A stretch of DNA of 64,000 nucleotides from Paenirhodobacter populi (GTDB lineage: Bacteria > Pseudomonadota > Alphaproteobacteria > Rhodobacterales > Rhodobacteraceae). The notes under the pieces are model-generated. The model saw only the letters and a list, made by a program, of their open reading frames with translations, had not been told where the DNA came from and ran no database searches. The position numbers and the translations under genes were made by a program. Position 1 is the first letter of the stretch. Each line of letters starts with the position of its first letter. The stretch covers positions 124,001-188,000 of the forward strand of contig NZ_SAUZ01000004.1 in assembly GCF_004022215.1 (NCBI RefSeq), given 5' to 3'. This document shows, piece after piece, positions 1 to 64,000 of the stretch.

Positions 1-2790
1 GAGCTCGGGAAGATGCTGGAACACGAGGCGCTAGAAGGTGGTGATGTCCAACTGCTCCAAGATCTGGCCGAACGGGCGTCCCGTAGTAACGGGCGCTTGG
101 TTGTTATCGGCATCCTTCATCAATCCTTCGAGCAATATGCAGCCCGTGCTGCTCGTGACGCTCGACAAGAGTGGGCCAAGGTCCAAGGACGATATCAGGA
201 TATTGCATTCCTAAGTGGCGCCGATGAGACGGTTGCGCTTCTTGGGCGCGCAATCGCAAGTGATCCACCGCCATCCGCCTTAGAGCGGGCCCGGATCGTT
301 GCGGAAGCCGTATCGAAACGGCGCCCCACCGAAGCAGGTATTCTGGCCGCTGCCTTGGCCGATACATGGCCCCTAAACCCTGTGACCGCTCTGCTCCTCG
401 GTCCAGTGTCACGTGCGCGCTTCGCACAAAACGAGCGAAGCGTTTTTGGATTCCTGAGTTCAGCTGAACCCTCGGGCTTCCAACAGTTTCTTGCCGAAAC
501 CAAAGTGGGTAAGGGAACATACGATCCCTCAGTTCTTTGGGATTACCTAGCGTCCAATTTCGGGATGACATTGGCCAGTGGCCCCGATGGCAGTCGCTTC
601 AGTCTCGCTTTCGAGGCGATCGAACGCGCAGGCGCTAAAGGCGGAGGCCTTCATGTCGCCCTCACCAAGTCGGCAGCGGTTATTGAGTTCTTCCGCAACG
701 GATCTGGCGTTGCATTGGCTGATGACTTTATCGCTGCAGCACTTCCAACGGCGGGCAACCTCGAGCTAGCCGCCGCCATCAAGGACTTGCTGGACTGGGC
801 TATCCTCATCCGTCAACCTCGTTTGGGTGGCTACGCTCTTTTCGCCGGAAGTGACTTTGATCTGGACGACGCCGTTGGGCGTGCAATTACCCCAATCGAC
901 AATCGACAGCTTGAAAGTATCCCTCACCGAGCAGGCTTCGGCTTTGCGACAGCCAAGCGCCACTACTTCGTAACTGGAACGCTACGCAACTTCGAAATTG
1001 TCCTTCAGGTTGCAGGCACGGGCGATACGGCCAAAGTGCTGTCTGAAACCCTGCTCTCCCGCAAGGAACACGGCAGCGGCGTTCTTGCACTCATGCTGGG
1101 TGATGGCACTCTAACATCCCACGAACTGGATGACTTGGCTAAAAGCACGGCCAAACTGCTCAACGGCAAGAATCGCGCCGTAGCCATTGGAGCCGCTGCC
1201 GACAGCCTTGCCTTGCGCACGATCGCGTCGGAGTTACTGGCTGTGGAGCGCGTGATCCGCGATCATCCACAGCTAGAGGGAGATCGTATTGCACGTCGTG
1301 AAGTTGCGGCGCGCCACTCTCTTTGTGTTGACGAATTACATCGCAGTCTCGAAGCAGCACTCGAGACTGCGCGCTGGATTCTGGCGCCCGCACCTGAGAA
1401 ATCCTGGCAAGAACCTCTTGCAGTAGTTGCAAGTGCATTGGCTGATGCAGCATACCCGTCAGCTCCGATCCTCAAGAGCGAACTCCTCCAGCGGGACAAG
1501 CCGTCATCGAATGCCAACGCCGCATTGCGCGATCTCGCGTATGCGATGGTTAACCGACCCGCAGAGGAAAACCTCGGCATAACAGGATATCCTGCCGAGC
1601 TCGGCTTGTACCTCACAGTCCTAAAACCATTCGGTCTTCACCGTGTGAGAGCAGGTGGAGAATTCACTTTTGGTGACCCGGATCTAAGCGAAGCAGGGCA
1701 ATCATTACAGGCTGCCTGGAGCCTTCTCGATGATGTTGGAGCAAATGGCTTAGACGCCGTTTTTAGCCAGTGGTCCCTACCACCCTTTGGAATCAAAGCC
1801 GGCGTAATGCCGCTTCTTGCCCTTGCTTATATGATGTCCAGACGCGAAAGCGTCGCGGTCTACATCGATGGTGTATATCAAACTGCGATCAATGAGGTGG
1901 TCGTAGATAAGCTGCTTCAGAGACCCTCTGAGTTCCGTTTGCGGCGCGTGGACAGGTCCGTTCGCGAAACCGCGTTTCTCAGCGGCTTGGGTGAGCGCCT
2001 CGGTGTTGCCTGGAGCGAGGGCTCGCTCCCGGTAGCAGCTGCACTGTTTCAACGATTTGAAGCGCTCCCCGCCTACTCCACACGCACTAACAATATTGAC
2101 GCGATCGCACTGAAGATCCGTGCGATCGTAACAAAGGCCTCAGATCCTGAAGCACTTTTGTTCGACGATCTGCCTCAGGCGTTCGGAAACCGGCTGACAG
2201 CGGAGCTGATCTATGACGGTCTCCTTGCCTGTGAGGCCAGCTATCCAGACCTCCTTGAGGAGCTGCGTCAAGCTCTCGCCAAGGCCCTCGGCGTTGATGC
2301 CGGCACATTCGACGGGATTTCTGACCGCGTAACGACGATAAAAGGGCTTACCAGTGACTATGGGTTTGAGGCATTCGGCGATCGCGCCGCCGCCATCGAA
2401 CGAGGCACCGGTGACCTAGAGAGCTTGGTAAGCGTGCTGCTGCACCGCCCAGCCAAAAGCTGGTCCGACAGGGATCGTGAACAAGCCCTTACAGAAATTG
2501 CGCGGTTCGGGAGGCGTTTCCGTGAGTTAGAGGCACTTGCGGTGGTCCGCGATAGACAGTCTCATACCGAAGCGCTCGCCTTGGTCGTTGGGCTGGATCC
2601 AAAGACACCGCCGCTCATGCGCAGCTTCGTCTTGAGCGATAGAGAAAAGAATGCCGCGGCCACTCTCGCAGAGAGAGTGGTTTCTGGCCTTCGGGCTGAC
2701 AATAGATCTGGCCGGCTAAGGCTAGCGGCGCTTGCTCGCGCGGTCGCTATGCTCGCCGCCGAGGGCGATGATGAGGTGGACGCAACATGA
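1..2790 (+). CDS. Large P-loop ATPase-like protein of a defence island (5' partial)
   Basis: The reading frame is open to the first base, so the N-terminus and the Walker A motif lie outside the window; 929 codons are visible. The first residues, ELGKMLE, look like a Walker B strand (hydrophobic-D-E-LGK). They are followed by a sensor-like stretch, NGRLVVIGILHQSFEQYA, of the kind seen in large STAND/BREX PglY-like ATPases. The rest (about 850 residues) has no motif I can name. The stop codon overlaps the start of the PAPS-reductase-like gene (ATGA), so the two are translationally coupled. Role is inferred from context: an ATP-driven component of a DNA-modification or defence system. The exact family is not identified, and more of the operon should lie to the left. 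Confidence 0.7.
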   Translation, partial: ELGKMLEHEALEGGDVQLLQDLAERASRSNGRLVVIGILHQSFEQYAARAARDARQEWAKVQGRYQDIAFLSGADETVALLGRAIASDPPPSALERARIVAEAVSKRRPTEAGILAAALADTWPLNPVTALLLGPVSRARFAQNERSVFGFLSSAEPSGFQQFLAETKVGKGTYDPSVLWDYLASNFGMTLASGPDGSRFSLAFEAIERAGAKGGGLHVALTKSAAVIEFFRNGSGVALADDFIAAALPTAGNLELAAAIKDLLDWAILIRQPRLGGYALFAGSDFDLDDAVGRAITPIDNRQLESIPHRAGFGFATAKRHYFVTGTLRNFEIVLQVAGTGDTAKVLSETLLSRKEHGSGVLALMLGDGTLTSHELDDLAKSTAKLLNGKNRAVAIGAAADSLALRTIASELLAVERVIRDHPQLEGDRIARREVAARHSLCVDELHRSLEAALETARWILAPAPEKSWQEPLAVVASALADAAYPSAPILKSELLQRDKPSSNANAALRDLAYAMVNRPAEENLGITGYPAELGLYLTVLKPFGLHRVRAGGEFTFGDPDLSEAGQSLQAAWSLLDDVGANGLDAVFSQWSLPPFGIKAGVMPLLALAYMMSRRESVAVYIDGVYQTAINEVVVDKLLQRPSEFRLRRVDRSVRETAFLSGLGERLGVAWSEGSLPVAAALFQRFEALPAYSTRTNNIDAIALKIRAIVTKASDPEALLFDDLPQAFGNRLTAELIYDGLLACEASYPDLLEELRQALAKALGVDAGTFDGISDRVTTIKGLTSDYGFEAFGDRAAAIERGTGDLESLVSVLLHRPAKSWSDRDREQALTEIARFGRRFRELEALAVVRDRQSHTEALALVVGLDPKTPPLMRSFVLSDREKNAAATLAERVVSGLRADNRSGRLRLAALARAVAMLAAEGDDEVDAT

Positions 2791-3626
2791 GCACGGAGCG
2801 GCATATCCTTGGAATCTCTGGCGGGCGCGATAGCGCGGCGCTCGCAATCTATATGCGGCAATACAGACCCGAAGTGCAGCTCGAGTACTTTTTTACCGAT
2901 ACAGGGAAAGAGTTGCCTGAGGTCTATAGGTTCCTGGACAAATTGGAAGGTTTCTTGGGCCGTCCGATTGAGCGGTTGAACCCAGATCGTGATTTCGACT
3001 TCTGGCTCAAGGAGTATGGAAACTTCCTTCCCTCGCCGCGCACACGCTGGTGTACGCGTCAACTCAAACTTCGCCCCCTCGAGCATTGGTTGCGCAAAGA
3101 CCTCGACGGCGGCATAGTCGTGCATTCTTATGTAGCGATCAGGGCAGACGAACCGAGCCGTGAGGGCTATCAAGCGACCCACCCCAATATGCGAGTGCAC
3201 CTCCCGCTGCGGGACGCCGGCATAGATCGGCCCGGAGTTCTTGAAATTCTTAAGCACTCCGATGTTGGAGAACCTGATTACTATCAATGGCGGTCGCGCT
3301 CGGGTTGCACCTTCTGCTTTTTCCAGCAGAAGATCGAATGGGTCAGGCTCTTCGAAGAGCACCCAGATCGGTTCAAGGAAGCTGTCGATTACGAAAAGAC
3401 AGCGCTAGACGAAGGGTCACCGTTTACGTGGAGCCAAGGGGAAAGCCTCACAGATCTGATCCAGCCCAAAAGGGTTGAACAGATTAAAAGCGACTACCAG
3501 AAGCGTCGTGAACGCCTGCTTCGGAATCGTAAAGTTAATCCTCTCTCTGCGAACACAGGAACAACGGTCGACGATATCTATGGTGTCGACGAGGGCTCAA
3601 GCAGTTGCGTGATCTGTCATAAATAG
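2787..3626 (+). CDS. Phosphoadenosine phosphosulfate reductase family protein (DndC-like PP-loop)
   Basis: 279 residues. The N-terminal PP-loop SGGRDSAALA (about residues 10-19) marks the adenine-nucleotide alpha-hydrolase fold of PAPS reductases and DndC sulfurtransferases. TDTGKELPEVYRFLDKLE follows, as is usual. Cysteines occur as WCTRQLK, GCTFCFFQ and a C-terminal CVIC, suggesting a metal or Fe-S site as in DndC. It is not a sulfate-assimilation enzyme by context: it is coupled to the large ATPase (ATGA overlap) and faces a helicase-nuclease operon. DndC-type proteins activate DNA for phosphorothioate sulfur insertion; whether this one does so is inference. It ends 8 bp from the convergent PLD gene, with no clear terminator between them. 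Confidence 0.8.
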   Translation: MSTERHILGISGGRDSAALAIYMRQYRPEVQLEYFFTDTGKELPEVYRFLDKLEGFLGRPIERLNPDRDFDFWLKEYGNFLPSPRTRWCTRQLKLRPLEHWLRKDLDGGIVVHSYVAIRADEPSREGYQATHPNMRVHLPLRDAGIDRPGVLEILKHSDVGEPDYYQWRSRSGCTFCFFQQKIEWVRLFEEHPDRFKEAVDYEKTALDEGSPFTWSQGESLTDLIQPKRVEQIKSDYQKRRERLLRNRKVNPLSANTGTTVDDIYGVDEGSSSCVICHK

Positions 3627-3634
3627 AGAATCGG

Positions 3635-4549
3635 CTAAGTGCGGCCGGCGCCAGGTTTGAGACGGACAACAAAACTCGCCGGAGCAATCTCATAACGATC
3701 ACCGAGAAAGCTGGTCATCCATTCTCGGACTATTAACCACTGTTGCTCTGCGTCCAGGTCCCGGGCGACTGGCATCTGGTGGATGATGTCGGCGCCGTCA
3801 GCGTCCCGCAAATCATCAGCAGCCGCTGCAAGTATCCGTTGCACCGCCGGCATCCGCTCGAATGACGCGGCGACAGCTTGGCGGAAAGCCACCTCCTGTA
3901 GACCGGACGGGATACCGAGCGCATCGATGTCGCTGAGCGCCGCCTCCAGGACAGATGCGGCCAAGCGGTCACGTGTCTGCGGCATATAGGCTTGGAACAG
4001 GCGCGAAGGCGCTGCGAGCTGCGGCAGCCACAGCACGGCCGGGGCTGTTGTGGTGGCGTCTGAGACGAGGTTTAATTCGGGCACATGGAGTTCCTCTACG
4101 AGCCTGCGCATCCGGTCTCGCTCCTCGAGAGCCGCGGGCCGAGCTTCTGCAAGCTGTTCGAGAAATTGGCGGACAGCTTCGTCAGTCGACGCTAGCGTAG
4201 TAAGCAATTCGAGGTTTGGTTTGTCCGACCAGCCGAGTGCGGCACCGGTCAAATTTGCGGACCCTATAAGCGCAGCGTGATCCGCGACATAGATCTTGGC
4301 ATGCAGGCGATCAAGAAGTTCAAGCCGCGCCCCATGCCTCGCAGCCACAACATCGAAAACTTCGAGATCGCTCACGCCAACCGCGATCTCAGCAGGAAGC
4401 CACCGCGTCACCACGCGGACCGTTACGTGCGAAGGTATCGTCTGCAGAAGGCGTCTCAGCACCCCCGCCTTGATAAAGGGAGCACAGATCAAGACGCCTC
4501 GCGTCGCGGCTGCGAGGTGTTCAACCAGTCGGTCTCCATCGCGACGCAT
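3635..4549 (-). CDS. Phospholipase D-like domain protein (probable nuclease)
   Basis: 304 residues. A single HKD-type motif, HAKIYVADHAALIGSANLTG (about residues 83-102), gives the catalytic His, Lys, Asp and Ser/Asn of the PLD superfamily. One motif per chain implies a dimeric active site, as in Nuc/BfiI-type nucleases and PLD subunits of defence systems (DISARM DrmC, Dpd DpdK). It has no signal peptide. It is the last gene of a minus-strand operon: its ATG overlaps the stop of the GHKL ATPase gene (TGATG). The C-terminal 150 residues are unassigned. Likely role: DNA-cleaving effector or restriction subunit of this island. Confidence 0.8.
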   Translation of the reverse strand: MRRDGDRLVEHLAAATRGVLICAPFIKAGVLRRLLQTIPSHVTVRVVTRWLPAEIAVGVSDLEVFDVVAARHGARLELLDRLHAKIYVADHAALIGSANLTGAALGWSDKPNLELLTTLASTDEAVRQFLEQLAEARPAALEERDRMRRLVEELHVPELNLVSDATTTAPAVLWLPQLAAPSRLFQAYMPQTRDRLAASVLEAALSDIDALGIPSGLQEVAFRQAVAASFERMPAVQRILAAAADDLRDADGADIIHQMPVARDLDAEQQWLIVREWMTSFLGDRYEIAPASFVVRLKPGAGRT

Positions 4550-6372
4550 CAGACGTCCTCGGCGCTAACGGGCTCAAGAAAGTCCCGCGCCAACTTTCCC
4601 CATGCCTCACGCACCCGCTCGTAGCGCGAGAGGTTGGGTGGATCTTCTCGTTCCATGCGTGCCCACGCCGCGAACATAACCCGGACGGCTCGACTGGCTT
4701 TTAGGAGCCTATCCTGCAGCTCGGTGCTCGAAAGGCTATCGAGGTCATCGTCCGCAGAGACGGTGTCGAAGATCATCTCGAACCCTGGATGGCGCCGGTT
4801 GAATACGACTTCCGTCGTGTGACCCCGAGCGACCACTGTAAAAAGTTCGCCTGAACTGCCCAGCGTCTTGTCGATAAACAGAATCTTAAGGTCACCCGAC
4901 ACTACGCGCGCGACGATCTCCTCCGCCGCCTGCTCGTCAATCCCATCTTCCTTGAGATCTTCAGAAATGTCCTCGACATCCTCAGGCGTTGGGGGTGTAT
5001 CGCCGTCAGGGATTGGGTTGGTCTTGTCCCGCTCCTTCCACTTCTCGTTCGTATCCTCGGTCGGATCACCATCGCCGTGCCGCTTGCCGGGACGGCGGGA
5101 ACCTTTCCCCTGCACCTTGATCGTCTCACGAAGCGCGCGAAGATTGCGTTTGATTGCCTCGGAGAGGTGTAGGAGAACCCCCTTAGGGTCGCCCTCTTCA
5201 CGGAGACGCTCTATAACTTCGGGAAGTGTCTCTTCACCCTCCGCGAGTTCCCTCCAATCAAGGGCGGAAAGTTCGTTGAAGACAGTTGCTGCCTGCTTGT
5301 TATTGGTGACGCCAAAAATCTCATCCAGATCGGCAGGGAATTCAACCTCGCAACCCCACCATCGGTCGCGAGGATCGTATTGGATGGTCCAGGAGCGATC
5401 AAGCATCAGCTCCCGCCCTGCTCGCATGACAGATACGCCGATGTTTTCGGCGGCATCCTTGCCATACTTTGTATCGCCGCGGTTGGAGCTGCCAGCCAGT
5501 TCGAGCGTAGTCGGCTTGGCAACTGAATAGGACGTACGAACCTCGAATACCTCGCCGTTCACCTCGACGCTGATGGGTTCATCCCGCACATGCTCGAACA
5601 TTGGCTCAGTATTGTAGGGAGCGGGCAGTGTAGGCGCCGGAAGGAGATACATCGGATCGTTGATGGTGACCGGGTTCTTCTCAAGAGCCAAGTCCTCGCC
5701 GCCTACGAGATTAATGCTCAGACTCTTGTCGTTGATGAAACGGCGATGGATCCGGCCGAGCAGCCAGCCAGTGTTGCGCAAGGTCGCTCTAGCGCCTTTC
5801 CAAGTCATGCGATCCGCGCCAAGCTTCGACCAAACGACGAGCGTTCCGCTGGTACCAAGCCCTTCTGCACGCCTACGCCATTCTTCGGGCACAGAGGAAG
5901 GTCGAGGTAGTGGCACATCTCTCAGCTTGCGCTGACGGATCTCATCGACGTCCAAATACGAATGCAACGCGTTATCCGGGCCATTTTGCCAGGTCCAGAT
6001 ATCTACTCGTGCAGCCTGAGAGATTGAGGCATTGGGAAGACCCATGCCGAATCGACCAATGCCGCTACGGTCATTGAGACGAGTGCCGTTGCCGAACTGC
6101 AGCGCCTTGCGGAGCACTATTCCGGTCATTCCGTCGCCGTCATCGAGAACTGCGATCTTGGCAAGTCGCTTTAGATGACGCTGATTGATTTGCTGCACCG
6201 TCTCGACACAGATGATCTCAACTGACTTGGCATTGGCCTGAACCGAGTTGTCGATCAGTTCGGCCAGTGCATAAGCGGTATTCTTGTAGCCGTTGTCACG
6301 CATCGCCTGGATGGCGAGGTCGGGCGGGATAAAGGAAGCATCTTCCTGATCCGTTTCGGTTTCAGTGTTCAT
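4549..6372 (-). CDS. GHKL-type (HSP90/MutL-like) ATPase of the defence operon
   Basis: 607 residues from the ATG at 6372, chosen because a GGAAG lies 9 bases upstream; the frame is also open to 6438. The Bergerat ATP-binding boxes are clear: N box ALAELIDNSVQANA (about residue 35), G1 DDGDGM (about residue 78), G2 RFGMGLPNA (about residue 105). Such folds act in MutL, type II topoisomerases, HSP90 and several defence systems. The C-terminal half contains a charged, low-complexity linker rich in D, E, K and P (about residues 425-480) and then an unassigned domain. The gene overlaps the end of the upstream helicase gene by 11 bp and the PLD gene by 1 bp, so the three are likely one complex. Confidence 0.78.
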   Translation of the reverse strand: MNTETETDQEDASFIPPDLAIQAMRDNGYKNTAYALAELIDNSVQANAKSVEIICVETVQQINQRHLKRLAKIAVLDDGDGMTGIVLRKALQFGNGTRLNDRSGIGRFGMGLPNASISQAARVDIWTWQNGPDNALHSYLDVDEIRQRKLRDVPLPRPSSVPEEWRRRAEGLGTSGTLVVWSKLGADRMTWKGARATLRNTGWLLGRIHRRFINDKSLSINLVGGEDLALEKNPVTINDPMYLLPAPTLPAPYNTEPMFEHVRDEPISVEVNGEVFEVRTSYSVAKPTTLELAGSSNRGDTKYGKDAAENIGVSVMRAGRELMLDRSWTIQYDPRDRWWGCEVEFPADLDEIFGVTNNKQAATVFNELSALDWRELAEGEETLPEVIERLREEGDPKGVLLHLSEAIKRNLRALRETIKVQGKGSRRPGKRHGDGDPTEDTNEKWKERDKTNPIPDGDTPPTPEDVEDISEDLKEDGIDEQAAEEIVARVVSGDLKILFIDKTLGSSGELFTVVARGHTTEVVFNRRHPGFEMIFDTVSADDDLDSLSSTELQDRLLKASRAVRVMFAAWARMEREDPPNLSRYERVREAWGKLARDFLEPVSAEDV

Positions 6373-8014
6373 TCCAAACATCTTCCCAGTTGAAGAAAGC
6401 TTCTGCGACGTCCCCGAATCCTGGATAGTTCGGATCATGGACCGTCAGAATCTCGCAGGTTGCGTTGCCCCCAGCCTTGATGCCTCGCGTTGCGCGGCCG
6501 ACCATCTGACTAAACAGCACCAGGGACTTGGTTGGGCGAGCTATAATGGCCGCACTCGTTCTTGGTGCATCGAAGCCGGTGGTCAGCACACCGAAGTTGC
6601 AGACCACGATCGGCCTCGCTGCAGGCGATTTGAACGTCTTAAGGATTGCCGATCGGCGTGCAGCCGGCGTCCCGCCGGTCACGACGAGGCTTTCAATCTC
6701 ATAGGCACTGAGAGCGGCTGCCAGATCCTCGGCATGACCCACCGAAGCCGCAAACAGAATGATCCGTTGATGCCCCCGGTTGATCAACTGCCGAACTCCC
6801 TCAATGACAGCGAGGTTGCGCCCCGTGTCCATCGCTAGCTTCTCGAGTATATCGTCCGAATAGTCGTCCAGCCGGGCAAGCCGTTTCAGCGCCTCAGGCG
6901 ACGGCGATGTTTCCGGCTGGTATTCAATCCTCGAAAACTCGGGCCTCGCCAAATATCCTTCCGTAAGCAGGTATTCTACAGGATTATCATAGCCATCGAC
7001 TTCAAGCACCACCTTGGATCCACCAAAGAATCTAGCTAGTTCCTTGTCCTCAGCGATGTCGTTCCAAGAGCGCCCTGGAGTCGCCGAAAGGCCGAGTACC
7101 GCGTCCGCTTGACCTGCGTCTGCGAGGCCTTCAATGACAGCGCGGTAGGTCGGCGCAATAGCCTGATGCGCTTCGTCCATCACTATGAGCCGAGTCCTCG
7201 CACTCAACCGTAGGAATCCTGTGCTATCGCGGGATCGCCAGGCATGCAGCTTTGCGAGACCGCCGACGACGACTCCGTCAGTCAAGTCGCCGGGCGCGTC
7301 GTTGTAGTCTCCCCAGAACCGATGCAGTACAAGGGGACGGTTGCCGAGAGCTGCCCAGGCGGTTTCGAACGTCTCGGCCGCCTGCTCAAGGAGCTCGCGA
7401 CTGCTGGCCAGCCAAGCCACCACGCAAGGCTCCGATTCATTCAGAATGCGCGCAATATAATGCATCGCCGTTCGTGTTTTACCGGCACCCGTTGGCATGT
7501 GGATGAGTGTGCGTCCATAACCGGACCCGATCTTACCGTAAGTCCTTCGCACCACCGACCGCTGGTGGGCAAACAGCCCAAACTGGGTCCCAATGGATTG
7601 CCGCGGCAATTCTCTTGCCGCGTTAGCAAGCTCCTCCGGCTCAAGACCGAAAAAACCCGAGACGATGGGCCAAACGGCGGACGATGTCAGGTGGTCAGAT
7701 AAATCCCTCTCAACGACCAAACCTTCTTTGGCCACACGGTGTTCGAGCTCGTCGATTTTCCCGGGATCAAGGTTACGAAGTAGTGTCTTCCTAAGATCTG
7801 GCGAAGAAAAGACCAGACGCGGCCTGTTCCGGATCATGCGCAACGCTGCCCTCTTGAGGGCGGTCCGGTCAGACTGTGTTCCGATCGGAAGCAGGGGCAG
7901 AACACGCGTTCCAACAACGATCTGGAGGTCCCGAATGGTAAGGCGATCAAGGACGGCATCAAGCATTTGCCCAGGACTACCGCCAGCATATCCACGCTTG
8001 ATGTCAAAGCTCAC
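6362..8014 (-). CDS. DEAD/DEAH-box SF2 helicase of the defence operon
   Basis: 550 residues. Helicase motifs in order: Walker A MPTGAGKTRTAMHYIA (motif I), MDEAHQ (II, DEAH type), LSATPGR (III), NFGVLTTGFDAPRTSA (V) and QMVGRATRG (VI). The arginine fingers are intact, so it should be an active ATPase of the type I/III restriction-helicase class. The first 150 residues are not recognised and may bind DNA or partners. It is the promoter-proximal gene of a three-gene operon with the GHKL ATPase and PLD protein, and is divergent from the SF1 helicase gene across 364 bp. Inference: the motor of a restriction-like complex. Confidence 0.85.
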   Translation of the reverse strand: MSFDIKRGYAGGSPGQMLDAVLDRLTIRDLQIVVGTRVLPLLPIGTQSDRTALKRAALRMIRNRPRLVFSSPDLRKTLLRNLDPGKIDELEHRVAKEGLVVERDLSDHLTSSAVWPIVSGFFGLEPEELANAARELPRQSIGTQFGLFAHQRSVVRRTYGKIGSGYGRTLIHMPTGAGKTRTAMHYIARILNESEPCVVAWLASSRELLEQAAETFETAWAALGNRPLVLHRFWGDYNDAPGDLTDGVVVGGLAKLHAWRSRDSTGFLRLSARTRLIVMDEAHQAIAPTYRAVIEGLADAGQADAVLGLSATPGRSWNDIAEDKELARFFGGSKVVLEVDGYDNPVEYLLTEGYLARPEFSRIEYQPETSPSPEALKRLARLDDYSDDILEKLAMDTGRNLAVIEGVRQLINRGHQRIILFAASVGHAEDLAAALSAYEIESLVVTGGTPAARRSAILKTFKSPAARPIVVCNFGVLTTGFDAPRTSAAIIARPTKSLVLFSQMVGRATRGIKAGGNATCEILTVHDPNYPGFGDVAEAFFNWEDVWNEH

Positions 8015-8378
8015 TGGTATCTTGTCCTAGCTCTGTGCCCGATGGGAGGATTGGGTACTTAAGGGAAAGGAATTTGGTTCTAGCCGGAAATTAGGTTGTT
8101 CGGTGACAGCATATTGCTATCGCATCCTCGCGACCGCGTGAAGTCTCAGGATTGCTGGCTACGAATCTCTGCAACATCGGTCAAAGGACGACCTTGGCGA
8201 AGTCGCGCACGAAACATGCAACAGGTGCACCGTGGCCCCTTAGACGCTGATCGATGTTTCGAGCAGCAGGGCCTTCGGGAGCTAACGATCAGCTTCCCTC
8301 GCGGGGACACTTCGTTCATGTTGCTAAGGAAACACCACTATTTTTGCCGCACGTATAGATGAGGAACGTAGGGAAAGC
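8015..8378. promoter_or_regulatory. Divergent intergenic region between the two helicase genes
   Basis: This 364-bp gap must hold promoters for the leftward helicase/GHKL/PLD operon and the rightward SF1 helicase gene. I see no strong inverted repeat, no LexA box (GTTC-N7-GTTC) and no convincing reading frame. A short frame with ATG at 8096 exists but has no good ribosome site and no recognisable protein. Confidence 0.35.
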
Positions 8379-11075
8379 ATGGCCGAGCCAAGCCTGAAGG
8401 ATAGCGTTGCGCGGATATCAAGGGATACCATCTCCGCCTTGACTGCCGTGGGATCCGCTGCGCGAGCCCAGCTCGCCGAACGCAGCACCTCTGGTGCGGA
8501 CGCGTTTGCGAACATCAATACCTTTACGTCCGGCGGAGCGGTGAAGTCTCTCGGCGATATCGATGAAGCCCGCGCGCGCAGCCTTGTCTCACTTGCAAGG
8601 GAACCTGCCATCGCTCGTATCGTGGTCGAACTCGAAGACGGGGAGACAGCGACTTACTACATTTGCCGAAACACTGCGGAAAGCTTCGGCAACGCAGCGT
8701 TCAGACTAGCCGGCCGCAACACTCCCGCTGGCCGCTTGGCGTCGCTGAATGTCGGCGACGATTTTGAGCTCCAGCTGCCCAAAGGTGAAGTTACCGTCAC
8801 CGTGCTTGAGAAAGGGATCCTTCATCCACAGTTTACTGACACGTTTTGGGATTCACAGAATTCGGTTCTATACACAGAATCTTACGGCCCGATCACCGTG
8901 CCGTCGATGCAAAAGCTGCTGATCGAACCAAGCCAGGCATCGCTAACCGAGGAAGACCTTCTCGCCCATATTTTGGCTGAAGCGCAGCAAACCGATGATA
9001 TCATCGAAGGCATCAGGCGCACCGTCATCACCAAAATGGGGCTGCGAGACCAACCCATTCTTGACCGTTACCAGGACGAAATTTTCCGCCTTCCACTGCA
9101 AAAGCAGCTCCTGATTATTGGGCCGCCGGGGACAGGCAAGACAACCACGCTAATCCGAAGGCTTGGCCAAAAGCTGGATCAGGCCTATTTCGAAGACGAC
9201 GAGCGGCGTCTCGCCTCCTCAGCTGAGGCCGAGAGCGGAATGCCACATAAAGATAGTTGGCTCATGTTCACGCCAACTGACCTACTGAAGCAATATCTGA
9301 AAGAGGCATTTGCGAGAGAGGGCATCGCGGCACCTGACCAGAAGATATCAACCTGGGACCGGTATCGTCTGGAGCTTGCCCGCAATCATTTCCGCATCCT
9401 GAAATCCAGTGCGGGCGGCGGTGCTTACGTGCAGCAACGTGACGCAAAGATTCTCCTTCCGGAGACGATAACCGGGCAGACTGACTGGTTTCTTGACTTC
9501 AACGAATGGCAGCTTGCGGAGTTCTGGTCCGAGCTCGCCGCCGCCGCCGAGACACTGAAAAAATCCAAGCGCGCGGATGTCGCTCGTATCGGCAATGAAG
9601 CTGAAGCCCTTCTCGGCCGTCTACGGCGGCTTACCACTGCCAGCGCTCTGCTGGAACTTGTCCGCTTCATTGGATCGGTCCAAGAGCCTCTGTCTAGCCT
9701 GCGAGCCGAGTCTGACGAACGCATCCGCCGTCACATCAATTTTCGGCTCAACCATGACCGCGGGCTGCTGACGGACTTCGCGCGCTTTCTCGATACGCTC
9801 ACCCCAGAAGAGGACCTTGAGGAAGGCGACGGCGAAGACGATGAAGACGTTACACCGGCTCAGACGCCAGTCGCAAAGGCCTTGGCGGCATTTACCTCCA
9901 ACATAAGGAGTCAGGCCATTGCTGCCGCCTCCGGCCGGACAGCCCCGCGAGGCGGCCGGGCAGCCCGCATCGCTACTTGGATCGGCGACAGAACCATGGA
10001 GCGCACCGAACTAAGACAGCTTGGCGACAGCCTTCAACTCCAAGCAGCACTGCGGCGTTTCACAAATCCCATCAGGCGGTATGTCAACGGCCTCCCAGCT
10101 CGCTACCGACGTTTCCGTCGGGCGCGCATCACGGAGGCACGGTGGTACGATACTGCTGTCATGTCTGCTGCGGATGCCCATCCGCTTGAGGTCGATCTAA
10201 TGCTGGCAGGTACACTCGACGTCCTGGCAGAAATCGTGACGGAACCGGCACTCGGCCGATTGCCGGACAGCGGGGCGCTCGAACCTGTGCGCCAATATCG
10301 CACACTCGTCCGTAATCAGATCATGGTCGACGAAGCAACAGATTTCTCACCGCTCCAGCTTTGCAGCATGGCGGCTCTATCCAATCCGACCATTCGTTCG
10401 TTCTTTGCCTGTGGTGACTTCAACCAACGCATTACCCAATGGGGCAGCCGGTCGAACGAAGACATGAGCTGGGCGGTTCCCGGCATCGACGTGCGGCCTA
10501 TCGAAGTGACTTACCGCCACAGCAGGCAGCTCAGCCACCTCGCTTCGGAAATCGTTCGCCTCTGCTCCGGCCAAACGGTTCATGTGACTCTGCCCAAAGA
10601 CATCAAGAGCGACGGCGTCGATCCCGTGCTTGCCACGAACCTCGTAGGCCACGATGCCATCGCCGACTGGTTGGCAGAGCGATTAGTCGAAGTCGAAGGT
10701 CTCACATCGCCTCTGCCCTCGGTCGCCGTTCTGGTGAATAGCGAGCGAGAAGTCGGACCGCTTACCGAGGCGCTACGTAAGCGTGTCGAAGCACACAACA
10801 TGAATGTCGTCCCGTGCTACGAAGGTCAATTTGCGGGACAAAACAATGATATCCGGGTCTTCGACGTCCAGCACATCAAAGGCTTAGAGTTTGAGGCCGT
10901 ATTCTTTGTCGGCGTGGACGACCTAGCCGAGCAGTATCCCGATCTATTCGATAAGTATCTCTATGTCGGAACGACCCGCGCGGCCACATATCTTGGGTTA
11001 ACCTGTCATGGCGCCACCTTGCCGGAAAAGATCGAGAAAACTATGCCACTTTTCAAAAAGGCGTTCGCTTTCTGA
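8379..11075 (+). CDS. UvrD/Rep-like SF1 helicase, large defence-associated type
   Basis: 898 residues. The first 230 residues are an unassigned N-terminal domain. Walker A is LLIIGPPGTGKTTTLIRRLG (about residues 244-263). Motif II is IMVDEATDFSPLQL (about 648), motif III is near FFACGDFNQRITQWG, motif IV-like TYRHSRQLSHLA follows, motif V is VQHIKGLEFEAVFFVG, and motif VI is LYVGTTRAATYLGL. A long acidic insert (EDLEEGDGEDDEDV, about 480-493) separates the 1A and 2A halves. It has no nuclease motif that I can see. It faces away from the SF2 helicase operon and probably belongs to the same island, as helicase or replication-interfering subunit. Housekeeping UvrD is unlikely given its length and N-terminal domain. 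Confidence 0.82.
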   Translation: MAEPSLKDSVARISRDTISALTAVGSAARAQLAERSTSGADAFANINTFTSGGAVKSLGDIDEARARSLVSLAREPAIARIVVELEDGETATYYICRNTAESFGNAAFRLAGRNTPAGRLASLNVGDDFELQLPKGEVTVTVLEKGILHPQFTDTFWDSQNSVLYTESYGPITVPSMQKLLIEPSQASLTEEDLLAHILAEAQQTDDIIEGIRRTVITKMGLRDQPILDRYQDEIFRLPLQKQLLIIGPPGTGKTTTLIRRLGQKLDQAYFEDDERRLASSAEAESGMPHKDSWLMFTPTDLLKQYLKEAFAREGIAAPDQKISTWDRYRLELARNHFRILKSSAGGGAYVQQRDAKILLPETITGQTDWFLDFNEWQLAEFWSELAAAAETLKKSKRADVARIGNEAEALLGRLRRLTTASALLELVRFIGSVQEPLSSLRAESDERIRRHINFRLNHDRGLLTDFARFLDTLTPEEDLEEGDGEDDEDVTPAQTPVAKALAAFTSNIRSQAIAAASGRTAPRGGRAARIATWIGDRTMERTELRQLGDSLQLQAALRRFTNPIRRYVNGLPARYRRFRRARITEARWYDTAVMSAADAHPLEVDLMLAGTLDVLAEIVTEPALGRLPDSGALEPVRQYRTLVRNQIMVDEATDFSPLQLCSMAALSNPTIRSFFACGDFNQRITQWGSRSNEDMSWAVPGIDVRPIEVTYRHSRQLSHLASEIVRLCSGQTVHVTLPKDIKSDGVDPVLATNLVGHDAIADWLAERLVEVEGLTSPLPSVAVLVNSEREVGPLTEALRKRVEAHNMNVVPCYEGQFAGQNNDIRVFDVQHIKGLEFEAVFFVGVDDLAEQYPDLFDKYLYVGTTRAATYLGLTCHGATLPEKIEKTMPLFKKAFAF

Positions 11076-11180
11076 GCCCAGCAGTGTCAAGCACCGCAGC
11101 CATCTGATCAGGGTCTGGCGGTAATAGAGATCTAGTGTTGATCACAATTCCCACAAAGCGATTGCACATCGAAATGAAAT

Positions 11181-12008
11181 TTACTCTAATGGAGGCCACC
11201 AGACCACTCGGGCGCGATCCAATTGCGCTAGAACATTGTTCGTCCGCGCAAGAGGGTTCTCCTCAGCATAGTATGCCCCTTGTCTCGCGCCCGGATGCGC
11301 ACAACAAATACTGGAAGGAACAGCCGGAAGATTTCGGGTCGCTGCACGGAAGCTACTTTGTGCCTCCCCTCCGAAGAGTAGAAAAACTGGCGGCCTCCGT
11401 CGCAAAGCCAGTCGTTCAATCAGTCTCAGCGTCACTGGTCGCCATAAAGCTTGATGCGCCCTTTGGACTCGTCCGCGTAGACGCTCGCGCGCTCGCGCAT
11501 CGTGATCACCACGGACATCCGTGAAGGTCCAAGCGGCATTCAGGAATAGCACTCCTTGTTCAGCTGCCAGTGTATCGAAATACCCCGCTATAGCTCTCTG
11601 ATTGGGGAGGCGTTCCCTGACCTGCTGACGTATCAGATTCCAGCCAGCAGCATTCTGGTCTACTTGTAAATCTGGTTCTACGATGGCGACGGCCGATTGG
11701 AACAGTTTCCTAATACTATCCGCGAAGCCACGGGTATACGCAGCGCCATCCTCGAATGCCCGCCCAGTGGCCCGCTCATGCTCGGGATATGGGTCCTGCC
11801 CAATCACGACGACGCGGGTCCGGGCGGGTGAAATGCGGCTGAAAGCACGAAAAAGATGCCGTCCGCCTTCTTGAACCAAGGAAGGATAGGACGGGGAGAA
11901 TTCGCCGTCTTGAACCCGGGCAAGCAAAGGTGATTCAATTTGTGGATCTACACCGGCAAATACTGGACGCCAGGCCCTCGGCACGGCCGCCGCCCATCCC
12001 TCGGCCAA
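11181..12008 (-). CDS. Uracil-DNA glycosylase family protein, divergent active site
   Basis: 275 residues from a TTG at 12008; the true start is uncertain because no Shine-Dalgarno is visible and the frame only opens 21 bases further upstream. Motif A is VVVIGQDPYPEHE, matching GQDPY of family 1 UDG with the catalytic Asp but with P in place of the usual H after Y. LFLNAAWT provides the uracil-binding Asn region. The C-terminal motif is HPGARQG instead of HPSPLS; the His is kept. These changes suggest altered specificity. The gene lies beside the defence helicases and may act on phage uracil or modified bases; that is inference. It converges on the SF1 helicase gene across 105 bp. Confidence 0.75.
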   Translation of the reverse strand: MAEGWAAAVPRAWRPVFAGVDPQIESPLLARVQDGEFSPSYPSLVQEGGRHLFRAFSRISPARTRVVVIGQDPYPEHERATGRAFEDGAAYTRGFADSIRKLFQSAVAIVEPDLQVDQNAAGWNLIRQQVRERLPNQRAIAGYFDTLAAEQGVLFLNAAWTFTDVRGDHDARARERLRGRVQRAHQALWRPVTLRLIERLALRRRPPVFLLFGGEAQSSFRAATRNLPAVPSSICCAHPGARQGAYYAEENPLARTNNVLAQLDRARVVWWPPLE

Positions 12009-12154
12009 GGGGACGCATATGCGCTTGTAAAGTCATTCCTATCTCCGTTCGTCTCTCCGCGGATCCACTGGGCGTAGTAAATGACTAGCGGAGTGATTAT
12101 TTCGATTGCCTCGACCGCATCTTCCAGGACCTTCCCGACACGGAGAGACCACAT
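11948..12154 (-). CDS. Small hypothetical protein upstream of the UDG-like gene
   Basis: 68 residues from an ATG at 12154 with GAGAAG six bases upstream. It begins MWSLRVGKVLEDAVEAIEII, helical and partly hydrophobic. No family is recognised. Its 3' end overlaps the start of the UDG-like gene by about 60 bp, so it could be a leader gene coupled to the glycosylase, or a chance frame. The ribosome-binding site is the main support. Confidence 0.35.
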   Translation of the reverse strand: MWSLRVGKVLEDAVEAIEIITPLVIYYAQWIRGETNGDRNDFTSAYASPWPRDGRRPCRGPGVQYLPV

Positions 12155-12258
12155 CCTTAACTTCTCTATGTCATGGTATTTGCATACATAGCAGCAAGGT
12201 GTGGATGTTTAAATGCTGTAGGAGCGTCGAGTAGCGTGAGGGCGATTGCTCAACGCTG

Positions 12259-12498
12259 TCAGCCGGCTTCAATGCGATAGCCGCGTCGTTGCTTTACGGA
12301 GACCAGCTTCGTCAGAGCCGCCCGAGCCTCCTCCGCATGATCGAAGGTCTCAAGCATCACGCGCCCCGGCCCGCCGATGCGTCCCCAACGCCGCACCACC
12401 GAAACCCCGCCAAACAGGGTGGGCAGAATTTCAGCCGCATAAAAGCGGCGCATGTTGCGCTCAGGGTCGATCCGCTGAAGGTGAACGGGCTCATCCAT
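12259..12498 (-). CDS. WGR domain-containing protein
   Basis: 79 residues, almost entirely one WGR domain: VVRRWGRIGGPGRVMLETF carries the namesake W-G-R, after the LQRIDPERNMRRFYAAEI strand. WGR domains bind DNA ends or nucleic acid in PARPs and occur as stand-alone small proteins in Alphaproteobacteria, often on plasmids. No catalytic domain is attached. It stands between the UDG-like gene and the HEPN-LOTUS gene on the opposite strand. A DNA-binding accessory role is inferred. Confidence 0.82.
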   Translation of the reverse strand: MDEPVHLQRIDPERNMRRFYAAEILPTLFGGVSVVRRWGRIGGPGRVMLETFDHAEEARAALTKLVSVKQRRGYRIEAG

Positions 12499-12655
12499 GG
12501 TCGGAGCATCGCATTCTTCCCCTCATCCCGTCCAACGACAGTTTGGAATCCTGGCGACCGCTGCGATTCACAACCGTGATGAAACGCCCATGGTCGGCCG
12601 GCGGCTCACATGCCAGTATCAACGGATGCTCTGAGCATTCCCAGATCGGCCCTCC

Positions 12656-13525
12656 ATGACGCTTCACTCTGATCCAGCCTTGCGAGACCTTCAGCGGGAG
12701 GTTCAGCGCCTGCTCGGTCAATGCATTTTGGCCCTTCAAGCCTATGAGCTGCAGGTGAAGGCCATTGTGGCGGCCTGCGAGATTTCCGGACCCGGTCCGG
12801 CATCAGGATCGGAAGTCCGTCGAAAGACGCTCGGAGAGTTGGTCAACCGGCTGCTGCATGACGTGTTCACAAGCGACGAGAACCTCGGATCACGCGCGGC
12901 TACTAGTGAACCCGCTGAGACCGGCCCGTCGTTCGATGTTCGAATGCAGTTGGGCTTCGCTACGGACGATATGGCGAAAGTGGAGGCAGGTCTGCGCGAA
13001 CTCGTGTGCATGCGAAACGAACTCGTCCACCATTTTCTGCAACAACATGAACTGGGCACTCTTGCAGGCTGCCAACGAGCCGAGGCAGCACTGCTGGCAG
13101 CCTCGGTCCGGATCAGACAGCACCTCGATGAGCTACGTGAGTGGGCTAGCAATCTGGATCAGGTCAGAGCAAAAGCATCGGAACTCGTGAATTCCGACGC
13201 GTTTCGCGACCTGATCGTTCATGGAAAAGTGCCCTGGTCCAACACAGTGATTGTCGAGGCGCTTCACAAAGCTGCTGCTATACTGGCCGTAGCTGGCTGG
13301 ACCTCGGTCTCAGAGGCGGAACGCTGGATTTCAAAAGAGTACCCCGACGAAGACCCCTCTGGCTATGGATGCTCCAGTTGGCGACAGGTCATTCACGAGT
13401 CTGGTCACTTTGAGCTGCAATATCGCCAAACAATGGAGAAGCGCGCAGCCTGGTATCGGGTCAGAAAATCAAGAACGCCGCTGCCCAATCTTCTGAAGGG
13501 ATGGGGTGGATCTCCCTCAGGATAA
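12656..13525 (+). CDS. HEPN-like plus OST-HTH/LOTUS domain protein
   Basis: 289 residues. The N-terminal helical region contains MRNELVHHF (about residues 119-127), an R-x4-H motif typical of HEPN ribonuclease domains. The C-terminal part, from LHKAAAILAVAGWTSVSEA to EYPDEDPSGYGCSSWRQVIHE and FELQYR (about residues 200-270), has the pattern of an OST-HTH/LOTUS domain: helix with GW-x-S, YPdfDp-x-GY, then a W-xx-VI helix and beta wing. LOTUS domains bind RNA or G-quadruplexes. The combination suggests an RNA-targeting effector. No antitoxin-like partner is adjacent. Domain assignments are by eye; the HEPN call is weaker than the LOTUS call. Confidence 0.65.
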   Translation: MTLHSDPALRDLQREVQRLLGQCILALQAYELQVKAIVAACEISGPGPASGSEVRRKTLGELVNRLLHDVFTSDENLGSRAATSEPAETGPSFDVRMQLGFATDDMAKVEAGLRELVCMRNELVHHFLQQHELGTLAGCQRAEAALLAASVRIRQHLDELREWASNLDQVRAKASELVNSDAFRDLIVHGKVPWSNTVIVEALHKAAAILAVAGWTSVSEAERWISKEYPDEDPSGYGCSSWRQVIHESGHFELQYRQTMEKRAAWYRVRKSRTPLPNLLKGWGGSPSG

Positions 13526-13568
13526 ATCTTGCGCGGTGTAACGCAGGCAGATCCGGCAGCCGTCATTC

Positions 13569-14000
13569 TTACGGCGCAATCATTGCCTTGTGCAGGCGTT
13601 CCATCATCTGCACCGCCTCTCCCAGTTCAGCCGGGGCGACGGCAGCCTCCAGCCTGATCTCCACCTCCATCACCGCAATGTTCGCCGCATCTGCTGTGCC
13701 GTGACCCAGCACCGTCAGGCGCGCCAGTTGACGCCGGCCGTGACGACTGTCCTGCCGCCGCTCGACCAAGCCCGCCACCTCCAGGCCCTTCAGCACGCCC
13801 TGCATGGACTGCGGCGTGATGAAGGCCCGCTCGGCCAAGTCCGCATTGGCCTGATCCGGCCGGGCATTCAGTTCTGCCAGCACAGCATATTGAGCTGGGC
13901 TCAGACCAAGGGGGCGGAGCGCCTCTTCCATACGGCGATGCAGGGCGTGCTGCGCCAGCTTCAGTCGGTATCCCAGCAGCGGAGCCATGTCTTTGGTCAT
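13569..14000 (-). CDS. MarR family transcriptional regulator
   Basis: 143 residues with a winged helix: LSPAQYAVLAELNARPDQANADLAERA, ITPQSMQGVLKGLEVAGLVER (recognition helix) and a wing around RQDSRHGRRQLARLT. Start ATG at 14000. It is divergent from the VOC-EVE pair, and the 68-bp gap holds two perfect inverted repeats, the expected layout of an autoregulated MarR controlling its neighbours. The ligand is unknown. Confidence 0.9.
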   Translation of the reverse strand: MTKDMAPLLGYRLKLAQHALHRRMEEALRPLGLSPAQYAVLAELNARPDQANADLAERAFITPQSMQGVLKGLEVAGLVERRQDSRHGRRQLARLTVLGHGTADAANIAVMEVEIRLEAAVAPAELGEAVQMMERLHKAMIAP

Positions 14001-14003
14001 TGC

Positions 14004-14023
14004 AATATAAGCCGCCTTATATT
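14004..14023. promoter_or_regulatory. Perfect inverted repeat 1, probable MarR operator
   Basis: AATATAAG-CCGC-CTTATATT: 8-bp perfect arms around a 4-bp centre, starting 4 bp upstream of the MarR start codon. MarR dimers bind such 16-20 bp palindromes, so this is a likely autoregulatory operator. Confidence 0.75.
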
Positions 14024-14041
14024 ATATCAGCCTCCTGATAT
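14024..14041. promoter_or_regulatory. Perfect inverted repeat 2, probable second operator
   Basis: ATATCAG-CCTC-CTGATAT: 7-bp perfect arms, with centre 19 bp from the first repeat, close to two helical turns. The shared C-rich centre and spacing suggest two regulator dimers on the same DNA face. It sits 27 bp before the VOC gene start. Confidence 0.65.
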
Positions 14042-14068
14042 TATCTGACTCCTCAAAGGTTGCAAGAC

Positions 14069-14443
14069 ATGCCACAGCTCATCGGTCCCGACTTCATCGG
14101 CATCCAGGTCGCCGATCTCGATGCCGCCTGCGCATTTTACACCGATGTTGTCGGGCTGACCGTCGCGCCTTTCGCGCCTCCGGGTGCTGTCGTGTTTGAC
14201 TGCAAGCCGATCCCCTTCGCGGTGCGGACCCCCGTGGTCGATCTCGATGCAGTCCCGATACTTGGCCATGGCATCGCGCTTTGGTTCGGCTGTGACGATG
14301 CCGACGCGCTGCATGAGCACTTGTCGGCAAAAGGCGTGACCATCGCCTTGCCGCCGAAGGATGGACCGTTCGGTCGCTACTTCGCCTTTCAGGACCCATT
14401 CGGCTACACGATCACCGCCCATGCTGTGCAGAAGGCGGGCTGA
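14069..14443 (+). CDS. VOC/glyoxalase superfamily protein
   Basis: 124 residues from the ATG at 14069, chosen over an upstream TTG because AAAGG lies 9 bases before it. The paired beta-alpha-beta-beta-beta pattern is seen in IGIQVADLDAACAFYTDVVGL and ALWFGCDDADALHEHLSAKG, ending FAFQDPFGYTITAH. Members are metal-dependent dioxygenases, glyoxalases or drug-binding resistance proteins. It is probably repressed by the divergent MarR regulator and is co-transcribed with the EVE gene 2 bp downstream. The substrate cannot be told. Confidence 0.85.
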   Translation: MPQLIGPDFIGIQVADLDAACAFYTDVVGLTVAPFAPPGAVVFDCKPIPFAVRTPVVDLDAVPILGHGIALWFGCDDADALHEHLSAKGVTIALPPKDGPFGRYFAFQDPFGYTITAHAVQKAG

Positions 14444-14445
14444 TC

Positions 14446-14892
14446 ATGACCTTCTGGATGGGCGTTGCCTCGGCCGAACACGCGCGCGCCGGGCGAGAGG
14501 CAGGCATCGCCCAACTGGGCCATGGCAAACACATGGCGATCAAGGGTCTGAAAAAAGGAGATTGGATCGTCTACTATTCGCCGCGCGAAGGCATGGGCAC
14601 GGGCGAGACAGTGCAGTCATTCACAACGATTGGACGGGTGACATCAGAGGCCCCCTACCTGTTTCCGCAGGCGATGGACTTCAACCCTTACCGCGTCGAT
14701 GTCAGCTATCTTCTGAACGTGAGATCCGCGCCAATCAGACCGCTTCTGAACAACCTGGAAATGACCCAGGATCTCGGCCCCGGCTGGGGCATCGTCATGC
14801 GCGGATCAAAGAGGCGCCTTTCGGAACAGGACATGAAGTGCATTGCCAATGCCATGGGGGTGCTATCCGAGTTCGATGCCCTGAGTCGCTGA
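14446..14892 (+). CDS. EVE domain protein (UPF0310 family)
   Basis: 148 residues. It opens with FWMGVASAEHARAGREAGIAQLGHGK and has GLKKGDWIVYYSPREGM and MDFNPYRVDVSYL, the pattern of UPF0310/EVE proteins, PUA-like folds that bind modified bases. EVE domains occur in readers of modified DNA and in modification-dependent restriction. It is joined to the VOC gene by a 2-bp gap. Here it may be part of a detoxification pair or a DNA reader; nothing in the sequence decides. Confidence 0.85.
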   Translation: MTFWMGVASAEHARAGREAGIAQLGHGKHMAIKGLKKGDWIVYYSPREGMGTGETVQSFTTIGRVTSEAPYLFPQAMDFNPYRVDVSYLLNVRSAPIRPLLNNLEMTQDLGPGWGIVMRGSKRRLSEQDMKCIANAMGVLSEFDALSR

Positions 14893-15052
14893 TGGATGGA
14901 CGCCCGGAAATGCCGGGCACCTGCGTGGAAGACCGCTCGATCTATCTCCCATGAGCAGCCAGAATGCACCCCGCATGCTACAGTGGCCCATTTCACCGCT
15001 GGCCTGCACGGGAGAACGATTCAGAGTTGTGATGAACTCTATCGCCGTAAGG

Positions 15053-15178
15053 CTAACTAGCCAGCTCCACTGGCACAGCCACGGATAAGGCCGTGAGACC
15101 AAGCGCCAGAACGAGAAAACCCGCCGCAAACGCGACGGGCTTTCTGCAGATCTTACGACGATGAGGGAAGGCATACAC
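15053..15178 (-). CDS. Possible 41-residue membrane peptide
   Basis: From a GTG at 15178 with GAGG 8 bases upstream. The product has a basic N-terminus (HRRKICRKP) followed by one hydrophobic segment (AFAAGFLVLALGLTALSVAV) and a stop, resembling type I toxin-like or small membrane peptides. No homologue is recognised. It shares the 364-bp gap between the EVE and Abi-type genes. It overlaps a GC-rich hairpin that could instead be a terminator, so the coding claim is tentative. Confidence 0.3.
   Translation of the reverse strand: MYAFPHRRKICRKPVAFAAGFLVLALGLTALSVAVPVELAS
15116..15143. terminator. GC-rich hairpin with A/T flanks
   Basis: AAAACCCGCCGC-AAAC-GCGACGGGCTTT: an 8-bp stem (one G.U pair when read on the minus strand) flanked by A and T runs. 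It could be a terminator, best on the minus strand. It overlaps the possible small membrane peptide frame. Confidence 0.4.
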
Positions 15179-15256
15179 CCGCGAACCTCAAAGCCTTGCT
15201 CGTTATAGATAGGTCACTATGGTCTTCGGGTCAACATCGCTATACCGCAACGATCC

Positions 15257-15919
15257 ATGCCGACACGCTTTTCGAACCAGTTGATCCTTGACCTTGAGGC
15301 GGTGCTGTCGCCTCCCCGGTTTGCCACCTACCTGCGTGAAGCCGGTGGAGACCGTCAGAAAGCCATGGCCCTCTACTGCTGGAACACGGATGTGTCGGCG
15401 GCCTTCTACGTCATGTTGCAGTTCTGCGAGCTGTCGATCCGGAACGGAGCGGTTGAGGCGATCGAGACGGTTTTTGGCGCGAACTGGCATCTGAACCGAG
15501 GTTTTGTCTACACCCTCCCCGCTCCCGCAAGGGGCTATAGACCCCGAGAGGACCTGGCCGACTGCGCGGCGAAGCTTCCCACAGCCGGCAAGGTTGTCGC
15601 CGAACTGAAGTTCGCCTTTTGGCGCTTCATGTTCCTGAAGGGGCAGCAGCCTCGGATCTGGGATCATCATCTGGCCCGGACCTTCCCAGGCTACGACAAG
15701 GCGCTTACGCTTTCGCAGGCGCGCGCCAGGTTGTTCGATGACATCGACGAAGTGAGAAAGCTGAGAAACCGGATTGCTCACCACGAGCCGATCTTTGCTC
15801 GCAACCTAGCAGAGGACCACGCGCGCATTCGCCGGATCATCGAATGGCGACGCCCAGACGTAGCCGCCTGGTTAGACGGCACTCAGCAAGTTACGACTCT
15901 TCTCGCCGGCCGGCCCTAG
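15257..15919 (+). CDS. Abi-like HEPN protein (AbiD/F, Abi_2 type)
   Basis: 220 residues. LYCWNTDVSAAFYVMLQFCELSIRNGA and KFAFWRFMF resemble the Abi_2/AbiD-F abortive infection family. The C-terminal RKLRNRIAHHEPIF (about residues 170-183) contains the HEPN R-x4-H ribonuclease motif; family members are thought to cleave RNA on phage infection. It has no adjacent antitoxin and is encoded alone. Its place near other defence genes fits an abortive-infection role. Confidence 0.8.
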   Translation: MPTRFSNQLILDLEAVLSPPRFATYLREAGGDRQKAMALYCWNTDVSAAFYVMLQFCELSIRNGAVEAIETVFGANWHLNRGFVYTLPAPARGYRPREDLADCAAKLPTAGKVVAELKFAFWRFMFLKGQQPRIWDHHLARTFPGYDKALTLSQARARLFDDIDEVRKLRNRIAHHEPIFARNLAEDHARIRRIIEWRRPDVAAWLDGTQQVTTLLAGRP

Positions 15920-15950
15920 CGGGCTACAAACATAAGGTCGGGAAGTAAGA

Positions 15951-16592
15951 TCACTCGACCTCGCCCGCAATCGGCAGATCGAACGCGATGTCAGCCTGGG
16001 GCTTCAGCAGTCCCGCATCTTCCAGCGCTTCGAGGTCCGGCAGGTCGCGCAGGGTTTCCAGCCCGAACTGCAGCAAAAACCCCGGCGTGGTGACGTAAGT
16101 GTAGGGCGCACCGGGTTCAGGGCTGCGGGGACCTCGGGCGATCAGGGCCTGGCGGTGCAGCCGTGCGATCAGATCACGGCTCACCTCGCGGCCGGTCAGT
16201 CGCGAGATCGCACCACGGGTCACCGGTTGCATATAGGCGATGATGGTCAGTACAAGGGCTTCGTTCTGGGTCAGATCACGGGTGGTATCACCCTCGCCGC
16301 GCGCCGCGCGGATCGCAGTTGCGTGTTGCACCCTCGTGCGGAACTGCCAGCCGCCTGAGATACGTGCGATTTCATAGGGACGACCGGCCAGTTCCAACGA
16401 AATATCCTCGATCAGCAGATCGAGCGCACAGTCACGACCGACCACCCGCGCCAGCACCTCCCGGCCCACCGGCTCGGAGGCGGCGAACAGCACCGCCTCG
16501 ACCCGCGCCATCCATTCCCGCCAACGCAGCGCCTGCGGCAGGTCGGCGAGTTCGGTGTCCAGCGGCTCGGCGAGCTTCGGGCTCATCGTCAT
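15951..16592 (-). CDS. ScpB-like protein (SMC-Scp complex subunit family)
   Basis: 213 residues. MARVEAVLFAASEPVGREVLARVVG, YEIARISGGWQFRTR, LTQNEALVLTIIAYMQPVTRGAISRLTG and ARGPRSPEPGAPYTYVTTPGFLLQFGL follow the two winged-helix domains of ScpB. Canonical ScpB works with ScpA and SMC in chromosome segregation, but neither partner is nearby. Instead it overlaps (ATGA) the upstream DUF1403 gene and lies opposite a tyrosine recombinase. It is therefore likely a plasmid-specific paralogue, perhaps a DNA-binding partner of DUF1403. Confidence 0.85.
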   Translation of the reverse strand: MTMSPKLAEPLDTELADLPQALRWREWMARVEAVLFAASEPVGREVLARVVGRDCALDLLIEDISLELAGRPYEIARISGGWQFRTRVQHATAIRAARGEGDTTRDLTQNEALVLTIIAYMQPVTRGAISRLTGREVSRDLIARLHRQALIARGPRSPEPGAPYTYVTTPGFLLQFGLETLRDLPDLEALEDAGLLKPQADIAFDLPIAGEVE

Positions 16593-17506
16593 AACCCGTA
16601 AAGCCGGAAGCTCGACCGTCCGGTCAGCTCACGCACCAGCCCGAGTGAGGTCAGCCGGTCAAACAGCCGCCGCGCCGCGCGGTCGCTGGCCTCGCCCCCC
16701 GCCTGGGCCGCCAGCACATCCTCAGTCAGGAGCGCGGTGATAGTAGAGACGGTATCCTTTCCCGGCCGCCGCAGATGTGTCGCGCGCAAGGCATCGGCGC
16801 GGCGGGCCAGATCGATGTGCAGATCAAGGGCAGCAACCGCCCCCCTGCCCCAGGCGCTCGCACAGGCCGCAAGCCATGCCTCACCCTCCAGCCGGAACGC
16901 TGCCCGCGGCAGATGCGACGCGAGCAGCGGCACCGGCCGATCCCAGCCAAGCGCCCGAGCCAAAAGCGCATCCGCCACCCAGAGGGCAAGGCCACGCTGA
17001 GCCGGACCAAGGGCAAGCACTTCCCGCGAGGCCTCCGCCGCAAGCCGTAAGGGCGGAGTGCGCCCGACAAACCGCGCGCCGAGGTCACGCAAGACCTCAG
17101 CGCTCGCGTCGGGCGGCAGATCGAAGAAGCCAGGCAAGCGCACAGGCCAGTCGACTGATCTCAGCGCCCGTGCCTCGCCCAAGGCGCGCCAGCCGATCAG
17201 CATCCGCCCGGCCGGGCCGGGATCGTCGCCGGGCCTACGCAGGGCGAAGGCATCTCGGAGCTGCGCTTCGCCTTCCCGGCGTCCTTCCAGTTGGGAAACT
17301 GCCGCTGCGCTCGAGAGCGCCAGGCGTTTGCGCCAGAGGATGCCGACCGGATCCTCAGACCGGGCAATCGGGTCCAGTACAGCAATGGCTGCCCCGACGA
17401 AAAACATCACTGTTTCAACATCATCGCGGCCCGCACCCTGCCGGATCCATCGCGGAAGAGCCGGAGGATTTGATGGAGGCAGGGGAGATCTTGCGGCAGG
17501 TGACAT
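16589..17506 (-). CDS. DUF1403 family protein
   Basis: 305 residues, Ala/Arg-rich, helical, soluble. It begins after a proline-rich leader (PLPPSNPPALPRWI) and contains DDVETVMFFVGAAIAVLDPI, LRLAAEASREVLALGP and a C-terminal winged-helix-like part (RLFDRLTSLGLVRELTGRSSFRLYGL). The pattern fits DUF1403, a family I associate with alphaproteobacterial plasmids; function unknown. It is translationally coupled to the ScpB-like gene and divergent from the recombinase gene. Confidence 0.8.
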   Translation of the reverse strand: MSPAARSPLPPSNPPALPRWIRQGAGRDDVETVMFFVGAAIAVLDPIARSEDPVGILWRKRLALSSAAAVSQLEGRREGEAQLRDAFALRRPGDDPGPAGRMLIGWRALGEARALRSVDWPVRLPGFFDLPPDASAEVLRDLGARFVGRTPPLRLAAEASREVLALGPAQRGLALWVADALLARALGWDRPVPLLASHLPRAAFRLEGEAWLAACASAWGRGAVAALDLHIDLARRADALRATHLRRPGKDTVSTITALLTEDVLAAQAGGEASDRAARRLFDRLTSLGLVRELTGRSSFRLYGL

Positions 17507-17589
17507 GGCAGAAGGCTAGCAGGCATCGGCGCTTTATGCTAGATCGAGTTCCAATATCCGCCGCGCTCGTCCTTTCTATATAATGTCCA

Positions 17590-17604
17590 ATAATGTTGCA
17601 TTAT
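17590..17604. promoter_or_regulatory. Inverted repeat between DUF1403 and the recombinase
   Basis: ATAATG-TTG-CATTAT, 6-bp arms, within an AT-rich patch (TATATAATGTCCAATAATG) of the 272-bp divergent gap. It may be an operator or a recombinase core site. No direct evidence separates these. Confidence 0.35.
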
Positions 17605-17778
17605 CGGTCGTTTTGTTCCTTTATAGAGAGATGCGCTCCAAGACCCCGAAAATGCCCCGAAATCCTGCCCAAGACGCCCCGATGAGGCTGCATAGAGCGC
17701 GGGCTTCTGTCTGGGATTCTGCGGCGGCATCGCGCTTCAGCGCGCGCACGTCGGCGCGTACCGGCCGTGGAGATCGCC

Positions 17779-18837
17779 ATGACAGATGAGGCATCCGATC
17801 TGGAAGACGTGAAGCGGGACGCCCCCTCCCCTGCCCTCCTCGACCACCAGCCCCCTGCCCTGCGGGATCTGGCCGAACGGGCGCGCGGCTATGCCGAGGC
17901 GGCCAGTTCCGTCAACACCCGCAAGGCCTATGCCGCCGACTGGAAGCACTTTGGCGGCTGGTGCCGACGTGGGGGGCTGGATGCGCTGGCGCCGGACCCG
18001 CAAACTGTCGGCCTCTATATCACCGCCTGCGCCTCCGGCGCGACGTCGGTCGGCGGGCGTAAGAACGCGGTCTCGACCATCGAGCGACGGCTTTCGGCGC
18101 TGGTCTGGGCCTATGCCCAACGCGGTGTGGCCCTTGACCGGCGCGACCGGCACATCGCCACCGTTCTCGCAGGCATCCGCAACAGCCATGCCGCCCCGCC
18201 GCGCCAGAAGGAGGCCATCCTGCCCGAGGATATTCTGGCGATGCTGGAGACCTGCGACCGCGGCACCCTGCGGGGCCTGCGCGACCGGGCAATGTTGCTG
18301 ATCGGCTTCGCCGGAGGCCTCCGCCGGTCCGAGATCACCGGGTTGGACGCGGGCCGTGATCAGACCGAGGACGGGCGCGGCTGGATCGAGGTTCTTCCCG
18401 GCGGCTTGCTCGTCACTCTGCGCGGCAAGACCGGCTGGCGCGAGGTGGAGATCGGACGCGGATCCTCGTCCGCCACCTGTCCGATCGACGCGCTGGAACT
18501 CTGGCTGAAGTTTGGCCGCATCAGCCAGGGACCGCTGTTCCGTCGTGTCACCGGCGGGGGAAAAGAACCGGGGCCGTTTCGCCTCAATGGCCGCGAGGTC
18601 GCAAGGCTGGTCAAGCGGGCCGCTCAGACCGCCGGACTGCGGGGCGATCTGCCCGAGAAGGACCGCCCTGCCCTTTTCTCCGGCCACAGCCTTCGCGCCG
18701 GTCTCGCCTCCTCGGCCGAGGTCGATGAGCGCCATGTGCAGAAGCAGCTCGGCCACGCCAGCGCCGAGATGACCCGCAGGTATCAGCGCAGGCGCGACAG
18801 GTTCCGGGTGAACCTAACCAAAGCTGCTGGGCTATAA
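17779..18837 (+). CDS. Tyrosine-type recombinase/integrase
   Basis: 352 residues from the ATG at 17779 (GGAG 8 bases upstream). The N-terminal SAM-like core-binding domain starts at SVNTRKAYAADWKHFGGWC. The catalytic domain has LRGLRDRAMLLIGFAGGLRRSEI (first Arg), a Lys strand near LRGKTGWREVEI, GHSLRAGLASSAEV (His-x-x-Arg), QLGHASAEMTRRYQRR (His and the nucleophile Tyr). It is likely active. Plasmid members resolve multimers or integrate elements. It is divergent from DUF1403-ScpB and stands just before repABC, so multimer resolution or exchange with those partners is plausible. Confidence 0.9.
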   Translation: MTDEASDLEDVKRDAPSPALLDHQPPALRDLAERARGYAEAASSVNTRKAYAADWKHFGGWCRRGGLDALAPDPQTVGLYITACASGATSVGGRKNAVSTIERRLSALVWAYAQRGVALDRRDRHIATVLAGIRNSHAAPPRQKEAILPEDILAMLETCDRGTLRGLRDRAMLLIGFAGGLRRSEITGLDAGRDQTEDGRGWIEVLPGGLLVTLRGKTGWREVEIGRGSSSATCPIDALELWLKFGRISQGPLFRRVTGGGKEPGPFRLNGREVARLVKRAAQTAGLRGDLPEKDRPALFSGHSLRAGLASSAEVDERHVQKQLGHASAEMTRRYQRRRDRFRVNLTKAAGL

Positions 18838-19151
18838 AGAAGGTTCAAGGGGGCCTCCCCCCCGCGTTTGGCGGTGAACGAATCTGCTCGCCCGAGTCGC
18901 CAGCCGGGTTCCAAATTCTGTGGATATGTCAAAATTTCCAACTGTTCCCTATAGGTTGGGGCTAGACCGCCTGTGGAAAACCATCCTTAGGTGAAACATC
19001 AAGGGCGTCACTTAAGAGCCTGATATTGCACAATATCAGCGGCGTCCACGCTGTGTGTCTTAGCGGGACTTTTGCACTACGTCAGATTGTGGTGGAAAAT
19101 AGCCAATTTTCTGTTGTAAAAGGCTATCAACAACAAAGAATGAGGGCAGTC
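18838..19151. promoter_or_regulatory. Upstream region of repA with DnaA-box-like sites
   Basis: The gap holds a GGGGG-CCT-CCCCC hairpin 10 bp after the recombinase (18850s), two near-consensus DnaA boxes (TGTGGATAT at 18919-18927 and TGTGGAAAA at 18972-18980, each one mismatch from TGTGGATAA), and an inverted repeat CCAAC/GTTGG at 18938-18959. These lie where repABC plasmids keep the rep promoter and RepA-binding operator. Confidence 0.45.
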
Positions 19152-20330
19152 GTGAGCGAGCAGGGTTCAGCCCGATTCAAAGCATATTCTGGGCGCCTCT
19201 CCAGGGCGCTGCAAGACCATTCGCGTGAAGCATTTCCGCCTGACGCTCAGAAGACGCTCCGGCGCTTCTCGATGCGCGAGGCGGCAGAGTTCATTCGGGT
19301 GAACCAGAATACATTCCGCCACTACATCACGACAATGGCAGAACGCATCCCGGTTGGCGAACTGGACAAGAGCAACCGTCGCTACTTCAGCGCCAGCGAA
19401 TTCCACGAAATCCAACGGGTTCTTTTCGAAGAAGGCAAGATCCGCCCAGAACACTACCCGCGCCGCCGCGCGGGCGAAAAGTGTCAGGTCGTCACCTGTT
19501 TCAACCTGAAAGGCGGGGTCTCGAAGACATCGACGGCCACCCACCTTGCCGAGATCCTTGCACTGCGAGGGTATCGGGTTTTGGCCATAGATCTCGATGC
19601 GCAGTCATCGATGACGAACATGTTCGGGATCACACCCGAACTCGCGCCCGACATGCCGTCTGCCTACGACGTCATCCGCTACACTGACCCCCTCCCCTGC
19701 CGGGATGCGATCCGTAAGACTTACTTTCCGAACATCGACCTCCTGCCCGGCTCGATGGACGTGATCGAATTCGAATACGAAACCGCGCTGTCGTTCCGGA
19801 CCCCGGACAGCTCCAAGCCGTTCCATGGCCGACTGGCAGATGCCATTGATCAGGTTCAGCAGGATTACGACGTCGTCATCTTCGACACTCCACCGCAAAT
19901 GAGCTTCGCGGTCATCGCAGCCTTGTTCGCATCTACAGGCGTTCTGATTCCGCTGAACGCGTCGATGCTCGACGCCATGTCGCTGGCGAGCTTCCTTGGG
20001 CTGGCAAGCGAGCTCATGGGCGTTGTCGAGCAGCATGCGCCAGACCACAGCTTCGACTTTATCAAGTTCCTGATCACTCGCTATGAGGCGACGGACCAAC
20101 CGCAGGTCCAGATGGCCGGATTCCTGAGAACCGTACTCGGCACCGCAGTGATGAGCACGGAGTTCGTTAAATCTACGGCGATCGGCGATGCGGCGAACAC
20201 CAAGCAACCTGTGTTTGAGATCGAACCCCGGGATGTGAACAAAAAGACCTATGACCGGGTGATTGAAGCCATTGGTCGGATCGCAGACGAACTTGAAGCC
20301 GAGTTCATGAAGTCCTGGGGGCGCAGCTGA
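19152..20330 (+). CDS. repA: RepA, plasmid partitioning ParA-type ATPase of repABC
   Basis: 392 residues from a GTG at 19152, chosen because GAGG lies 6 bases upstream; ATG at 19140 is an alternative and the frame is open to 19026. The N-terminal helix-turn-helix (FSMREAAEFIRVNQNTFRHYI) binds the rep operator. The Walker-type motif is NLKGGVSKTSTATHLAEIL, followed by LAIDLDAQSS and VIFDTPPQM. ParA/RepA ATPases move plasmid copies and repress the operon. The stop overlaps repB by one base. Gene order repA-repB-gap-repC is that of repABC replicons. Confidence 0.95.
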   Translation: MSEQGSARFKAYSGRLSRALQDHSREAFPPDAQKTLRRFSMREAAEFIRVNQNTFRHYITTMAERIPVGELDKSNRRYFSASEFHEIQRVLFEEGKIRPEHYPRRRAGEKCQVVTCFNLKGGVSKTSTATHLAEILALRGYRVLAIDLDAQSSMTNMFGITPELAPDMPSAYDVIRYTDPLPCRDAIRKTYFPNIDLLPGSMDVIEFEYETALSFRTPDSSKPFHGRLADAIDQVQQDYDVVIFDTPPQMSFAVIAALFASTGVLIPLNASMLDAMSLASFLGLASELMGVVEQHAPDHSFDFIKFLITRYEATDQPQVQMAGFLRTVLGTAVMSTEFVKSTAIGDAANTKQPVFEIEPRDVNKKTYDRVIEAIGRIADELEAEFMKSWGRS

Positions 20331-21259
20331 TGGCCCGCAAAGGAATTTTTGGAAACTCGTTGAAGAACGCGCTCGAAGGAAAGTTCGATGAGCCGGAAGA
20401 CGATACCCCCCTGCCCCGTCGTTCCAGTCCAAACATGGCGCGAGCGGAGGCATCTCTGAAAGAAGAAGATCGGCGCGCAACGCGGCTGGTCAGTCCCACA
20501 CTCATCCATGCCTCGCGTTTCAGCGACCGGATTGACGCCTCCGAGGATCTCAGTGATCTGATCGAGTCCATCCGGCAGCATGGTCAGCAAGTGCCAATCC
20601 TGTTGCGTCGGCTCGACAATGGCGACCTGGAGGTCGTCTATGGCCGTCGCCGCGTGCTGGCTTGCAAGGCACTGGGCATCGATGTCCGCGCTTCAGTCAT
20701 GGAGATGACTGAGGAAGAGGCATTAATTGCGCAGGGCGTCGAGAACAACCAGCGCCTTGATACCTCGTTCATCGAGAAGGCGCTCTTCATCACCCGAATT
20801 CTCGATGCAGGTTTCAAGGGCGTTGTTGTCCATCGTGCCACAGGAGTGAACGACACCCTCATCTACAAGATGAAGGCCATCGTCTCAGCCATTCCCGAAA
20901 ACATCATCCGGGCTATTGGACCGGCGCATGGAGCCGGTCGCCGCCAATGGGAAGCCTTGGCGGCCTTCTGTCGTTCTGCCAAACCTGCGGAGCTTCGACG
21001 TGTAGAGCAGGCAATCGGTTCAGCACAGGCATCATCGAGCCCTGAACGCCTCGAGCTAGCGATTACGGCGACAGTAGCGAAAGCCAATAGCGGTCAAGAG
21101 CTCAGCAGTCTGGTGCCCGGCCGCATAATCGCAACAGCGTCCGCGAAGAAGATAACGCTGTCAGCGGTCAACGTGCAGGATCAGCCATTCCTCTCCTATC
21201 TCAGCGAACGCATCCCCGCATTGTTGCAAGAATGGGAAGAACGAAAGGCGAGAGATTGA
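20330..21259 (+). CDS. repB: RepB, ParB-type centromere-binding protein of repABC
   Basis: 309 residues. ParB N-terminal domain: LSDLIESIRQHGQQVPILLRR, VYGRRRVLACKALGI and IAQGVENNQRLDTSFIEKA; then a KorB/ParB helix-turn-helix region near VHRATGVNDTLIYKMKAI. It binds parS sites and is moved by RepA. The start overlaps the repA stop (TGATG). The palindromic candidate parS sites lie immediately downstream. Confidence 0.95.
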   Translation: MARKGIFGNSLKNALEGKFDEPEDDTPLPRRSSPNMARAEASLKEEDRRATRLVSPTLIHASRFSDRIDASEDLSDLIESIRQHGQQVPILLRRLDNGDLEVVYGRRRVLACKALGIDVRASVMEMTEEEALIAQGVENNQRLDTSFIEKALFITRILDAGFKGVVVHRATGVNDTLIYKMKAIVSAIPENIIRAIGPAHGAGRRQWEALAAFCRSAKPAELRRVEQAIGSAQASSSPERLELAITATVAKANSGQELSSLVPGRIIATASAKKITLSAVNVQDQPFLSYLSERIPALLQEWEERKARD

Positions 21260-21304
21260 TGATTATCTTCTTAAATCAATGCATTGCGCCCCGGTTTCAC
21301 GCCA

Positions 21305-21324
21305 AACCTGACCGCGGTCAGGTT
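21305..21324. promoter_or_regulatory. parS-like palindrome 1
   Basis: AACCTGACCGCGGTCAGGTT, a perfect 20-bp palindrome 45 bp after repB. Position and copy number fit the RepB-binding centromere of a repABC plasmid. The core GACCGCGGTC recurs nearby. Confidence 0.7.
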
Positions 21325-21362
21325 ATGAAAGCGTGCGCCAGAGTAGAGAGCGCATACTGAAT

Positions 21363-21378
21363 CCTGACCGCGGTCAGG
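21363..21378. promoter_or_regulatory. parS-like palindrome 2
   Basis: CCTGACCGCGGTCAGG, a perfect 16-bp palindrome, 56 bp from the first (centre to centre). Together they form a likely two-site centromere in the repB-repC gap. Confidence 0.7.
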
Positions 21379-21409
21379 TTCTATAGAGCCCCTTCTCAAC
21401 TGGGGCGAA

Positions 21410-21560
21410 CACGAGGCAGTCAGAGCAAAAAGGAGCAGACTTCAGGCAAAAAGAAACCCCCCGAAAGCGGTGAGCTAACGAAGGGTCCCTGTAACATAAG
21501 CACTTACTAGGTACCCCAAAAAACGAATCAGCGCAACACCGATTTCGGTGAACGGACCTA
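21410..21560 (-). ncRNA. Candidate antisense countertranscribed RNA in the repB-repC gap
   Basis: In known repABC plasmids the repB-repC spacer encodes an antisense RNA that limits RepC. Here the spacer (21260-21579) contains a perfect hairpin CACCGATTTCGGTG at 21539-21552 and a C6/G6 tract near 21456-21470 followed, on the minus strand, by TTTCTTTTT. No clear promoter was identified, so the RNA and its limits are inference from gene order plus these hairpins. Confidence 0.35.
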
Positions 21561-21579
21561 GTTTGCCGTCTGAAATCGC

Positions 21580-22791
21580 ATGAAACACATCACATCCACG
21601 GCCCTTGCGGCCGGGGCACAGGAGATCTGTGCCGAATCCGCGGAGCGCTCGCTCCCCGGCATGGGTTCGATCACCCTGCAGCCAGCATTCCGACCGATCT
21701 CTCGTCGTGACATCATGGCCGCGGTCAACACATGCAGCCGCGATCTCGGCATTCGGCAAGGTGCGGTGGTCGTTCTTGACGCTCTCCTGAGCTGCCTGCC
21801 CTGCCAGGGCGTGGATGGTCGCGAGACACCGGTCTCTCCGACCACCCTGCTCACGGTCTATGCCAGCAACGAAACCCTGTGCTTCCGCGCCAGGGGCCTC
21901 ACCGACCGTCAACTGCGTCGGCATCTTGAGACGCTGGAGACCGCCGGGCTTATCCGCCGCCGTGACAGCGCAAATGGCAAGCGCTTCCCTGTGATGCAGC
22001 ACGGCAAACCAATCGGCGCCTTCGGGCTGGACCTGTCCCCCCTCTTCGCGCAGTCCGACGAGCTACTCGCCCTTGCCCTGCGCCGACGCGAAGAAGCAGA
22101 CGAGTTGCGCGGGCTGCGGGCACAGATCCTCAGACTTCGCGCGGCCTGCGCCGAACTCCAGCTAAGCGACGCTGTCGCCACCTTCATTGACGGGCTGCGA
22201 AACCTCGTGCGGCGTATCTCGCTGACCCTCATTGAGGCTCGGGAAGCTCTCTCGCAACTGACCGCGGTCCTCTCGTCACATGCAGCCCCACAAGCAGTAG
22301 TCCATTACGAAGTCGAAGAGGTTGAGCAGCGCCTGCCCTCCAATGCCGAAGCCGCTAACACTATATCCTGCGCGGAGACCACCATGGACCGCGCCCCAGA
22401 CCGAGCGGTCCCCAAAACCTTTCAGGCTCTCACCGCAGAAACCTGCGGCCTGCCGCCAACCGAGCAAAAGCCCGCCTCTGACGGACGGAATGTCCGCCAC
22501 ATAGAGCAAGACTCAGATACAAAAAAAAGAAAGAGGAAAGATGCGACGCTTCCAAGTTGGGCTGCCCTGGCGGAGGTCAGCGCTTTCTATGCCGAGCCCA
22601 CTAGCGCCCAAGAGGCCACACGCATCGCTTTCGAATTCGGGAAGATGCTGAGAATAAGCCAGGACATCCTCGCCAGCGCAGCGAGCAAGCTCGGGCTTTG
22701 GGAACTTCTCAGCCTTGAAAACCGCATGGCAAAGCAGATCGGAACCATCATCAACCCTGATGCCTATGTGAGATCCGTCCTACGAGTGTGA
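21580..22791 (+). CDS. repC: RepC, replication initiator of repABC
   Basis: 403 residues. Winged-helix regions typical of RepC: RQGAVVVLDALLSCLP, TLLTVYASNETLCFRARGLTDRQLRRHLETLETAGLIRRRDSANGKRF. The C-terminal part contains TLPSWAALAEVSAFYA and LRISQDILASAASKLG. An AT-rich, purine-rich stretch at about 22512-22545, coding for KKRKRKD, probably lies in the replication origin, which in this family is inside repC. One GACCGCGGTC core (22260-22269) lies within the gene. Confidence 0.93.
   Translation: MKHITSTALAAGAQEICAESAERSLPGMGSITLQPAFRPISRRDIMAAVNTCSRDLGIRQGAVVVLDALLSCLPCQGVDGRETPVSPTTLLTVYASNETLCFRARGLTDRQLRRHLETLETAGLIRRRDSANGKRFPVMQHGKPIGAFGLDLSPLFAQSDELLALALRRREEADELRGLRAQILRLRAACAELQLSDAVATFIDGLRNLVRRISLTLIEAREALSQLTAVLSSHAAPQAVVHYEVEEVEQRLPSNAEAANTISCAETTMDRAPDRAVPKTFQALTAETCGLPPTEQKPASDGRNVRHIEQDSDTKKRKRKDATLPSWAALAEVSAFYAEPTSAQEATRIAFEFGKMLRISQDILASAASKLGLWELLSLENRMAKQIGTIINPDAYVRSVLRV
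22260..22269. promoter_or_regulatory. GACCGCGGTC core inside repC
   Basis: The 10-bp core of the parS-like palindromes, without the outer arms, inside the repC coding region. It could be a weak extra RepB site or chance in GC-rich DNA. Confidence 0.4.
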
Positions 22792-22796
22792 TCCCT

Positions 22797-22806
22797 GACC
22801 GCGGTC
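22797..22806. promoter_or_regulatory. GACCGCGGTC core just after repC
   Basis: A further copy (context CCTGACCGCGGTCGC) 6 bp after the repC stop. It shares the left arm CCTGACCGCGGTC with the two perfect palindromes. Possible additional RepB-binding site. Confidence 0.5.
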
Positions 22807-22854
22807 GCATGGCCATGAAACACCCAGATAGACCGCTCGGGAGGAATCGGATAG

Positions 22855-22869
22855 GTTCGTTGATTGTTC
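22855..22869. promoter_or_regulatory. LexA (SOS) box, GTTC-N7-GTTC
   Basis: GTTCGTTGATTGTTC matches the alphaproteobacterial LexA consensus exactly. It lies 28 bp upstream of the SRAP start and should place the SRAP-imuA-imuB-dnaE2 operon under SOS control. Confidence 0.88.
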
Positions 22870-22897
22870 TCATGCGGAAACGCTGCGAGGTGGAGTG

Positions 22898-23578
22898 ATG
22901 TGCAACCTTTACGCCCAGACGAAAAGCCAGGACGCGATGCGTCAGGTCTTTCGTGACGTGCTGAAAGAGGATGAGGAACTGATCGATACCGCAGGCAACC
23001 TGGCACCTGCTCCCGGCATCTTTCCCGACTACGCTGCGCCAATCATTCACCGCAGTGAAGGGCGGGATTGGACACTGACTACGGCTCGATGGGGTATGCC
23101 GACGCCACCCGTTTATCTGGCCGGCAAACGCATGGACCCCGGCGTGACGAACATCCGCAATGTCAGCTCGCCCCATTGGCGCAGATGGCTCGGGATCGAA
23201 CACCGCTGCCTCGTTCCCTTCACCAGCTTTTCCGAACTCGACGCCCGACCCGGCGCACCTCGCAACAACCCGGTCTGGTTTGCCCTTGGCCAGGATCGAC
23301 CACTCGCCTTCTTCGCCGGCATTCGCACCGAATGGACCTCGGTCAGAAAGCTGAAGGAGGGCGAGGTGACAGCTGAACTCTTCGGATTTCTGACCTGCGA
23401 AGCCAACACAGAGGTCCTCCCGGTGCATCCCAAAGCCATGCCGGTGATCCTCACCCGGCCGGACGAATGGCGGTGCTGGCTGACTGCGGACATGAGCGAG
23501 GCCCTGAGGCTCCAACGGCCACTGGCGAATGGGCTTCTCGAAATAGTCGCGGAGGGCACACGTGCGGACCCTGTGTGA
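22898..23578 (+). CDS. SOS response-associated peptidase (SRAP/YedK/HMCES family)
   Basis: 226 residues from the ATG at 22898, so that Cys2 follows the initiator Met directly (MCNLY), as required: removal of Met exposes the Cys that crosslinks abasic sites. Other family marks: NLAPAPG, NIRNVSSPHW, RCLVPFTSFSE (catalytic Glu) and VHPKAMPVIL (His). It protects abasic sites in single-stranded DNA from error-prone repair or cleavage. First gene of an SOS operon; its end overlaps imuA by 17 bp. Confidence 0.92.
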   Translation: MCNLYAQTKSQDAMRQVFRDVLKEDEELIDTAGNLAPAPGIFPDYAAPIIHRSEGRDWTLTTARWGMPTPPVYLAGKRMDPGVTNIRNVSSPHWRRWLGIEHRCLVPFTSFSELDARPGAPRNNPVWFALGQDRPLAFFAGIRTEWTSVRKLKEGEVTAELFGFLTCEANTEVLPVHPKAMPVILTRPDEWRCWLTADMSEALRLQRPLANGLLEIVAEGTRADPV

Positions 23579-24161
23579 CCGGGTACACGCCGGAAGTGAT
23601 GATCCGCTTCATCTGCTGAAGGGCCGCGTACACGAAGTCGAAGGACGAGGCAAAAACGGCTTTGCCTTGTTTCAGGCTGCAAGATTGGCGGGACCGGTCT
23701 TCTGGATCGTGTTGGCGCATGATCGTGATCGGCCAATGCCAGCAGCCTTGCCGTATAGCGTAGCCGAGCGATTGCATTTCATCGAAGCACGCAACGAGAC
23801 CGATCTGCTCTGGTCTGTCGAAGAAGCGCTGAGGGCGCGGCCGGTGTCTCTGGTCATCGCGGCTCCGGAAAAGCCCATCTCGCTGACCGCGGCCAGGCGC
23901 CTCCAGCTGGCGGCCGAGGCCGGGGGCACCACTGGCCTGATGCTGATTCAGGAGGGCAGGGGGAGCAATGCCGCCGAGACCCGCTGGAAATGTGATCCGC
24001 TGCCGTCACCTCTGGACTCGACTCGTCATCGCTGGATCCTTAATAAGAACAAAAGAGGAACAACCGGAATCTATGATGTGAGCTGGAATGGCACGACGGC
24101 TGCTGTGCATCTGGTTCCCCAGGCTGGCGAGCGACATCAGCCTGAGGGCCCGCCCCGTTGA
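23562..24161 (+). CDS. imuA: ImuA-like mutagenesis protein
   Basis: 199 residues from a GTG at 23562 overlapping the SRAP gene. It has a degenerate RecA-like core: VHEVEGRGKNGFALFQAARLAGPVFWIVLA, then LHFIEARNETDLLWSVEEALRARPVSLVIA and SLTAARRLQLAAEAGGTTGLML. ImuA links the ImuB-DnaE2 translesion polymerase to RecA-like activity. It ends inside the ImuB reading frame (74-bp overlap). A C-terminal stretch rich in N, K and T departs from the usual pattern. Call rests strongly on position between SRAP and imuB. Confidence 0.82.
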   Translation: MRTLCDRVHAGSDDPLHLLKGRVHEVEGRGKNGFALFQAARLAGPVFWIVLAHDRDRPMPAALPYSVAERLHFIEARNETDLLWSVEEALRARPVSLVIAAPEKPISLTAARRLQLAAEAGGTTGLMLIQEGRGSNAAETRWKCDPLPSPLDSTRHRWILNKNKRGTTGIYDVSWNGTTAAVHLVPQAGERHQPEGPPR

Positions 24162-25563
24162 GGGGCCTTTCGCGTTGACGCTCCGGGCGTCGAACGCGGA
24201 ACATCTGCATTGTCTGAACACCATCGCAAGCGCCGCCGGGCTTCATCGCGGCATGCCGCTGGCCGATGCGCGTGCCGTCTGTCCAGTGCTCTCCACGCGG
24301 CCAGCTGATCTGATCCGGGAGGGCAGGGCGCTCGAAGGTCTGCGCAGATGGGCGAGCCGTTACGGACCACATGCCGCGAAAGACGGATCGGATGGCTTGA
24401 TCGTTGACGTCTCGGGCGTGCCGCATCTGTTCGGCGGTGAGCCAGAGCTTCTGGCCGATCTTGAGGCGCGGCTTGAGAGGGCAGGGGTCTCCTCGAAAAG
24501 TGCCATAGCCGAAACCCGCAGTGGAGCCTGGGCTCTTGCCCGCCGTGGCGGCGGCGTGATCCCGGAAGGCGGGTTGCTCTCTCGGCTTGGCCCGATGCCG
24601 GTCAGCGCGCTGCGGATTGAGGCTCCGGTCGCCGAAGGTCTGACCCGCCTTGGGCTGCACAAGATCGTCGACCTGACCACCGTCGCTCGGGCGCCACTGG
24701 CGCGCCGGTTTGGCGCCGACCTCCTGCGCCGTCTGGATCAGGCGCTCGGGACGCAAGCCGAGCCGGTGGCGGCAGAAGCGGATGCGCCGCATTTCGGAGT
24801 GCGGATGACGCTGCCCGAACCGATCGGGCTCACGGCGGATGTCATGGGCGTACTCGACCGGCTGCTCGTGCGGCTTTGCGACAAGCTGGCATCGGCCCAG
24901 ATGGGGGCGCGGGCTGTCCGGCTGGAACTGCAGCGCGTGGATCGCTCTGCCGCTGTCGTCGATGTGGGTCTCGCTCGCGCAATGCGCGACCCGGTCCGGA
25001 TCTCGGCCTTGTTCTTCAAGGGAGTGGATGAGGTCGATTCCGGATTCGGGATCGACGGTCTGCGCCTGACCGCTGCAGTGACCGAGCCTCTTGCACCTGA
25101 GCAAATCGGCAACGTGCAAGCGCGGGCCGAGGATGAACTTTCCGACCTGATCTCCCGGATCGGCAACCGGCTCGGCTTCGATGCGGTGCAGCGTTTCCTG
25201 CCGGCAAGCAGCCGCATTCCAGAGCGCAGCTTCCTGACCGTTCCGGCCGCCTATGCGGCACCGGGGCCGTTTCCGCCAAAGCGCCGTCCCCGCCGTCCCA
25301 TCACCCTCTTCCCGGCGGAAGCCCTGGCCCAGGTCTCTGGCAGCCCACCCGCCCGGTTCAGCTGGCGGCGGATGGGCTTCACCACCCTGCGTGCACATGG
25401 CCCGGAACGGATCACCCCGGAATGGTGGTTCGATGATCCGGCGTGGCGCAGTGGTGTCCGCGACTATTGGCGGATCGAGACCAATGAAGGGCCGCGGCTC
25501 TGGCTCTTCCGCACGCCACAGTCGGGATCTCGGGACTGGTATGCGCAGGGGGTGTTCCTGTGA
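24088..25563 (+). CDS. imuB: ImuB, Y-family polymerase-like translesion factor
   Basis: 491 residues beginning MARRLLCIWFPRLASDI, typical of ImuB. It carries the Y-family fold (TIASAAGLHRGMPLADARAVCP, GLIVDVSGVPHLFGGEPELL, ARSGAWALARRG) but lacks the catalytic acidic set of DinB, as known for ImuB, which acts as an adaptor binding the beta clamp and DnaE2. The stop overlaps the dnaE2 start (GTGA), implying coupled translation. SOS-inducible via the box at 22855. Confidence 0.92.
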   Translation: MARRLLCIWFPRLASDISLRARPVEGPFALTLRASNAEHLHCLNTIASAAGLHRGMPLADARAVCPVLSTRPADLIREGRALEGLRRWASRYGPHAAKDGSDGLIVDVSGVPHLFGGEPELLADLEARLERAGVSSKSAIAETRSGAWALARRGGGVIPEGGLLSRLGPMPVSALRIEAPVAEGLTRLGLHKIVDLTTVARAPLARRFGADLLRRLDQALGTQAEPVAAEADAPHFGVRMTLPEPIGLTADVMGVLDRLLVRLCDKLASAQMGARAVRLELQRVDRSAAVVDVGLARAMRDPVRISALFFKGVDEVDSGFGIDGLRLTAAVTEPLAPEQIGNVQARAEDELSDLISRIGNRLGFDAVQRFLPASSRIPERSFLTVPAAYAAPGPFPPKRRPRRPITLFPAEALAQVSGSPPARFSWRRMGFTTLRAHGPERITPEWWFDDPAWRSGVRDYWRIETNEGPRLWLFRTPQSGSRDWYAQGVFL

Positions 25564-28500
25564 CCGCCTATGCCGAGCTTTGCGTCACCTCGAACTTCAC
25601 CTTCCTGCGCGGTGCCTCGCATCCCGAGGAACTGGTGAAGCGTGCGGCCGAGCTGGGCCTCACCGCCATCGCCATCACCGATCGTAACTCGGTTGCCGGG
25701 GTGGTACGGGCGTTTTCGGCGCTGAAGGAACTCGCGCGCATCGCGGAGGAAGCGGGGCAGGGGACTTCTCTGCCCCGGCTGATCCCCGGCGCTCGCCTCT
25801 TGCTGACCGACAGCAAGGTGGAATGGATCGCGCTGCCCACCGATCTGGCAGCCTGGTCACGGCTGACGCGGCTCTTGTCGCTCGGCAAGCGGCGCGCCGA
25901 AAAGGGCAGCTGCCATATCGGCCTCGCCGATCTCGAGGAGTGGGGCAGGGGGATGGTGCTGATCGCTCTGCCGCCAGATCCGCTGGAAGCGACGGGCTTC
26001 GAGCGGGATCTGCGCCGGATCGCTGCCCGCTTTGCCGGCCAGTGCTTCCTTGGCGCGGCCCCCCGCTATGACGGGCAGGATCAGGAGCGGCTGGACCGGC
26101 TGGCGGAGATTTCTCAGGCGACCGGCATGCCCAAGGTTGCGGTCGGCGATGTGCTGATGCACCGCTCCAGCCGGCGGCCCCTCGCCGATGTGCTGACCTG
26201 CATCCGCGAGGGTTGCACCATAGACAATATCGGTGACCGGCGGCTTGCGAATGGTGAGCATCGTCTCAAATCCGGCGAAGAACTGGCTCGCATCTTTCAC
26301 CGCTATCCGGCCGCGCTGCGCCGCACGGTCGAGATCGCCGACCGCTGTGCTTTCCGCATGGATCAGCTGCGCTACCAATATCCTGATGAGGCCCGAGACG
26401 GGGAAGCTGCTCAGTCCCGCCTTGAGCGGCTGGCGCGTGAGGGGCTGCACTGGCGCTATCCGGGCGGGCCGCCGCCGAAGATCGTCTCCCGTGTCGAGAA
26501 GGAGCTGCGCCTGATCGCCGAGGTGGAATATGCGCCCTATTTCCTGACCGTCTATGACATCGTCAGCTTTGCGCGCTCGAAAGGGATCCTCTGTCAGGGC
26601 CGGGGATCGGCGGCGAACTCCGTCGTCTGCTACCTGCTCGGTATCACCGAGGTGCCGCCCGAGAGCATCACGCTGATTTTTGAGCGCTTCATCTCGAAAG
26701 AACGCGGTGAGCCGCCAGATATCGATGTTGATTTCGAGCACGAGCGCCGCGAAGAGGTGATCCAGTGGATCTACGAGCGCTACACCCGCGAGCGCGCTGG
26801 CCTGACCGCTGTAGTGATCCACTTCCGCTCCCGTGCCGCGATCCGCGAAGTCGGCAAGGTCATGGGGTTGAGCCAGGATGTGATCGCCCGGCTTGCAGGG
26901 CAGATCTGGGGCTGGTCCTCCTCGGCCCCCGGCGAGGACCGCTTGCGCGAGGCGGGCCTCAGCCCCGAGGACAACCGTGTGGCCCTGGCCGTGAAGCTGA
27001 TTGGCGAGATCATCGGCTTCCCCCGGCACCTGTCGCAGCATGTCGGCGGTTTCGTCATCACCCAAGGCAGACTGGACGAGCTCTGCCCCATCGAGAACGC
27101 CACGATGGAGGACCGCACCGTCATTGAATGGGACAAGGACGATATCGACGCGCTTGGCCTCTTGAAGGTGGATATCCTCGCGCTCGGGATGCTGACTGCG
27201 ATCCGCAAGGCCTTTGGTCTGATCGAGGATCACCGGGCCGAGCATCTGACGCTTGCGAACATCCCGCCCGAAGACGGCCGGGTCTATGATATGCTTTGCA
27301 AGGCGGATGCGATCGGTGTGTTTCAGGTTGAAAGCCGGGCGCAGCTGAACTTCCTGCCCCGGATGAAGCCTCGGAAATTCTATGACCTGGTCTGCGAGGT
27401 CGCCATAGTCCGGCCCGGGCCGATCCAGGGCGGCATGGTTCATCCCTTCATCAATCGCCGGCAGGGCAGGGGGAAGGTCGAGGATCTGGGCCCCGCCATG
27501 ATGGAAGTGCTGGGCCGCACCTATGGCGTGCCGCTCTTCCAGGAACAGGCGATGCAGATCGCCGTGGTCGCGGCAGGGTTCACGCCCGCCGAGGCCGACC
27601 GGCTGCGCCGCTCGCTCGCCACCTTCAAACGGATGGGCACCATTGGTGGCTTCCGGGACCGCTTTGTCGGTGGCATGCTGGAACGCGGCTATGATGCGGA
27701 GTTCGCGGCGCGCTGCTTTGCCCAGATCGAGGGCTTCGGCAGCTATGGCTTTCCCGAAAGCCACGCCGCCAGCTTCGCGCGGCTGGTCTATGTCTCGGCC
27801 TGGCTGAAACGCCATCATCAGGCGATCTTTACCTGCGCGCTGCTGAATGCCCAGCCGATGGGATTCTACGCACCTGCGCAACTGGTGCGCGATGCCCGCG
27901 ATCACGGTGTCGAGGTTCGGCCGGTTTCGGTCAATGACTCGATCTGGGATTGCACGATCGAACCCCGGGCCGATGGCTCGCACGCGTTGCGGCTCGGCTT
28001 TCGGCAGGTGAAGGGAATGCGCGAGGAAGATGCCATCTGGATCAAGGCCGCGCGCGGCAACGGCTATCCCGATGTCGAAAGTGTCTGGCGCCGCGCAGGG
28101 CTCAGGCCCGATGCGCTGGATCGGCTGGCCGAGGCGGATGGCTTTGCCAGCCTTGGCCTCTCGCGGCGCGATGCGCTCTGGCAGGCCAAAGCTCTGAAAG
28201 CACCAAAACCGCTGCCGCTGTTCGGGCTGGATGGGGAAGGCGAGCACGAGCCACTGGTCGATCTGCCCCGGATGACGCTCGGTCAGGAGGTCATCGAGGA
28301 CTATCTGGCGCTGCGCCTGTCGCTCCGGGCTCATCCCCTTGAGATCCTGCGCCCGAACCTGCCGGAGAGCATGCCTGCGGGGGCAGTATTGCAGGCGAAG
28401 GGCCGGATCCACCTCACGGGCCTGGTCATCACCCGGCAGCGCCCGGGTACCGCCTCGGGCGTGGTCTTCCTCACGCTCGAGGACGAGACTGGCACCGCGA

Positions 28501-28787
28501 ATGTCGTGGTGTGGAAGAAGGTCTATGAGGCGTTCCGCGCCGCCGTGGTCGCCGGACGGCTCTTGCGGGTGACGGGCCGGATCGAGCGCGACGGGCAGGT
28601 GACCCATCTGATCGCCGAATGCATCGAGGATCTGTCAGCGCGGCTTTCCACCATCGGGCACCAGTTGCGGATCGGGGCCGAGACCGAGAGGGCAGGGGAG
28701 TCCGTCAGGCCCATCCGCACAGCCGGTAGGGCGCGGCACCCCAGAGAGCAGGCGAAGAAGCTCTTCCCGAGCCGGGATTTTCATTAA
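25560..28787 (+). CDS. dnaE2: DnaE2, error-prone DNA polymerase III alpha subunit
   Basis: 1075 residues, the usual DnaE2 length, from a GTG at 25560. N-terminal PHP domain: CVTSNFTFLRGASHPEEL and AIAITDRNSVAGVVRA. The polymerase core includes CQGRGSAANSVVCYLLGI and PDIDVDFEHERREEVIQWIY (catalytic Asp residues), then FQEQAMQIAVVAAGFTPAEADRLRR. A C-terminal OB fold lies near LTGLVITRQRPGTASGVVFLTLEDETG. It performs damage-induced mutagenesis with ImuA and ImuB. Intact throughout. Confidence 0.95.
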   Translation: MTAYAELCVTSNFTFLRGASHPEELVKRAAELGLTAIAITDRNSVAGVVRAFSALKELARIAEEAGQGTSLPRLIPGARLLLTDSKVEWIALPTDLAAWSRLTRLLSLGKRRAEKGSCHIGLADLEEWGRGMVLIALPPDPLEATGFERDLRRIAARFAGQCFLGAAPRYDGQDQERLDRLAEISQATGMPKVAVGDVLMHRSSRRPLADVLTCIREGCTIDNIGDRRLANGEHRLKSGEELARIFHRYPAALRRTVEIADRCAFRMDQLRYQYPDEARDGEAAQSRLERLAREGLHWRYPGGPPPKIVSRVEKELRLIAEVEYAPYFLTVYDIVSFARSKGILCQGRGSAANSVVCYLLGITEVPPESITLIFERFISKERGEPPDIDVDFEHERREEVIQWIYERYTRERAGLTAVVIHFRSRAAIREVGKVMGLSQDVIARLAGQIWGWSSSAPGEDRLREAGLSPEDNRVALAVKLIGEIIGFPRHLSQHVGGFVITQGRLDELCPIENATMEDRTVIEWDKDDIDALGLLKVDILALGMLTAIRKAFGLIEDHRAEHLTLANIPPEDGRVYDMLCKADAIGVFQVESRAQLNFLPRMKPRKFYDLVCEVAIVRPGPIQGGMVHPFINRRQGRGKVEDLGPAMMEVLGRTYGVPLFQEQAMQIAVVAAGFTPAEADRLRRSLATFKRMGTIGGFRDRFVGGMLERGYDAEFAARCFAQIEGFGSYGFPESHAASFARLVYVSAWLKRHHQAIFTCALLNAQPMGFYAPAQLVRDARDHGVEVRPVSVNDSIWDCTIEPRADGSHALRLGFRQVKGMREEDAIWIKAARGNGYPDVESVWRRAGLRPDALDRLAEADGFASLGLSRRDALWQAKALKAPKPLPLFGLDGEGEHEPLVDLPRMTLGQEVIEDYLALRLSLRAHPLEILRPNLPESMPAGAVLQAKGRIHLTGLVITRQRPGTASGVVFLTLEDETGTANVVVWKKVYEAFRAAVVAGRLLRVTGRIERDGQVTHLIAECIEDLSARLSTIGHQLRIGAETERAGESVRPIRTAGRARHPREQAKKLFPSRDFH

Positions 28788-28959
28788 CTCAAGCCGTTCT
28801 GGGGCGCAACGCGCAGCGCATTGCAGGGTGGCCGCACCTGGAGCATGCTAGATCTCAGCTCTTTGCGGTCAGGTTGTCCCGATGGAGCGCGCCGCTCGCA
28901 TTCCCGCAACTGGTCATTCGTAGCCATCGCGGCAAGGTTCCCAGTATCACAGTGTCTTT

Positions 28960-29415
28960 TCCCGCAACCTCTCGCGGATGAGATCAATGAAAGCCCGCAG
29001 CCCCTGCGGCGCATGGCGGTTGCCGGGGTATTAGACGCAAATCCCCGGGGAAGGGCGAGCGCCAGTCGGCCAGTAACGGCACCAGGGTTCCGGCTGCGAT
29101 GTCGGTGCGGGCAGACAGTTCGGGCACATAGGCGATACCCTGACCTAAACGGGCCGCCTCGATCATCAGCGCGGTCTGGTTCAGCGTCAGACGGCCGGTA
29201 ACGGCAACGGTTAACGTCTGGCTTTGCCACGTTGAGCTCCCAGCTATAGGCCGAACCACCAGGAAAGCGGTAGCCGATGCAGCGGTGTTTCGACTGGTCG
29301 GCTAGCATCTATGGGGCAGGGTGAGGCACCAGATAGTCCGGCGCAGCGACCGGCAGAAACCGGACCGGACCCGCCTAAGGGCACCGCGATCATGTCCTGT
29401 GTCACCGATTCAGCA
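28960..29415 (-). pseudogene. LysR family regulator remnant (frameshifted C-terminal domain)
   Basis: Pieces of one LysR substrate-binding domain appear in different minus-strand frames: ESVTQDMIAVPLGG (about 29370-29412), HRCIGYRFPGGSAYSWEL (about 29230-29290), LTLNQTALMIEAARLGQGIAYVPELSA (about 29115-29195), and YPGNRHAPQGLRAFIDLIRER near 28965-29030 after another frame change and an in-frame stop. The DNA-binding domain is absent. At least two frame breaks make it non-functional. Confidence 0.75.
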
Positions 29416-29432
29416 TGGCGCGGCGCTATCGG

Positions 29433-29569
29433 TCCTGTCGCTCGAGATGACCGGTACTGACTCGATCCGGAATGCGGTCCCACGGGCCTTTGCCGGGGTG
29501 GACCGGATCGACACGATCGTCGGTAACGCCGGATATGCGCTGGTATGCGCGGCAGAGGAACTGGGCTGA
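29433..29569 (+). pseudogene. Short-chain dehydrogenase/reductase fragment
   Basis: The frame reads LSLEMTGTDSIRNAVPRAFAGVDRIDTIVGNAGYALVCAAEEL, matching the strand-helix and NAG(Y) region of classical SDRs, but with no Rossmann glycine motif before it and an early stop at 29567-29569. SDR genes often stand divergent from LysR regulators, so the two remnants are probably what is left of one unit. Confidence 0.65.
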
Positions 29570-29703
29570 CCATCGGGGATCCCGCTTTCCTTGATTGCCA
29601 GCGGCGTGGAATAAGTACCTCTGACAAGGAGAAAAAATCTATCTATGGCAAGACACCCGAAACATCATGCGACCCGGCATTCCGTTCGCGCACGGCGCAT
29701 GCG

Positions 29704-29973
29704 ATGACGGCTTATGTCTATGTTCTGGGCTGCGATGGCGCCGACGGCTATCGCACCTATGTAGGCTGGACGCTGGATGTCGGGAGGTGGTTGGGAGAGC
29801 ATAATTCGGGGGGCACGCCCGGCGCTAAATCTACGCGCGGGCGGATCTGGAGTGTGATCTACGCCGAGCGGCTGGCGACGAGAAGCGAAGCGATGAGTCG
29901 GGAGTGGTATCTGAAACGCGACCGTTCCCTGCGGCGCCAACTGGCGCAGGCGGCGCAGGGATTTAGCAGTTGA
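29704..29973 (+). CDS. GIY-YIG endonuclease superfamily protein
   Basis: 89 residues from the ATG at 29704. YVYVLGCDGADGYRTYVGWTLDVGRWLGEHNSGG is the GIY-YIG core (here YVYVL and TYVGWT) and EAMSREWYLKRDRSLRRQL has the conserved Arg and Glu helix. Small UPF0213-type proteins of this kind are common; the cellular role is poorly known, probably structure-specific DNA cleavage. It stands alone between decayed DNA and methionine aminopeptidase. The frame is open upstream to 29545 but that part shows no domain. Confidence 0.85.
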   Translation: MTAYVYVLGCDGADGYRTYVGWTLDVGRWLGEHNSGGTPGAKSTRGRIWSVIYAERLATRSEAMSREWYLKRDRSLRRQLAQAAQGFSS

Positions 29974-30135
29974 CATATTATCGTCCTCTGCCAGCAGGCG
30001 GACAGCTAAGCCGCATCACCGAACGGGCTTCCTGCTCGCCGCGGCAAAAATGGCCGCGTTGAACCGCCGATGCGGGACAACTTCACGATTCTCGAATAAG
30101 CTATCCAAGCATATGAAATTGCTGACGAGGCCGAA

Positions 30136-30885
30136 ATGACGATCACCAATCACGATGAGCTGGACGGGATGAAAGATATCGGCCGGATCGTCGCCAACAC
30201 CATGCTGGCCATGGCCAAGGCGGCAGAGCCCGGCATGACGACCCGCGAGCTGGACGAGATCGGCCGCGCGCTTCTGGACCGCGAGGGTGCGGTATCCGCG
30301 CCGCAATCCACCTACGATTTCCCGGGGGTGACCTGTATCAGCGTCAATGAAGAGATTGCCCATGGCATTCCCGGTGACCGGGTGATGGCGGCGGGCGATC
30401 TGGTCAACATCGATGTGTCGGCCTCGAAGAATGGCTACTTCGCGGATACCGGCGCCAGCTATAGCGTGCCGCCCGTCCGCCCCTCGCTGGACCGGCTTTG
30501 CCGTGATGGGAAGCGCGCCATGCAGATCGGCATCGCGCAGGTCGGCACGGACAGGCCGCTGGCGGGCATCGGCAATGCCATCGGGCGCTTTGCCGCGCAG
30601 CGCGGCTATACGCTGATCCGCAACCTCGCGAGCCATGGCGTGGGGCGGTCCCTGCACGAATACCCGGAGGAAATCGCGACCTGGCCGACACGCAGCGAGA
30701 GGCGCCGCATCAACAAGGGCCTTGTCCTGACCGTAGAGCCTTTCTTGTCTACCGGCGGGCTTTGGGCGACTGAGGGTGATGACGGCTGGACGCTTTACAG
30801 CGAACCAGCAGCGCCGGTCGTGCAATTTGAGCACACGGTCATCGCGACGGATCGCGGGGCCATTGTGGTGACCTTGCCGGGGTGA
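30136..30885 (+). CDS. map: Type I methionine aminopeptidase
   Basis: 249 residues. The five metal ligands are visible: GDLVNIDVSASKNGYFADTGASY (two Asp), NLASHGVGRSLHEYPEEI (His), LVLTVEPFLSTGG (Glu) and QFEHTVIAT (Glu). ISVNEEIAHGIPGDR supplies the substrate-side His. It removes initiator Met from new proteins. It is probably a second, accessory copy, since the essential gene is normally chromosomal. Flanked on both sides by decayed DNA. Confidence 0.93.
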   Translation: MTITNHDELDGMKDIGRIVANTMLAMAKAAEPGMTTRELDEIGRALLDREGAVSAPQSTYDFPGVTCISVNEEIAHGIPGDRVMAAGDLVNIDVSASKNGYFADTGASYSVPPVRPSLDRLCRDGKRAMQIGIAQVGTDRPLAGIGNAIGRFAAQRGYTLIRNLASHGVGRSLHEYPEEIATWPTRSERRRINKGLVLTVEPFLSTGGLWATEGDDGWTLYSEPAAPVVQFEHTVIATDRGAIVVTLPG

Positions 30886-30936
30886 CGGCTGCTGCTCATT
30901 CGCTTTGGCGCGGCAGTGTCATCCGGCGGTCAGCAT

Positions 30937-30958
30937 GCCACAGCCTGAGAGCTGTGGC
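30937..30958. terminator. Hairpin after map
   Basis: GCCACAGC-CTGAGA-GCTGTGGC, a perfect 8-bp stem with 6-nt loop, 52 bp downstream of the map stop. There is no T run, so termination is only likely. Confidence 0.5.
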
Positions 30959-31415
30959 GGCTCAGGTCGGTTCGGTGTAGCAATCATTCATTGACGGTGC
31001 GCGTGCCGCTTTGCCGAGCTTGGCCTGAAATCGTTGGTACAGCAATCATACCAGCCAGACGGCGATTGGGCAGAGTTGTCCCAACGCGGGTTCCCGCCAG
31101 GTTCCGATCCTTGCGGGCGTGATAACAGTTCCGCGCGTACTCAAAATCCGCCAGAACGCCCATCGCTTCGCCTTTGGCTTTCCAGCCTTTGCTGCTGTGC
31201 TGGCAATTATCTGGCTGATGCTGACAAAGCCGTCGTTCTGAGGATGCGAGGCCCTGACCGCTGTTTGCGGTAGGGAACGGCTGTCTCACGGCGACCGGAC
31301 CAGTCAGAACCTCCCATATCGGCGATATGTTCTGCACATACACTGCACAATCGTCCTGCAACTTCTGCATGCAGCGGTGTCCATCCTGTGCCCGCCTAAC
31401 AAGGGGATGGATTGA
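30959..31415. other. Gene-free stretch
   Basis: About 460 bp with no supported gene. A minus-strand frame (30984-31427) is open but has no recognisable domain and no good start; nothing on the plus strand is convincing. Probably decayed sequence like its neighbours. Confidence 0.4.
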
Positions 31416-31559
31416 ATGCTGAGACATTTTGAGGTTCGCGGAGTTCCGCGACGCATTGCGCTGGATGGCTGGTGGTTGAACACAGCGAGTGAGTCAGTCG
31501 GGGCCAGAACTGGCGAAAGCGATGGCGCAGGCGGTGGAGGGTCGCCAATTGCGAGTGCA

Positions 31560-31685
31560 GGGCGTGGCCGCTGTCTGCAGGTTCTGTTGGTCGTTTTTGT
31601 GGCGGATTTTCTGTTCTGGAACCAGAGAATCGGCATCTCTCTGGCGGTTCTGTCCTGGGTCTGGTGCTGATTGCGGGCTGGGACA
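31560..31685 (+). pseudogene. Membrane-protein fragment (possibly DUF4153/DUF4173 type)
   Basis: The frame reads CLQVLLVVFVADFLFWNQRIGISLAVLSW, one or two hydrophobic segments resembling the start of DUF4153/DUF4173 proteins. It shifts frame near 31655 (the continuation LVLIAGW is in another frame) and then meets unrelated kinase sequence. The family call is weak; the broken state is clear. Confidence 0.4.
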
Positions 31686-32015
31686 GGTCATCTGCTGCGT
31701 AACGCGGCAAAGCATGGTGCCGATACCGTGACGCTGCGGGTGGCGGACGCGAGCGAGGGCTGCACTCTCATCGTTCACGACAACGGTTCCGGAGTATCAC
31801 CCGGAAACGCGACTCGGGTGTTCGATCCCTTCTTCACGACCCGCCGTCAGACCGGGGGAACCGGAATGGGTTTGACGGTGGTGCGCGGTATTCTGAAGGC
31901 TCATCACGCAGATGTTGCGCTGGTGGAGAGCGCTGAGGGGGCGATGTTCCGATTGGCCTTCGCGTCGGGCAGAGGTCGACACAAGTGGGGCCATGTTCAG
32001 GTCGTGTCATCCTGA
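31686..32015 (+). pseudogene. Histidine kinase C-terminal ATPase fragment
   Basis: HLLRNAAKHGADTVTLRV (N box), IVHDNGSGVSP (G1), VFDPFFTTR (F box) and TGMGLTVVRGILKAHHADVALVES (G2) form the C-terminal two thirds of a HATPase_c domain. The sensor, dimerisation and His domains are absent and the fragment abuts the membrane-protein remnant. Non-functional remnant. Confidence 0.8.
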
Positions 32016-32096
32016 GCAACACGGGGGGGAGCGCGTGTCAAAACCAGTCGGCATGCTACGCTTCCTCGGTAGCGGTAGATCAGCATGAGGCGGGAC

Positions 32097-32214
32097 TCAG
32101 ATCCTAATCCGCGTCGAGATGCTTAAGGCCCTCGGCGAGTTTTTCGAGGATGGGCAGGCCTCTTCCGAGATCAAGATGGCGGGCGGCGCGAGTGATTCAG
32201 ACATTGGGTGGCTC
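32097..32214 (-). pseudogene. Possible broken small gene with a strong ribosome site
   Basis: An ATG at 32214 is preceded by AAAGGAG with 8-base spacing. The frame gives only MSESLAPPAILISEE and about 20 more residues, while a neighbouring frame reads RHLDLGRGLPILEKLAEGLK and ends in a stop at 32104, looking more protein-like. A one-base shift could join them. No family is recognised. Confidence 0.3.
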
Positions 32215-32511
32215 CTTTCAGGGGCCCGGAGCAAGGCAGCAGGGGCCTGGCTTTGGCGATTTTGAATGATGAGAGAAAGCAGGAAGGATCGTTATCGCCC
32301 GGGGGGCGGCAGGCCATGGGCCGTTCAGAGCGCCCGGCGTAGAGATCGTTCTTTGCTCATAAGCAGAAGCTGGTGCCTGCGCCGCTGAAAGTCAAGAATA
32401 GCACGCTGCAGCAGATCAGACGTTGCTTTTGCCAAGAGTGAGGATCATCTGGACAGAATTCCGGGCGGAGCTCTAATCTACGCAGGGGTAGTGTCGTTTT
32501 TTCGGTGATCC
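32215..32511. other. Gene-free stretch upstream of the sensor kinase gene
   Basis: About 300 bp without a supported gene; it should contain the promoter of the kinase gene. I see no GGAAC-N16/17-CGTT match or LexA box here. Confidence 0.4.
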
Positions 32512-34395
32512 ATGGCTGAGCGTTTGTTTGCCGGAAACGACGAACTCTTCGGAGCCGCTGACGCTGTCAGCGATATCCGGGCGGCCATTCTCGCGGTCGA
32601 CTGGGAAAGGACAGCAGCTGGCCCGGTATCGGAATGGCCGTCTGCTTTGCGCTCGACCGTCAGAACGATGCTCTACGCCGCTTCGCCCATGGCGGTGTTG
32701 ATCGGTCGCGAAGGCATTGTCGTCTGCAACGAGGCCGCACGGGAGATATTCGGAGACGCATGGCAGAAGGCGCAGGGCAAGCCGGTCTTCGAGTCGCTGC
32801 CGGTTGCCCGGAAGTTCTACCGTGAGAAGATCGACGATGCGTTCCGGGGCAGAAGCCACCGACTGCAGGACCAGCCGATCCGGCTGATCCGGGACGGCGA
32901 GGCCACCACCTGCTGGTTCAACCTCGGCCTCTCGCCGATCATCGGCGATGGTGGTGAGATCTTTGGCACATTGTTGGCTGCCAGCGAGACAACCAGTCAT
33001 ATTCGCACGCGGCGCGCCCTTACCCTCGCGCAGGAGCGCGTCGAGGTCGCGCTCGAAGCCGGTGGCATTGTCGGGACGTGGGATTTCGACGTCCGGTCCC
33101 GAAAGATGGTCATAGATGGCGCTCTGGCAGCGCAATATGCCATCCCTTCGGACGAGGCGCGGTCAGGGATCCTGATCGAGACCCTGTTCGAGAACCTGCA
33201 TGACGAGGATCGCGGCCGGGTTCTGGCGGCAGTCGATGAGGCCGTGCTTCGCCGCGAAAAGTTCCACAGCCGGTTTCGCACCATCACCTCAGACGGGGCG
33301 CTGCACTGGTATGTCGCGTCGGGTCGGCCGATCCTTGATGAGGAGAGCGGAATCGCGGGCTTTGCAGGGATCGTCATCGATACCACAGACCAGTCCGAGG
33401 TGGCGGCGGCTCTGGTGGACAGCAATCTCAGGTTCGATACGCTGGTCGAGGCAGTTCCCCAGATCATCTGGAGCACCGACCGCCACGGCAATCATGATTT
33501 CTTCAACAGGCGCTGGACCGAGTTCACCGGGATCGCGCATGAAGACATCACCCCGCTGCTCTGGACTGAGCTGGTGCATCCCGAGGATCATGACCGCGTC
33601 CATAACGCGTGGTCAGAGTGCCTGACGACCGGCGCGACCTACGACATCGACTATCGGTTCAGGCATCATCGTGACGGATATCGCTGGTTGAGGGTTATCG
33701 CCCTTCCGATGCGGGATGCGCAGGGAACTATCACACGTTGGTACGGCACCTCCACCGATATCGAAGATGCAAAGCTGCTGGAGGCCGAGCGCGAGCTGGT
33801 CAATCGTGAGCTGGATCACCGGATCGGCAATCTCTTTGCGCTGGTGAACGGGTTGATCAGCCTTTCGGTGCGGGATCAGCCGGAGGCGAAGCCTTTTGCG
33901 CAGGAAATCAGGGAGCGCCTTGGTTCGCTGCACAAGGCACACCGGCTGATAAAGGCGGCGGGAAATGATCAGCCTGTTCCATTGCAGAGGGTGATGGAGG
34001 AAGTCCTCGCCCCTTACAATCGGAGCGGCAAGGATTGGGGGGTGATTACGGGGGACAGGGTTCGGATCCGCAAGGAGTCGGTTTCGGCCTTCGCGCTTGT
34101 CTTCCATGAGCTTGCGACGAACTCAGCGAAATATGGTGCAATCTCCGCGCCCGACGGGCAGCTCTTCATTGCTCTGCATCGGGATGCCGAGGGGGTGACA
34201 GTCGAGTGGCGCGAGGAAGGCTTTGTCGCTGACAGGGACAGCCGAGAGCGAGGCTTTGGCTCAAAACTGATGACTGCCGTTGTGGAAGGTCAGTTTCGCG
34301 GCACATTCGAGCGTGATTTTGGGCCGGAGGGAATGCGCCTCACGCTGCGCTTGCCGACGGAGCTGTTTCAGGAAAGGGACGACGATCCGGCCTGA
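32512..34395 (+). CDS. PAS-domain HWE-type sensor histidine kinase
   Basis: 627 residues, no membrane segment, so a cytoplasmic sensor. Three PAS/PAC-like regions: about residues 25-170 (with SEWPSALRSTVRTML), 180-300 (LEAGGIVGTWDFDVRSR) and 305-425 (AVPQIIWSTDRHGNHDFFNRRWTEFTG, ending RWYGTSTDIEDAK). The kinase begins ELDHRIGNLFALVNGLI, the HWE phospho-acceptor His, followed by FHELATNSAKYGA (N box) and RGFGSKLM. HWE kinases in Alphaproteobacteria often feed the PhyR-EcfG general stress response; nearby EcfG-type promoters make that plausible here. The 3' end overlaps the convergent transglutaminase gene by 28 bp. Confidence 0.9.
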   Translation: MAERLFAGNDELFGAADAVSDIRAAILAVDWERTAAGPVSEWPSALRSTVRTMLYAASPMAVLIGREGIVVCNEAAREIFGDAWQKAQGKPVFESLPVARKFYREKIDDAFRGRSHRLQDQPIRLIRDGEATTCWFNLGLSPIIGDGGEIFGTLLAASETTSHIRTRRALTLAQERVEVALEAGGIVGTWDFDVRSRKMVIDGALAAQYAIPSDEARSGILIETLFENLHDEDRGRVLAAVDEAVLRREKFHSRFRTITSDGALHWYVASGRPILDEESGIAGFAGIVIDTTDQSEVAAALVDSNLRFDTLVEAVPQIIWSTDRHGNHDFFNRRWTEFTGIAHEDITPLLWTELVHPEDHDRVHNAWSECLTTGATYDIDYRFRHHRDGYRWLRVIALPMRDAQGTITRWYGTSTDIEDAKLLEAERELVNRELDHRIGNLFALVNGLISLSVRDQPEAKPFAQEIRERLGSLHKAHRLIKAAGNDQPVPLQRVMEEVLAPYNRSGKDWGVITGDRVRIRKESVSAFALVFHELATNSAKYGAISAPDGQLFIALHRDAEGVTVEWREEGFVADRDSRERGFGSKLMTAVVEGQFRGTFERDFGPEGMRLTLRLPTELFQERDDDPA

Positions 34396-35231
34396 CCCGA
34401 GCCGCTGACCTCAGCAAGGGTCGTACCCTTTGCTTCCTCGGTCCAGACCCTGAATTTCGTCAGCTGATGCGGGCCGAAGGAATGGATCAGCGGGATGTCG
34501 GTCGCATCACGGCCGCGCGCGATCACGACCCGCCCGATGCGCGGCGTATTGTGGCGGGCATCAAGGGTAAACCAGCGGCCCTCCAGCCAGACCTCGCACC
34601 AGGCATTGAAATCCATTGGTGCCGAGTTGGGGGCCACGCCGATATCGCCGAGATAACCATTGGCATACCGTGCGGGGATATTCATGCAGCGGCAGAGCGT
34701 GATCGCGAGATGGGCAAAATCGCGACAGACGCCAACCCGCTCCTGCCAAGCCTCTGATGCGGTCCGGGTCGCGCGCGCATGCTCATAGCCGAAGGTGAGG
34801 TGACGGTTTACATAATCGAAAATCGCCCGCACCCTGTTCCAGCCCGGTGCCACATTGCCAAAAAGCTCCCAGGCCTGCGCCATCATGAGATCGGTTTCGC
34901 AGTAGCGGCTGGCAAGGAGATAGCCGAGAGCTTCATCCGGCAAACCGCTGACCGGACATTCCCGTGCAGTGTCTTCCCAGGGGTCTGGCTCTCCACTGAC
35001 TTCGACCAGGCTGTCACGTGAAAGGCGTGTTGCACCCGAGGGCGCTGTCAGGCGCAGGCAGAGATTGCCGTAGAGGTCGGTATATGTCCGGTGCTGAACG
35101 GCCGGAGTGAGCTGCAGCCCGCTGGTTCTTACGATGCTGCCTGTGAGGTCCGGATGCGGGTCCAGCAGGGCGATCACCTCCGTCGGCTGATCGCAGGTGA
35201 TCTCAATGTCGTAGCCCAACCGTACAAGCAC
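34368..35231 (-). CDS. Transglutaminase-like family protein
   Basis: 287 residues from a GTG at 35231 with GAGG upstream; the frame is open to 35585 but the earlier part is not protein-like. It has the N-terminal bacterial transglutaminase domain (LGYDIEITCDQPTEVI), then the core with catalytic Cys in GVCRDFAHLAITLCRCMNIPARYANGY and Asp in FTLDARHNTPRIGRVVIARG. The usual His position reads DFNAWCEVW, with Asn, so activity is uncertain. Family members may be cysteine peptidases or transglutaminases. Confidence 0.82.
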   Translation of the reverse strand: MLVRLGYDIEITCDQPTEVIALLDPHPDLTGSIVRTSGLQLTPAVQHRTYTDLYGNLCLRLTAPSGATRLSRDSLVEVSGEPDPWEDTARECPVSGLPDEALGYLLASRYCETDLMMAQAWELFGNVAPGWNRVRAIFDYVNRHLTFGYEHARATRTASEAWQERVGVCRDFAHLAITLCRCMNIPARYANGYLGDIGVAPNSAPMDFNAWCEVWLEGRWFTLDARHNTPRIGRVVIARGRDATDIPLIHSFGPHQLTKFRVWTEEAKGTTLAEVSGSGQAGSSSLS

Positions 35232-35341
35232 ATTCGCACCTCTTAGCTGACGCCGAGAGAACGCGCGGATGGCGGAAGAGGTTCCGGGCACCGCGGAATC
35301 CCGCCGTCCGGCAAGGTCTCGCCGATGGCAGAAGACCTTTC

Positions 35342-35367
35342 GGAACCTGCCCCGCGGGGCGGACGTT
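35342..35367 (+). promoter_or_regulatory. EcfG-type general stress promoter
   Basis: GGAAC (35342-35346), 17-bp spacer, CGTT (35364-35367): the alphaproteobacterial sigma-EcfG consensus. It ends 40 bp before the PRC-barrel start, oriented toward the PRC-barrel and YciF-like genes. The spacer contains CCCCGCGGGG. Confidence 0.72.
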
Positions 35368-35407
35368 TTTCCAGCACGAGTGTTTTGGTGTAAAAGGAGA
35401 GAATGCC

Positions 35408-35704
35408 ATGGACCATACCAGACATATCCGCCTGAATGACACTGAGCTGACCGAGGCCGTGCTGAACGGCGCGACCATCTATGGCCCCGGAGACGAGAAA
35501 ATCGGCCATGTTTCCGAAGTGCATGGTCAGGGGGCCAGCGCGCAGGTGGTTGTCGATGTCGGCGGCTTCCTCGGCATTGGCGCAAAGCCGGTCGCTGTTC
35601 CCGCGCGTGATCTCGACTTCATGCGTGATGAAAGCAATGCCGTCCATGCCGTGACCCGCTGGACCAAGGATGAGCTGAAGGCCTTGCCGGAACATCACAA
35701 CTAA
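35408..35704 (+). CDS. PRC-barrel domain protein
   Basis: 98 residues. GATIYGPGDEKIGHVSEVHG and AQVVVDVGGFLGIGAKPVAVPARDLDF match the PRC-barrel beta domain common in stress-induced Alphaproteobacteria proteins. No signal peptide. Behind an EcfG-type promoter and 60 bp upstream of the YciF-like gene, likely one stress operon. Molecular role unknown. Confidence 0.9.
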   Translation: MDHTRHIRLNDTELTEAVLNGATIYGPGDEKIGHVSEVHGQGASAQVVVDVGGFLGIGAKPVAVPARDLDFMRDESNAVHAVTRWTKDELKALPEHHN

Positions 35705-35764
35705 TCAAGGCTTTGTTCTCGCCTGCCCGGCCAGAGCGAGCGGCTTTATTTTGGGAGGAACTCG

Positions 35765-36277
35765 ATGAAAACGCTTCACGACGCTTTCGAACATACGCTG
35801 CAGGACATCTACTGGGCCGAGAATGCTCTGGTTAAGGCTTTGCCCAAGGTGTCGAAGTCGGTGAACAATGCTGAGCTGAAGCTCGCGTTCGACGATCACC
35901 TGAAAGAGACGAAAGGGCATATCGCTACTCTGGACAAGGTGTTCAAATCCATTGGCCAGAAGGCCTCCGGTGAGAAATGCGATGCGATGGCCGGGCTCTT
36001 GAAAGAGGCGGATGGTCTGATCGAAGAGGCCGAGGGGCATGCGCTTGATGTGGCGCTGATCGGTGCGGCACAGGCGGTGGAGCATTACGAGATCGCCCGC
36101 TATGGAACCTTGCGGGAATGGGCGAGGGTTCTCGGCCATGATGAAGCCCACACCCTGCTCAGCTCGATCCTCGACGAAGAGAAGGCAGCGAATGCCAAAC
36201 TTACCGCGCTCGCGGTCATGGCTGTGAACGAGGCAGGAAAACGTCGTGAGGGAAAGGCCGCAAGCACCAGGGGCTGA
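35765..36277 (+). CDS. DUF892 ferritin-like protein (YciF family)
   Basis: 170 residues, four-helix bundle: LHDAFEHTLQDIYWAENALVKALPKV, LKLAFDDHLKETKGHIATLDKVF, DVALIGAAQAVEHYEIARYGTLREWA, AHTLLSSILDEEKAANAKLT. The Glu and His residues at helix positions fit a di-metal ferritin-like site. YciF homologues are induced by stress. Likely co-transcribed with the PRC-barrel gene from the EcfG-type promoter. Confidence 0.9.
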   Translation: MKTLHDAFEHTLQDIYWAENALVKALPKVSKSVNNAELKLAFDDHLKETKGHIATLDKVFKSIGQKASGEKCDAMAGLLKEADGLIEEAEGHALDVALIGAAQAVEHYEIARYGTLREWARVLGHDEAHTLLSSILDEEKAANAKLTALAVMAVNEAGKRREGKAASTRG

Positions 36278-36288
36278 CGTATGATGAC

Positions 36289-36320
36289 AGCAGGCTTGCC
36301 GAATGATCGGCGAGCCTGCT
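36289..36320. terminator. Bidirectional terminator between convergent genes
   Basis: AGCAGGCTTGCCGA-ATGA-TCGGCGAGCCTGCT: a 14-bp stem with one imperfect pair and a 4-nt loop, followed by CCGTTTCTCC. It lies between the ends of the YciF-like gene and the FAD/NAD(P) protein gene and can serve both. Confidence 0.78.
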
Positions 36321-36332
36321 CCGTTTCTCCTG

Positions 36333-37943
36333 TCAGGACAAGGCCATCCGCCGACGGCGTCGCCTTGGTCGCACCGCTTGCTCGACATCCCGTTGCAGAT
36401 CTCGTGCCATGGTGGTGCCGATATCAGCGGAAGCGGTGATGCCCTGTACGAACGGGCGATCATGCATCAGCCACGGGATCGATCCAAACCAGACACGACC
36501 GGCGAAATCCGGGCAATCCTGCAACGCATAGGCTTCGTCTACCTCCGGGATGGCCTGTCCGGCATCAAGCAGAGCATCCCGCAGGCCGGGGAAGGGAAGA
36601 TCTTTCGAAGCAAGCGGCTTTTGTCCGCGCGCGTCAATGAACGTATCGAATGTATATGTCGCGCCCTTTGTCTGGATCCGCGTCTTCGGCCCCATGCGTT
36701 TCATGTCGTAATCTTCACCCAGTGCGAGGATCTTCAATACCTTCGCCTCACGAAGGGCCAGTAGCCTGCGGATCGATTCCGACGGTACAGCGGCATAGTT
36801 GTCCACGAACACCTTTTTCAAACCGGCCTCGAAGCGTTCGCGATCCGTATCGGACAGTTCAGGGAACAGGTCTTCAACCTGCTCGTGCATCCGCAGGATT
36901 GCGTAGCGCCAGGGAACGGTGATTTGAGAGGCTTTGTTGCGTTCGGCCTCCTCAAGGTTCTCACGCGCCCATCGGAACGGATCGCTGGCCTCCCTGTCGG
37001 CGAAATACGCGGTCGCGAAACTGTCGGCATCAAGATCGTGCAGCGCAATCCGGGCTGCCCAGGCTGGGTCCGCTGATGCGATTTCGGCCGCGAACAGCGC
37101 AAAGATGCCGTCCAGTGTGACGCCTTTCGTACGCAGATCATCCAGCGCGGCATCGGTCATCGCGCTTAATGGCTCATAGGGGATGGGGCAGTAGAAGTCC
37201 GCCTCTGGCAGGATTCCGGTCCAGGACATCAGGGCAATTGTCAGCCCTTCACTCTGCGGCGTGAAGGTCAGCTCGCCACTGCGGCGGCTGAACCGGCCAT
37301 GTTGGTTTGCCACCGCCATGGCTGCATCAATGGAGCTAAGCGAAGTTCCCATGATGCCTACCCTCCCCACCGGGATTTTGGCTTCGATCAATCCCGACCA
37401 GGGGCTGGGGAACCACGTCTTCGTTGCTTCGTCCTCGTCAGGAAAGTCATGGCCGGTTGCAAGGATCACCCGGTCGAAGCTGACGGCGACCGGCCCATCG
37501 GACGTATCGAGGACGATGCCGTCCTCCACTGCTCGAAGGTCGGTGACCTCCGTGCTCTCGCGGATTTCGACTTCATGGCCCGCATTCCGCGCGCGGCGAA
37601 CCAGTTCCATCAGTTGATCGCGGAAGTATTCACCGAGAAGCAGGCGAGGGGTAAACTGGCGCGCATCGAGATCCTCTGGATCCAGCCCATAGTCGCGCAG
37701 CCTGGTGGCGGGTTGTTCCTGAAGCCAGTCGAGATAGGTCGTCACGACTTCGGGGATTTCAATGCTCGCGATATTGGCCAGCATGGATTTGCTGGCAGTC
37801 TCGGGCGAATAGGGCATTCCAATACCCGCCTTTACTCCCCGCTCGAACAGCCAGACCGAGAGGGGTTGTTGGTGCTCGATCAGCTTGCGAAAGCTGTAAA
37901 TGCCGGTTGGACCGGTGCCGATGATTGCGATGCTGTGGGGCAT
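36333..37943 (-). CDS. FAD/NAD(P)-binding protein (HpyO-like)
   Basis: 536 residues. The N-terminal Rossmann motif SIAIIGTGPTGIYSFRKLIE binds FAD; KAGIGMPYSPETASKSMLANIASIEIP is characteristic of the FAD-NAD(P)-binding family (NAD_binding_9). A second motif, VGRVGIMGTSLSSIDAAMAVANQ, marks the NAD(P) domain, and VILATGHDFP follows. The C-terminus ends in a basic run (RPRRRRRRMALS), unusual. Substrate unknown; related proteins include ornithine/lysine-type monooxygenases and putative amine oxidases. Monocistronic. Confidence 0.82.
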   Translation of the reverse strand: MPHSIAIIGTGPTGIYSFRKLIEHQQPLSVWLFERGVKAGIGMPYSPETASKSMLANIASIEIPEVVTTYLDWLQEQPATRLRDYGLDPEDLDARQFTPRLLLGEYFRDQLMELVRRARNAGHEVEIRESTEVTDLRAVEDGIVLDTSDGPVAVSFDRVILATGHDFPDEDEATKTWFPSPWSGLIEAKIPVGRVGIMGTSLSSIDAAMAVANQHGRFSRRSGELTFTPQSEGLTIALMSWTGILPEADFYCPIPYEPLSAMTDAALDDLRTKGVTLDGIFALFAAEIASADPAWAARIALHDLDADSFATAYFADREASDPFRWARENLEEAERNKASQITVPWRYAILRMHEQVEDLFPELSDTDRERFEAGLKKVFVDNYAAVPSESIRRLLALREAKVLKILALGEDYDMKRMGPKTRIQTKGATYTFDTFIDARGQKPLASKDLPFPGLRDALLDAGQAIPEVDEAYALQDCPDFAGRVWFGSIPWLMHDRPFVQGITASADIGTTMARDLQRDVEQAVRPRRRRRRMALS

Positions 37944-38216
37944 TCGGTCCGGTGTCCTTCCTTTAGCGTTGCGGAATATGTCTCGGGTGTGGGCAAAATC
38001 TGTTGTTGTGCAGGGAATCGTGTTGGTGGATGTGGGGCGAAGGCAGAAGATCTGCTCTCGCCCGAGGCAGAGAACTCGCGCCTCAGCGAGGCGACACTTC
38101 GCGGTTCCTCACCCTACGATTGGCTTGGAAGCGGGCCACCGGCCGACTGATCGGGCGAAGAGGATCGATTGGAAATTCTCCAAAGAATAGCAGGGGTCTG
38201 CATAGGAGGGAAAGGC

Positions 38217-38237
38217 GATCCGCTCCGCCAGCGGATC
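38217..38237. terminator. Hairpin overlapping the catalase stop
   Basis: GATCCGCT-CCGCC-AGCGGATC: a perfect 8-bp stem whose right arm overlaps the stop codon of the minus-strand catalase gene. A likely terminator or mRNA stabiliser; there is no T run. Confidence 0.5.
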
Positions 38238-40284
38238 ATGCCAGATCCCTGAGGCTCGCTTCCCGCGCCCAATACCGGCGTTTGGCCGTCTCGGGCAGGT
38301 CTTCCCACGGGCCGACACCCTCGCCATCCTCGATCCCGGCGCGAGACAGGATCACGCCGGATCCCTTGCAATGGCCGATGGCTTTCAGATGTGCGAAAGC
38401 ATCCATCACAAAGCCGATGGCGGCACTGTCGCGGGCGAGCTGGTCGGCCTGATCGGGCATCAGGATCATCGCGATGGCATCGAACAGCACCGAGGGTGAA
38501 CCGGCAAGCTGACCGCCGGGCGTGATCGTGCCGCCTTTCAGCTTCAGCGGCCCGACTTTCGGTGCGATGATAAAGACACTGCCGCCTTCCGCCTTGATGG
38601 TGTCAGTCAGTTTGTCGATCCCGGCCTTGTCGGACCCTTCGGCGATCAGCAACCCGATCTTGCGACCCTTCAGTGTTTCTTTCCAGTTCTTCTGGACCGA
38701 CAGCGCATCCGAGGGGGCCAGATCGAGTGGTTCCCGGAATGGCGTGACGGGTTCGGGCAAATCAACGCCCAGACCTTTCGCCACCCGGGCGCCCAGATCC
38801 CCATCGATCACCCGCAGATGCGACAGCACTCGGGCGCGAACATGATCCAGCCCAACCTTGGACAGTTCGAACACGAAGGCCGAGGCAATATGCGCCTGCT
38901 CGTTCTCGGTCATTGAGCGCCAGTACATGCGCGGCTGGCTGTAGTGGTCTCCGAAGCTTTCGGCGCGGATACGCAGTTTTTCACCCGCTATGTCCTGCGG
39001 GGCCGTTGAGAACCCCTCGGCGCTGGCGCGCGGACCGGGGTCTTCGCCCGCCTGGTCAAGGCTGTTTGGCTCGTAATTCGCCCGGCCTTTCGGCACCTGC
39101 GTCTGCATCAGCCCGTCGCGCATCATATTGGCATAGGGGCATTTCGGCGCATTCACCGGGATTTGGTGAAAATTTGTCGTGCCGAGCCGCGATTTTTGAG
39201 TGTCGAGATAGGAAAACAGGCGTCCCTGCAACAAGGGATCGTCCGAGAAGTCGATGCCGGGCACGATGTTCGAGGGCAGGAAGGCCGCCTGCTCATTTTC
39301 GGCGAAGTGGTTGTCAGGGTTGCGGTTCAGCACCATGCGACCGACGACGCGCAGAGGCACCACCTCTTCGGGGACGATCTTGGTCGGGTCGAGCACGTCA
39401 TAGGGAAGGCTGTCCGCCAGTTTCTGGTCGAACACCTGCACCGCGAAATCCCATTCCGGGTAATCTCCCGCCGCAATCGCCTCGTGAAGATCGCGGCGAT
39501 GGTAATCGTTGTCGGCGCCCTGCAGTTTCGCGCTTTCGTCCCAGATCAGCGATTGCGTACCGAGCGCAGGGCGCCAGTGGAACTTGACGAAGCTCGTCTC
39601 GCCCTTGCCATTTACGAATTTGAAGGTGTGTACGCCGAACCCTTCCATCATCCGAAGGCTGCGCGGGATGGCCCGATCGGACATTGCCCAGATCACCGTG
39701 TGCAGGCTTTCCGGCATCAGCGAGACGAAATCCCAGAAGGTGTCATGCGCAGAGGCTGCCTGCGGATAGCCGCGATCCGCCTCCATCTTCACCGAGTGGA
39801 TCAGGTCGGGGAACTTGATCGCGTCCTGGATGAAGAAGACCGGGATATTGTTGCCGACCAGATCCCAGTTGCCCTGATCGGTGTAGAACTTAACCGCAAA
39901 GCCCCGCACGTCGCGCGGTGTATCGACCGAGCCCGCACCACCTGCCACGGTGGAGAACCGTACAAACACGGGTGTATCCTTGCCCTTCTCGCTCAGAAGG
40001 CTGGCGCGGGTCAGGTCCGGGATCGGATCGGTGCAGGTGAATACCCCATGCGCTGCGGATCCACGGGCGTGGACGATGCGCTCGGGGATGCGCTCATGGT
40101 CGAAATGGAAGATCTTTTCGCGCAGCAAGAAATCTTCCAGCAGCGTCGGGCCCCGGTCGCCTGCGCGCAGCGAGTTCTGATTGTCGGAAACGGGAATGCC
40201 GTGGTTCGTGGTGAGAACCGCGCCGCCGCGCTGCTGCGTCTCGCCAGCATTGCCTGTGATGGTGTCAAAGGGTTTGCCTGCCAT
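38236..40284 (-). CDS. katE: Large-subunit (clade 2) monofunctional catalase
   Basis: 682 residues from the ATG at 40284 (AGG upstream); the open frame to 40401 adds unlikely residues. Clade 2 length with the C-terminal flavodoxin/DJ-1-like domain (KIGLLIAEGSDKAGI, FAHLKAIGHCKGSG). Active site: RIPERIVHARGSAAHGVF (distal His), DLVGNNIPVFFIQDAIKFPDLIHSVK (Asn), and haem-ligand region GRLFSYLDTQKSRLG (Tyr). It removes hydrogen peroxide, typically in stationary or stress conditions, fitting the surrounding stress genes. No EcfG match was found directly upstream. Confidence 0.95.
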   Translation of the reverse strand: MAGKPFDTITGNAGETQQRGGAVLTTNHGIPVSDNQNSLRAGDRGPTLLEDFLLREKIFHFDHERIPERIVHARGSAAHGVFTCTDPIPDLTRASLLSEKGKDTPVFVRFSTVAGGAGSVDTPRDVRGFAVKFYTDQGNWDLVGNNIPVFFIQDAIKFPDLIHSVKMEADRGYPQAASAHDTFWDFVSLMPESLHTVIWAMSDRAIPRSLRMMEGFGVHTFKFVNGKGETSFVKFHWRPALGTQSLIWDESAKLQGADNDYHRRDLHEAIAAGDYPEWDFAVQVFDQKLADSLPYDVLDPTKIVPEEVVPLRVVGRMVLNRNPDNHFAENEQAAFLPSNIVPGIDFSDDPLLQGRLFSYLDTQKSRLGTTNFHQIPVNAPKCPYANMMRDGLMQTQVPKGRANYEPNSLDQAGEDPGPRASAEGFSTAPQDIAGEKLRIRAESFGDHYSQPRMYWRSMTENEQAHIASAFVFELSKVGLDHVRARVLSHLRVIDGDLGARVAKGLGVDLPEPVTPFREPLDLAPSDALSVQKNWKETLKGRKIGLLIAEGSDKAGIDKLTDTIKAEGGSVFIIAPKVGPLKLKGGTITPGGQLAGSPSVLFDAIAMILMPDQADQLARDSAAIGFVMDAFAHLKAIGHCKGSGVILSRAGIEDGEGVGPWEDLPETAKRRYWAREASLRDLA

Positions 40285-40453
40285 TGTCCTGCCTTTCAAA
40301 GGTGGGATCGGCGCGTTCGTGGCCTTTTCGTCCGGCCGCGCGTCGAAGATCGGTCTTCGCGAAGTGGTATCCGGAAAACAGTGCGGGGCGCATGCAAGCA
40401 ATGTCGCCGCCGAAAAATCGGAAAGGGGAAGCGCCCCCTTTCCGGCCGACTAA

Positions 40454-40771
40454 TCAGCGGCGGCGATCAGCGGCGCAGAGACCGCCAAGAACAAAGCCCG
40501 CCGCGAGACCCAGCAGTCCCACGGTCGACAGCACGGTTGCTGTGGTGCCGGGATTGTCGCGCATCGCGCTCGCTGCAACATTGGCCTGGTCCCGGACCTG
40601 TGCCACTGCGTGTCGGGCGCGTGCTCTGCCGCCCTCGATAACCTCGTCGGCATCTTCCGCCGCTCCGGATACGCGCGCGGAGAATGCCTTGCTGATCCTC
40701 GACATTTCTTTCTTCAGTTCGGCAATCTGCTTTTCAAGATCGGCACGGACGTCATCGGCAGCATCGGCCAT
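40454..40771 (-). CDS. DUF883 (YqjD/ElaB-like) membrane-anchored protein
   Basis: 105 residues. An amphipathic coiled-coil region (ADDVRADLEKQIAELKKEMSRI) precedes a glycine-rich C-terminal membrane segment (TVLSTVGLLGLAAGFVLGGL). YqjD/ElaB proteins tether to the inner membrane and bind ribosomes in stationary phase. ATG at 40771 with GGAG 8 bases upstream. It has its own EcfG-type promoter located inside the 3' end of the udgX gene. Confidence 0.88.
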   Translation of the reverse strand: MADAADDVRADLEKQIAELKKEMSRISKAFSARVSGAAEDADEVIEGGRARARHAVAQVRDQANVAASAMRDNPGTTATVLSTVGLLGLAAGFVLGGLCAADRRR

Positions 40772-40786
40772 TACTCTGCTCCTTCA

Positions 40787-41506
40787 CTATTCACGCCATG
40801 AAACTGTGGAGAGAGAACGATCAAGTGACGAAGCGGTTCCCACGGATGACGTCGGGTCGGTCCGGAGAGGCAGGAAACCGCAGACCCGCGCGGCAGCAGC
40901 TATATCCTCAGTCAGCTCCGCCCGGCGGCGCATCTTTGTCCCGGTATCGGTCTGGCGCAGAATACCGGATGGGTGCCACGAGATCAGCACCTGCCCGCCG
41001 TGAAGCCCCGTCTCGGTCTGCCCGCGACGGGGGCCGAGCGGTGCGTCATTTCCGGTCAGCGCGAAGGCCGCGGAAGCCCCGAGTGCCAGAACCATCCGCG
41101 GCCGGATAAAGGATAGTTCCAGCCCCAGCCACCAGCGACAATGCAGGATTTCCTGCCGGTCGGGGTTCTGGTGCAGTCGCTGTTTACCTCGCGGTGCGAA
41201 CTTGAAATGCTTCACCGCATTGGTCAGCCAGACCTGCCCGGCGTCGACCTGCGCCTCTGCCATGAGTACGCGCAGAAGCTGTCCGGCGGGGCCGACGAAT
41301 GGTCGGCCTTCCAGATCTTCGCGGTCGCCGGGTTGCTCTCCGACGATCATCAGACGTGCCGACGCGAGCCCTTCGCCCCAGACGGTCTGTGTTGCCGCCT
41401 CGCAGAGGCCACAGCGTCTGCATTGCAAGGCGGCCTCGCGCGCTTCACCCATTGTTTCCGGCCGTTCGGGCGCGGTTGGCATCGCGGCGCGGTAGCGGGT
41501 GGACAC
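40787..41506 (-). CDS. udgX: UdgX, uracil-DNA crosslinking glycosylase-like protein
   Basis: 239 residues from a GTG at 41506 with GGAG 8 bases upstream. QCRRCGLCEAATQTVWGEG supplies the Cys of the Fe-S cluster; GEQPGDREDLEGRPFVGPAG is motif A; KHFKFAPRGKQRLHQNP is the UdgX insertion with the His that bonds covalently to the abasic product; SWHPSGIL is the C-terminal motif. UdgX traps uracil in DNA. It is often fused to TIGR03915; here it overlaps that gene in another frame by 157 bp. Confidence 0.9.
   Translation of the reverse strand: MSTRYRAAMPTAPERPETMGEAREAALQCRRCGLCEAATQTVWGEGLASARLMIVGEQPGDREDLEGRPFVGPAGQLLRVLMAEAQVDAGQVWLTNAVKHFKFAPRGKQRLHQNPDRQEILHCRWWLGLELSFIRPRMVLALGASAAFALTGNDAPLGPRRGQTETGLHGGQVLISWHPSGILRQTDTGTKMRRRAELTEDIAAAARVCGFLPLRTDPTSSVGTASSLDRSLSTVSWRE
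40816..40840 (-). promoter_or_regulatory. EcfG-type promoter for the DUF883 gene
   Basis: Read on the minus strand: GGAAC (40840-40836), 16-bp spacer, CGTT (40819-40816). It lies 44 bp before the DUF883 start and within the udgX coding region. Confidence 0.65.
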
Positions 41507-42300
41507 GGCGGCTGCTCCAGGGCGGGGCAGGGGGTGGCCGCCGCTTCACGCATACGTTCTACCCGCGCCTCGGCATCTCGCAGCATATCCGGGATCAGGC
41601 GCGTCTCCGGCAGGTTCTTCCAGTATTTCTTCGGCATTTCCGAGCGCATCGCATCCAGCTTCACCCGTGACGGGTTAAAGATATTGGCGAAATAGGTGGC
41701 CCAGAGACTTTCTGAGGCATCTTCGGGCAGATCGGGCCGGGCGCCGCCGTTGTGAAAGGTCAACCGGCCGGCTTCGAACCGTGCGGTCAGGCCTGGCGTC
41801 GCAATCATCCAGTCCATATCCGCGAAGCGTTTGACGAAAAAAGAACTGCCGGGCTCCAGCGTGTCATGCTCTGGCTCAAACCAGGCAGCGAAGCGGCGCC
41901 GGCCCTCAGAGGGTAGTTCGCGGAAGCGCACGAAAGCATGCATCTTGTGGATGTCGCGCCCCACCGATTTCGCCATCAGGTTCAGGCGACGGCCCAGCGG
42001 ATCGGCCTGCGACAGCGGATCACCCTGCCGCCGGTCAAGCTGCCAGAGTGCCCGATAGAGAAGCGCTGTCCGTTCGGGCGCAGAATGCCAGATCACTGAT
42101 CCGGCGAGTTTCAGAAAACCTCCGGGCACACGCGTCTGATGGGGTCCGGGCGTATCGGGCAGGGGGGCTGCGGCGAATAATCCACCCCCACCGGTCCAAC
42201 TGATTTCGTCGGGCGGAATCCGGTGGCTGATCGCAATACGGGCAGCTTCGCGCCAGGCATCAAAGGTGCCGCGCCCGGGCAGTGTGACAGTATAGCTCAC
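41350..42300 (-). CDS. TIGR03915-type DNA metabolism protein
   Basis: 316 residues from a GTG at 42300 overlapping the stop of the radical SAM gene (GTGA). YRALWQLDRRQGDPLSQADPLGRRLNLMAKSVGRDIHKMHAFVRFRE and FEPEHDTLEPGSSFFVKRFADMDWMIATP fit the TIGR03915 family, always found with UdgX and the radical SAM partner. The last 50 residues are basic and Pro-rich and look like an out-of-frame reading of udgX, so either the gene is naturally overlapping or a frameshift has split a fused protein. Role: presumed repair, mechanism unknown. Confidence 0.82.
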   Translation of the reverse strand: MSYTVTLPGRGTFDAWREAARIAISHRIPPDEISWTGGGGLFAAAPLPDTPGPHQTRVPGGFLKLAGSVIWHSAPERTALLYRALWQLDRRQGDPLSQADPLGRRLNLMAKSVGRDIHKMHAFVRFRELPSEGRRRFAAWFEPEHDTLEPGSSFFVKRFADMDWMIATPGLTARFEAGRLTFHNGGARPDLPEDASESLWATYFANIFNPSRVKLDAMRSEMPKKYWKNLPETRLIPDMLRDAEARVERMREAAATPCPALEQPPCPPATAPRCQPRPNGRKQWVKRARPPCNADAVASARRQHRPSGAKGSRRHV

Positions 42301-43528
42301 AACAGGCTCAGTTGCTCTGGCGGCGGTGCAAACCGGGCGCGCAGATCTGCGCTGTCCGTCAGGCCGCCGGGGGACCAGCCGGGCAGGGTGATGAAGGGGC
42401 GGGCCTTTTTCATCAGCGCTCCCATTCGCACGAGGTCCTCGTAGCGCATGGATCGCGTCCGGCGTTCGGTGACGATGCGGTCCACGGTGCGGGTGCCGAA
42501 CCCCGGTACGCGTAGCAGCATGTCGCGTCCGGCACGGTTCACCTCGACGGGAAAAAGGCCGCGATGCTGCAGTGCCCACGCAAGTTTGGGATCGATCTCC
42601 AGATCGAGATGGCCCGCATTTGTGCCCGTCGCGATTTCCTCGGCGCTGAAGCCGTAGAAGCGCAAGAGCCAGTCGGCCTGATATAGTCTGTGTTCACGCA
42701 GCAAGGGTGGCTGAACCAGCGGCAGCACCGATGAGGCGTCAGGGATGGGGGAGAAGGCCGAGTAATAGACGCGCCGGAGCTTGTAGCCAGCGTAAAGCCG
42801 GGTCGAGCTTTTCAGGATCGTCACGTCATCGGTGCCGTCCGCGCCGATGATCATCTGCGTACTCTGCCCGGCGGGCGCGAAACGGGCAGGGCGTTTCCCG
42901 GTGTGGCTTCGCTCCTTTGCCGCCTCGCCTTCCAGACGCACCTGCGCCATGGCGGCGCGGATCGTCTCTGGCCGTTTCTCGGGAGCGAGCTGGCGGACAC
43001 TGGCATCCTGCGGCAGCTCGACGTTGATCGAGAGACGGTCGGCGTGGAGCCGGCTTCACGGATCAGGTCGGGTGAGGCATCCGGGATAGTCTTGAGATGG
43101 ATATAACCTCTGAACCCGTGGTTCTGGTGCAGGGTCCTGACGATGCGAACCATATCCGCCATGGTCTGATCGGGCGACCGGATGATGCCGGAGGACAGGA
43201 ACAAGCCCTCAATGTAGTTCCTGCGGTAGAATTCCAAAGTCAGCGTTACAACTTCGTCGACCGAGAAGCGCGCACGTTCGATGTTGGATGACACCCGATT
43301 GATGCAATAGGCGCAGTCGAAGATGCAGAAATTGGTCATCAGGATCTTCAGCAGGCTGATGCAGCGCCCGTCCGGCGTATAGGCGTGGCAGATGCCGCTG
43401 CCGCCGGAGGAGCCGATGCCGCCTTTACGGGAGTCGCGCTTCTCGCCCCCGCTTGACGCACAGGAGGCGTCATACTTTGCCGCATCCGAAAGGATCGCGA
43501 GTTTGTGCTGAAGCGTCGTTCTTGCCAT
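42297..43528 (-). pseudogene. TIGR03916-type radical SAM DNA repair protein, frameshifted
   Basis: The N-terminal part, from ATG at 43528, carries the radical SAM motif TNFCIFDCAYCINR (C-x3-C-x2-C) after CASSGGEKRDSRKGGIGSSGG, hallmarks of this UdgX-associated family. The frame is lost after DLIREAG: one base is missing near 43046-43053 (GGCTCCACGCC where GGCCTCC or similar is expected). The C-terminal part resumes in the next frame (MAQVRLEGEAAKERSHTGKR onward) through a helix-hairpin-helix-like VNRAGRDMLLRVPGFGTRTVDRI to the stop at 42297. It is either a real recent mutation or a sequencing error. It heads the SOS-boxed repair operon. Confidence 0.85.
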
Positions 43529-43543
43529 GCAGGGGGAATATAT

Positions 43544-43558
43544 GTTCATGAAATGTTC
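43544..43558. promoter_or_regulatory. LexA (SOS) box upstream of the radical SAM-UdgX operon
   Basis: GTTCATGAAATGTTC on the plus strand (GAAC-N7-GAAC on the coding strand), an exact match to the alphaproteobacterial LexA box, 15 bp upstream of the radical SAM start codon. Confidence 0.85.
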
Positions 43559-43672
43559 GTCAATTTCCATGCCAGCAGGCAAGCGGAAATCGGGACGGCA
43601 GACCCGGGTCAGCGGCCGACGCTGCTCCGGGGCCAACCGATCAGCGTCGGTAGCCCAAGCCCACTCAGATCC

Positions 43673-43830
43673 GTAAGCGTTCGGGCTGACCGCTACCCAT
43701 TCCTGCGAGAGGGAAACAGATCATCGACCTCGTTGGTCTTGTCGTCGGGGATGCGGGCGAGCGTGTCGGCGAGCCAATCGTAGGGATCGACGGCGGCGAT
43801 CCTGGCGGGCTCGATCAGGGTGACCGGCAG
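43673..43830 (-). mobile_element. IS66-family transposase C-terminal remnant with one end
   Basis: The minus-strand frame reads TLIEPARIAAVDPYDWLADTLARIPDDKTNEVDDLFP and stops at 43693, matching the C-terminal tail of IS66 TnpC. GTAAGCG at 43673, near the stop, resembles an IS66 terminal repeat (ends GTAA). Only about 150 bp of the element remain; no tnpA or tnpB. Confidence 0.6.
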
Positions 43831-43884
43831 TAAGGGCGCGCGCGGTGGCGGCCACACCGCAAGATTGCTTTGACACATTCTTCG

Positions 43885-44346
43885 TTATGAGGTGGCCTCG
43901 TCTTTTCCTGCCAGATGGTGTTCCAGCTGCCGCAACAGTGCGATCAGCCTGCCAAAGCCATCCGAGCCGAGGGCCGAAAAGATTTCTACATTCCCGGTTT
44001 CGAGAATGCGTCCGACTTCGGGCATCAGATCGCGGCCCTTCTGCGAAAGCGCGAAAAGCGCCCTGCGACGATCGGCGCTGTCCGTCGTGCGAATAAGCAG
44101 CCCCTCTTTCACCATCCGGTCGAGCATCTGGGCCATGGCTGGCTGACCGATGCGGCCCATCTCGGCAAGCTCTTTCTGCGACAGATGCCCGGCAGCCTTC
44201 AGCGCCCCAAGCACGGGCATATACGCGACGTTGATGCCGAGCGGCGCCAGCCGTCGATCAAAGTCACGCGTGATCAGCCGCGCAACCTGGTTCAACAGGC
44301 GGCCTGGATTTCGATGCGAAGCGGCCTCATGCGTGAGTGAGGGCAT
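43885..44346 (-). CDS. MarR family transcriptional regulator
   Basis: 153 residues. Winged helix: INVAYMPVLGALKAAGHLSQKELAEMGRIGQPAMAQMLDRMVKEGLLIRT with wing TDSADRRRALFALS. It is divergent from a TetX-like monooxygenase gene and separated by a large inverted repeat that begins directly at its start codon, implying autorepression and control of the monooxygenase. Confidence 0.92.
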   Translation of the reverse strand: MPSLTHEAASHRNPGRLLNQVARLITRDFDRRLAPLGINVAYMPVLGALKAAGHLSQKELAEMGRIGQPAMAQMLDRMVKEGLLIRTTDSADRRRALFALSQKGRDLMPEVGRILETGNVEIFSALGSDGFGRLIALLRQLEHHLAGKDEATS

Positions 44347-44347
44347 T

Positions 44348-44386
44348 TACATTGGCTCCGATGTATTATATATCGGCCCCAATGTA
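44348..44386. promoter_or_regulatory. Long inverted repeat, probable MarR operator
   Basis: TACATTGGCTCCGAT (44348-44362), a 9-bp AT-rich centre (GTATTATAT) and ATCGGCCCCAATGTA (44372-44386): 15-bp arms with one mismatch. It covers the promoter region between the MarR and monooxygenase genes. Confidence 0.8.
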
Positions 44387-44408
44387 TCTCTGTGGGGGCT
44401 TCGGGGCA

Positions 44409-45506
44409 ATGTCCAGATCACTTCAGATCGCAATCGTCGGGGGCGGGCCAGGCGGGTTGACGGCGGCGATCATCCTGCACAGGCAGGGCCATCAGGTGCG
44501 GGTTTACGAGGCGGACCCCTCGGCCGATCACCGCAAGCAAGGTGGTACGCTCGATCTGCATGCGGACTCGGGCCAGTTGGCGCTTCACCGCGCCGGGCTG
44601 CTGGACAGTTTCCGGGCGATCGCACGCCATGAAGACCAGAACAGCACGGATATAGACCCGGTCACCGGTCAGGTGGAACAGACGCCGCCGCACCCGGAAG
44701 AGGACATGGACCGGCCCGAGATCGACCGAGGCCTTTTGCGACAGCTGCTGCTCGGGGCGCTTCCGCCTGGCTGCTTTATCTGGGGCGCGCGTCTCGATCA
44801 TGTCGAGATCGGCACGCAGGGCCGCCACACCATGGTATTTCAAAGCGGCGCGCGCGTTGAGGCCGATGTCGTGATCGGCGCTGACGGCGCATGGTCGCGT
44901 GTGCGCAAAGCTCTCACGCCTGTGGCTCCGTTCTACACCGGGGTCACGTTCCTTGAAGGCTGGATCGAGACCCCGACCCCCGCACAGACCGACCTTGTCG
45001 GTCATGGCTCGCTGTTTTCCTTCGGCGGGCCTGAGGCGGTTTTTGCCCAAAGGAACGGCGAAGGCCGGATCTGCGTCTATGCTGCCGTGCAAAGGCCGCA
45101 GGAATGGCTGAAAACACAGCTGGCACAGATGCCTGCGCCCGAGCTGGTGAGGCATATCTATCAGGGGTGGGCCGCGAACCTTCGCAGCCTTCTCGACGGC
45201 TGCGCGGCTTTCATCGAGCGGCCGATCTACAGCCTGCCGGCGGACTTCGGCTGGCAGGCGCATCCCGGCATTACGCTGATCGGAGATGCCGCGCATCTGA
45301 TGCCCCCGCTGGGGGTGGGCGTGAACCTTGCCATGCTTGATGCCACAGACCTTGCTGTCGCCATTGGCGATGGGTCGGACTGGCAAGAGGCGCTGCGGCA
45401 ATGCGAAATCTGCATCAGGGATCGCGCGCAATCCCATATGCGCGAAATCATCCCGGGCTTCACCGAATGGTTCGCGGGACCATCGCCCGTCCGCCAGCGC
45501 GCCTGA
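44409..45506 (+). CDS. FAD-dependent monooxygenase, TetX-like
   Basis: 365 residues from the ATG at 44409; upstream residues in the frame overlap the operator and are unlikely coding. IAIVGGGPGGLTAAIILHRQGH is the FAD Rossmann motif; GGTLDLHADSGQLALHRAGLL is close to the TetX signature; VVIGADGAWSRVR is the DG motif; LIGDAAHLMPPLGVGVNLAMLDA the GD motif. Group A flavoprotein hydroxylases of this type include tetracycline-inactivating enzymes, but substrates vary. The divergent MarR repressor suggests induction by an aromatic or drug-like ligand. Confidence 0.85.
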   Translation: MSRSLQIAIVGGGPGGLTAAIILHRQGHQVRVYEADPSADHRKQGGTLDLHADSGQLALHRAGLLDSFRAIARHEDQNSTDIDPVTGQVEQTPPHPEEDMDRPEIDRGLLRQLLLGALPPGCFIWGARLDHVEIGTQGRHTMVFQSGARVEADVVIGADGAWSRVRKALTPVAPFYTGVTFLEGWIETPTPAQTDLVGHGSLFSFGGPEAVFAQRNGEGRICVYAAVQRPQEWLKTQLAQMPAPELVRHIYQGWAANLRSLLDGCAAFIERPIYSLPADFGWQAHPGITLIGDAAHLMPPLGVGVNLAMLDATDLAVAIGDGSDWQEALRQCEICIRDRAQSHMREIIPGFTEWFAGPSPVRQRA

Positions 45507-45532
45507 GCTTTCGAAAAATCAAACAATCAACG

Positions 45533-46441
45533 TCATCGGGCGAAGGATAGCTGTCCGGCGGTGGCGTCCCCGAAATTTCCCGCCGCGACGGTGACATTCA
45601 CCGCCAGTTCGATGAGTGAATCACTGCTGCCGCTGAAGCTTCCTGCGACGGGGACGATCTGGTGAACGTCACGCGCGACGCCTACCGGGATCAGGTTTTT
45701 CGGCCCCACGCTCCGGTTGGTGGGATCGAAGGTAATCCATCCAGCGCCAGGTACAAAAATCTCAACCCAGGCATGGGTTGATCCTGGTCCGGCGGAGCCG
45801 ACCAGATTGTCCTGGGGATCAAACAGATAACCGGATACGATGCGGACTCCAAATCCCAGGGTCCGTGCCGCTTCGGCCAATAAAACCGCGAAATCCCTGC
45901 ACGATCCCCAGCCACGGCGCAGAGTTTCAAGTGGGGACTGGGTGCCCTCACTTTCCCGACTCTGGTAGGAAATCTGGTTGGAGACGCCATCACTGACATC
46001 CTTGAGAAGGGACAATGTGTCGGTCGGGCGGCTGAAGATGAAACCCTCGACCCATCGGGCAAGCTCGCCCGCGCTATCCTGATATTGCGGTACGGCAAGA
46101 GCTCCGAGATCGGTCAGGTCATCATTCGGATAGAGGAACGGCCAGCTGACGGCCGAGGCCGCGATCGAGAACACCGGCCAGTTCGGCGCTGTCAGTTCGA
46201 TCCGCGCACGGCTTTCGATCACCAGGTGCTCGGTTGGCGCACCGAAGCTGGCCGTGGCGACGGTATTGCCAAAGACGTCATGCGCCCAGGTGACCACGGC
46301 TTCGGGTGTCACAGAAATACTGTGGGACAGCAGGCCCAGGTCTCGCGATTCACGCGGGCGCAGCATCAGCCGATGGGGACCGAGAGACACCGGGTGCCGG
46401 TAACGGTAGGTGGTTATATGGGCCGTTTCGAGAAGGGTCAA
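45533..46441 (-). CDS. Transglutaminase-like cysteine protease family protein
   Basis: 302 residues from a TTG at 46441 with AGGA upstream, matching the usual start just before a THxTxYRY-type motif (here [28 protein letters not shown]). Core triad: Cys in [30 protein letters not shown], His in [15 protein letters not shown], Asp in ITFDPTN. All three are present, unlike the transglutaminase-like protein at 34368. It ends 27 bp from the convergent monooxygenase gene and is likely the last gene of a three-gene minus-strand operon. Confidence 0.85.
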
Positions 46442-46488
46442 ATGACATCCTGCGCTGGTCAGGGAGGAAGGGGCTTCGGAGGGGCGCC

Positions 46489-46683
46489 TCAGGTTCTGCG
46501 GGGGGAGCCGTGGCTTATGGGGGCTGCATTTCGCCAGGCATGCGACGATTTGCAGTGCCGGCAGATGCGCTCGCCGAAGCCTTCGCTCCAGAATACCGTC
46601 CCGCAACGCATACAGGTTCGTTGGGTCGGGACATCCGCGACGGCGGGCCGCTGAAAGGCATCTTCTGGAACGGGTTTGTTCAT
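46489..46683 (-). CDS. Small zinc-ribbon-like protein
   Basis: 64 residues with [24 protein letters not shown], two C-x2-C knuckles that should bind zinc. Similar short proteins occur in Rhodobacteraceae; function unknown. ATG overlaps the stop of the upstream gene (ATGA), so they are co-translated. Confidence 0.8.
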
Positions 46684-46991
46684 GGAATTTTCGGTTCATC
46701 TTCGATCAGCCGGGCCAGATCACCAAGCGCGCGCTGAATCAGTTTCTGTTTCCGGGCGTCCTGGGATTCCGCGGTTTCAGAGTAGCGGCGGATCAGGTAT
46801 TGCGCTTTGATGGCCGCTTCGTGCCAGGTCACCGCCGGTTCGGCCAGGAGCTGTGCCTCGAGCTCTTCCTGCCGACGGCGCAACGCCTCCTGATCCGCTT
46901 CGAATTCCTTCAGGGAATGACGCCGGAAATCGGTCGCCATCTGACCTTCGGTCGTGCGCCGGGCATCGAGGTTCACCGGATCATCTGTCAT
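46680..46991 (-). CDS. Small coiled-coil hypothetical protein
   Basis: 103 residues, charged and helical ([23 protein letters not shown], then [40 protein letters not shown]). No named family. Coupled to the zinc-ribbon gene and probably in an operon with the transglutaminase-like gene. A structural or DNA-associated role is possible but unsupported. Confidence 0.75.
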
Positions 46992-47151
46992 GGCGGTCCT
47001 CCCTTGAAAATGTCCCGCTGCGATCAGGACTGGTGCAATATCCTTGCCGAATAAACGCCGTGCCCGACGATCCGATCCTTGGTGATCCCCTGATTTGGAT
47101 CAGTCGTCGCGGATCTCGTCCCACACGATGATCTATCGTGTTTCACCGATG

Positions 47152-47649
47152 CTAAATCGTGAGAGACGGCATCCCCTCGTTCTCGGCAGCCTGAATGGCA
47201 TTGACTTCCCGGACACTGCTCAATGGCATTCGGGGCGCGCGGATCTGGTCGGGTCCGACAGGTTCAGATATGTTTGAACCTTCATATATGCGCCGAAGGT
47301 GCCCCTCAGAAATTCCGTCAGCCTGCATCACGAGCCGTGTCATCGGATCGGCGAGCATATCTTCCAGGAACAGCTCGGTAAGCTCTTTCCCCGACATTTT
47401 GTCCTTTGCATGAGCGCGATCCAGGTCCGTCAACGAAAGCGTCAGACTCCGCGCCAGTCCAGGATGTGACTCACGCGGGTGTAACCGCACCAGAACAGAA
47501 GCTCTCCAGTTTTCCGGGTCCAGGTGACTCGCAGGCACCGAGAGTTCTGTTTCCAGATCGTACTCTCCGGCCGGGAGCGTTTCATCAAAGCCCGGGACAG
47601 TGAAGGGTCTCAGAAAAACTGCGGTCGTCTTGCGGATCAGGCCCTCCAT
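47152..47649 (-). CDS. Hypothetical protein with FxxPFxxxGFxxxLPAGxY motif
   Basis: 165 residues. The N-terminal AVFLRPFTVPGFDETLPAGEYDLETEL resembles VTFSHAFTLSGYSDVLPAGKYDVLVEEEL in the protein encoded at 48184-48498, so the two are paralogues of one small unnamed beta-rich family. The C-terminus (MTRLVMQADGISEGHLRRIYEG) is different. No signal peptide. It may be co-transcribed with the two genes upstream, although a perfect hairpin lies between. Confidence 0.7.
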   Translation of the reverse strand: MEGLIRKTTAVFLRPFTVPGFDETLPAGEYDLETELSVPASHLDPENWRASVLVRLHPRESHPGLARSLTLSLTDLDRAHAKDKMSGKELTELFLEDMLADPMTRLVMQADGISEGHLRRIYEGSNISEPVGPDQIRAPRMPLSSVREVNAIQAAENEGMPSLTI

Positions 47650-47817
47650 TCACGCACTCCTTTGCTGTGCCGATGGTCGGATGTGAGCCTTCAGAACACA
47701 GTCGTATGCTCGCGGAGGCACTCCCCGTTTTTCCGGATTTGCGATAGGCTTGACGATTGGCGCCGTCTGCCCCGATGCTTGCTTGCGCAATCTAAAAGCT
47801 TGACGAGATGGACTGCC
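47650..47817. other. Short spacer without a supported gene
   Basis: About 170 bp between two minus-strand hypothetical genes; apart from the hairpin at 47818 I see no feature. Confidence 0.35.
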
Positions 47818-47843
47818 GGGAGATTGTGCCAGCACAATCTCCC
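47818..47843 (-). terminator. Perfect 12-bp hairpin after the small membrane protein gene
   Basis: GGGAGATTGTGC-CA-GCACAATCTCCC, directly abutting the stop codon (TAG at 47845-47843) of the upstream minus-strand gene. The very stable stem suggests a terminator or mRNA 3' stabiliser even without a T tract. Confidence 0.65.
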
Positions 47844-48187
47844 TAGAGTTCCAGCCCGGTCACGCAGGCCTGCGCCAGATCGCGGTTCGGCGTATCATTG
47901 CCCGGCATGGTCGCCCAGCCGGTCTGCATCAGTGCATCGCGACGCTGGGAGGTGGATGCCGCCTGGATCGTCGCGAGCTTCGCGAGGCGATCGGGATCGG
48001 TGCGCGATCTGTCAAGGCAGATGGGGACCAGGGCCGCGATCACTCCGTCATGGGCGACCGCGCTTGCCATCTTGGTCGCGCCGCCCCCGGTCATCCAACC
48101 ACCCCAGGAGAATCCGGCGATGCCGATCACCACCGCTCCGATCACGGCGCCGTAGATACCGGGTTTCAGCCATTCGGGAGTGTTCAT
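47843..48187 (-). CDS. Small membrane-anchored hypothetical protein
   Basis: 114 residues. After MNTPEWLKPG comes one membrane segment (IYGAVIGAVVIGIAGFSWGGWMTGGGA), then a soluble domain with two Cys (VPICLDRS and LAQACVTGL), probably outside the cytoplasm. It is a recurrent but unnamed proteobacterial protein type as far as I can judge. Coupled (ATGA) to the paralogue-pair gene upstream. Confidence 0.75.
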   Translation of the reverse strand: MNTPEWLKPGIYGAVIGAVVIGIAGFSWGGWMTGGGATKMASAVAHDGVIAALVPICLDRSRTDPDRLAKLATIQAASTSQRRDALMQTGWATMPGNDTPNRDLAQACVTGLEL

Positions 48188-48498
48188 TTCAGGTTCTCCT
48201 GCGGAGATTGCGCCGCGCCGCGTGGTTGTGCATCAATTGAGAATGCCAGGTCACGGCTCAGTGCCGCTTCCAGATCTTCTTCGGTGACCGGGCGCATCTC
48301 GACCCGACCCGCTTCTTTGCCCTTGCCGCCGACCATCATACAGGTCGAGGTCCGACGGTATGCTTCAAAGCTCAGCCCCTGCAGGAGTTCCTCCTCGACA
48401 AGGACGTCATATTTTCCGGCGGGAAGGACGTCGGAATACCCGGACAGAGTGAACGCATGGGAAAATGTCACCTGTTTTCTGGATGACCGCGTGTTCAT
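48184..48498 (-). CDS. Hypothetical protein, paralogue of the 47152 gene
   Basis: 104 residues from the ATG at 48498. VTFSHAFTLSGYSDVLPAGKYDVLVEEELLQGLSFEAYRR parallels the protein encoded at 47152-47649. It may adopt a small beta fold; function unknown. It overlaps the membrane-protein gene by 4 bp, so the two are made together. Confidence 0.7.
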   Translation of the reverse strand: MNTRSSRKQVTFSHAFTLSGYSDVLPAGKYDVLVEEELLQGLSFEAYRRTSTCMMVGGKGKEAGRVEMRPVTEEDLEAALSRDLAFSIDAQPRGAAQSPQENLK

Positions 48499-48740
48499 CT
48501 CCGACCCTCCGAGTGTTTCTGATGTTGGCATTGGCCAGATGCCGCGCCCTGCTGATGACAAGAGCCGATGAGATGGCCAAATTCCTAACGAAGCATACGC
48601 CAGTCTTCACGATCCGGGGCTGATCAGTGTTAGCCTCCAGCAAAAGCGGTCGCCAATACTGCAGTGCAAGTTGCGGTCTTTCGAACAGGTGAGCGCAGTT
48701 CGCGGGGAAGGTGCCAACGCGCTGCCGCGAACAAGATTGC

Positions 48741-49475
48741 TCACCGCAGCAGCGGACCATCGTGATCCATATACCCGGTGTCGAAACCCGCCAGTGCCTG
48801 AAGGCGGCCGAAATCGTTAAAGACCACCTTGCCCTTCTGGAACGTGACCAGCCCGTCCTCCCGCAATTGCCGCAGCACCCGGTTGACGTGAATGGCGCTC
48901 AGGCCAAGCGCGTCAGCCAGATGATACTGGGTCAGAGGACAGGTGAACCCCGTCCTGTCGCCCACCCCTACGAGTTTCAGCCGTGCCCCAAGTTCCAGCA
49001 GCAGATGCGCCATTCGCTCCACCGCAGAGCGTCGCCCGAGATTGACCAGATGCTCGACCATCATCGCTTCGTCCCGGGATGAGGCCCAGAGGACGGCGGT
49101 GGCCAGCCGGGGTGCCTCGGCAAAGGCGCCGAGAATATCCGGGGCAAAAACCTCGGAGGCTTCGATATTCGTCAGCGCCTCAAGGCTCAGGTCCGAGGTT
49201 CGGAACAGGATGCTGCGCAAGCCCAGAAAATCGCCGGGGATCTGGAAGTTCACGACCTGGCGCCCGCCATCGGGCAGCATCTTATAGGAACAGGCCCAGC
49301 CTTCGGCCAGGATGAAGGCGGAGGCGTTCGACTGGCCCTCGTGCATCATCTCATGCCCGGCGAGGAAGGTTCTGCGCCGCCGGTGAAAGCGAGCAAGGGT
49401 TTCCAGATCAACCGCTGACAAGGCCACGAAGGCGGACAGTTTCCGGGTCAGCGGGCTGCTTTCGACAGGGTTCAA
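48741..49475 (-). CDS. Crp/Fnr family transcriptional regulator
   Basis: 244 residues from a TTG at 49475 with GGGAGA upstream; the frame extends to 49571 but with an atypical leader. Cyclic-nucleotide-binding fold (FLAGHEMMHEGQSNASAFILAEGWACSYKMLPDGGRQVVNFQIPGDFLGL) and C-terminal helix-turn-helix (YHLADALGLSAIHVNRVLRQLREDGLVTFQKG). It lacks the N-terminal Cys cluster of FNR in the chosen frame. Such regulators in Rhodobacteraceae plasmids respond to oxygen or redox stress; target unknown. Confidence 0.9.
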   Translation of the reverse strand: MNPVESSPLTRKLSAFVALSAVDLETLARFHRRRRTFLAGHEMMHEGQSNASAFILAEGWACSYKMLPDGGRQVVNFQIPGDFLGLRSILFRTSDLSLEALTNIEASEVFAPDILGAFAEAPRLATAVLWASSRDEAMMVEHLVNLGRRSAVERMAHLLLELGARLKLVGVGDRTGFTCPLTQYHLADALGLSAIHVNRVLRQLREDGLVTFQKGKVVFNDFGRLQALAGFDTGYMDHDGPLLR

Positions 49476-49626
49476 CGGCTTCTCCCGGTTGGAGCGGAAT
49501 TCACGACAGGCCAGCGGGCAGGCTGCTCTGGAGCAGTCCAGCCGACAGAACTTACTGTCAGGATGATGCAACTCATCGGGATTCTGTCGTGTCCTGATCC
49601 CTTGTATACCAAAAGGACCTCGCGCG

Positions 49627-49857
49627 ATGCCCGGCCAGACAGATCATGCAGGAATGGCAGCACTTTCCATTTGCGAGGCGCTCCTGCTCGCCATCAATGA
49701 CCACAAACTTCTGCCCGAACGCGAGATCGCAGGCGTGCTCCGCGATGCGGCAGCCGCGCATGAGAATGCAGCGGGCAATGCAACAGAGATGGAGATGCAT
49801 CAAAGCGTCGCCAACCTGATCAATGGGATCAAGATTGAAGGAAGCGCGCCCGGGTGA
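49627..49857 (+). CDS. Small conserved hypothetical protein
   Basis: 76 residues, helical: DHAGMAALSICEALLLAINDHKLLPEREIAGVLRDAAAAHENA. I recognise the pattern from short uncharacterised Rhodobacteraceae proteins but no function is known. It is divergent from the Crp/Fnr gene across 151 bp, so it may be its target. Confidence 0.7.
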   Translation: MPGQTDHAGMAALSICEALLLAINDHKLLPEREIAGVLRDAAAAHENAAGNATEMEMHQSVANLINGIKIEGSAPG

Positions 49858-50098
49858 ATCTGAAACGCAAACAACGGGTTGCCATTGTCTCGAGGGCCGA
49901 TATTTGGAGAGATGATCTTCCGATCAAGCGCGTCAGCATGCGACGCGGCTTCGATATGGCGTCCCTCCGCTCCCTCAGGTTTACGCCGAGCCCTGGGTTT
50001 CTAACACCAGGAAGAGGTTCACCCATTTTGCAGAGGGCGTGTCCCGCCACTTTTAACGCCCGACGCGGCTTTGAGTGGCAGAGACCATGCCGATGCTT

Positions 50099-51190
50099 TC
50101 AGGACCCCAGCCTGGCGTTTCCGAAGAAAAAGGCGACCATAGCGCCACTTGCGTCAGGCCCCTGCGCGTCGGTGTAAGATCCCCGCGCAGAACCGCCCGA
50201 CCACGCATGGCCCAGCCCTTCAATCTTCCACTCTTCGACAAGGGCGAGGCTTTCTGTTCCGCTCAGCGTCGTCTTGCGGCTATAGGCGCGTCCTCCGGCT
50301 TGGCCGCAATCCTCGATCTGGATGGTCTGGCCTGGTCCGAGGTCGAGGACACGCTGCGCGATCTGCTCGCCGTTCGAGGGGTGGACGGTCGCGTCGGCGG
50401 TGCCGTGCAGAATGATCGTCCGTACTGCCGAAGCTCCTTTTCGAGGAGCAGAAGCGCTTCCGTTTCCCGCCATGGCGGTAAATGCCGACGGCACATCTTT
50501 GGCAGAACCCGCTGGCAATCCCGAATGTGCCCCTACACCCGAGAAGACATCGGGATAGGTTTCGCCCAAGATGACGGCCATCGCGGCCCCGGCCGAAAGA
50601 CCCGCAACGAATATCCGGTCGCCGGGCACTCCATGTTCTGAGGCGACCTTTCGCGCGAGATCAGCAAGGATCGCCGGTTCTCCCCGATCCCGGAGTTGAT
50701 CGCCGCGCCGAAACCAGTTCCAGCAGGACTGGGCATTTTCCCCGCGCGATTGGTGCGGGTAGACGACAATAAAGCCACGCGCCTCTGCCAGATCGTTCAT
50801 GCCGGTGCCCGCGGCAAAATCTTCCGGGGTCTGGGTGCAGCCGTGCAGCATGACGATCATGCCCGTAGCGCCAGCGCAGGCCGAGGCGGGCACGTAGGTG
50901 CGATAGCGGCGGGTGCCAGCCTCGCAGGTAAATCGGTCTTCCAGAAACCGCGCGCCCTGGGGAAGGCCTTCCGAGGGATCCTCGTCTCGCGGCCCGTGCG
51001 GGCGCAGGCGGGCCATCATGTCCTGCAAGGGTCCCGCCGCCAGCGAATCGACTGCTGCGTCGGCGGCAGGCCTCAACACAAGGCCGTGGCGCGCGAGCGT
51101 TTGTATGACCAGACCATTGGCGAAGGAAGGCGCTGCGGAGCGCAGGCGACTGGCCGCCGCACTCCAAGCGCGGGAGGGGAAAGCTCTCAT
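50099..51190 (-). CDS. PHB depolymerase family esterase
   Basis: 363 residues. Alpha/beta-hydrolase: MIVMLHGCTQTPEDFAAGTGMNDLAEARGFIVVYP (oxyanion region), FVAGLSAGAAMAVIL (G-x-S-x-G nucleophile Ser), a later Asp/His pair near LHGTADATVHPSNG and GLGHAWSGG. The N-terminal 75 residues resemble depolymerase-like leaders rather than a Sec signal, suggesting an intracellular enzyme for polyhydroxyalkanoate or feruloyl-type esters. It lies 21 bp downstream of the ribbon-helix-helix gene and is probably co-transcribed. Confidence 0.88.
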   Translation of the reverse strand: MRAFPSRAWSAAASRLRSAAPSFANGLVIQTLARHGLVLRPAADAAVDSLAAGPLQDMMARLRPHGPRDEDPSEGLPQGARFLEDRFTCEAGTRRYRTYVPASACAGATGMIVMLHGCTQTPEDFAAGTGMNDLAEARGFIVVYPHQSRGENAQSCWNWFRRGDQLRDRGEPAILADLARKVASEHGVPGDRIFVAGLSAGAAMAVILGETYPDVFSGVGAHSGLPAGSAKDVPSAFTAMAGNGSASAPRKGASAVRTIILHGTADATVHPSNGEQIAQRVLDLGPGQTIQIEDCGQAGGRAYSRKTTLSGTESLALVEEWKIEGLGHAWSGGSARGSYTDAQGPDASGAMVAFFFGNARLGS

Positions 51191-51211
51191 GGTATCTGTC
51201 CTTTTCGGGGG

Positions 51212-51628
51212 CTACCGGATGCGGTCGGCGAGCGCTTTCCTGACCTCGGAGGTTGCCTGCAATCCGCCAAGCACGGTGATCGAGCCGATCACGGCCCGCG
51301 CGAGCTCCGGCGAGACATCGGCAGCGATGCGCGCGAGGCCCACGACCTTCACATGCAAAACGTTACCGGTATCGCGCAGGGCCTCGAGATCGGCCCGCGT
51401 ATAATCGCGCAGACCAAGTTCCAGCGTGTGCCGCTGGATCGAATTGCTGACCGCCTCACCCTGCGCGTCGAGTTGCTTGCGGATGGCAGTGCGGATGAAG
51501 TCGCTTCGGTTCGCATAGAAGCCCTCCTGCACCAGAAGATCTATCCGGCCCAGATCGACATAGCCCAGATTGATCGTGATCTTCTCGTTCTCGGGCTGAG
51601 CTTCGCGCAGCTGTCTGACGTTGCCCAT
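51212..51628 (-). CDS. Ribbon-helix-helix (CopG-like) regulator
   Basis: 138 residues from the ATG at 51628 (GGAG 6 bases upstream; ATG at 51640 possible). KITINLGYVDLGRIDLLVQEGFYANRSDFIRTAIRKQLDAQ is the RHH fold; a C-terminal half (HVKVVGLARIAADVSPELARAVIGSI) may bind a ligand or oligomerise. Located before the esterase gene, probably autoregulating the pair. CCATC-TGTATG-GATGG at 51637-51652, overlapping the start region, could be its operator. Confidence 0.85.
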   Translation of the reverse strand: MGNVRQLREAQPENEKITINLGYVDLGRIDLLVQEGFYANRSDFIRTAIRKQLDAQGEAVSNSIQRHTLELGLRDYTRADLEALRDTGNVLHVKVVGLARIAADVSPELARAVIGSITVLGGLQATSEVRKALADRIR

Positions 51629-51636
51629 CGGATTCT

Positions 51637-51652
51637 CCATCTGTATGGATGG
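51637..51652. promoter_or_regulatory. Inverted repeat before the RHH regulator
   Basis: CCATC-TGTATG-GATGG with an additional GGAT repeat just beyond (TTGGATG). Short TGGAT half-sites are plausible for a ribbon-helix-helix repressor. Confidence 0.4.
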
Positions 51653-51806
51653 TATTTGGATGTCGAAATGCAGAATACAAGGCCCATTGCGGAACGCTGC
51701 GCCTGTGTGGGGTGCCAATAGCATTCGCGGCCCGGTTGACCGAAGCACAGCAAGCTGCCCGCATCAGGTGATGTAGCGCGGTTTGCGAGCCTCAGGTGAG
51801 GAATTC

Positions 51807-52859
51807 CTACACCGCCGCTGGAGGGTCGGCATTGGCGATCGGTGCCTCCCGATGAGTGATGGTCACGGCGGTGCCGGGGTCTGCATCGCTCAACCGGATC
51901 TCTGCCTCTAGATTTCTGGCGAGTGCCTCGACGATACCCGTCCCCAGGCCCGCCCTGGGCGCATCGCCCCCCGTCGACATGCCGATGCCGTCGTCGGTGA
52001 CCGAAAGGGTCCAATCCCCGCCCGCCGAGTTGTAGTCGATCGCGATCGCGCCCGTGGGCTGATCAGGGAATGCGTGCTTGAGGGCGTTGATCACCAGTTC
52101 TGTGACGATAAGCCCCAAGCTGACGGAGGCGTCCGCCTCCACGGCGCTGTCATTAACACTTACCGATATCGACAGCCGGTCCGGATCGGCGATCATCGAC
52201 GCAGCGAGGCTCGCGCAAAGTTGCGTCAGATAGGTACGGAGTTCGACGTTGCCGCCTGGTGACGTGGAGAGTTGCTTCTGTACAGCCGCGATCGACATCA
52301 CCCGGTGATGGGCGTTGTGGAGATGCCCGCGCACCTCTTCCGACTGTACCCGACGTGCGCTCTGCATCAGGACGCTGGCAATGATCTGGAGGCTATTCGC
52401 GATCCGGTGTTGAACCTCCTGGAGCAGGACGGCCTTTTCCCGAACCAGATCGTCTTTCTGTCGGGCCTCAGCGCGCGCGTCGGTCACGTCGGTCACCGCC
52501 AGCAGCAGCCGAATGTGATCCTTTATGCCGTCATCGAGCGTCCGCGCATTGACGACAAGGCTCCGTGTCTTCCGGTTCGGCCGCTTGAGGTCGATTTCGT
52601 AGGCTTCGATCTGTGCACGGCCTGAAGCGGTCGCCTTCAGCAGCGAGGCAAGCCTGGGCATCGCCCATTCGCCGTTTCCAAGCGCGCTGAGCGGTCTGCC
52701 GGGAATTGTCGCCGGATCGATCTCAAAGGCACGGCAGAACGATGTACTGGCCGCGATGACCTTCTGGTCTTCGGACAGGAAAAGCAGCGGCTCGTTCGAT
52801 GAAACCACGACAGCGAGCGTGCTCGCCGCTTCGAAATGGGCAACAGGTATCTTGGACAT
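51807..52859 (-). CDS. HisKA_2-type sensor histidine kinase with PAS domain
   Basis: 350 residues from the ATG at 52859. A PAS domain spans about residues 20-140 (LFLSEDQKVIAASTSFCRAFEIDPATIPGRPL). The phospho-acceptor segment is LLQEVQHRIANSLQIIASVLMQSARR (HisKA_2), followed by VTELVINALKHAFP (N box), VTDDGIGM (G1) and GLGTGIVEALARNLEA (G2). No membrane segment. Like the kinase at 32512, it belongs to the kinase class that feeds PhyR/EcfG or blue-light signalling; no Cys-containing LOV motif is visible. Monocistronic. Confidence 0.9.
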   Translation of the reverse strand: MSKIPVAHFEAASTLAVVVSSNEPLLFLSEDQKVIAASTSFCRAFEIDPATIPGRPLSALGNGEWAMPRLASLLKATASGRAQIEAYEIDLKRPNRKTRSLVVNARTLDDGIKDHIRLLLAVTDVTDARAEARQKDDLVREKAVLLQEVQHRIANSLQIIASVLMQSARRVQSEEVRGHLHNAHHRVMSIAAVQKQLSTSPGGNVELRTYLTQLCASLAASMIADPDRLSISVSVNDSAVEADASVSLGLIVTELVINALKHAFPDQPTGAIAIDYNSAGGDWTLSVTDDGIGMSTGGDAPRAGLGTGIVEALARNLEAEIRLSDADPGTAVTITHREAPIANADPPAAV

Positions 52860-53360
52860 AAAAATGGCCCCCATGGGCCGAAAGCTCGCGATGCGAGCCA
52901 TCACTCGGCAGGAACGCAGTCCAGTACAAGCCCTGGGTCGGCATCCTGAGCCAACCTACCACGTCCACCCCAGACTGGCATCACTCTTAATTAGTATGGT
53001 GGGAGCAAGGCTGCATCTCTGATACCAAAATCAGCTTTCCACTCTATATCGTTGACGAGCGACTATTTCAGCATAGTACCGTATTGGGGTCCGAGTGGTC
53101 GATCACGCTGCGGGTGAAATGGCGCACATCTGTCAGGCGAACTTTTCGCACGCTGTGCCGATCCTGTGGGAGGAGGTTGGTCAGATGGAGGGCTTTCAGC
53201 GAGCGGCCCGCATGGCAGGCCCTTAGTGCCGTCGGCAGTCATCAAGCTGTGCAGATGGCAGGCAGTTTGGCAGCCATTCCCAAACCGGTTGCGGTACATT
53301 CCGGAGCGTCCAAAGGCGAGAGGCAGGGTATTTGTAGCGCTCTGAAAGACGGTGCTCCGA
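52860..53360. other. Gene-free stretch
   Basis: About 500 bp between two minus-strand genes. It should contain the promoter of the kinase gene. A minus-strand frame near 53075-53150 reads KVRLTDVRHFTRSVIDHSD but has no start and no recognised family; it may be a remnant. Nothing else supported. Confidence 0.4.
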
Positions 53361-54149
53361 TCACTCAAGGGGAACCCTCCATACCGCGCCGTTGCCCCAG
53401 TCTGCCGTCAGCAGCGTGCGGCCGTCGGGTGCCGGCACAAGCCCGACCGGGCTGGAGAAGCCGTCGGCCAAAACCCGCGAACCGCCTGACATCAGGATTT
53501 CCCGAACCGTCGTGTTGCCATAATCCACGACGAACACTCGACCGTCTTCTGTCTGCGCGATGCCGGGGCCGGGTGTCGCGATATCCTGACCAGCCTCTAT
53601 GCGGGTGCCGTCTGGCCGAAGGACTGTCACGCCACCGCCGATGTTCGACACGACGTAGCCGCCATTCGGGGTCTGCACGACCCCTACTGGCGTGCGCAGG
53701 CCATCAATGACCGAAACGAGGTTGCCATCCTGCACAGCTAGGATTTCATTCGTCCTGCGATTGGCGATCATCAATCGGCCGGCCCGGTCGAAGCTCAGCC
53801 CGGCAGGGGTCGCGAGGCCGGTGATATGCGTGCTGCGCTGCCCGTCAGGCGTGAAGCGCCAGACCAGGTCGCTGGAGTATGAGGCGACATAGATCATTCC
53901 ATCCGGCCCGACCGCCAGTCCCGAGGGTCCCGACAATCCGTCGGCGAAGGTGGACCGGCTGCCGTCTGGAGCAACGCGGGATACAATACCCGCGCTCCAT
54001 TCCGCGACATAGAGGTTTCCGGCCGCATCGAACCCCATGCCGACCGGCGAACGGAACCCGTCCCATAGCCGCTCGGGCGTGGCGGCGTGGGCTGGCAACG
54101 CGGTGCAGGCGATGGCGGAGGCGATCAGCGTGCGTCGAGACAGGATCAT
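53361..54149 (-). CDS. Exported SMP-30/NHL-like beta-propeller protein
   Basis: 262 residues. A signal sequence with a twin-arginine look (LSRRTLIASAIACTALPAHAA, cleavage after AHA) predicts a periplasmic location. Repeated blades follow: SPVGMGFDAAGNLYVAEWSAG, GPSGLAVGPDGMIYVASYSSD, TPAGLSFDRAGRLMIANRR, and so on to SPVGLVPAPDGRTLLTADWG, about six NHL/gluconolactonase-like repeats. Substrate unknown. It overlaps the upstream carboxymuconolactone decarboxylase gene by 4 bp. Confidence 0.85.
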   Translation of the reverse strand: MILSRRTLIASAIACTALPAHAATPERLWDGFRSPVGMGFDAAGNLYVAEWSAGIVSRVAPDGSRSTFADGLSGPSGLAVGPDGMIYVASYSSDLVWRFTPDGQRSTHITGLATPAGLSFDRAGRLMIANRRTNEILAVQDGNLVSVIDGLRTPVGVVQTPNGGYVVSNIGGGVTVLRPDGTRIEAGQDIATPGPGIAQTEDGRVFVVDYGNTTVREILMSGGSRVLADGFSSPVGLVPAPDGRTLLTADWGNGAVWRVPLE

Positions 54150-54565
54150 GCGCCGGCCTCCTCGCTTGCAGTCTCATGCCGCGAGAAGACCTCTTTCGCT
54201 GCAAATGATCCGTTCAGGGCTGCCGGGAAACCAGCATAGACCGCCATCTGCATCAGGATCTCGGTGATCTCGTGCTTAGAGATTCCGACATTCAGCCCGG
54301 CCTCAATATGCACCTTCAGTTGTGGTGCGGCGGTGCCCATGGCCGCCAGTGCGGCTATTGTGGCGATTTCGCGGTCGCGCAGGCTCAACCCCGGTCGGCA
54401 ATAGATGTCGCCGAAGGGAAACTCGAACAGGTAAGTGGCGAAGTCGGGCGCGATGCCCGCCAGCGCATCGACCACGTTCTGCCCGGCCGCGCCGTCAATT
54501 TCCGCGAGCGCGCGCCGGCCGCGCTCCAACCGGCTTTCGCCTGACATCGGGGAGTTCTGCATCAT
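54146..54565 (-). CDS. Carboxymuconolactone decarboxylase family protein
   Basis: 139 residues from an ATG at 54565. DFATYLFEFPFGDIYCRPGLSLRDREIATIAALAAMGTAAPQLKVHIEAGLNVGISKHEITEILMQMAVYAGFPAALN is the CMD/AhpD-like alpha-helical fold. It lacks a C-x2-C thioredoxin-like motif, so decarboxylase-type rather than AhpD peroxidase; CR in IYCRPG is a lone Cys. The start lies inside the 3' end of the MerR gene (71-bp overlap), suggesting MerR-CMD-propeller form one operon. Confidence 0.85.
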   Translation of the reverse strand: MMQNSPMSGESRLERGRRALAEIDGAAGQNVVDALAGIAPDFATYLFEFPFGDIYCRPGLSLRDREIATIAALAAMGTAAPQLKVHIEAGLNVGISKHEITEILMQMAVYAGFPAALNGSFAAKEVFSRHETASEEAGA

Positions 54566-54929
54566 GGTTTTCCATCCTCTGTTCCGCCTCGGCATAACCG
54601 CCGATCTTGGTGTCGAGGACGAGAAGCGCGGCCTGAAGATCGGCCACATGGGCGCGCACCTTGTCCCGATGCGCCTCCAGAAGAACACGTCGCGCCGTGC
54701 CAGTTTCGGCACCCTGTTCGCGCAGGGCCGCGTAGCGCAGCATCTCGCGGATCGGCATGCCAGTGGTTTTCAGGCGCTCCAGAAACCCGATCCAGCTGAT
54801 GATCGAGGCGTCGTAGTCCCTCTGGCCGGAGGCATCACGGTCGGCGCGCGGCAACAACCCGATCCGCTCGTAGTAGCGGAGCGTATGGGCTGACAATCCG
54901 GCACGTTTGGCGAGTTCCCCGATCTTCAT
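54495..54929 (-). CDS. MerR family transcriptional regulator
   Basis: 144 residues from the ATG at 54929. MKIGELAKRAGLSAHTLRYYERIGLLP is the canonical MerR helix-turn-helix; the dimerisation helix runs through RDKVRAHVADLQAALLVLDTKI. No Cys cluster, so not a metal sensor of the classic type; it resembles regulators activated by small organic molecules. First gene of the CMD-propeller operon. Confidence 0.92.
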   Translation of the reverse strand: MKIGELAKRAGLSAHTLRYYERIGLLPRADRDASGQRDYDASIISWIGFLERLKTTGMPIREMLRYAALREQGAETGTARRVLLEAHRDKVRAHVADLQAALLVLDTKIGGYAEAEQRMENHDAELPDVRRKPVGARPARARGN

Positions 54930-55054
54930 GACCTGCTTCTCATCACGACGCAAAGGAAGCTACGGGTTCGAGTGCACTCTAAGTCAAGAGACTTTCTCAA
55001 GACTTCCAGACCTGACATGCGCCAGCAGAGAAACATCATTCGAGCCGCAAGATT

Positions 55055-55069
55055 GTTCCCTTTCCGTTC
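55055..55069. promoter_or_regulatory. LexA (SOS) box upstream of the UvrD-like helicase
   Basis: GTTCCCTTTCCGTTC, an exact GTTC-N7-GTTC match, 43 bp before the chosen helicase start. Its position also supports the ATG at 55113 over the upstream frame start at 54972, which would put the box inside the gene. Confidence 0.85.
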
Positions 55070-55112
55070 TGCCCGCGTTAAGCTTGACCGAAACTTGGGG
55101 CGCGCGCAGGGC

Positions 55113-57122
55113 ATGGGGTATCTGGACAGGCTGAACGACCGGCAGAGAGAAGCCGTGGAATACGGGGCAGGGCCCCTGCTGGTCATTGCCGGCGCTGGCT
55201 CCGGCAAAACCAACACGCTGGCACATCGCGTTTCCCATCTGCTCACAAAGGGGGCCGATCCGAGGAGGATTCTCCTGATGACCTTCTCCCGCCGGGCCGC
55301 CACCGAACTGACCCGCCGGGTCGAACGGATCACCTCTGAGGCCATGGGCGCGGGCTATGCGGCCGAGGCGCTGACCTGGGCCGGGACGTTTCACGGTATC
55401 AGCGCCCGGGTTCTGCGGGAGATCGCGCCTCAAATCGGGCTCAATCCCGATTTTTCCATCCATGACCGCGAAGATTCTGCGGATCTCATGAATCTTTGCC
55501 GCCACAGCCTTGGCCTCTCGGCGACCGAAACCCGCTTTCCCGCCAAGGGGACCTGCCTTTCGATCTATTCCCGCGCCGTGAACTCCGGAGAGGCGCTGGA
55601 GGCGGTGCTGAAGCAGCACTTCCCCTGGGTGATCGGCTGGGAGGAGCAGTTGAAGCAGCTCTTCGCGAGCTATGTCGAGGCCAAGCAGAGCCAGAATGTG
55701 CTCGACTACGACGATCTCCTCCTCATCTGGGCACAGGTCATGGAGGAACCGGCCTTTGCCGCGCATCTGGGCGCATTGTGGGATCATGTGCTGATCGACG
55801 AGTATCAGGATACCAACCGCTTGCAGTCCCGCATTCTGCTGGCGCTGAAGCCGGACGGTCGGGGATTGACCGTCGTCGGGGATGACGCCCAGTCGATCTA
55901 TGCCTTTCGGGCAGCCACAGTCCGAAACATCCTCGACTTCCCGGCAAGTTTCGACCCGCCGGCGGGCATCATCACGCTGGATCGCAATTACCGCTCAACC
56001 CAGCCCGTCCTCGAAGCTGCAAACGCGGTGATTGCGCAGGCCCGCGAGCGCTACACCAAGGATCTCTGGACCGACCGGACCTCTGCCGTGAAGCCGAAGA
56101 TCGTGACCTATGCGACCGAGGCCGATCAGGCGCGCCATATCGCCGATCAGGTCCTGAGCAACCGGGAGACGGGCATGCCGCTGAAACAGCAGGCCGTGCT
56201 GTTCCGTACCTCGAGCCATGCGGGTCAGCTTGAGGTAGAGCTGACGCGCCGCAATATCCCCTTCGTGAAGTTCGGCGGCCTGAAGTTCCTGGACAGCGCC
56301 CATGTCAAGGATCTTCTGGCTGTTCTGCGGTTCGCGCAGAATCCTCACGACCGGGTTGCCGGGTTCCGCGTGCTGCAACTGCTGCCCGGGATCGGTCCGG
56401 GCACGACGGGAAAGGTGCTGGACCATATCAGCACATCGATGCAGCCATTGGTGGCCCTGGCCAGTATGACGGCCCCTCCAAAATCGATGGGATGGCCGGA
56501 ACTGATCGATGCGCTGCAGGCCACGGATTGGCCCGATGCGCTCGGCCGGGCCCGCGCCTGGTATGATCCACAGCTTGACCGTATCCACGAGGATGCGGAG
56601 TTTCGACGGGCCGATCTCCTCCAACTCGAGCAGATCGCGATGGGATATCCGACCCGCGAACGGTTCCTGACGGATCTGACGCTCGATCCGCCGGATGCGA
56701 CGAGCGGGCAGGCCGGTGTTCCGCTGAAGGATGAGGACTATCTGATCCTCTCGACCATTCATTCCGCCAAAGGGCAGGAGTGGAAGTCAGTCTTCGTTCT
56801 CAACGTGGTCGACGGCTGCATCCCCTCCGACCTGGGAACCGGGCAGACGGCAGAAATCGAGGAAGAACGGCGCTTGCTTTACGTCGCCATGACCCGCGCA
56901 AAGGAGCAGCTTTCGCTCGGGGTTCCGCAGAGATTCTATGTGACCCAGCAAACCCGAAACGCGGATCGCCATATCTATGCAGCGCGCAGCCGCTTCATCC
57001 CGCGCGAACTGCTCAACCACTTCGAAGTGACGCATTGGGCACCGAGGCTCACTGCAGCCGGTGCTGTCCCGCAACCTCCCTCCATCGATGTTGGTCTGCG
57101 GCTTCGCGGAATGTGGCAATAG
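55113..57122 (+). CDS. UvrD/Rep-type ATP-dependent DNA helicase
   Basis: 669 residues from the ATG at 55113 (AGGG upstream). Motifs: Q-motif LNDRQREAVEYGAGPLLVIAGAGSGKTNTLAHRV (Walker A), LMTFSRRAATELTRRV (Ia), DEYQDTN (II), VVGDDAQSIYAFRAA (III), LDRNYRSTQPVLEAAN (IV), TIHSAKGQEWKSVFVLNVVDG (V), YVAMTRAKEQLSL (VI). A 3'-5' SF1A helicase in the UvrD class, slightly shorter than UvrD. The perfect LexA box makes it part of the SOS regulon, presumably aiding repair. Confidence 0.92.
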   Translation: MGYLDRLNDRQREAVEYGAGPLLVIAGAGSGKTNTLAHRVSHLLTKGADPRRILLMTFSRRAATELTRRVERITSEAMGAGYAAEALTWAGTFHGISARVLREIAPQIGLNPDFSIHDREDSADLMNLCRHSLGLSATETRFPAKGTCLSIYSRAVNSGEALEAVLKQHFPWVIGWEEQLKQLFASYVEAKQSQNVLDYDDLLLIWAQVMEEPAFAAHLGALWDHVLIDEYQDTNRLQSRILLALKPDGRGLTVVGDDAQSIYAFRAATVRNILDFPASFDPPAGIITLDRNYRSTQPVLEAANAVIAQARERYTKDLWTDRTSAVKPKIVTYATEADQARHIADQVLSNRETGMPLKQQAVLFRTSSHAGQLEVELTRRNIPFVKFGGLKFLDSAHVKDLLAVLRFAQNPHDRVAGFRVLQLLPGIGPGTTGKVLDHISTSMQPLVALASMTAPPKSMGWPELIDALQATDWPDALGRARAWYDPQLDRIHEDAEFRRADLLQLEQIAMGYPTRERFLTDLTLDPPDATSGQAGVPLKDEDYLILSTIHSAKGQEWKSVFVLNVVDGCIPSDLGTGQTAEIEEERRLLYVAMTRAKEQLSLGVPQRFYVTQQTRNADRHIYAARSRFIPRELLNHFEVTHWAPRLTAAGAVPQPPSIDVGLRLRGMWQ

Positions 57123-57170
57123 CCATCTCCGCTTTTCGAAGCGAAGCAGTCCTGCTGCTGTTTTGGAATA

Positions 57171-57602
57171 TCAAACGCCTGGGACGGTAAAAGTGCCCTC
57201 CGTGGGCAGGGCGCGGAGGAAGGCCAGCAAAGTTCTCCGGGCACCCGGCGGCATATGCGCTATGGCCGAAAGAAAGCTCTGACCTTCCGGACTGTCTGCG
57301 AAGCCTGGAACCGATAGATCCAAATGGCTGCCAAGCCCCGCGTTGGGGGGCAGCTCACGAAAGAATTCCGCCGGCGCTACCTCGTAGATCTGAGCAAAAT
57401 CGTAGAGCCGGGCCACCGACATCGAACTTTGCCCTCGCTCATATTTTTGCACCTGCTGGTAGCTGATAGTCAGCCGTTGCGCGACCGCAGCGAGCGTCAG
57501 GTTCCGGGATGATCGGAGCGCCAAAAGCCGTTCACCGATCATGCGGTTGATCAGCTGGGCAGACTGTCGGGATTGTTCTGACGTGCTTTCCGTCGGGCTC
57601 AC
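57171..57602 (-). CDS. XRE-type HTH regulator
   Basis: 143 residues from a GTG at 57602; the frame continues upstream to 57830 but that part is not protein-like. IGERLLALRSSRNLTLAAVAQRLTISYQQVQKYERGQSSMSVARLYDFAQIYEVAPAEFF is a standard XRE/Cro helix-turn-helix. The C-terminal half (SFLSAIAHMPPGARRTLLAFLRAL) is a small helical tail as in many Rhodobacteraceae phage-like repressors. Convergent with the helicase gene; target not evident. Confidence 0.87.
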   Translation of the reverse strand: MSPTESTSEQSRQSAQLINRMIGERLLALRSSRNLTLAAVAQRLTISYQQVQKYERGQSSMSVARLYDFAQIYEVAPAEFFRELPPNAGLGSHLDLSVPGFADSPEGQSFLSAIAHMPPGARRTLLAFLRALPTEGTFTVPGV

Positions 57603-57997
57603 TCCCCATGTTTTGCTACAGGTGTCCGCTCGGATGCGAAATCTGCGGTACGCCCCCGCAATCGCTTCCTGGACCCATGATCGGGAAGTTGGAAAAACCG
57701 AATCTATTCGGCCCCTGTGACCTTTAGCATTGGAGGCCTGGACATACGCCACAGGCTCCCCGACCGCATGGTCAAGGAATCTGGCGCCGCAACGGTCGAC
57801 GCCCTTACCGATAGATTTCGGGGTTTCCACGCCCCGGGAACGGTGCGTACCCGTTCTAGGTTCCTTCTACCGTCTTACATATTCCGTGGGCAAGCCATCA
57901 CAGCGATATCGACACGAGATCAATCTGTTGGCGGTTCAAGAACTCGCATCACAGCAGGCGCTGGCTGCCAGAAAGGGGTGGTCGACGCCAGCGCGGG
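57603..57997. other. Spacer upstream of the DUF932 operon
   Basis: About 400 bp between the divergent XRE gene and the RNA leader of the DUF932 gene. It must contain the promoter for the plus-strand operon. No gene, LexA box or strong repeat is visible. Confidence 0.4.
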
Positions 57998-58063
57998 GGA
58001 GAGCGAGAGGAGGGAAGGGGTGGGGCGGCGGCTTGCGACCGGGAGAGGGGCTCCTGGGGTCGC
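57998..58063 (+). ncRNA. radC-like RNA leader, copy 1
   Basis: Upstream of the DUF932 gene: a purine-rich lead-in (GAGAGCGAGAGGAGGGAAGG) followed by nested hairpins. The outer stem is GCGACC (58035-58040) with GGTCGC (58058-58063); the inner stem GGAG/CTCC encloses loop AGGGG. The same architecture is at 62193-62231. It resembles the radC RNA motif (5' leaders of plasmid and phage DNA-handling genes); this identification is by memory of context and structure, not by a covariance search. Confidence 0.55.
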
Positions 58064-58073
58064 CCGGAGCACT

Positions 58074-59276
58074 ATGATGGCACAGGTCGAGATTCTGGAA
58101 CCCGCGCGCCCGCAGCGCAGCGGTGGCTACAAGGTGGACGTCAGCCGGGGAGAGCGGGTCGGCCGCGTCTCCTCCGAGTGGTTCAATCGTCCCGATGATG
58201 AACGCTTTCTCTCGCTCGACGACCTCTGGTCTTCGGTGAAATCCCGGTCCGAGCGCAGCCGTACGCGGATCGTGGAATCGTCGCGCATCCATGTCGAAGC
58301 CAGCCGCGAAAATCCCGAAAAGCTGCAGCTGATCCTGCCCAAGGCCGATGCGCCGGTCGCCCCGACCCATTGGGCCTTCGGCCAACTCGCCAGCCTGGTC
58401 GGCGCGCCTGCGAACTACCTGCGCCAACTGCCCGCGCCCCTTGCCGGGATCAACCTGCAATATGGTCTTTCGGGCGACAGGTCCGAGCAGATCAAGACCC
58501 TCGAAACCGATGATGGCCGCGTTGCTCTGCGGGCAGTCACTGGTCCCGATTATGGGCGGATCCATGATCACGAATTGATCGAGGCTGTGCAGAAGATTGC
58601 GGGCAGCGGGACGGGGGACACGAGGTGGAAAGTGCCGGGTGTGCTCGACTGGTCGACCGGGGTCTATAACCCCGATGTCGAGATCAGCCGCGATACCACG
58701 ACGCTCTATGCATCTGACCGCGACGTGTTCGTCTTCCTGGTTGACGACTTCAACCCGATCGAGGCGGGGAAGCTTCCCGACGGATCGCCGGATCTCTTCT
58801 TCCGCGGCTTCTATGCCTGGAATTCCGAGGTGGGCGCAAAGACGCTCGGGATCGCGAGTTTCTACCTGCGCGCCGTTTGCCAGAACCGCCAGCTTTGGGG
58901 GGTCGAGGATTTTCAGGAAATCACCATCCGGCACTCGAAATATGCCGCCGGTCGCTTTGCGCATGAGGCGGCGCCGGCGCTGACCCGCTTCGCCAACTCC
59001 TCACCCCAGCCCTTTATCAACGGCATCAAGGCGGCTCGGCAGCAGATCGTGGCGCGCAGCGATGAGGATCGCCAGGAGTTCCTGCGCAAGCGCGGATTTT
59101 CCCGGCCGGAAACCGCGGCGATCATCGACAAGGTGCTGAAGGAAGAGGGACACCCGCCGTCGAGCATCTTCGATTTCGTACAAGGCATCACCCGGCTGGC
59201 GCGGGAGAAACCGCATCAGGATGCCCGCCTTGAGTATGAGGGCAAAGCGAAGAAGCTGCTCGACCGGGTCAGCTGA
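58074..59276 (+). CDS. DUF932 family plasmid protein
   Basis: 400 residues from the ATG at 58074 (GGAG 4 bases upstream; ATG 58077 also possible). WAFGQLASLVGAPANYLRQLPAPLAGINLQYGL, ALRAVTGPDYGRIHDHELIEAVQKIA, RDVFVFLVDDFNPIEAGKLPDG and FFRGFYAWNSEVGAKTLGIASFYLRAVCQNRQLWG fit DUF932, common on conjugative and large plasmids; function unknown, possibly anti-restriction or conjugation related. First gene of a run of small plasmid genes, behind a radC-like RNA leader. Confidence 0.85.
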   Translation: MMAQVEILEPARPQRSGGYKVDVSRGERVGRVSSEWFNRPDDERFLSLDDLWSSVKSRSERSRTRIVESSRIHVEASRENPEKLQLILPKADAPVAPTHWAFGQLASLVGAPANYLRQLPAPLAGINLQYGLSGDRSEQIKTLETDDGRVALRAVTGPDYGRIHDHELIEAVQKIAGSGTGDTRWKVPGVLDWSTGVYNPDVEISRDTTTLYASDRDVFVFLVDDFNPIEAGKLPDGSPDLFFRGFYAWNSEVGAKTLGIASFYLRAVCQNRQLWGVEDFQEITIRHSKYAAGRFAHEAAPALTRFANSSPQPFINGIKAARQQIVARSDEDRQEFLRKRGFSRPETAAIIDKVLKEEGHPPSSIFDFVQGITRLAREKPHQDARLEYEGKAKKLLDRVS

Positions 59277-59296
59277 TCCACCGTCACCGTACCTTC

Positions 59297-59334
59297 CGGT
59301 CGCCCTGCCTTGGGTCTTCTGAGCAGGGCGACCG
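59297..59334. terminator. 12-bp hairpin after the DUF932 gene
   Basis: CGGTCGCCCTGC (59297-59308), 14-nt loop, GCAGGGCGACCG (59323-59334), 20 bp after the stop. It may end or attenuate transcription before the small-gene run. No T tract. Confidence 0.55.
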
Positions 59335-59455
59335 TCACACGGTATCGCGGTGCTGACCAGCGCCGGGTACCGGTATTCCCCTTTTTTCGGCCAATCTCCC
59401 CCATTGCTGATCTGACAGCAGGGCAGGGGCTGGCCGCAATCCCATGAGGATCGAG

Positions 59456-59659
59456 ATGCAGACCTTTGACGACAAGGTGGACGCAGCCGTCCACGCAGCC
59501 TTCATGGCCCTCGGGCTTTCGGCCGGCAACCATATTGATCTGGCGTATCGGCTCAACGATTTCATCACCCAGGAATTCCAGTTCGATGTCACGGAGGATG
59601 ATGACGATGAGGACCTGTCATCCGCGGCCGCCGGACCGGGAGGGCGCTGCGATGACTGA
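59456..59659 (+). CDS. Small acidic hypothetical plasmid protein
   Basis: 67 residues from the ATG at 59456 (GAGG 6 bases upstream; ATG 59444 is in frame). MQTFDDKVDAAVHAAFMALGLSAGNHIDLAYRLNDFITQEFQFDV then a poly-acidic tail (TEDDDDEDL). No family name known. It overlaps radC by 8 bp. Confidence 0.75.
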   Translation: MQTFDDKVDAAVHAAFMALGLSAGNHIDLAYRLNDFITQEFQFDVTEDDDDEDLSSAAAGPGGRCDD

Positions 59660-60092
59660 GCAGGAAAAACGCACCATTACCGAGGCGAGGGAGATCCTGC
59701 TACGGCATTTCAACCGCAACCCTGTTCTCGCCTCCTGGCAGGCCGTGCTTGACTATTGCTCTCTGACCGTTCGCGGCGAGCGGGAACGGCTGCATGTCCT
59801 GTTCCTCGACCGCAAGAACCGGCTCATCGCCGATGAGACGGTCTCGGTTGGCACGGTGGATCATGTGCCGTGTTATCCGCGTGAAGTGGTCAGGCGCGCG
59901 CTCCTGCTGAACGCCACAGCGATCCTGATCTGTCACAACCATCCCGCCGGGGATCCTGAGCCGTCAGAAGCCGATATCGCCATGACCAAAAAGGTCCGCA
60001 AAGCCTGTCAGGCGCTCGATATCACCCTGCACGACCATATCATCGTTGGAGCTGGGTTCGAGGTCAGCCTTCGCGCCAGGGGGGTGATCTGA
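59652..60092 (+). CDS. radC: RadC/JAB domain protein
   Basis: 146 residues from the ATG at 59652. The JAB metalloprotease-like motif is intact: upstream Glu (LIADETVSVG), ILICHNHPAGDPEPSEADI (H-x-H and Ser/Asp). It lacks the N-terminal helix-hairpin-helix of chromosomal RadC, as plasmid versions do. Its real activity is unknown; plasmid RadC genes often sit with anti-restriction and mobility genes. In an overlapping run with the acidic and 58-residue proteins. Confidence 0.92.
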   Translation: MTEQEKRTITEAREILLRHFNRNPVLASWQAVLDYCSLTVRGERERLHVLFLDRKNRLIADETVSVGTVDHVPCYPREVVRRALLLNATAILICHNHPAGDPEPSEADIAMTKKVRKACQALDITLHDHIIVGAGFEVSLRARGVI

Positions 60093-60268
60093 TGTTCAGC
60101 CATGCCTTTGATTTCGCCTTCGAGGTCACGTCGGCAAAACAGGATGCTTCAGACGTCACCCCGGCCATGCTCCGGCTGGCTTTGCTGCGCCGCGCGATCA
60201 CCGTGTCGGACGCTGAACTGGTCGAGGCTTGCGACTGTTTTGATACCGCGGAGGTCTCCCATGACTGA
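60092..60268 (+). CDS. 58-residue hypothetical protein
   Basis: Reads MFSHAFDFAFEVTSAKQDA, then a helical ATPAMLRLALLRRAI-like region and a C-terminus with two Cys (EACDCFDTAEVS). Its ATG overlaps the radC stop (TGATG) and its own stop overlaps the next start, so coding is supported by tight coupling. No family recognised. Confidence 0.75.
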   Translation: MFSHAFDFAFEVTSAKQDASDVTPAMLRLALLRRAITVSDAELVEACDCFDTAEVSHD

Positions 60269-60554
60269 TCGGGCAACCTTCCGGCGCCAGTTGCGCACCA
60301 TCACCGCCCATTTCCGGCGCTATCCGGATCGATCGGCGCCGACGACCCGGACCCTGGAATTCGCGTTCGAGACCAATCGCGATCATTCCGACGCGATGGC
60401 GGCATGTCTCATGCTGGATGCCTCAATCCGGCCCGGGCTCGATGAATGGAATGTCTTCGGCCAGGAGGTCTGGACGAGGAGCTTCGATCGCCATCGGGGA
60501 AAGACCGTCGAGCAGATCATCAATGAGATCTATCCCAAGGAGACGCAGGCATGA
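60261..60554 (+). CDS. 97-residue hypothetical plasmid protein
   Basis: MTDRATFRRQLRTITAHFRRYPDRSAPTTRTLEFAFETNRDHSDAMAACLMLDASIRP: basic start and helical core. Overlaps the 58-residue gene by 8 bp and the next gene by 4 bp (ATGA). No family recognised. Confidence 0.75.
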   Translation: MTDRATFRRQLRTITAHFRRYPDRSAPTTRTLEFAFETNRDHSDAMAACLMLDASIRPGLDEWNVFGQEVWTRSFDRHRGKTVEQIINEIYPKETQA

Positions 60555-60793
60555 TGCGCTTCATCGTGGAGGTCGTCGCTCTCGTGTCCTGGGATGACCT
60601 TGATCCCTACGATATCGATATTGAGGGCAACTGTGCGGTGGATGGCGCCTGGCTTGTCGGCGCAACGGATGCGGAAGCGGCTCTGGACCGCTTCCACGAC
60701 AAGGTGGCAATCGCCTTCCTTGAGGACTTCCTGATCTCGGTTCGACCCTATGGGTCGCAGGACAGCTTCAGCTCTTTTCGTGACGTCCTCTGA
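60551..60793 (+). CDS. 80-residue hypothetical plasmid protein
   Basis: MMRFIVEVVALVSWDDLDPYDIDIEGNCAVDGAWLVGATDAEAALDRFHDKVAIAFLEDF. AAGGAG lies 8 bases upstream. Acidic, mixed alpha/beta, unnamed. Last gene of the run that begins with DUF932; it converges on the HU gene across 21 bp. Confidence 0.75.
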   Translation: MMRFIVEVVALVSWDDLDPYDIDIEGNCAVDGAWLVGATDAEAALDRFHDKVAIAFLEDFLISVRPYGSQDSFSSFRDVL

Positions 60794-60814
60794 CGCAAGG
60801 CGCTGCGCCCGGTT

Positions 60815-61093
60815 TCAGACTTTCAGGGCATCCTTCAACGCCTTGGCCGGCGTGAAAGTGAGCTTCTTAGCTGCCGCGATGGTGACGGTCTCGCCGGTGG
60901 CGGGATTTCGCCCCTCACGCTCAGGCGTCTCCTTCACCTTGAATTTGCCAAAGCCCGGGATCGAAGTCTCTTCTCCGCCGGTCGCCGCGTCCGTCACCGC
61001 CTTGAACACGGCTTCGACAGCGGACTTGGCCTGGGCTTTGGTCAGTCCCTGATCCTCGGCAATTTTCGCTGCAATATCATTGATGGTCGTCAT
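60815..61093 (-). CDS. HU family DNA-binding protein
   Basis: 92 residues: MTTINDIAAKIAEDQGLTKAQAKSAVEAVF, GEETSIPGFGKFKVKETPEREGRNPATGETVTIAAAKKLTFTPAKALKDAL, with the conserved PGFGKF and RNPATG arm. It bends DNA and compacts the nucleoid; a plasmid copy may help replication or recombination. GGAG precedes the ATG. Confidence 0.95.
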   Translation of the reverse strand: MTTINDIAAKIAEDQGLTKAQAKSAVEAVFKAVTDAATGGEETSIPGFGKFKVKETPEREGRNPATGETVTIAAAKKLTFTPAKALKDALKV

Positions 61094-61240
61094 TTGTACT
61101 TACTCCGCGTTTCCATCGGTGAAGATGGCAGTTCCGCGTCACCTGCGGAATGCCGAAATCACAGCCGCTGCGAGTCTTTTCCGTTTTTCTGCCAAAGGCG
61201 ATGAGCGAAGTTTCACATCCAGCCGCCAGCATTTCCGGCC

Positions 61241-61531
61241 TCAGGGGGAGCGGAGCAGACGGCGCAACCAACCGGCCGGCTGGCGAGAGTTCGCCCTGTT
61301 GGGGCCGCCCACGCGGGACTTCCGGCGGCTCCCGAGCGCGGCTCGGCCGCTTTCGGTGAGGATATACCTTCGCGCCGTCACGATCCTGAACAAGCCCAGA
61401 TCAGTCAGTCGCTCCGCAATGGCATCGACTGCCTCGTCTGCGGTATCCGCAAGGGAAAGGATACCATCCGGGTTCTCGCTGGCCGCGCGCAATAGATGCA
61501 GCCAGTCCGGCGGCAGATCAGCCTCAGTCAT
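61241..61531 (-). CDS. Small winged-helix-like hypothetical protein
   Basis: 96 residues from the ATG at 61531. LADTADEAVDAIAERLTDLGLFRIVTARRYILTESGRAALGSRRKSR has the shape of a helix and beta wing with a basic tail, so nucleic-acid binding is possible. No family recognised. Confidence 0.65.
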   Translation of the reverse strand: MTEADLPPDWLHLLRAASENPDGILSLADTADEAVDAIAERLTDLGLFRIVTARRYILTESGRAALGSRRKSRVGGPNRANSRQPAGWLRRLLRSP

Positions 61532-61585
61532 GATCTTGCCTTGCGGCTTCACGCCGGTTGCGTCGGTCGTGAGCAGTTAAAGGTG

Positions 61586-62035
61586 TCATCTGACGACGAG
61601 AACCGGCACCGGGCTATGGGCAAGCACTTCCGCCGTCTGACTGCCGAGCAGCAGCCGTCCAAGACCCCGACGACCATGGGACGACATGCAGATCAGGCTG
61701 CAATCCCTGGTCTTCGCGGTCTCAACGATTGCCTCTGCAGCCAGGGAATTCGGCACGTGCACCAGCTCGGCGTAGACACCGATCTTTTCTGCGGCTTCCT
61801 GCGCTGATTTCAGGATTTCTTCGGCCAGTTTCTTCTGACTTTCCTCATAGCCCCCGTTGAGCTCGACGGGGGCAACCCAGGCGCCGCCGGCCGCTGCGGC
61901 ATAGATCGGAAAAGCTTCGGTCACGGTGACGATGGTCACCTTTGATCCGAGCGCTTTCGCAAGTGTCAGGCCATGATCGAGGCCTTTGGTCGCCGTTTCC
62001 GACCCGTCCGTGGAAATCAGGATATGATTGTACAT
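61586..62035 (-). CDS. Universal stress protein (UspA family)
   Basis: 149 residues from the ATG at 62035 (AAGGAG 5 bases upstream). MYNHILISTDGSETATKGLDHGLTLAKAL, then ICMSSHGRRGLGRLLLGSQTAEVLAHSPVPVLVV with the ATP-binding G-x2-G-x9-G-S/T pattern. Cytoplasmic stress protein. Divergent from the ParB-like gene. Confidence 0.93.
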   Translation of the reverse strand: MYNHILISTDGSETATKGLDHGLTLAKALGSKVTIVTVTEAFPIYAAAAGGAWVAPVELNGGYEESQKKLAEEILKSAQEAAEKIGVYAELVHVPNSLAAEAIVETAKTRDCSLICMSSHGRRGLGRLLLGSQTAEVLAHSPVPVLVVR

Positions 62036-62192
62036 GGCTGCTCCTTGAGTGTGCCGGGGAATACCTTGCTTTCGCTGGATCATCTCCTCTGTCGCATGCC
62101 CAACGGTGTTCGCCAAGAGTGATGGGGTGGTATGTGAAGCCTACGACGGCTGGGCCGGTGAGATGAGAGGAAGAGGAGGGTGGGGTTTCTGT

Positions 62193-62231
62193 GACGGGTC
62201 GGAGACGGGAGAGAGGCTCCCGGCGCCCGTC
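62193..62231 (+). ncRNA. radC-like RNA leader, copy 2
   Basis: Upstream of the ParB-like gene: outer stem GACGGG (62193-62198) with CCCGTC (62226-62231), inner stem GGGAG/CTCCC around loop AGAGG, preceded by a purine-rich AGAGGAAGAGGAGGG. It differs in sequence from copy 1 in the outer stem while keeping the pairing, which supports an RNA structure. Likely the same leader class. Confidence 0.55.
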
Positions 62232-62245
62232 GTGGAGAAGATCAG

Positions 62246-64000
62246 ATGGCCAAGGCCGTTCAGAAAATCACCCTCTCGCGCTCGCGCGACATCCCCTTCG
62301 ACAAACTGGTGCTCAGCCAGTCCAACGTCCGCAAGATCAAGGCGGACATTTCCATTGAGGAACTTGCCGAAGATATCGCGCGCCGGGGCCTGCTGCAAAG
62401 CCTCAACGTCCGGGCGCTGCTCGATGACGAGGGCAATGAGACCGGCATGTTCGACGTTCCGGCCGGTGGCCGGCGCTTCCAGGCCCTTGCGCTCCTCGTG
62501 AAGCAGAAGCGCCTGGCGAAGAACGCCCCGGTTCCGTGCATCATGCGCGAAGGTGAAAGCGATATCCTCGCCGAGGATGACTCGCTGGCCGAGAACACGC
62601 AGCGCGCCGCCCTGCACCCGCTCGACCAGTTCCGGGCGTTCCAGACGCTCCGCGAGAAAGGCCAGACCGAAGAACAGATCGCGGCCGCTTTCTTCGTGCC
62701 GGCGACCGTGGTTAAGCAGCGCATGAAGCTGGCCTCGGTCGCGCCGGAACTGCTCGAGGTCTATGCCGCCGACCAGATGACGCTTGAGGAACTGATGGCG
62801 TTCACGGTCTCTTCCGATCCCGAACGGCAGGTCCAGGTCTGGAACGCGGTGAAGGATACCTGGCAGCGCGATCCCCATCATATCCGCCGCAGGCTGCACG
62901 AGACCTCGGTCCGCTGCTCCGACCGCCGGGTGCGGCTCATCGGGCTCGAAGCCTATGAACTCGCAGGTGGCACGCGCACCCGTGACCTCTTTGAGGATGA
63001 CAATGGCGGCTGGATCGAAGATGTCGGCCTGCTTGATCGCCTGGTCAGCGAGCGTTTGAAGGCGGAGGCCGAGACCATTGCCACTGAGGGCTGGAAGTGG
63101 GTCAAGGCGGATGTCAGCTTCGAATATGGCCACAGCCACGGGCTGCGGAAACTGGTTTCCGCCTCGGCACAGCTGACCGAAGAGGAATATGCCATCCGCG
63201 AGGCGCTTCGTACCGAGTTTGACGAGCTTGACGGGGAATACGCCTCCCCCGATGGATACCCGGAAGAAATCGACGCTCGCCTGGGCGAGATCGAGGCAGC
63301 ACTCGAGGCCTATGACAACCGCCCCGAAACCTTCGACCCGGCTGAGATTGCGCGTGCCGGCGTGTTCCTCAGCATCACGCTCGACGGCAAGTTCGACGTC
63401 CAGCGCGGTTTTGTCCGGCCGGATGATGAGGCGCCGCAGGGCCAGGACGATGCTGGCGACAACGATTTGCCCGACCGCGATTATGACGGTCGCGACGGTG
63501 CATACGACGACCGGGCACCCGCGACCGTCGTTAGCGTGGGTGGGCAGCCTCCCGAGCCCGAGGAGGATGAAGGCGACGCGATCAAGCCTCTGCCGGATCG
63601 CCTGCTTTCGGAACTGACGGCGTATCGGACGATCGCCCTTCAGGACGCCGTGGCCCTGCATCCGCATGTCGCCATGACCCTGCTCCTGCACAAGCTGGTC
63701 ACCGATGGCTTCCGCACGGCGCAGGCGCGCTGCCTCGAAGCTTCGGTGCGCGCGGTGCATCCGTCGACGCCGCCGGAAGACCTGGCATCGTTCCCCCCGG
63801 CTCTGTCGATCGCGGAGCGCCATCAGGCCTGGCAGCAGGACATCCCGCAGGAGGACGATCAGGCCCTCTGGGACTGGATTGTGGGGCTTGATGAGGCGAG
63901 CCGACTGGCATTGCTCGCGCATTGCGTCTCCTTCGGCGTCAACGCGCAGCACGAAAAGCCCAACCCCTATAGCGGATATGGGCTCAGCGCGCATGCTCTG
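62246..64000 (+). CDS. ParB-like nuclease-domain plasmid protein (3' partial)
   Basis: At least 585 residues from the ATG at 62246 (GGAGAAG upstream), running off the window. ParB N-terminal fold: IPFDKLVLSQSNVRKIKADISIEELAEDIARRGLLQSLNVR, then GGRRFQALALL and LAEDDSLAENTQRAALHPLDQFRAFQTL with a ParB-type helix-turn-helix (RQKGQTEEQIAAAFFVPATVVKQRMKL). A long C-terminal part with an acidic region (about residues 398-440) follows. Such large ParB-like proteins are standard on Alphaproteobacteria plasmids; distinct from RepB. Role in segregation or anti-restriction is inferred. Confidence 0.88.
   Translation, partial: MAKAVQKITLSRSRDIPFDKLVLSQSNVRKIKADISIEELAEDIARRGLLQSLNVRALLDDEGNETGMFDVPAGGRRFQALALLVKQKRLAKNAPVPCIMREGESDILAEDDSLAENTQRAALHPLDQFRAFQTLREKGQTEEQIAAAFFVPATVVKQRMKLASVAPELLEVYAADQMTLEELMAFTVSSDPERQVQVWNAVKDTWQRDPHHIRRRLHETSVRCSDRRVRLIGLEAYELAGGTRTRDLFEDDNGGWIEDVGLLDRLVSERLKAEAETIATEGWKWVKADVSFEYGHSHGLRKLVSASAQLTEEEYAIREALRTEFDELDGEYASPDGYPEEIDARLGEIEAALEAYDNRPETFDPAEIARAGVFLSITLDGKFDVQRGFVRPDDEAPQGQDDAGDNDLPDRDYDGRDGAYDDRAPATVVSVGGQPPEPEEDEGDAIKPLPDRLLSELTAYRTIALQDAVALHPHVAMTLLLHKLVTDGFRTAQARCLEASVRAVHPSTPPEDLASFPPALSIAERHQAWQQDIPQEDDQALWDWIVGLDEASRLALLAHCVSFGVNAQHEKPNPYSGYGLSAHAL

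Follow-up and report, generated by a model that had tools for sequence, protein, structure and literature searches.

The question raised by this locus is whether a predicted LexA (SOS) box is a genuine operator and, if so, what it reveals about the operon that it precedes, which encodes a radical SAM protein, a TIGR03915 (DUF4130) domain and a UdgX domain, and to which the first-pass annotation assigned no established cellular role. The window, that is, the whole stretch of 64 kb of the Paenirhodobacter populi genome analyzed here, contains the box GAACATTTCATGAAC on the minus strand at 43544..43558 (the plus-strand letters at these positions are GTTCATGAAATGTTC), with a gap of 15 nt to the radical SAM start codon (ATG at 43528). 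The exact LexA box reported upstream of the operon in that annotation is thus indeed present, and it is recognized both by the exact match to the motif and by conservation before the operons of relatives.

The annotation regarded the exact match as such as strong evidence, and for the bare match this does not hold. There are 6 exact SOS-motif matches in the window compared to the approximately 1.8 expected (1.81 for the GAACN7GAAC form, with at least 6 in 0 of 100 shuffles, and 1.76 for the GTTCN7GTTC form, with at least 6 in 1 of 100), and the whole genome (4.78 Mb) contains 179 exact motifs compared to 63 for a reversed control pattern; simple arithmetic from the genome density gives a chance of about 0.002 for a motif to lie no more than 60 nt from any one chosen start codon. 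Given these numbers, the motif by itself counts for little, and the claim must rest on its context. The lexA gene of the same genome (G000:C23; 193 bits against a cut-off of 111 in the profile search) has two such boxes, GAACAACGGTAGAAC and GAACTTTAGGGGAAC, in its promoter, so that this form of the motif is the appropriate one for the strain.

A survey of other Alphaproteobacteria had been proposed, with absence of the box as the outcome that would speak against SOS control. Searches for the radical SAM family TIGR03916 yielded matches in 18 of 101 relatives (16 over the cut-off) and in 41 of 385 genomes of the class (24 over the cut-off), which combine into 37 distinct over-cut-off loci, the window apart. 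Matches under the cut-off were dropped (1 of the 18 and 16 of the 41 matching genomes, own genome apart, and 11 of 20 and 48 of 56 in two further TIGR03916 searches), as were the loci of duplicate genomes (L193, L195 and L216). Another scan covered the best 80 of 585 confirmed relatives, with lineages assigned from record titles; by these titles, 50 loci belong to Alphaproteobacteria. An exact box within -160 to +20 of the start of the radical SAM profile was identified in 83 of the resulting 87 alphaproteobacterial loci, a count made without correction for kinship, whereas the control rate, from stretches of equal length in the remainder of these loci, was 0.004 exact boxes per stretch. The 37 loci represent 27 genera by genus code, and the box is found in 26 of these. 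The outcome that would have spoken against SOS control thus did not arise. The box is also located before the operon, with the genes annotated whole, on plasmids of Paracoccus aminovorans (two strains) and, in its exact form, on plasmid 1 of P. denitrificans PD1222.

It is on the strength of its location and its conservation before orthologous operons that we judge the box to be real. The alternative is a chance match, given that GAACN7GAAC occurs every ~27 kb and some copies happen to lie before genes; the counts in the window and in the genome are in line with this explanation, and another exact match, at 24047-24061 inside the coding sequence of an imuA-like ORF, is probably a coincidence of this kind, but the recurrence of the box near the same place in nearly all orthologous loci, along with the same motif at the strain's own lexA, makes chance a highly improbable explanation for the box at the operon. 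The presence of the box before the same operon in most of the relatives examined implies that the operon belongs to the SOS response. From these sequence comparisons, it appears very probable that the box is a genuine LexA operator and that the operon is repressed by LexA and induced in the SOS response, the copy in the window being probably in decay on a repABC replicon.

The exact box is missing in four alphaproteobacterial loci (L023, L079, L094 and L121). The genome of the first of these (G258) has no LexA over the cut-off. The genomes of the other three encode LexA and carry the exact motif in their own lexA promoters, so that these loci count against universality of the box; L079 has a one-mismatch site at the operon. 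A motif-scan reading under which L023 also lacked DUF4130 was overturned by a homology search that detected this domain beside the radical SAM gene. Among the boxed promoters, the window included, 72 of 84 have the box in the GAAC orientation; the spacer is AT-rich, with ATATAGT as the commonest variant (11 of the 72 GAAC-oriented boxes). The gap from the box to the first in-frame ATG, GTG or TTG, where start codons were picked mechanically and the window with its 15 nt is outside the 83 loci, has a median of 5 nt and does not exceed 10 nt in 56 of the 83. Such short gaps in many relatives suggest that LexA would cover the -10 region and the start site of a transcript with no leader or almost none.

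The SOS link of the operon has already been published. We take COG4277 to be equivalent to TIGR03916. SOS control of the COG1573–COG4277 operon has been predicted in Bacteroidetes, and the same article cites earlier reports (da Rocha 2008, Erill 2016) on UDG-based repair under SOS control in Verrucomicrobia and Alphaproteobacteria and gives GTTC-N7-GTTC as the alphaproteobacterial LexA motif (PMC8565304). That operon is the same gene pair, a UDG-family protein and COG4277, under LexA; in that article, it is treated as a UDG base-excision system, and the words UdgX and DUF4130 do not occur in the text. Compared to this, the present analysis adds the DUF4130-UdgX fusion, the boxed operons that lack UdgX and the boxes in gamma- and betaproteobacteria; the copy in the window also differs in being frameshifted. 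The main text of a study of the Caulobacter SOS response (PMC12700426) contains neither the word "glycosylase" nor "radical SAM" and hence neither supports nor denies the SOS link of the operon.

Beyond the Alphaproteobacteria, the presence of the lineage motif both at the operon and at lexA of the same genomes suggests that the box tends to follow the LexA motif of the host lineage. In gamma- and betaproteobacteria, CTGTN8ACAG with at most one mismatch precedes the operon in 11 of 13 loci (8 exact and 3 with one mismatch; control 0.037) and is present in 5 of 6 lexA promoters. The two misses are Psychrobacter, where LexA has no match, and L194, from a genome (G727) that has LexA; in Salinisphaera, the operon has a box with one mismatch, and lexA has none. 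In the Verrucomicrobia phylum, GTTCN4GAAC is located before the operon in 5 of 11 loci (3 of 4 and 2 of 7 in two sets), with no control sites in these groups, and in its exact form in all 4 lexA promoters examined; the 5 misses in the second set come from two genomes with no LexA match, one with none over the cut-off and two with LexA just over the cut-off (L217 and L218). Among the 6 Bacteroidota loci, GGAN5TCC occurs three times at each of two, both from Flagellimonas, and CTAAN5TTAG once at each of another two; both are published Bacteroidetes motifs (PMC8565304). The alphaproteobacterial motif is found in none of the 41 loci of other groups and in 2 of 3 loci of uncertain class. Stray one-mismatch CTGTN8ACAG sites occur in 1 of 4 planctomycete loci, in the myxobacterial locus, in 1 of 6 Bacteroidota loci and in 3 of 87 alphaproteobacterial loci, and with the motifs tried, no lineage-typical box was detected in the 4 planctomycete loci or in the single bdellovibrional, acidobacterial and myxobacterial loci. 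Altogether, four lineage motifs (alpha, gamma/beta, Verrucomicrobia and Bacteroidota) are found at the operon, with perhaps a fifth one in xanthomonads (see below). Separately, a lower-scoring TIGR03916-like subfamily (260-296 bits), with an N-terminal DLACACG-like sequence, was noticed in genomes of the Verrucomicrobia phylum (L220-L241); GTTCN4GAAC was found in 1 of the 18 loci scanned among these 22, at -194.

The operon in the window differs from those of its relatives in gene structure. The radical SAM gene (TIGR03916) spans 42297..43528 on the minus strand, from the ATG at 43528 to the stop codon at 42297-42299, with a frameshift near 43046-43052. Its halves, which match profile positions 1-155 and 188-380 with 268 and 245 bits, lie in different frames; no single open frame exceeds the family cut-off of 343.5 bits, and the whole-genome search recovers two abutting halves at this locus. 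The change of frame is a one-base shift relative to the genes of P. denitrificans and P. aminovorans. The DUF4130 (TIGR03915) domain follows at 41518..42300 on the same strand, with a GTG start that overlaps the radical SAM stop codon, and scores 179.7 bits, above the cut-off of 112.25 (Pfam DUF4130, E 9e-36); its frame departs from the coding track near 41517-41542 and continues to 41350. The UdgX domain (TIGR03914; 40787..41515, minus strand) is in a separate frame (ORF 40787-41506). A tblastn search with a fused relative (L102) places the switch of frame between 41518 and 41515, and by eye, the shift near 41517-41542 was judged to be uncompensated in comparison with the unbroken genes of P. 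denitrificans and P. aminovorans. Among 117 loci, some of which are truncated before the gene in question would appear, homologues of DUF4130 and UdgX are present in 113 and 85, respectively. All 85 relatives with UdgX have it in one open frame with DUF4130, and the window alone has the two in different frames, which rules out an operon of three genes: the operon consists of two genes, one for the radical SAM protein and the other for a DUF4130-UdgX fusion. On plasmid II of P. aminovorans, whole genes are found in the same order, with the box in place. The operon named in the first-pass annotation is accordingly present, albeit as two genes, with UdgX fused in relatives and with both genes frameshifted here.

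The two frameshifts, which the first-pass annotation did not note, may leave the strain without a functional radical SAM or fusion protein. The box could then be real and bound and the operon nevertheless dead, with no more than the DUF4130 part and a UdgX made by re-initiation to be expected upon SOS induction. We rate this as moderately probable: both frame changes stand out against the intact Paracoccus genes, and long genes in the vicinity, among them those for a catalase (721 aa) and an error-prone polymerase (1075 aa), are each uninterrupted, which speaks against an assembly of poor quality overall. On the other side, the assembly is in 91 contigs, such that errors are possible, and the preservation of the DUF4130 domain and of the motifs of UdgX points to no more than a recent loss. 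Recent decay of this copy is likeliest, with assembly error as a possibility.

The genomic context offers additional indications of the history of this copy. A repB gene (over the cut-off) and a RepC-like gene (below the cut-off), at 20330-22791, precede a gene of the SRAP (HMCES/YedK) family at 22898-23578 (Pfam SRAP, 72.9 bits), and on this basis, the window is probably part of a repABC replicon. The SRAP gene has a LexA-type box of its own, the second exact one in the window (22855-22869), 28 nt before its ATG, and on a plasmid of Haematobacter massiliensis, the same box precedes the SRAP gene. SRAP proteins become covalently bound at abasic sites; in this respect they resemble UdgX, which belongs to a different family. 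The SRAP gene is followed at 23562-28787 by imuA-, imuB- and dnaE2-like genes, namely, an ImuA-like ORF (40.5 bits, under the curated cut-off of 150), an ORF for a Y-family polymerase presumed to be ImuB and an error-prone DnaE-type polymerase; this SOS mutagenesis cassette ends ~12 kb from the operon. On the Haematobacter plasmid (L299, 5132-6414), the Y-family polymerase region is annotated as separate short pieces, and in the window it is one open frame.

DNA similar to parts of the window is found on Haematobacter, Paracoccus and Ketogulonicigenium plasmids, and the nearest plasmid DNA relatives of the operon are those of P. aminovorans, with the same order catalase–UdgX–radical SAM. Full-length TIGR03916 is present in 7 of the 17 congeners searched, and UdgX is absent in all 7, which suggests that the copy in the window arrived by transfer. 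With respect to phage carriage, the searches produced just two short, weak DNA matches, both in unannotated records. Beside the operon (43885-45506), a gene for a MarR-family regulator diverges from one for a FAD-dependent monooxygenase that scores far under the curated cut-offs of all 25 families listed.

The UdgX domain in the window is well preserved. It scores 260.4 bits with TIGR03914 (cut-off 189.95), its solved relatives include UdgX structures (best E 6e-45), and it retains the GEQPGD, KQRLH and HPSGILR motifs, which correspond to motif A, the R-loop with the cross-linking His, and motif B; the GEQPG, R-loop and HPS motifs are shared with Mycobacterium smegmatis UdgX and relatives (6ail, 6iod), whereas here the domain is C-terminal to DUF4130 and encoded in an SOS operon. 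At the position of the cross-linking His, 80 of 86 UdgX sequences, the window included, have H; 6 of the 86 are short fragments. In the fusion protein of Paracoccus shandongensis (L102), motif A of the UdgX domain reads GEAPGD instead of GEQPGD, and KRRIH is kept.

Nevertheless, the box is not specific to UdgX. Thirteen alphaproteobacterial operons (L004, L005, L007, L008, L009, L011, L013, L014, L021 and L026–L029) that encode the radical SAM protein and DUF4130 and lack the UdgX domain keep the exact box; in these, the DUF4130 frame continues for just 32–87 residues past the domain, which leaves no room for UdgX. Since the loci represent 4 genera (7 from the genus of the window, and 3, 2 and 1 from the others), they are not 13 independent cases. 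The conserved SOS unit accordingly comprises the radical SAM protein and DUF4130. The proposal of the first-pass annotation that UdgX and its partners act in the DNA-damage response fares well inasmuch as the operon is linked to LexA, and less well in placing UdgX at the center; the box shows regulation rather than protein function.

UdgX could still be the point of the SOS link, as a uracil trap under damage with the radical SAM protein and DUF4130 as helpers. The frequency of the UdgX domain among the loci and the near-invariance of the cross-linking His fit such an arrangement, and so does the proposal, in PMC10359453, that UdgX protects AP sites under stress, with RecA-dependent resolution of UdgX-DNA complexes; however, given that the operons without UdgX keep the box, even if they are not independent, we find this arrangement unlikely and prefer the radical SAM-DUF4130 pair as the core. 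The same source describes the physiological role of UdgX as largely unknown (PMC10359453), and according to PMC10776899, UdgX cross-links when it excises the uracil itself and does not cross-link to a ready-made AP site. In both articles, the words "SOS" and "operon" are absent. The literature searches returned bare single mentions of UdgX alongside SOS and nothing that combines UdgX with radical SAM, and the articles within their reach do not seem to state explicitly that the glycosylase of the SOS operon is UdgX. Work on SOS regulons and work on the chemistry of UdgX thus seem not to have met, and joining them tells when UdgX is likely to be made, namely, during DNA damage.

The radical SAM protein contains the CX3CX2C motif in its first half, as CIFDCAYC, and its three cysteines are invariant across all 50 relatives aligned. 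Three further cysteines outside the motif are conserved in 50, 45 and 45 of the 50, which is compatible with a possible additional iron-sulphur cluster. A sequence near the C terminus, LLRVPGFG, presumably fits a helix-hairpin-helix. Sequence search identified no solved relatives of this protein. The structural model of a relative (L006; pLDDT 89) has a radical SAM barrel near those of HydE and lipoyl synthase (Z ~18) and also of biotin synthase, a ranking that shows the shared barrel only. A likeness to spore photoproduct lyase was considered and dropped, there being no such entry among the 50 matches listed.

DUF4130 is almost unstudied, its name being scarce in the literature searched and its TIGR names not found there; according to PMC3765255, it is associated with SplB-like proteins of the radical SAM type and with uracil-DNA glycosylases. 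The search for solved relatives by sequence gave one chance-level match (E 0.76). The structural model of the domain is confident (pLDDT 94), and its best fold matches are PAP phosphatase (Z 8.4; rmsd 5.7, 182 residues) and, next to it, RecJ (Z 7.8; rmsd 4.0, 176 residues). We assume that these two, like most of the other fold neighbors listed, belong to the DHH/DHHA1 superfamily (RecJ, Cdc45). Foldseek with the same model and a fold search of the viral library gave no match at E 0.001 or better. The profile comparison gave no signal for a kinship of DUF4130 with RecJ by sequence (hhalign probability 0.2%, with only 12 RecJ sequences). The Z values may reflect merely a common arrangement, and a DHH/RecJ-like fold for DUF4130 is a possible lead rather than a finding.

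The motif, its position, its conservation and the lineage-matched change of motif are directly observed, and from these we infer occupancy of the box by LexA and induction in the strain. In undamaged cells, LexA on the box would cover the end of the promoter, in many relatives up to the start codon, and keep the operon off; upon DNA damage, activated RecA would trigger self-cleavage of LexA, and with the loss of LexA, the two genes, for the radical SAM protein and the DUF4130-UdgX fusion, would be switched on within the SOS response. The likeliest role of the products, as judged from family, fold and context, which also provide the basis for the putative chemistry of the radical SAM protein and DUF4130, is a damage-induced step of base repair or base protection. 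The radical SAM protein, with its probable DNA-binding helix-hairpin-helix tail, and DUF4130 would jointly act on a base that is damaged or modified, and UdgX, an optional addition to this core unit, would, where present, excise uracil, stay covalently bound and shield the abasic site. In the window, with both genes frameshifted, the operon is probably decaying, unless the shifts are assembly errors.

A broader interpretation, which we put forward tentatively and consider somewhat less than evenly probable, is that the radical SAM-DUF4130 pair is a general SOS effector under the LexA motif of each host, boxless in some hosts that lack a full LexA, with UdgX as an add-on. Under this interpretation, DUF4130 would represent a reduced form of the DHH/DHHA1 (RecJ/Cdc45-like) module, one that binds nucleic acids and offers damaged DNA to a base-modifying radical SAM enzyme, possibly with an extra cluster.

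In Xanthomonadaceae, GTCTCAN5TGAGAC precedes the operon in 3 of 3 loci (L080, L084 and L096) and also in the gammaproteobacterial locus L191, which was left out of this count because grouping it by its Stenotrophomonas-like promoter would be circular. The sequence is present in 41 of 60 genomes of the family, with 1-7 copies per genome where present and none for a reversed control, and differs from the motifs of the lexA promoters in three such genomes. Among 36 loci with the site (L185-L190 and L254-L283), taken one per genome for all but six, 12 have it before a gene for a DEAD-box helicase, 6 before the radical SAM gene, and single sites lie before genes that, by eye, resemble recA and uvrA; GTCTCAN5TGAGAC is possibly an uncharacterized DNA-repair box.
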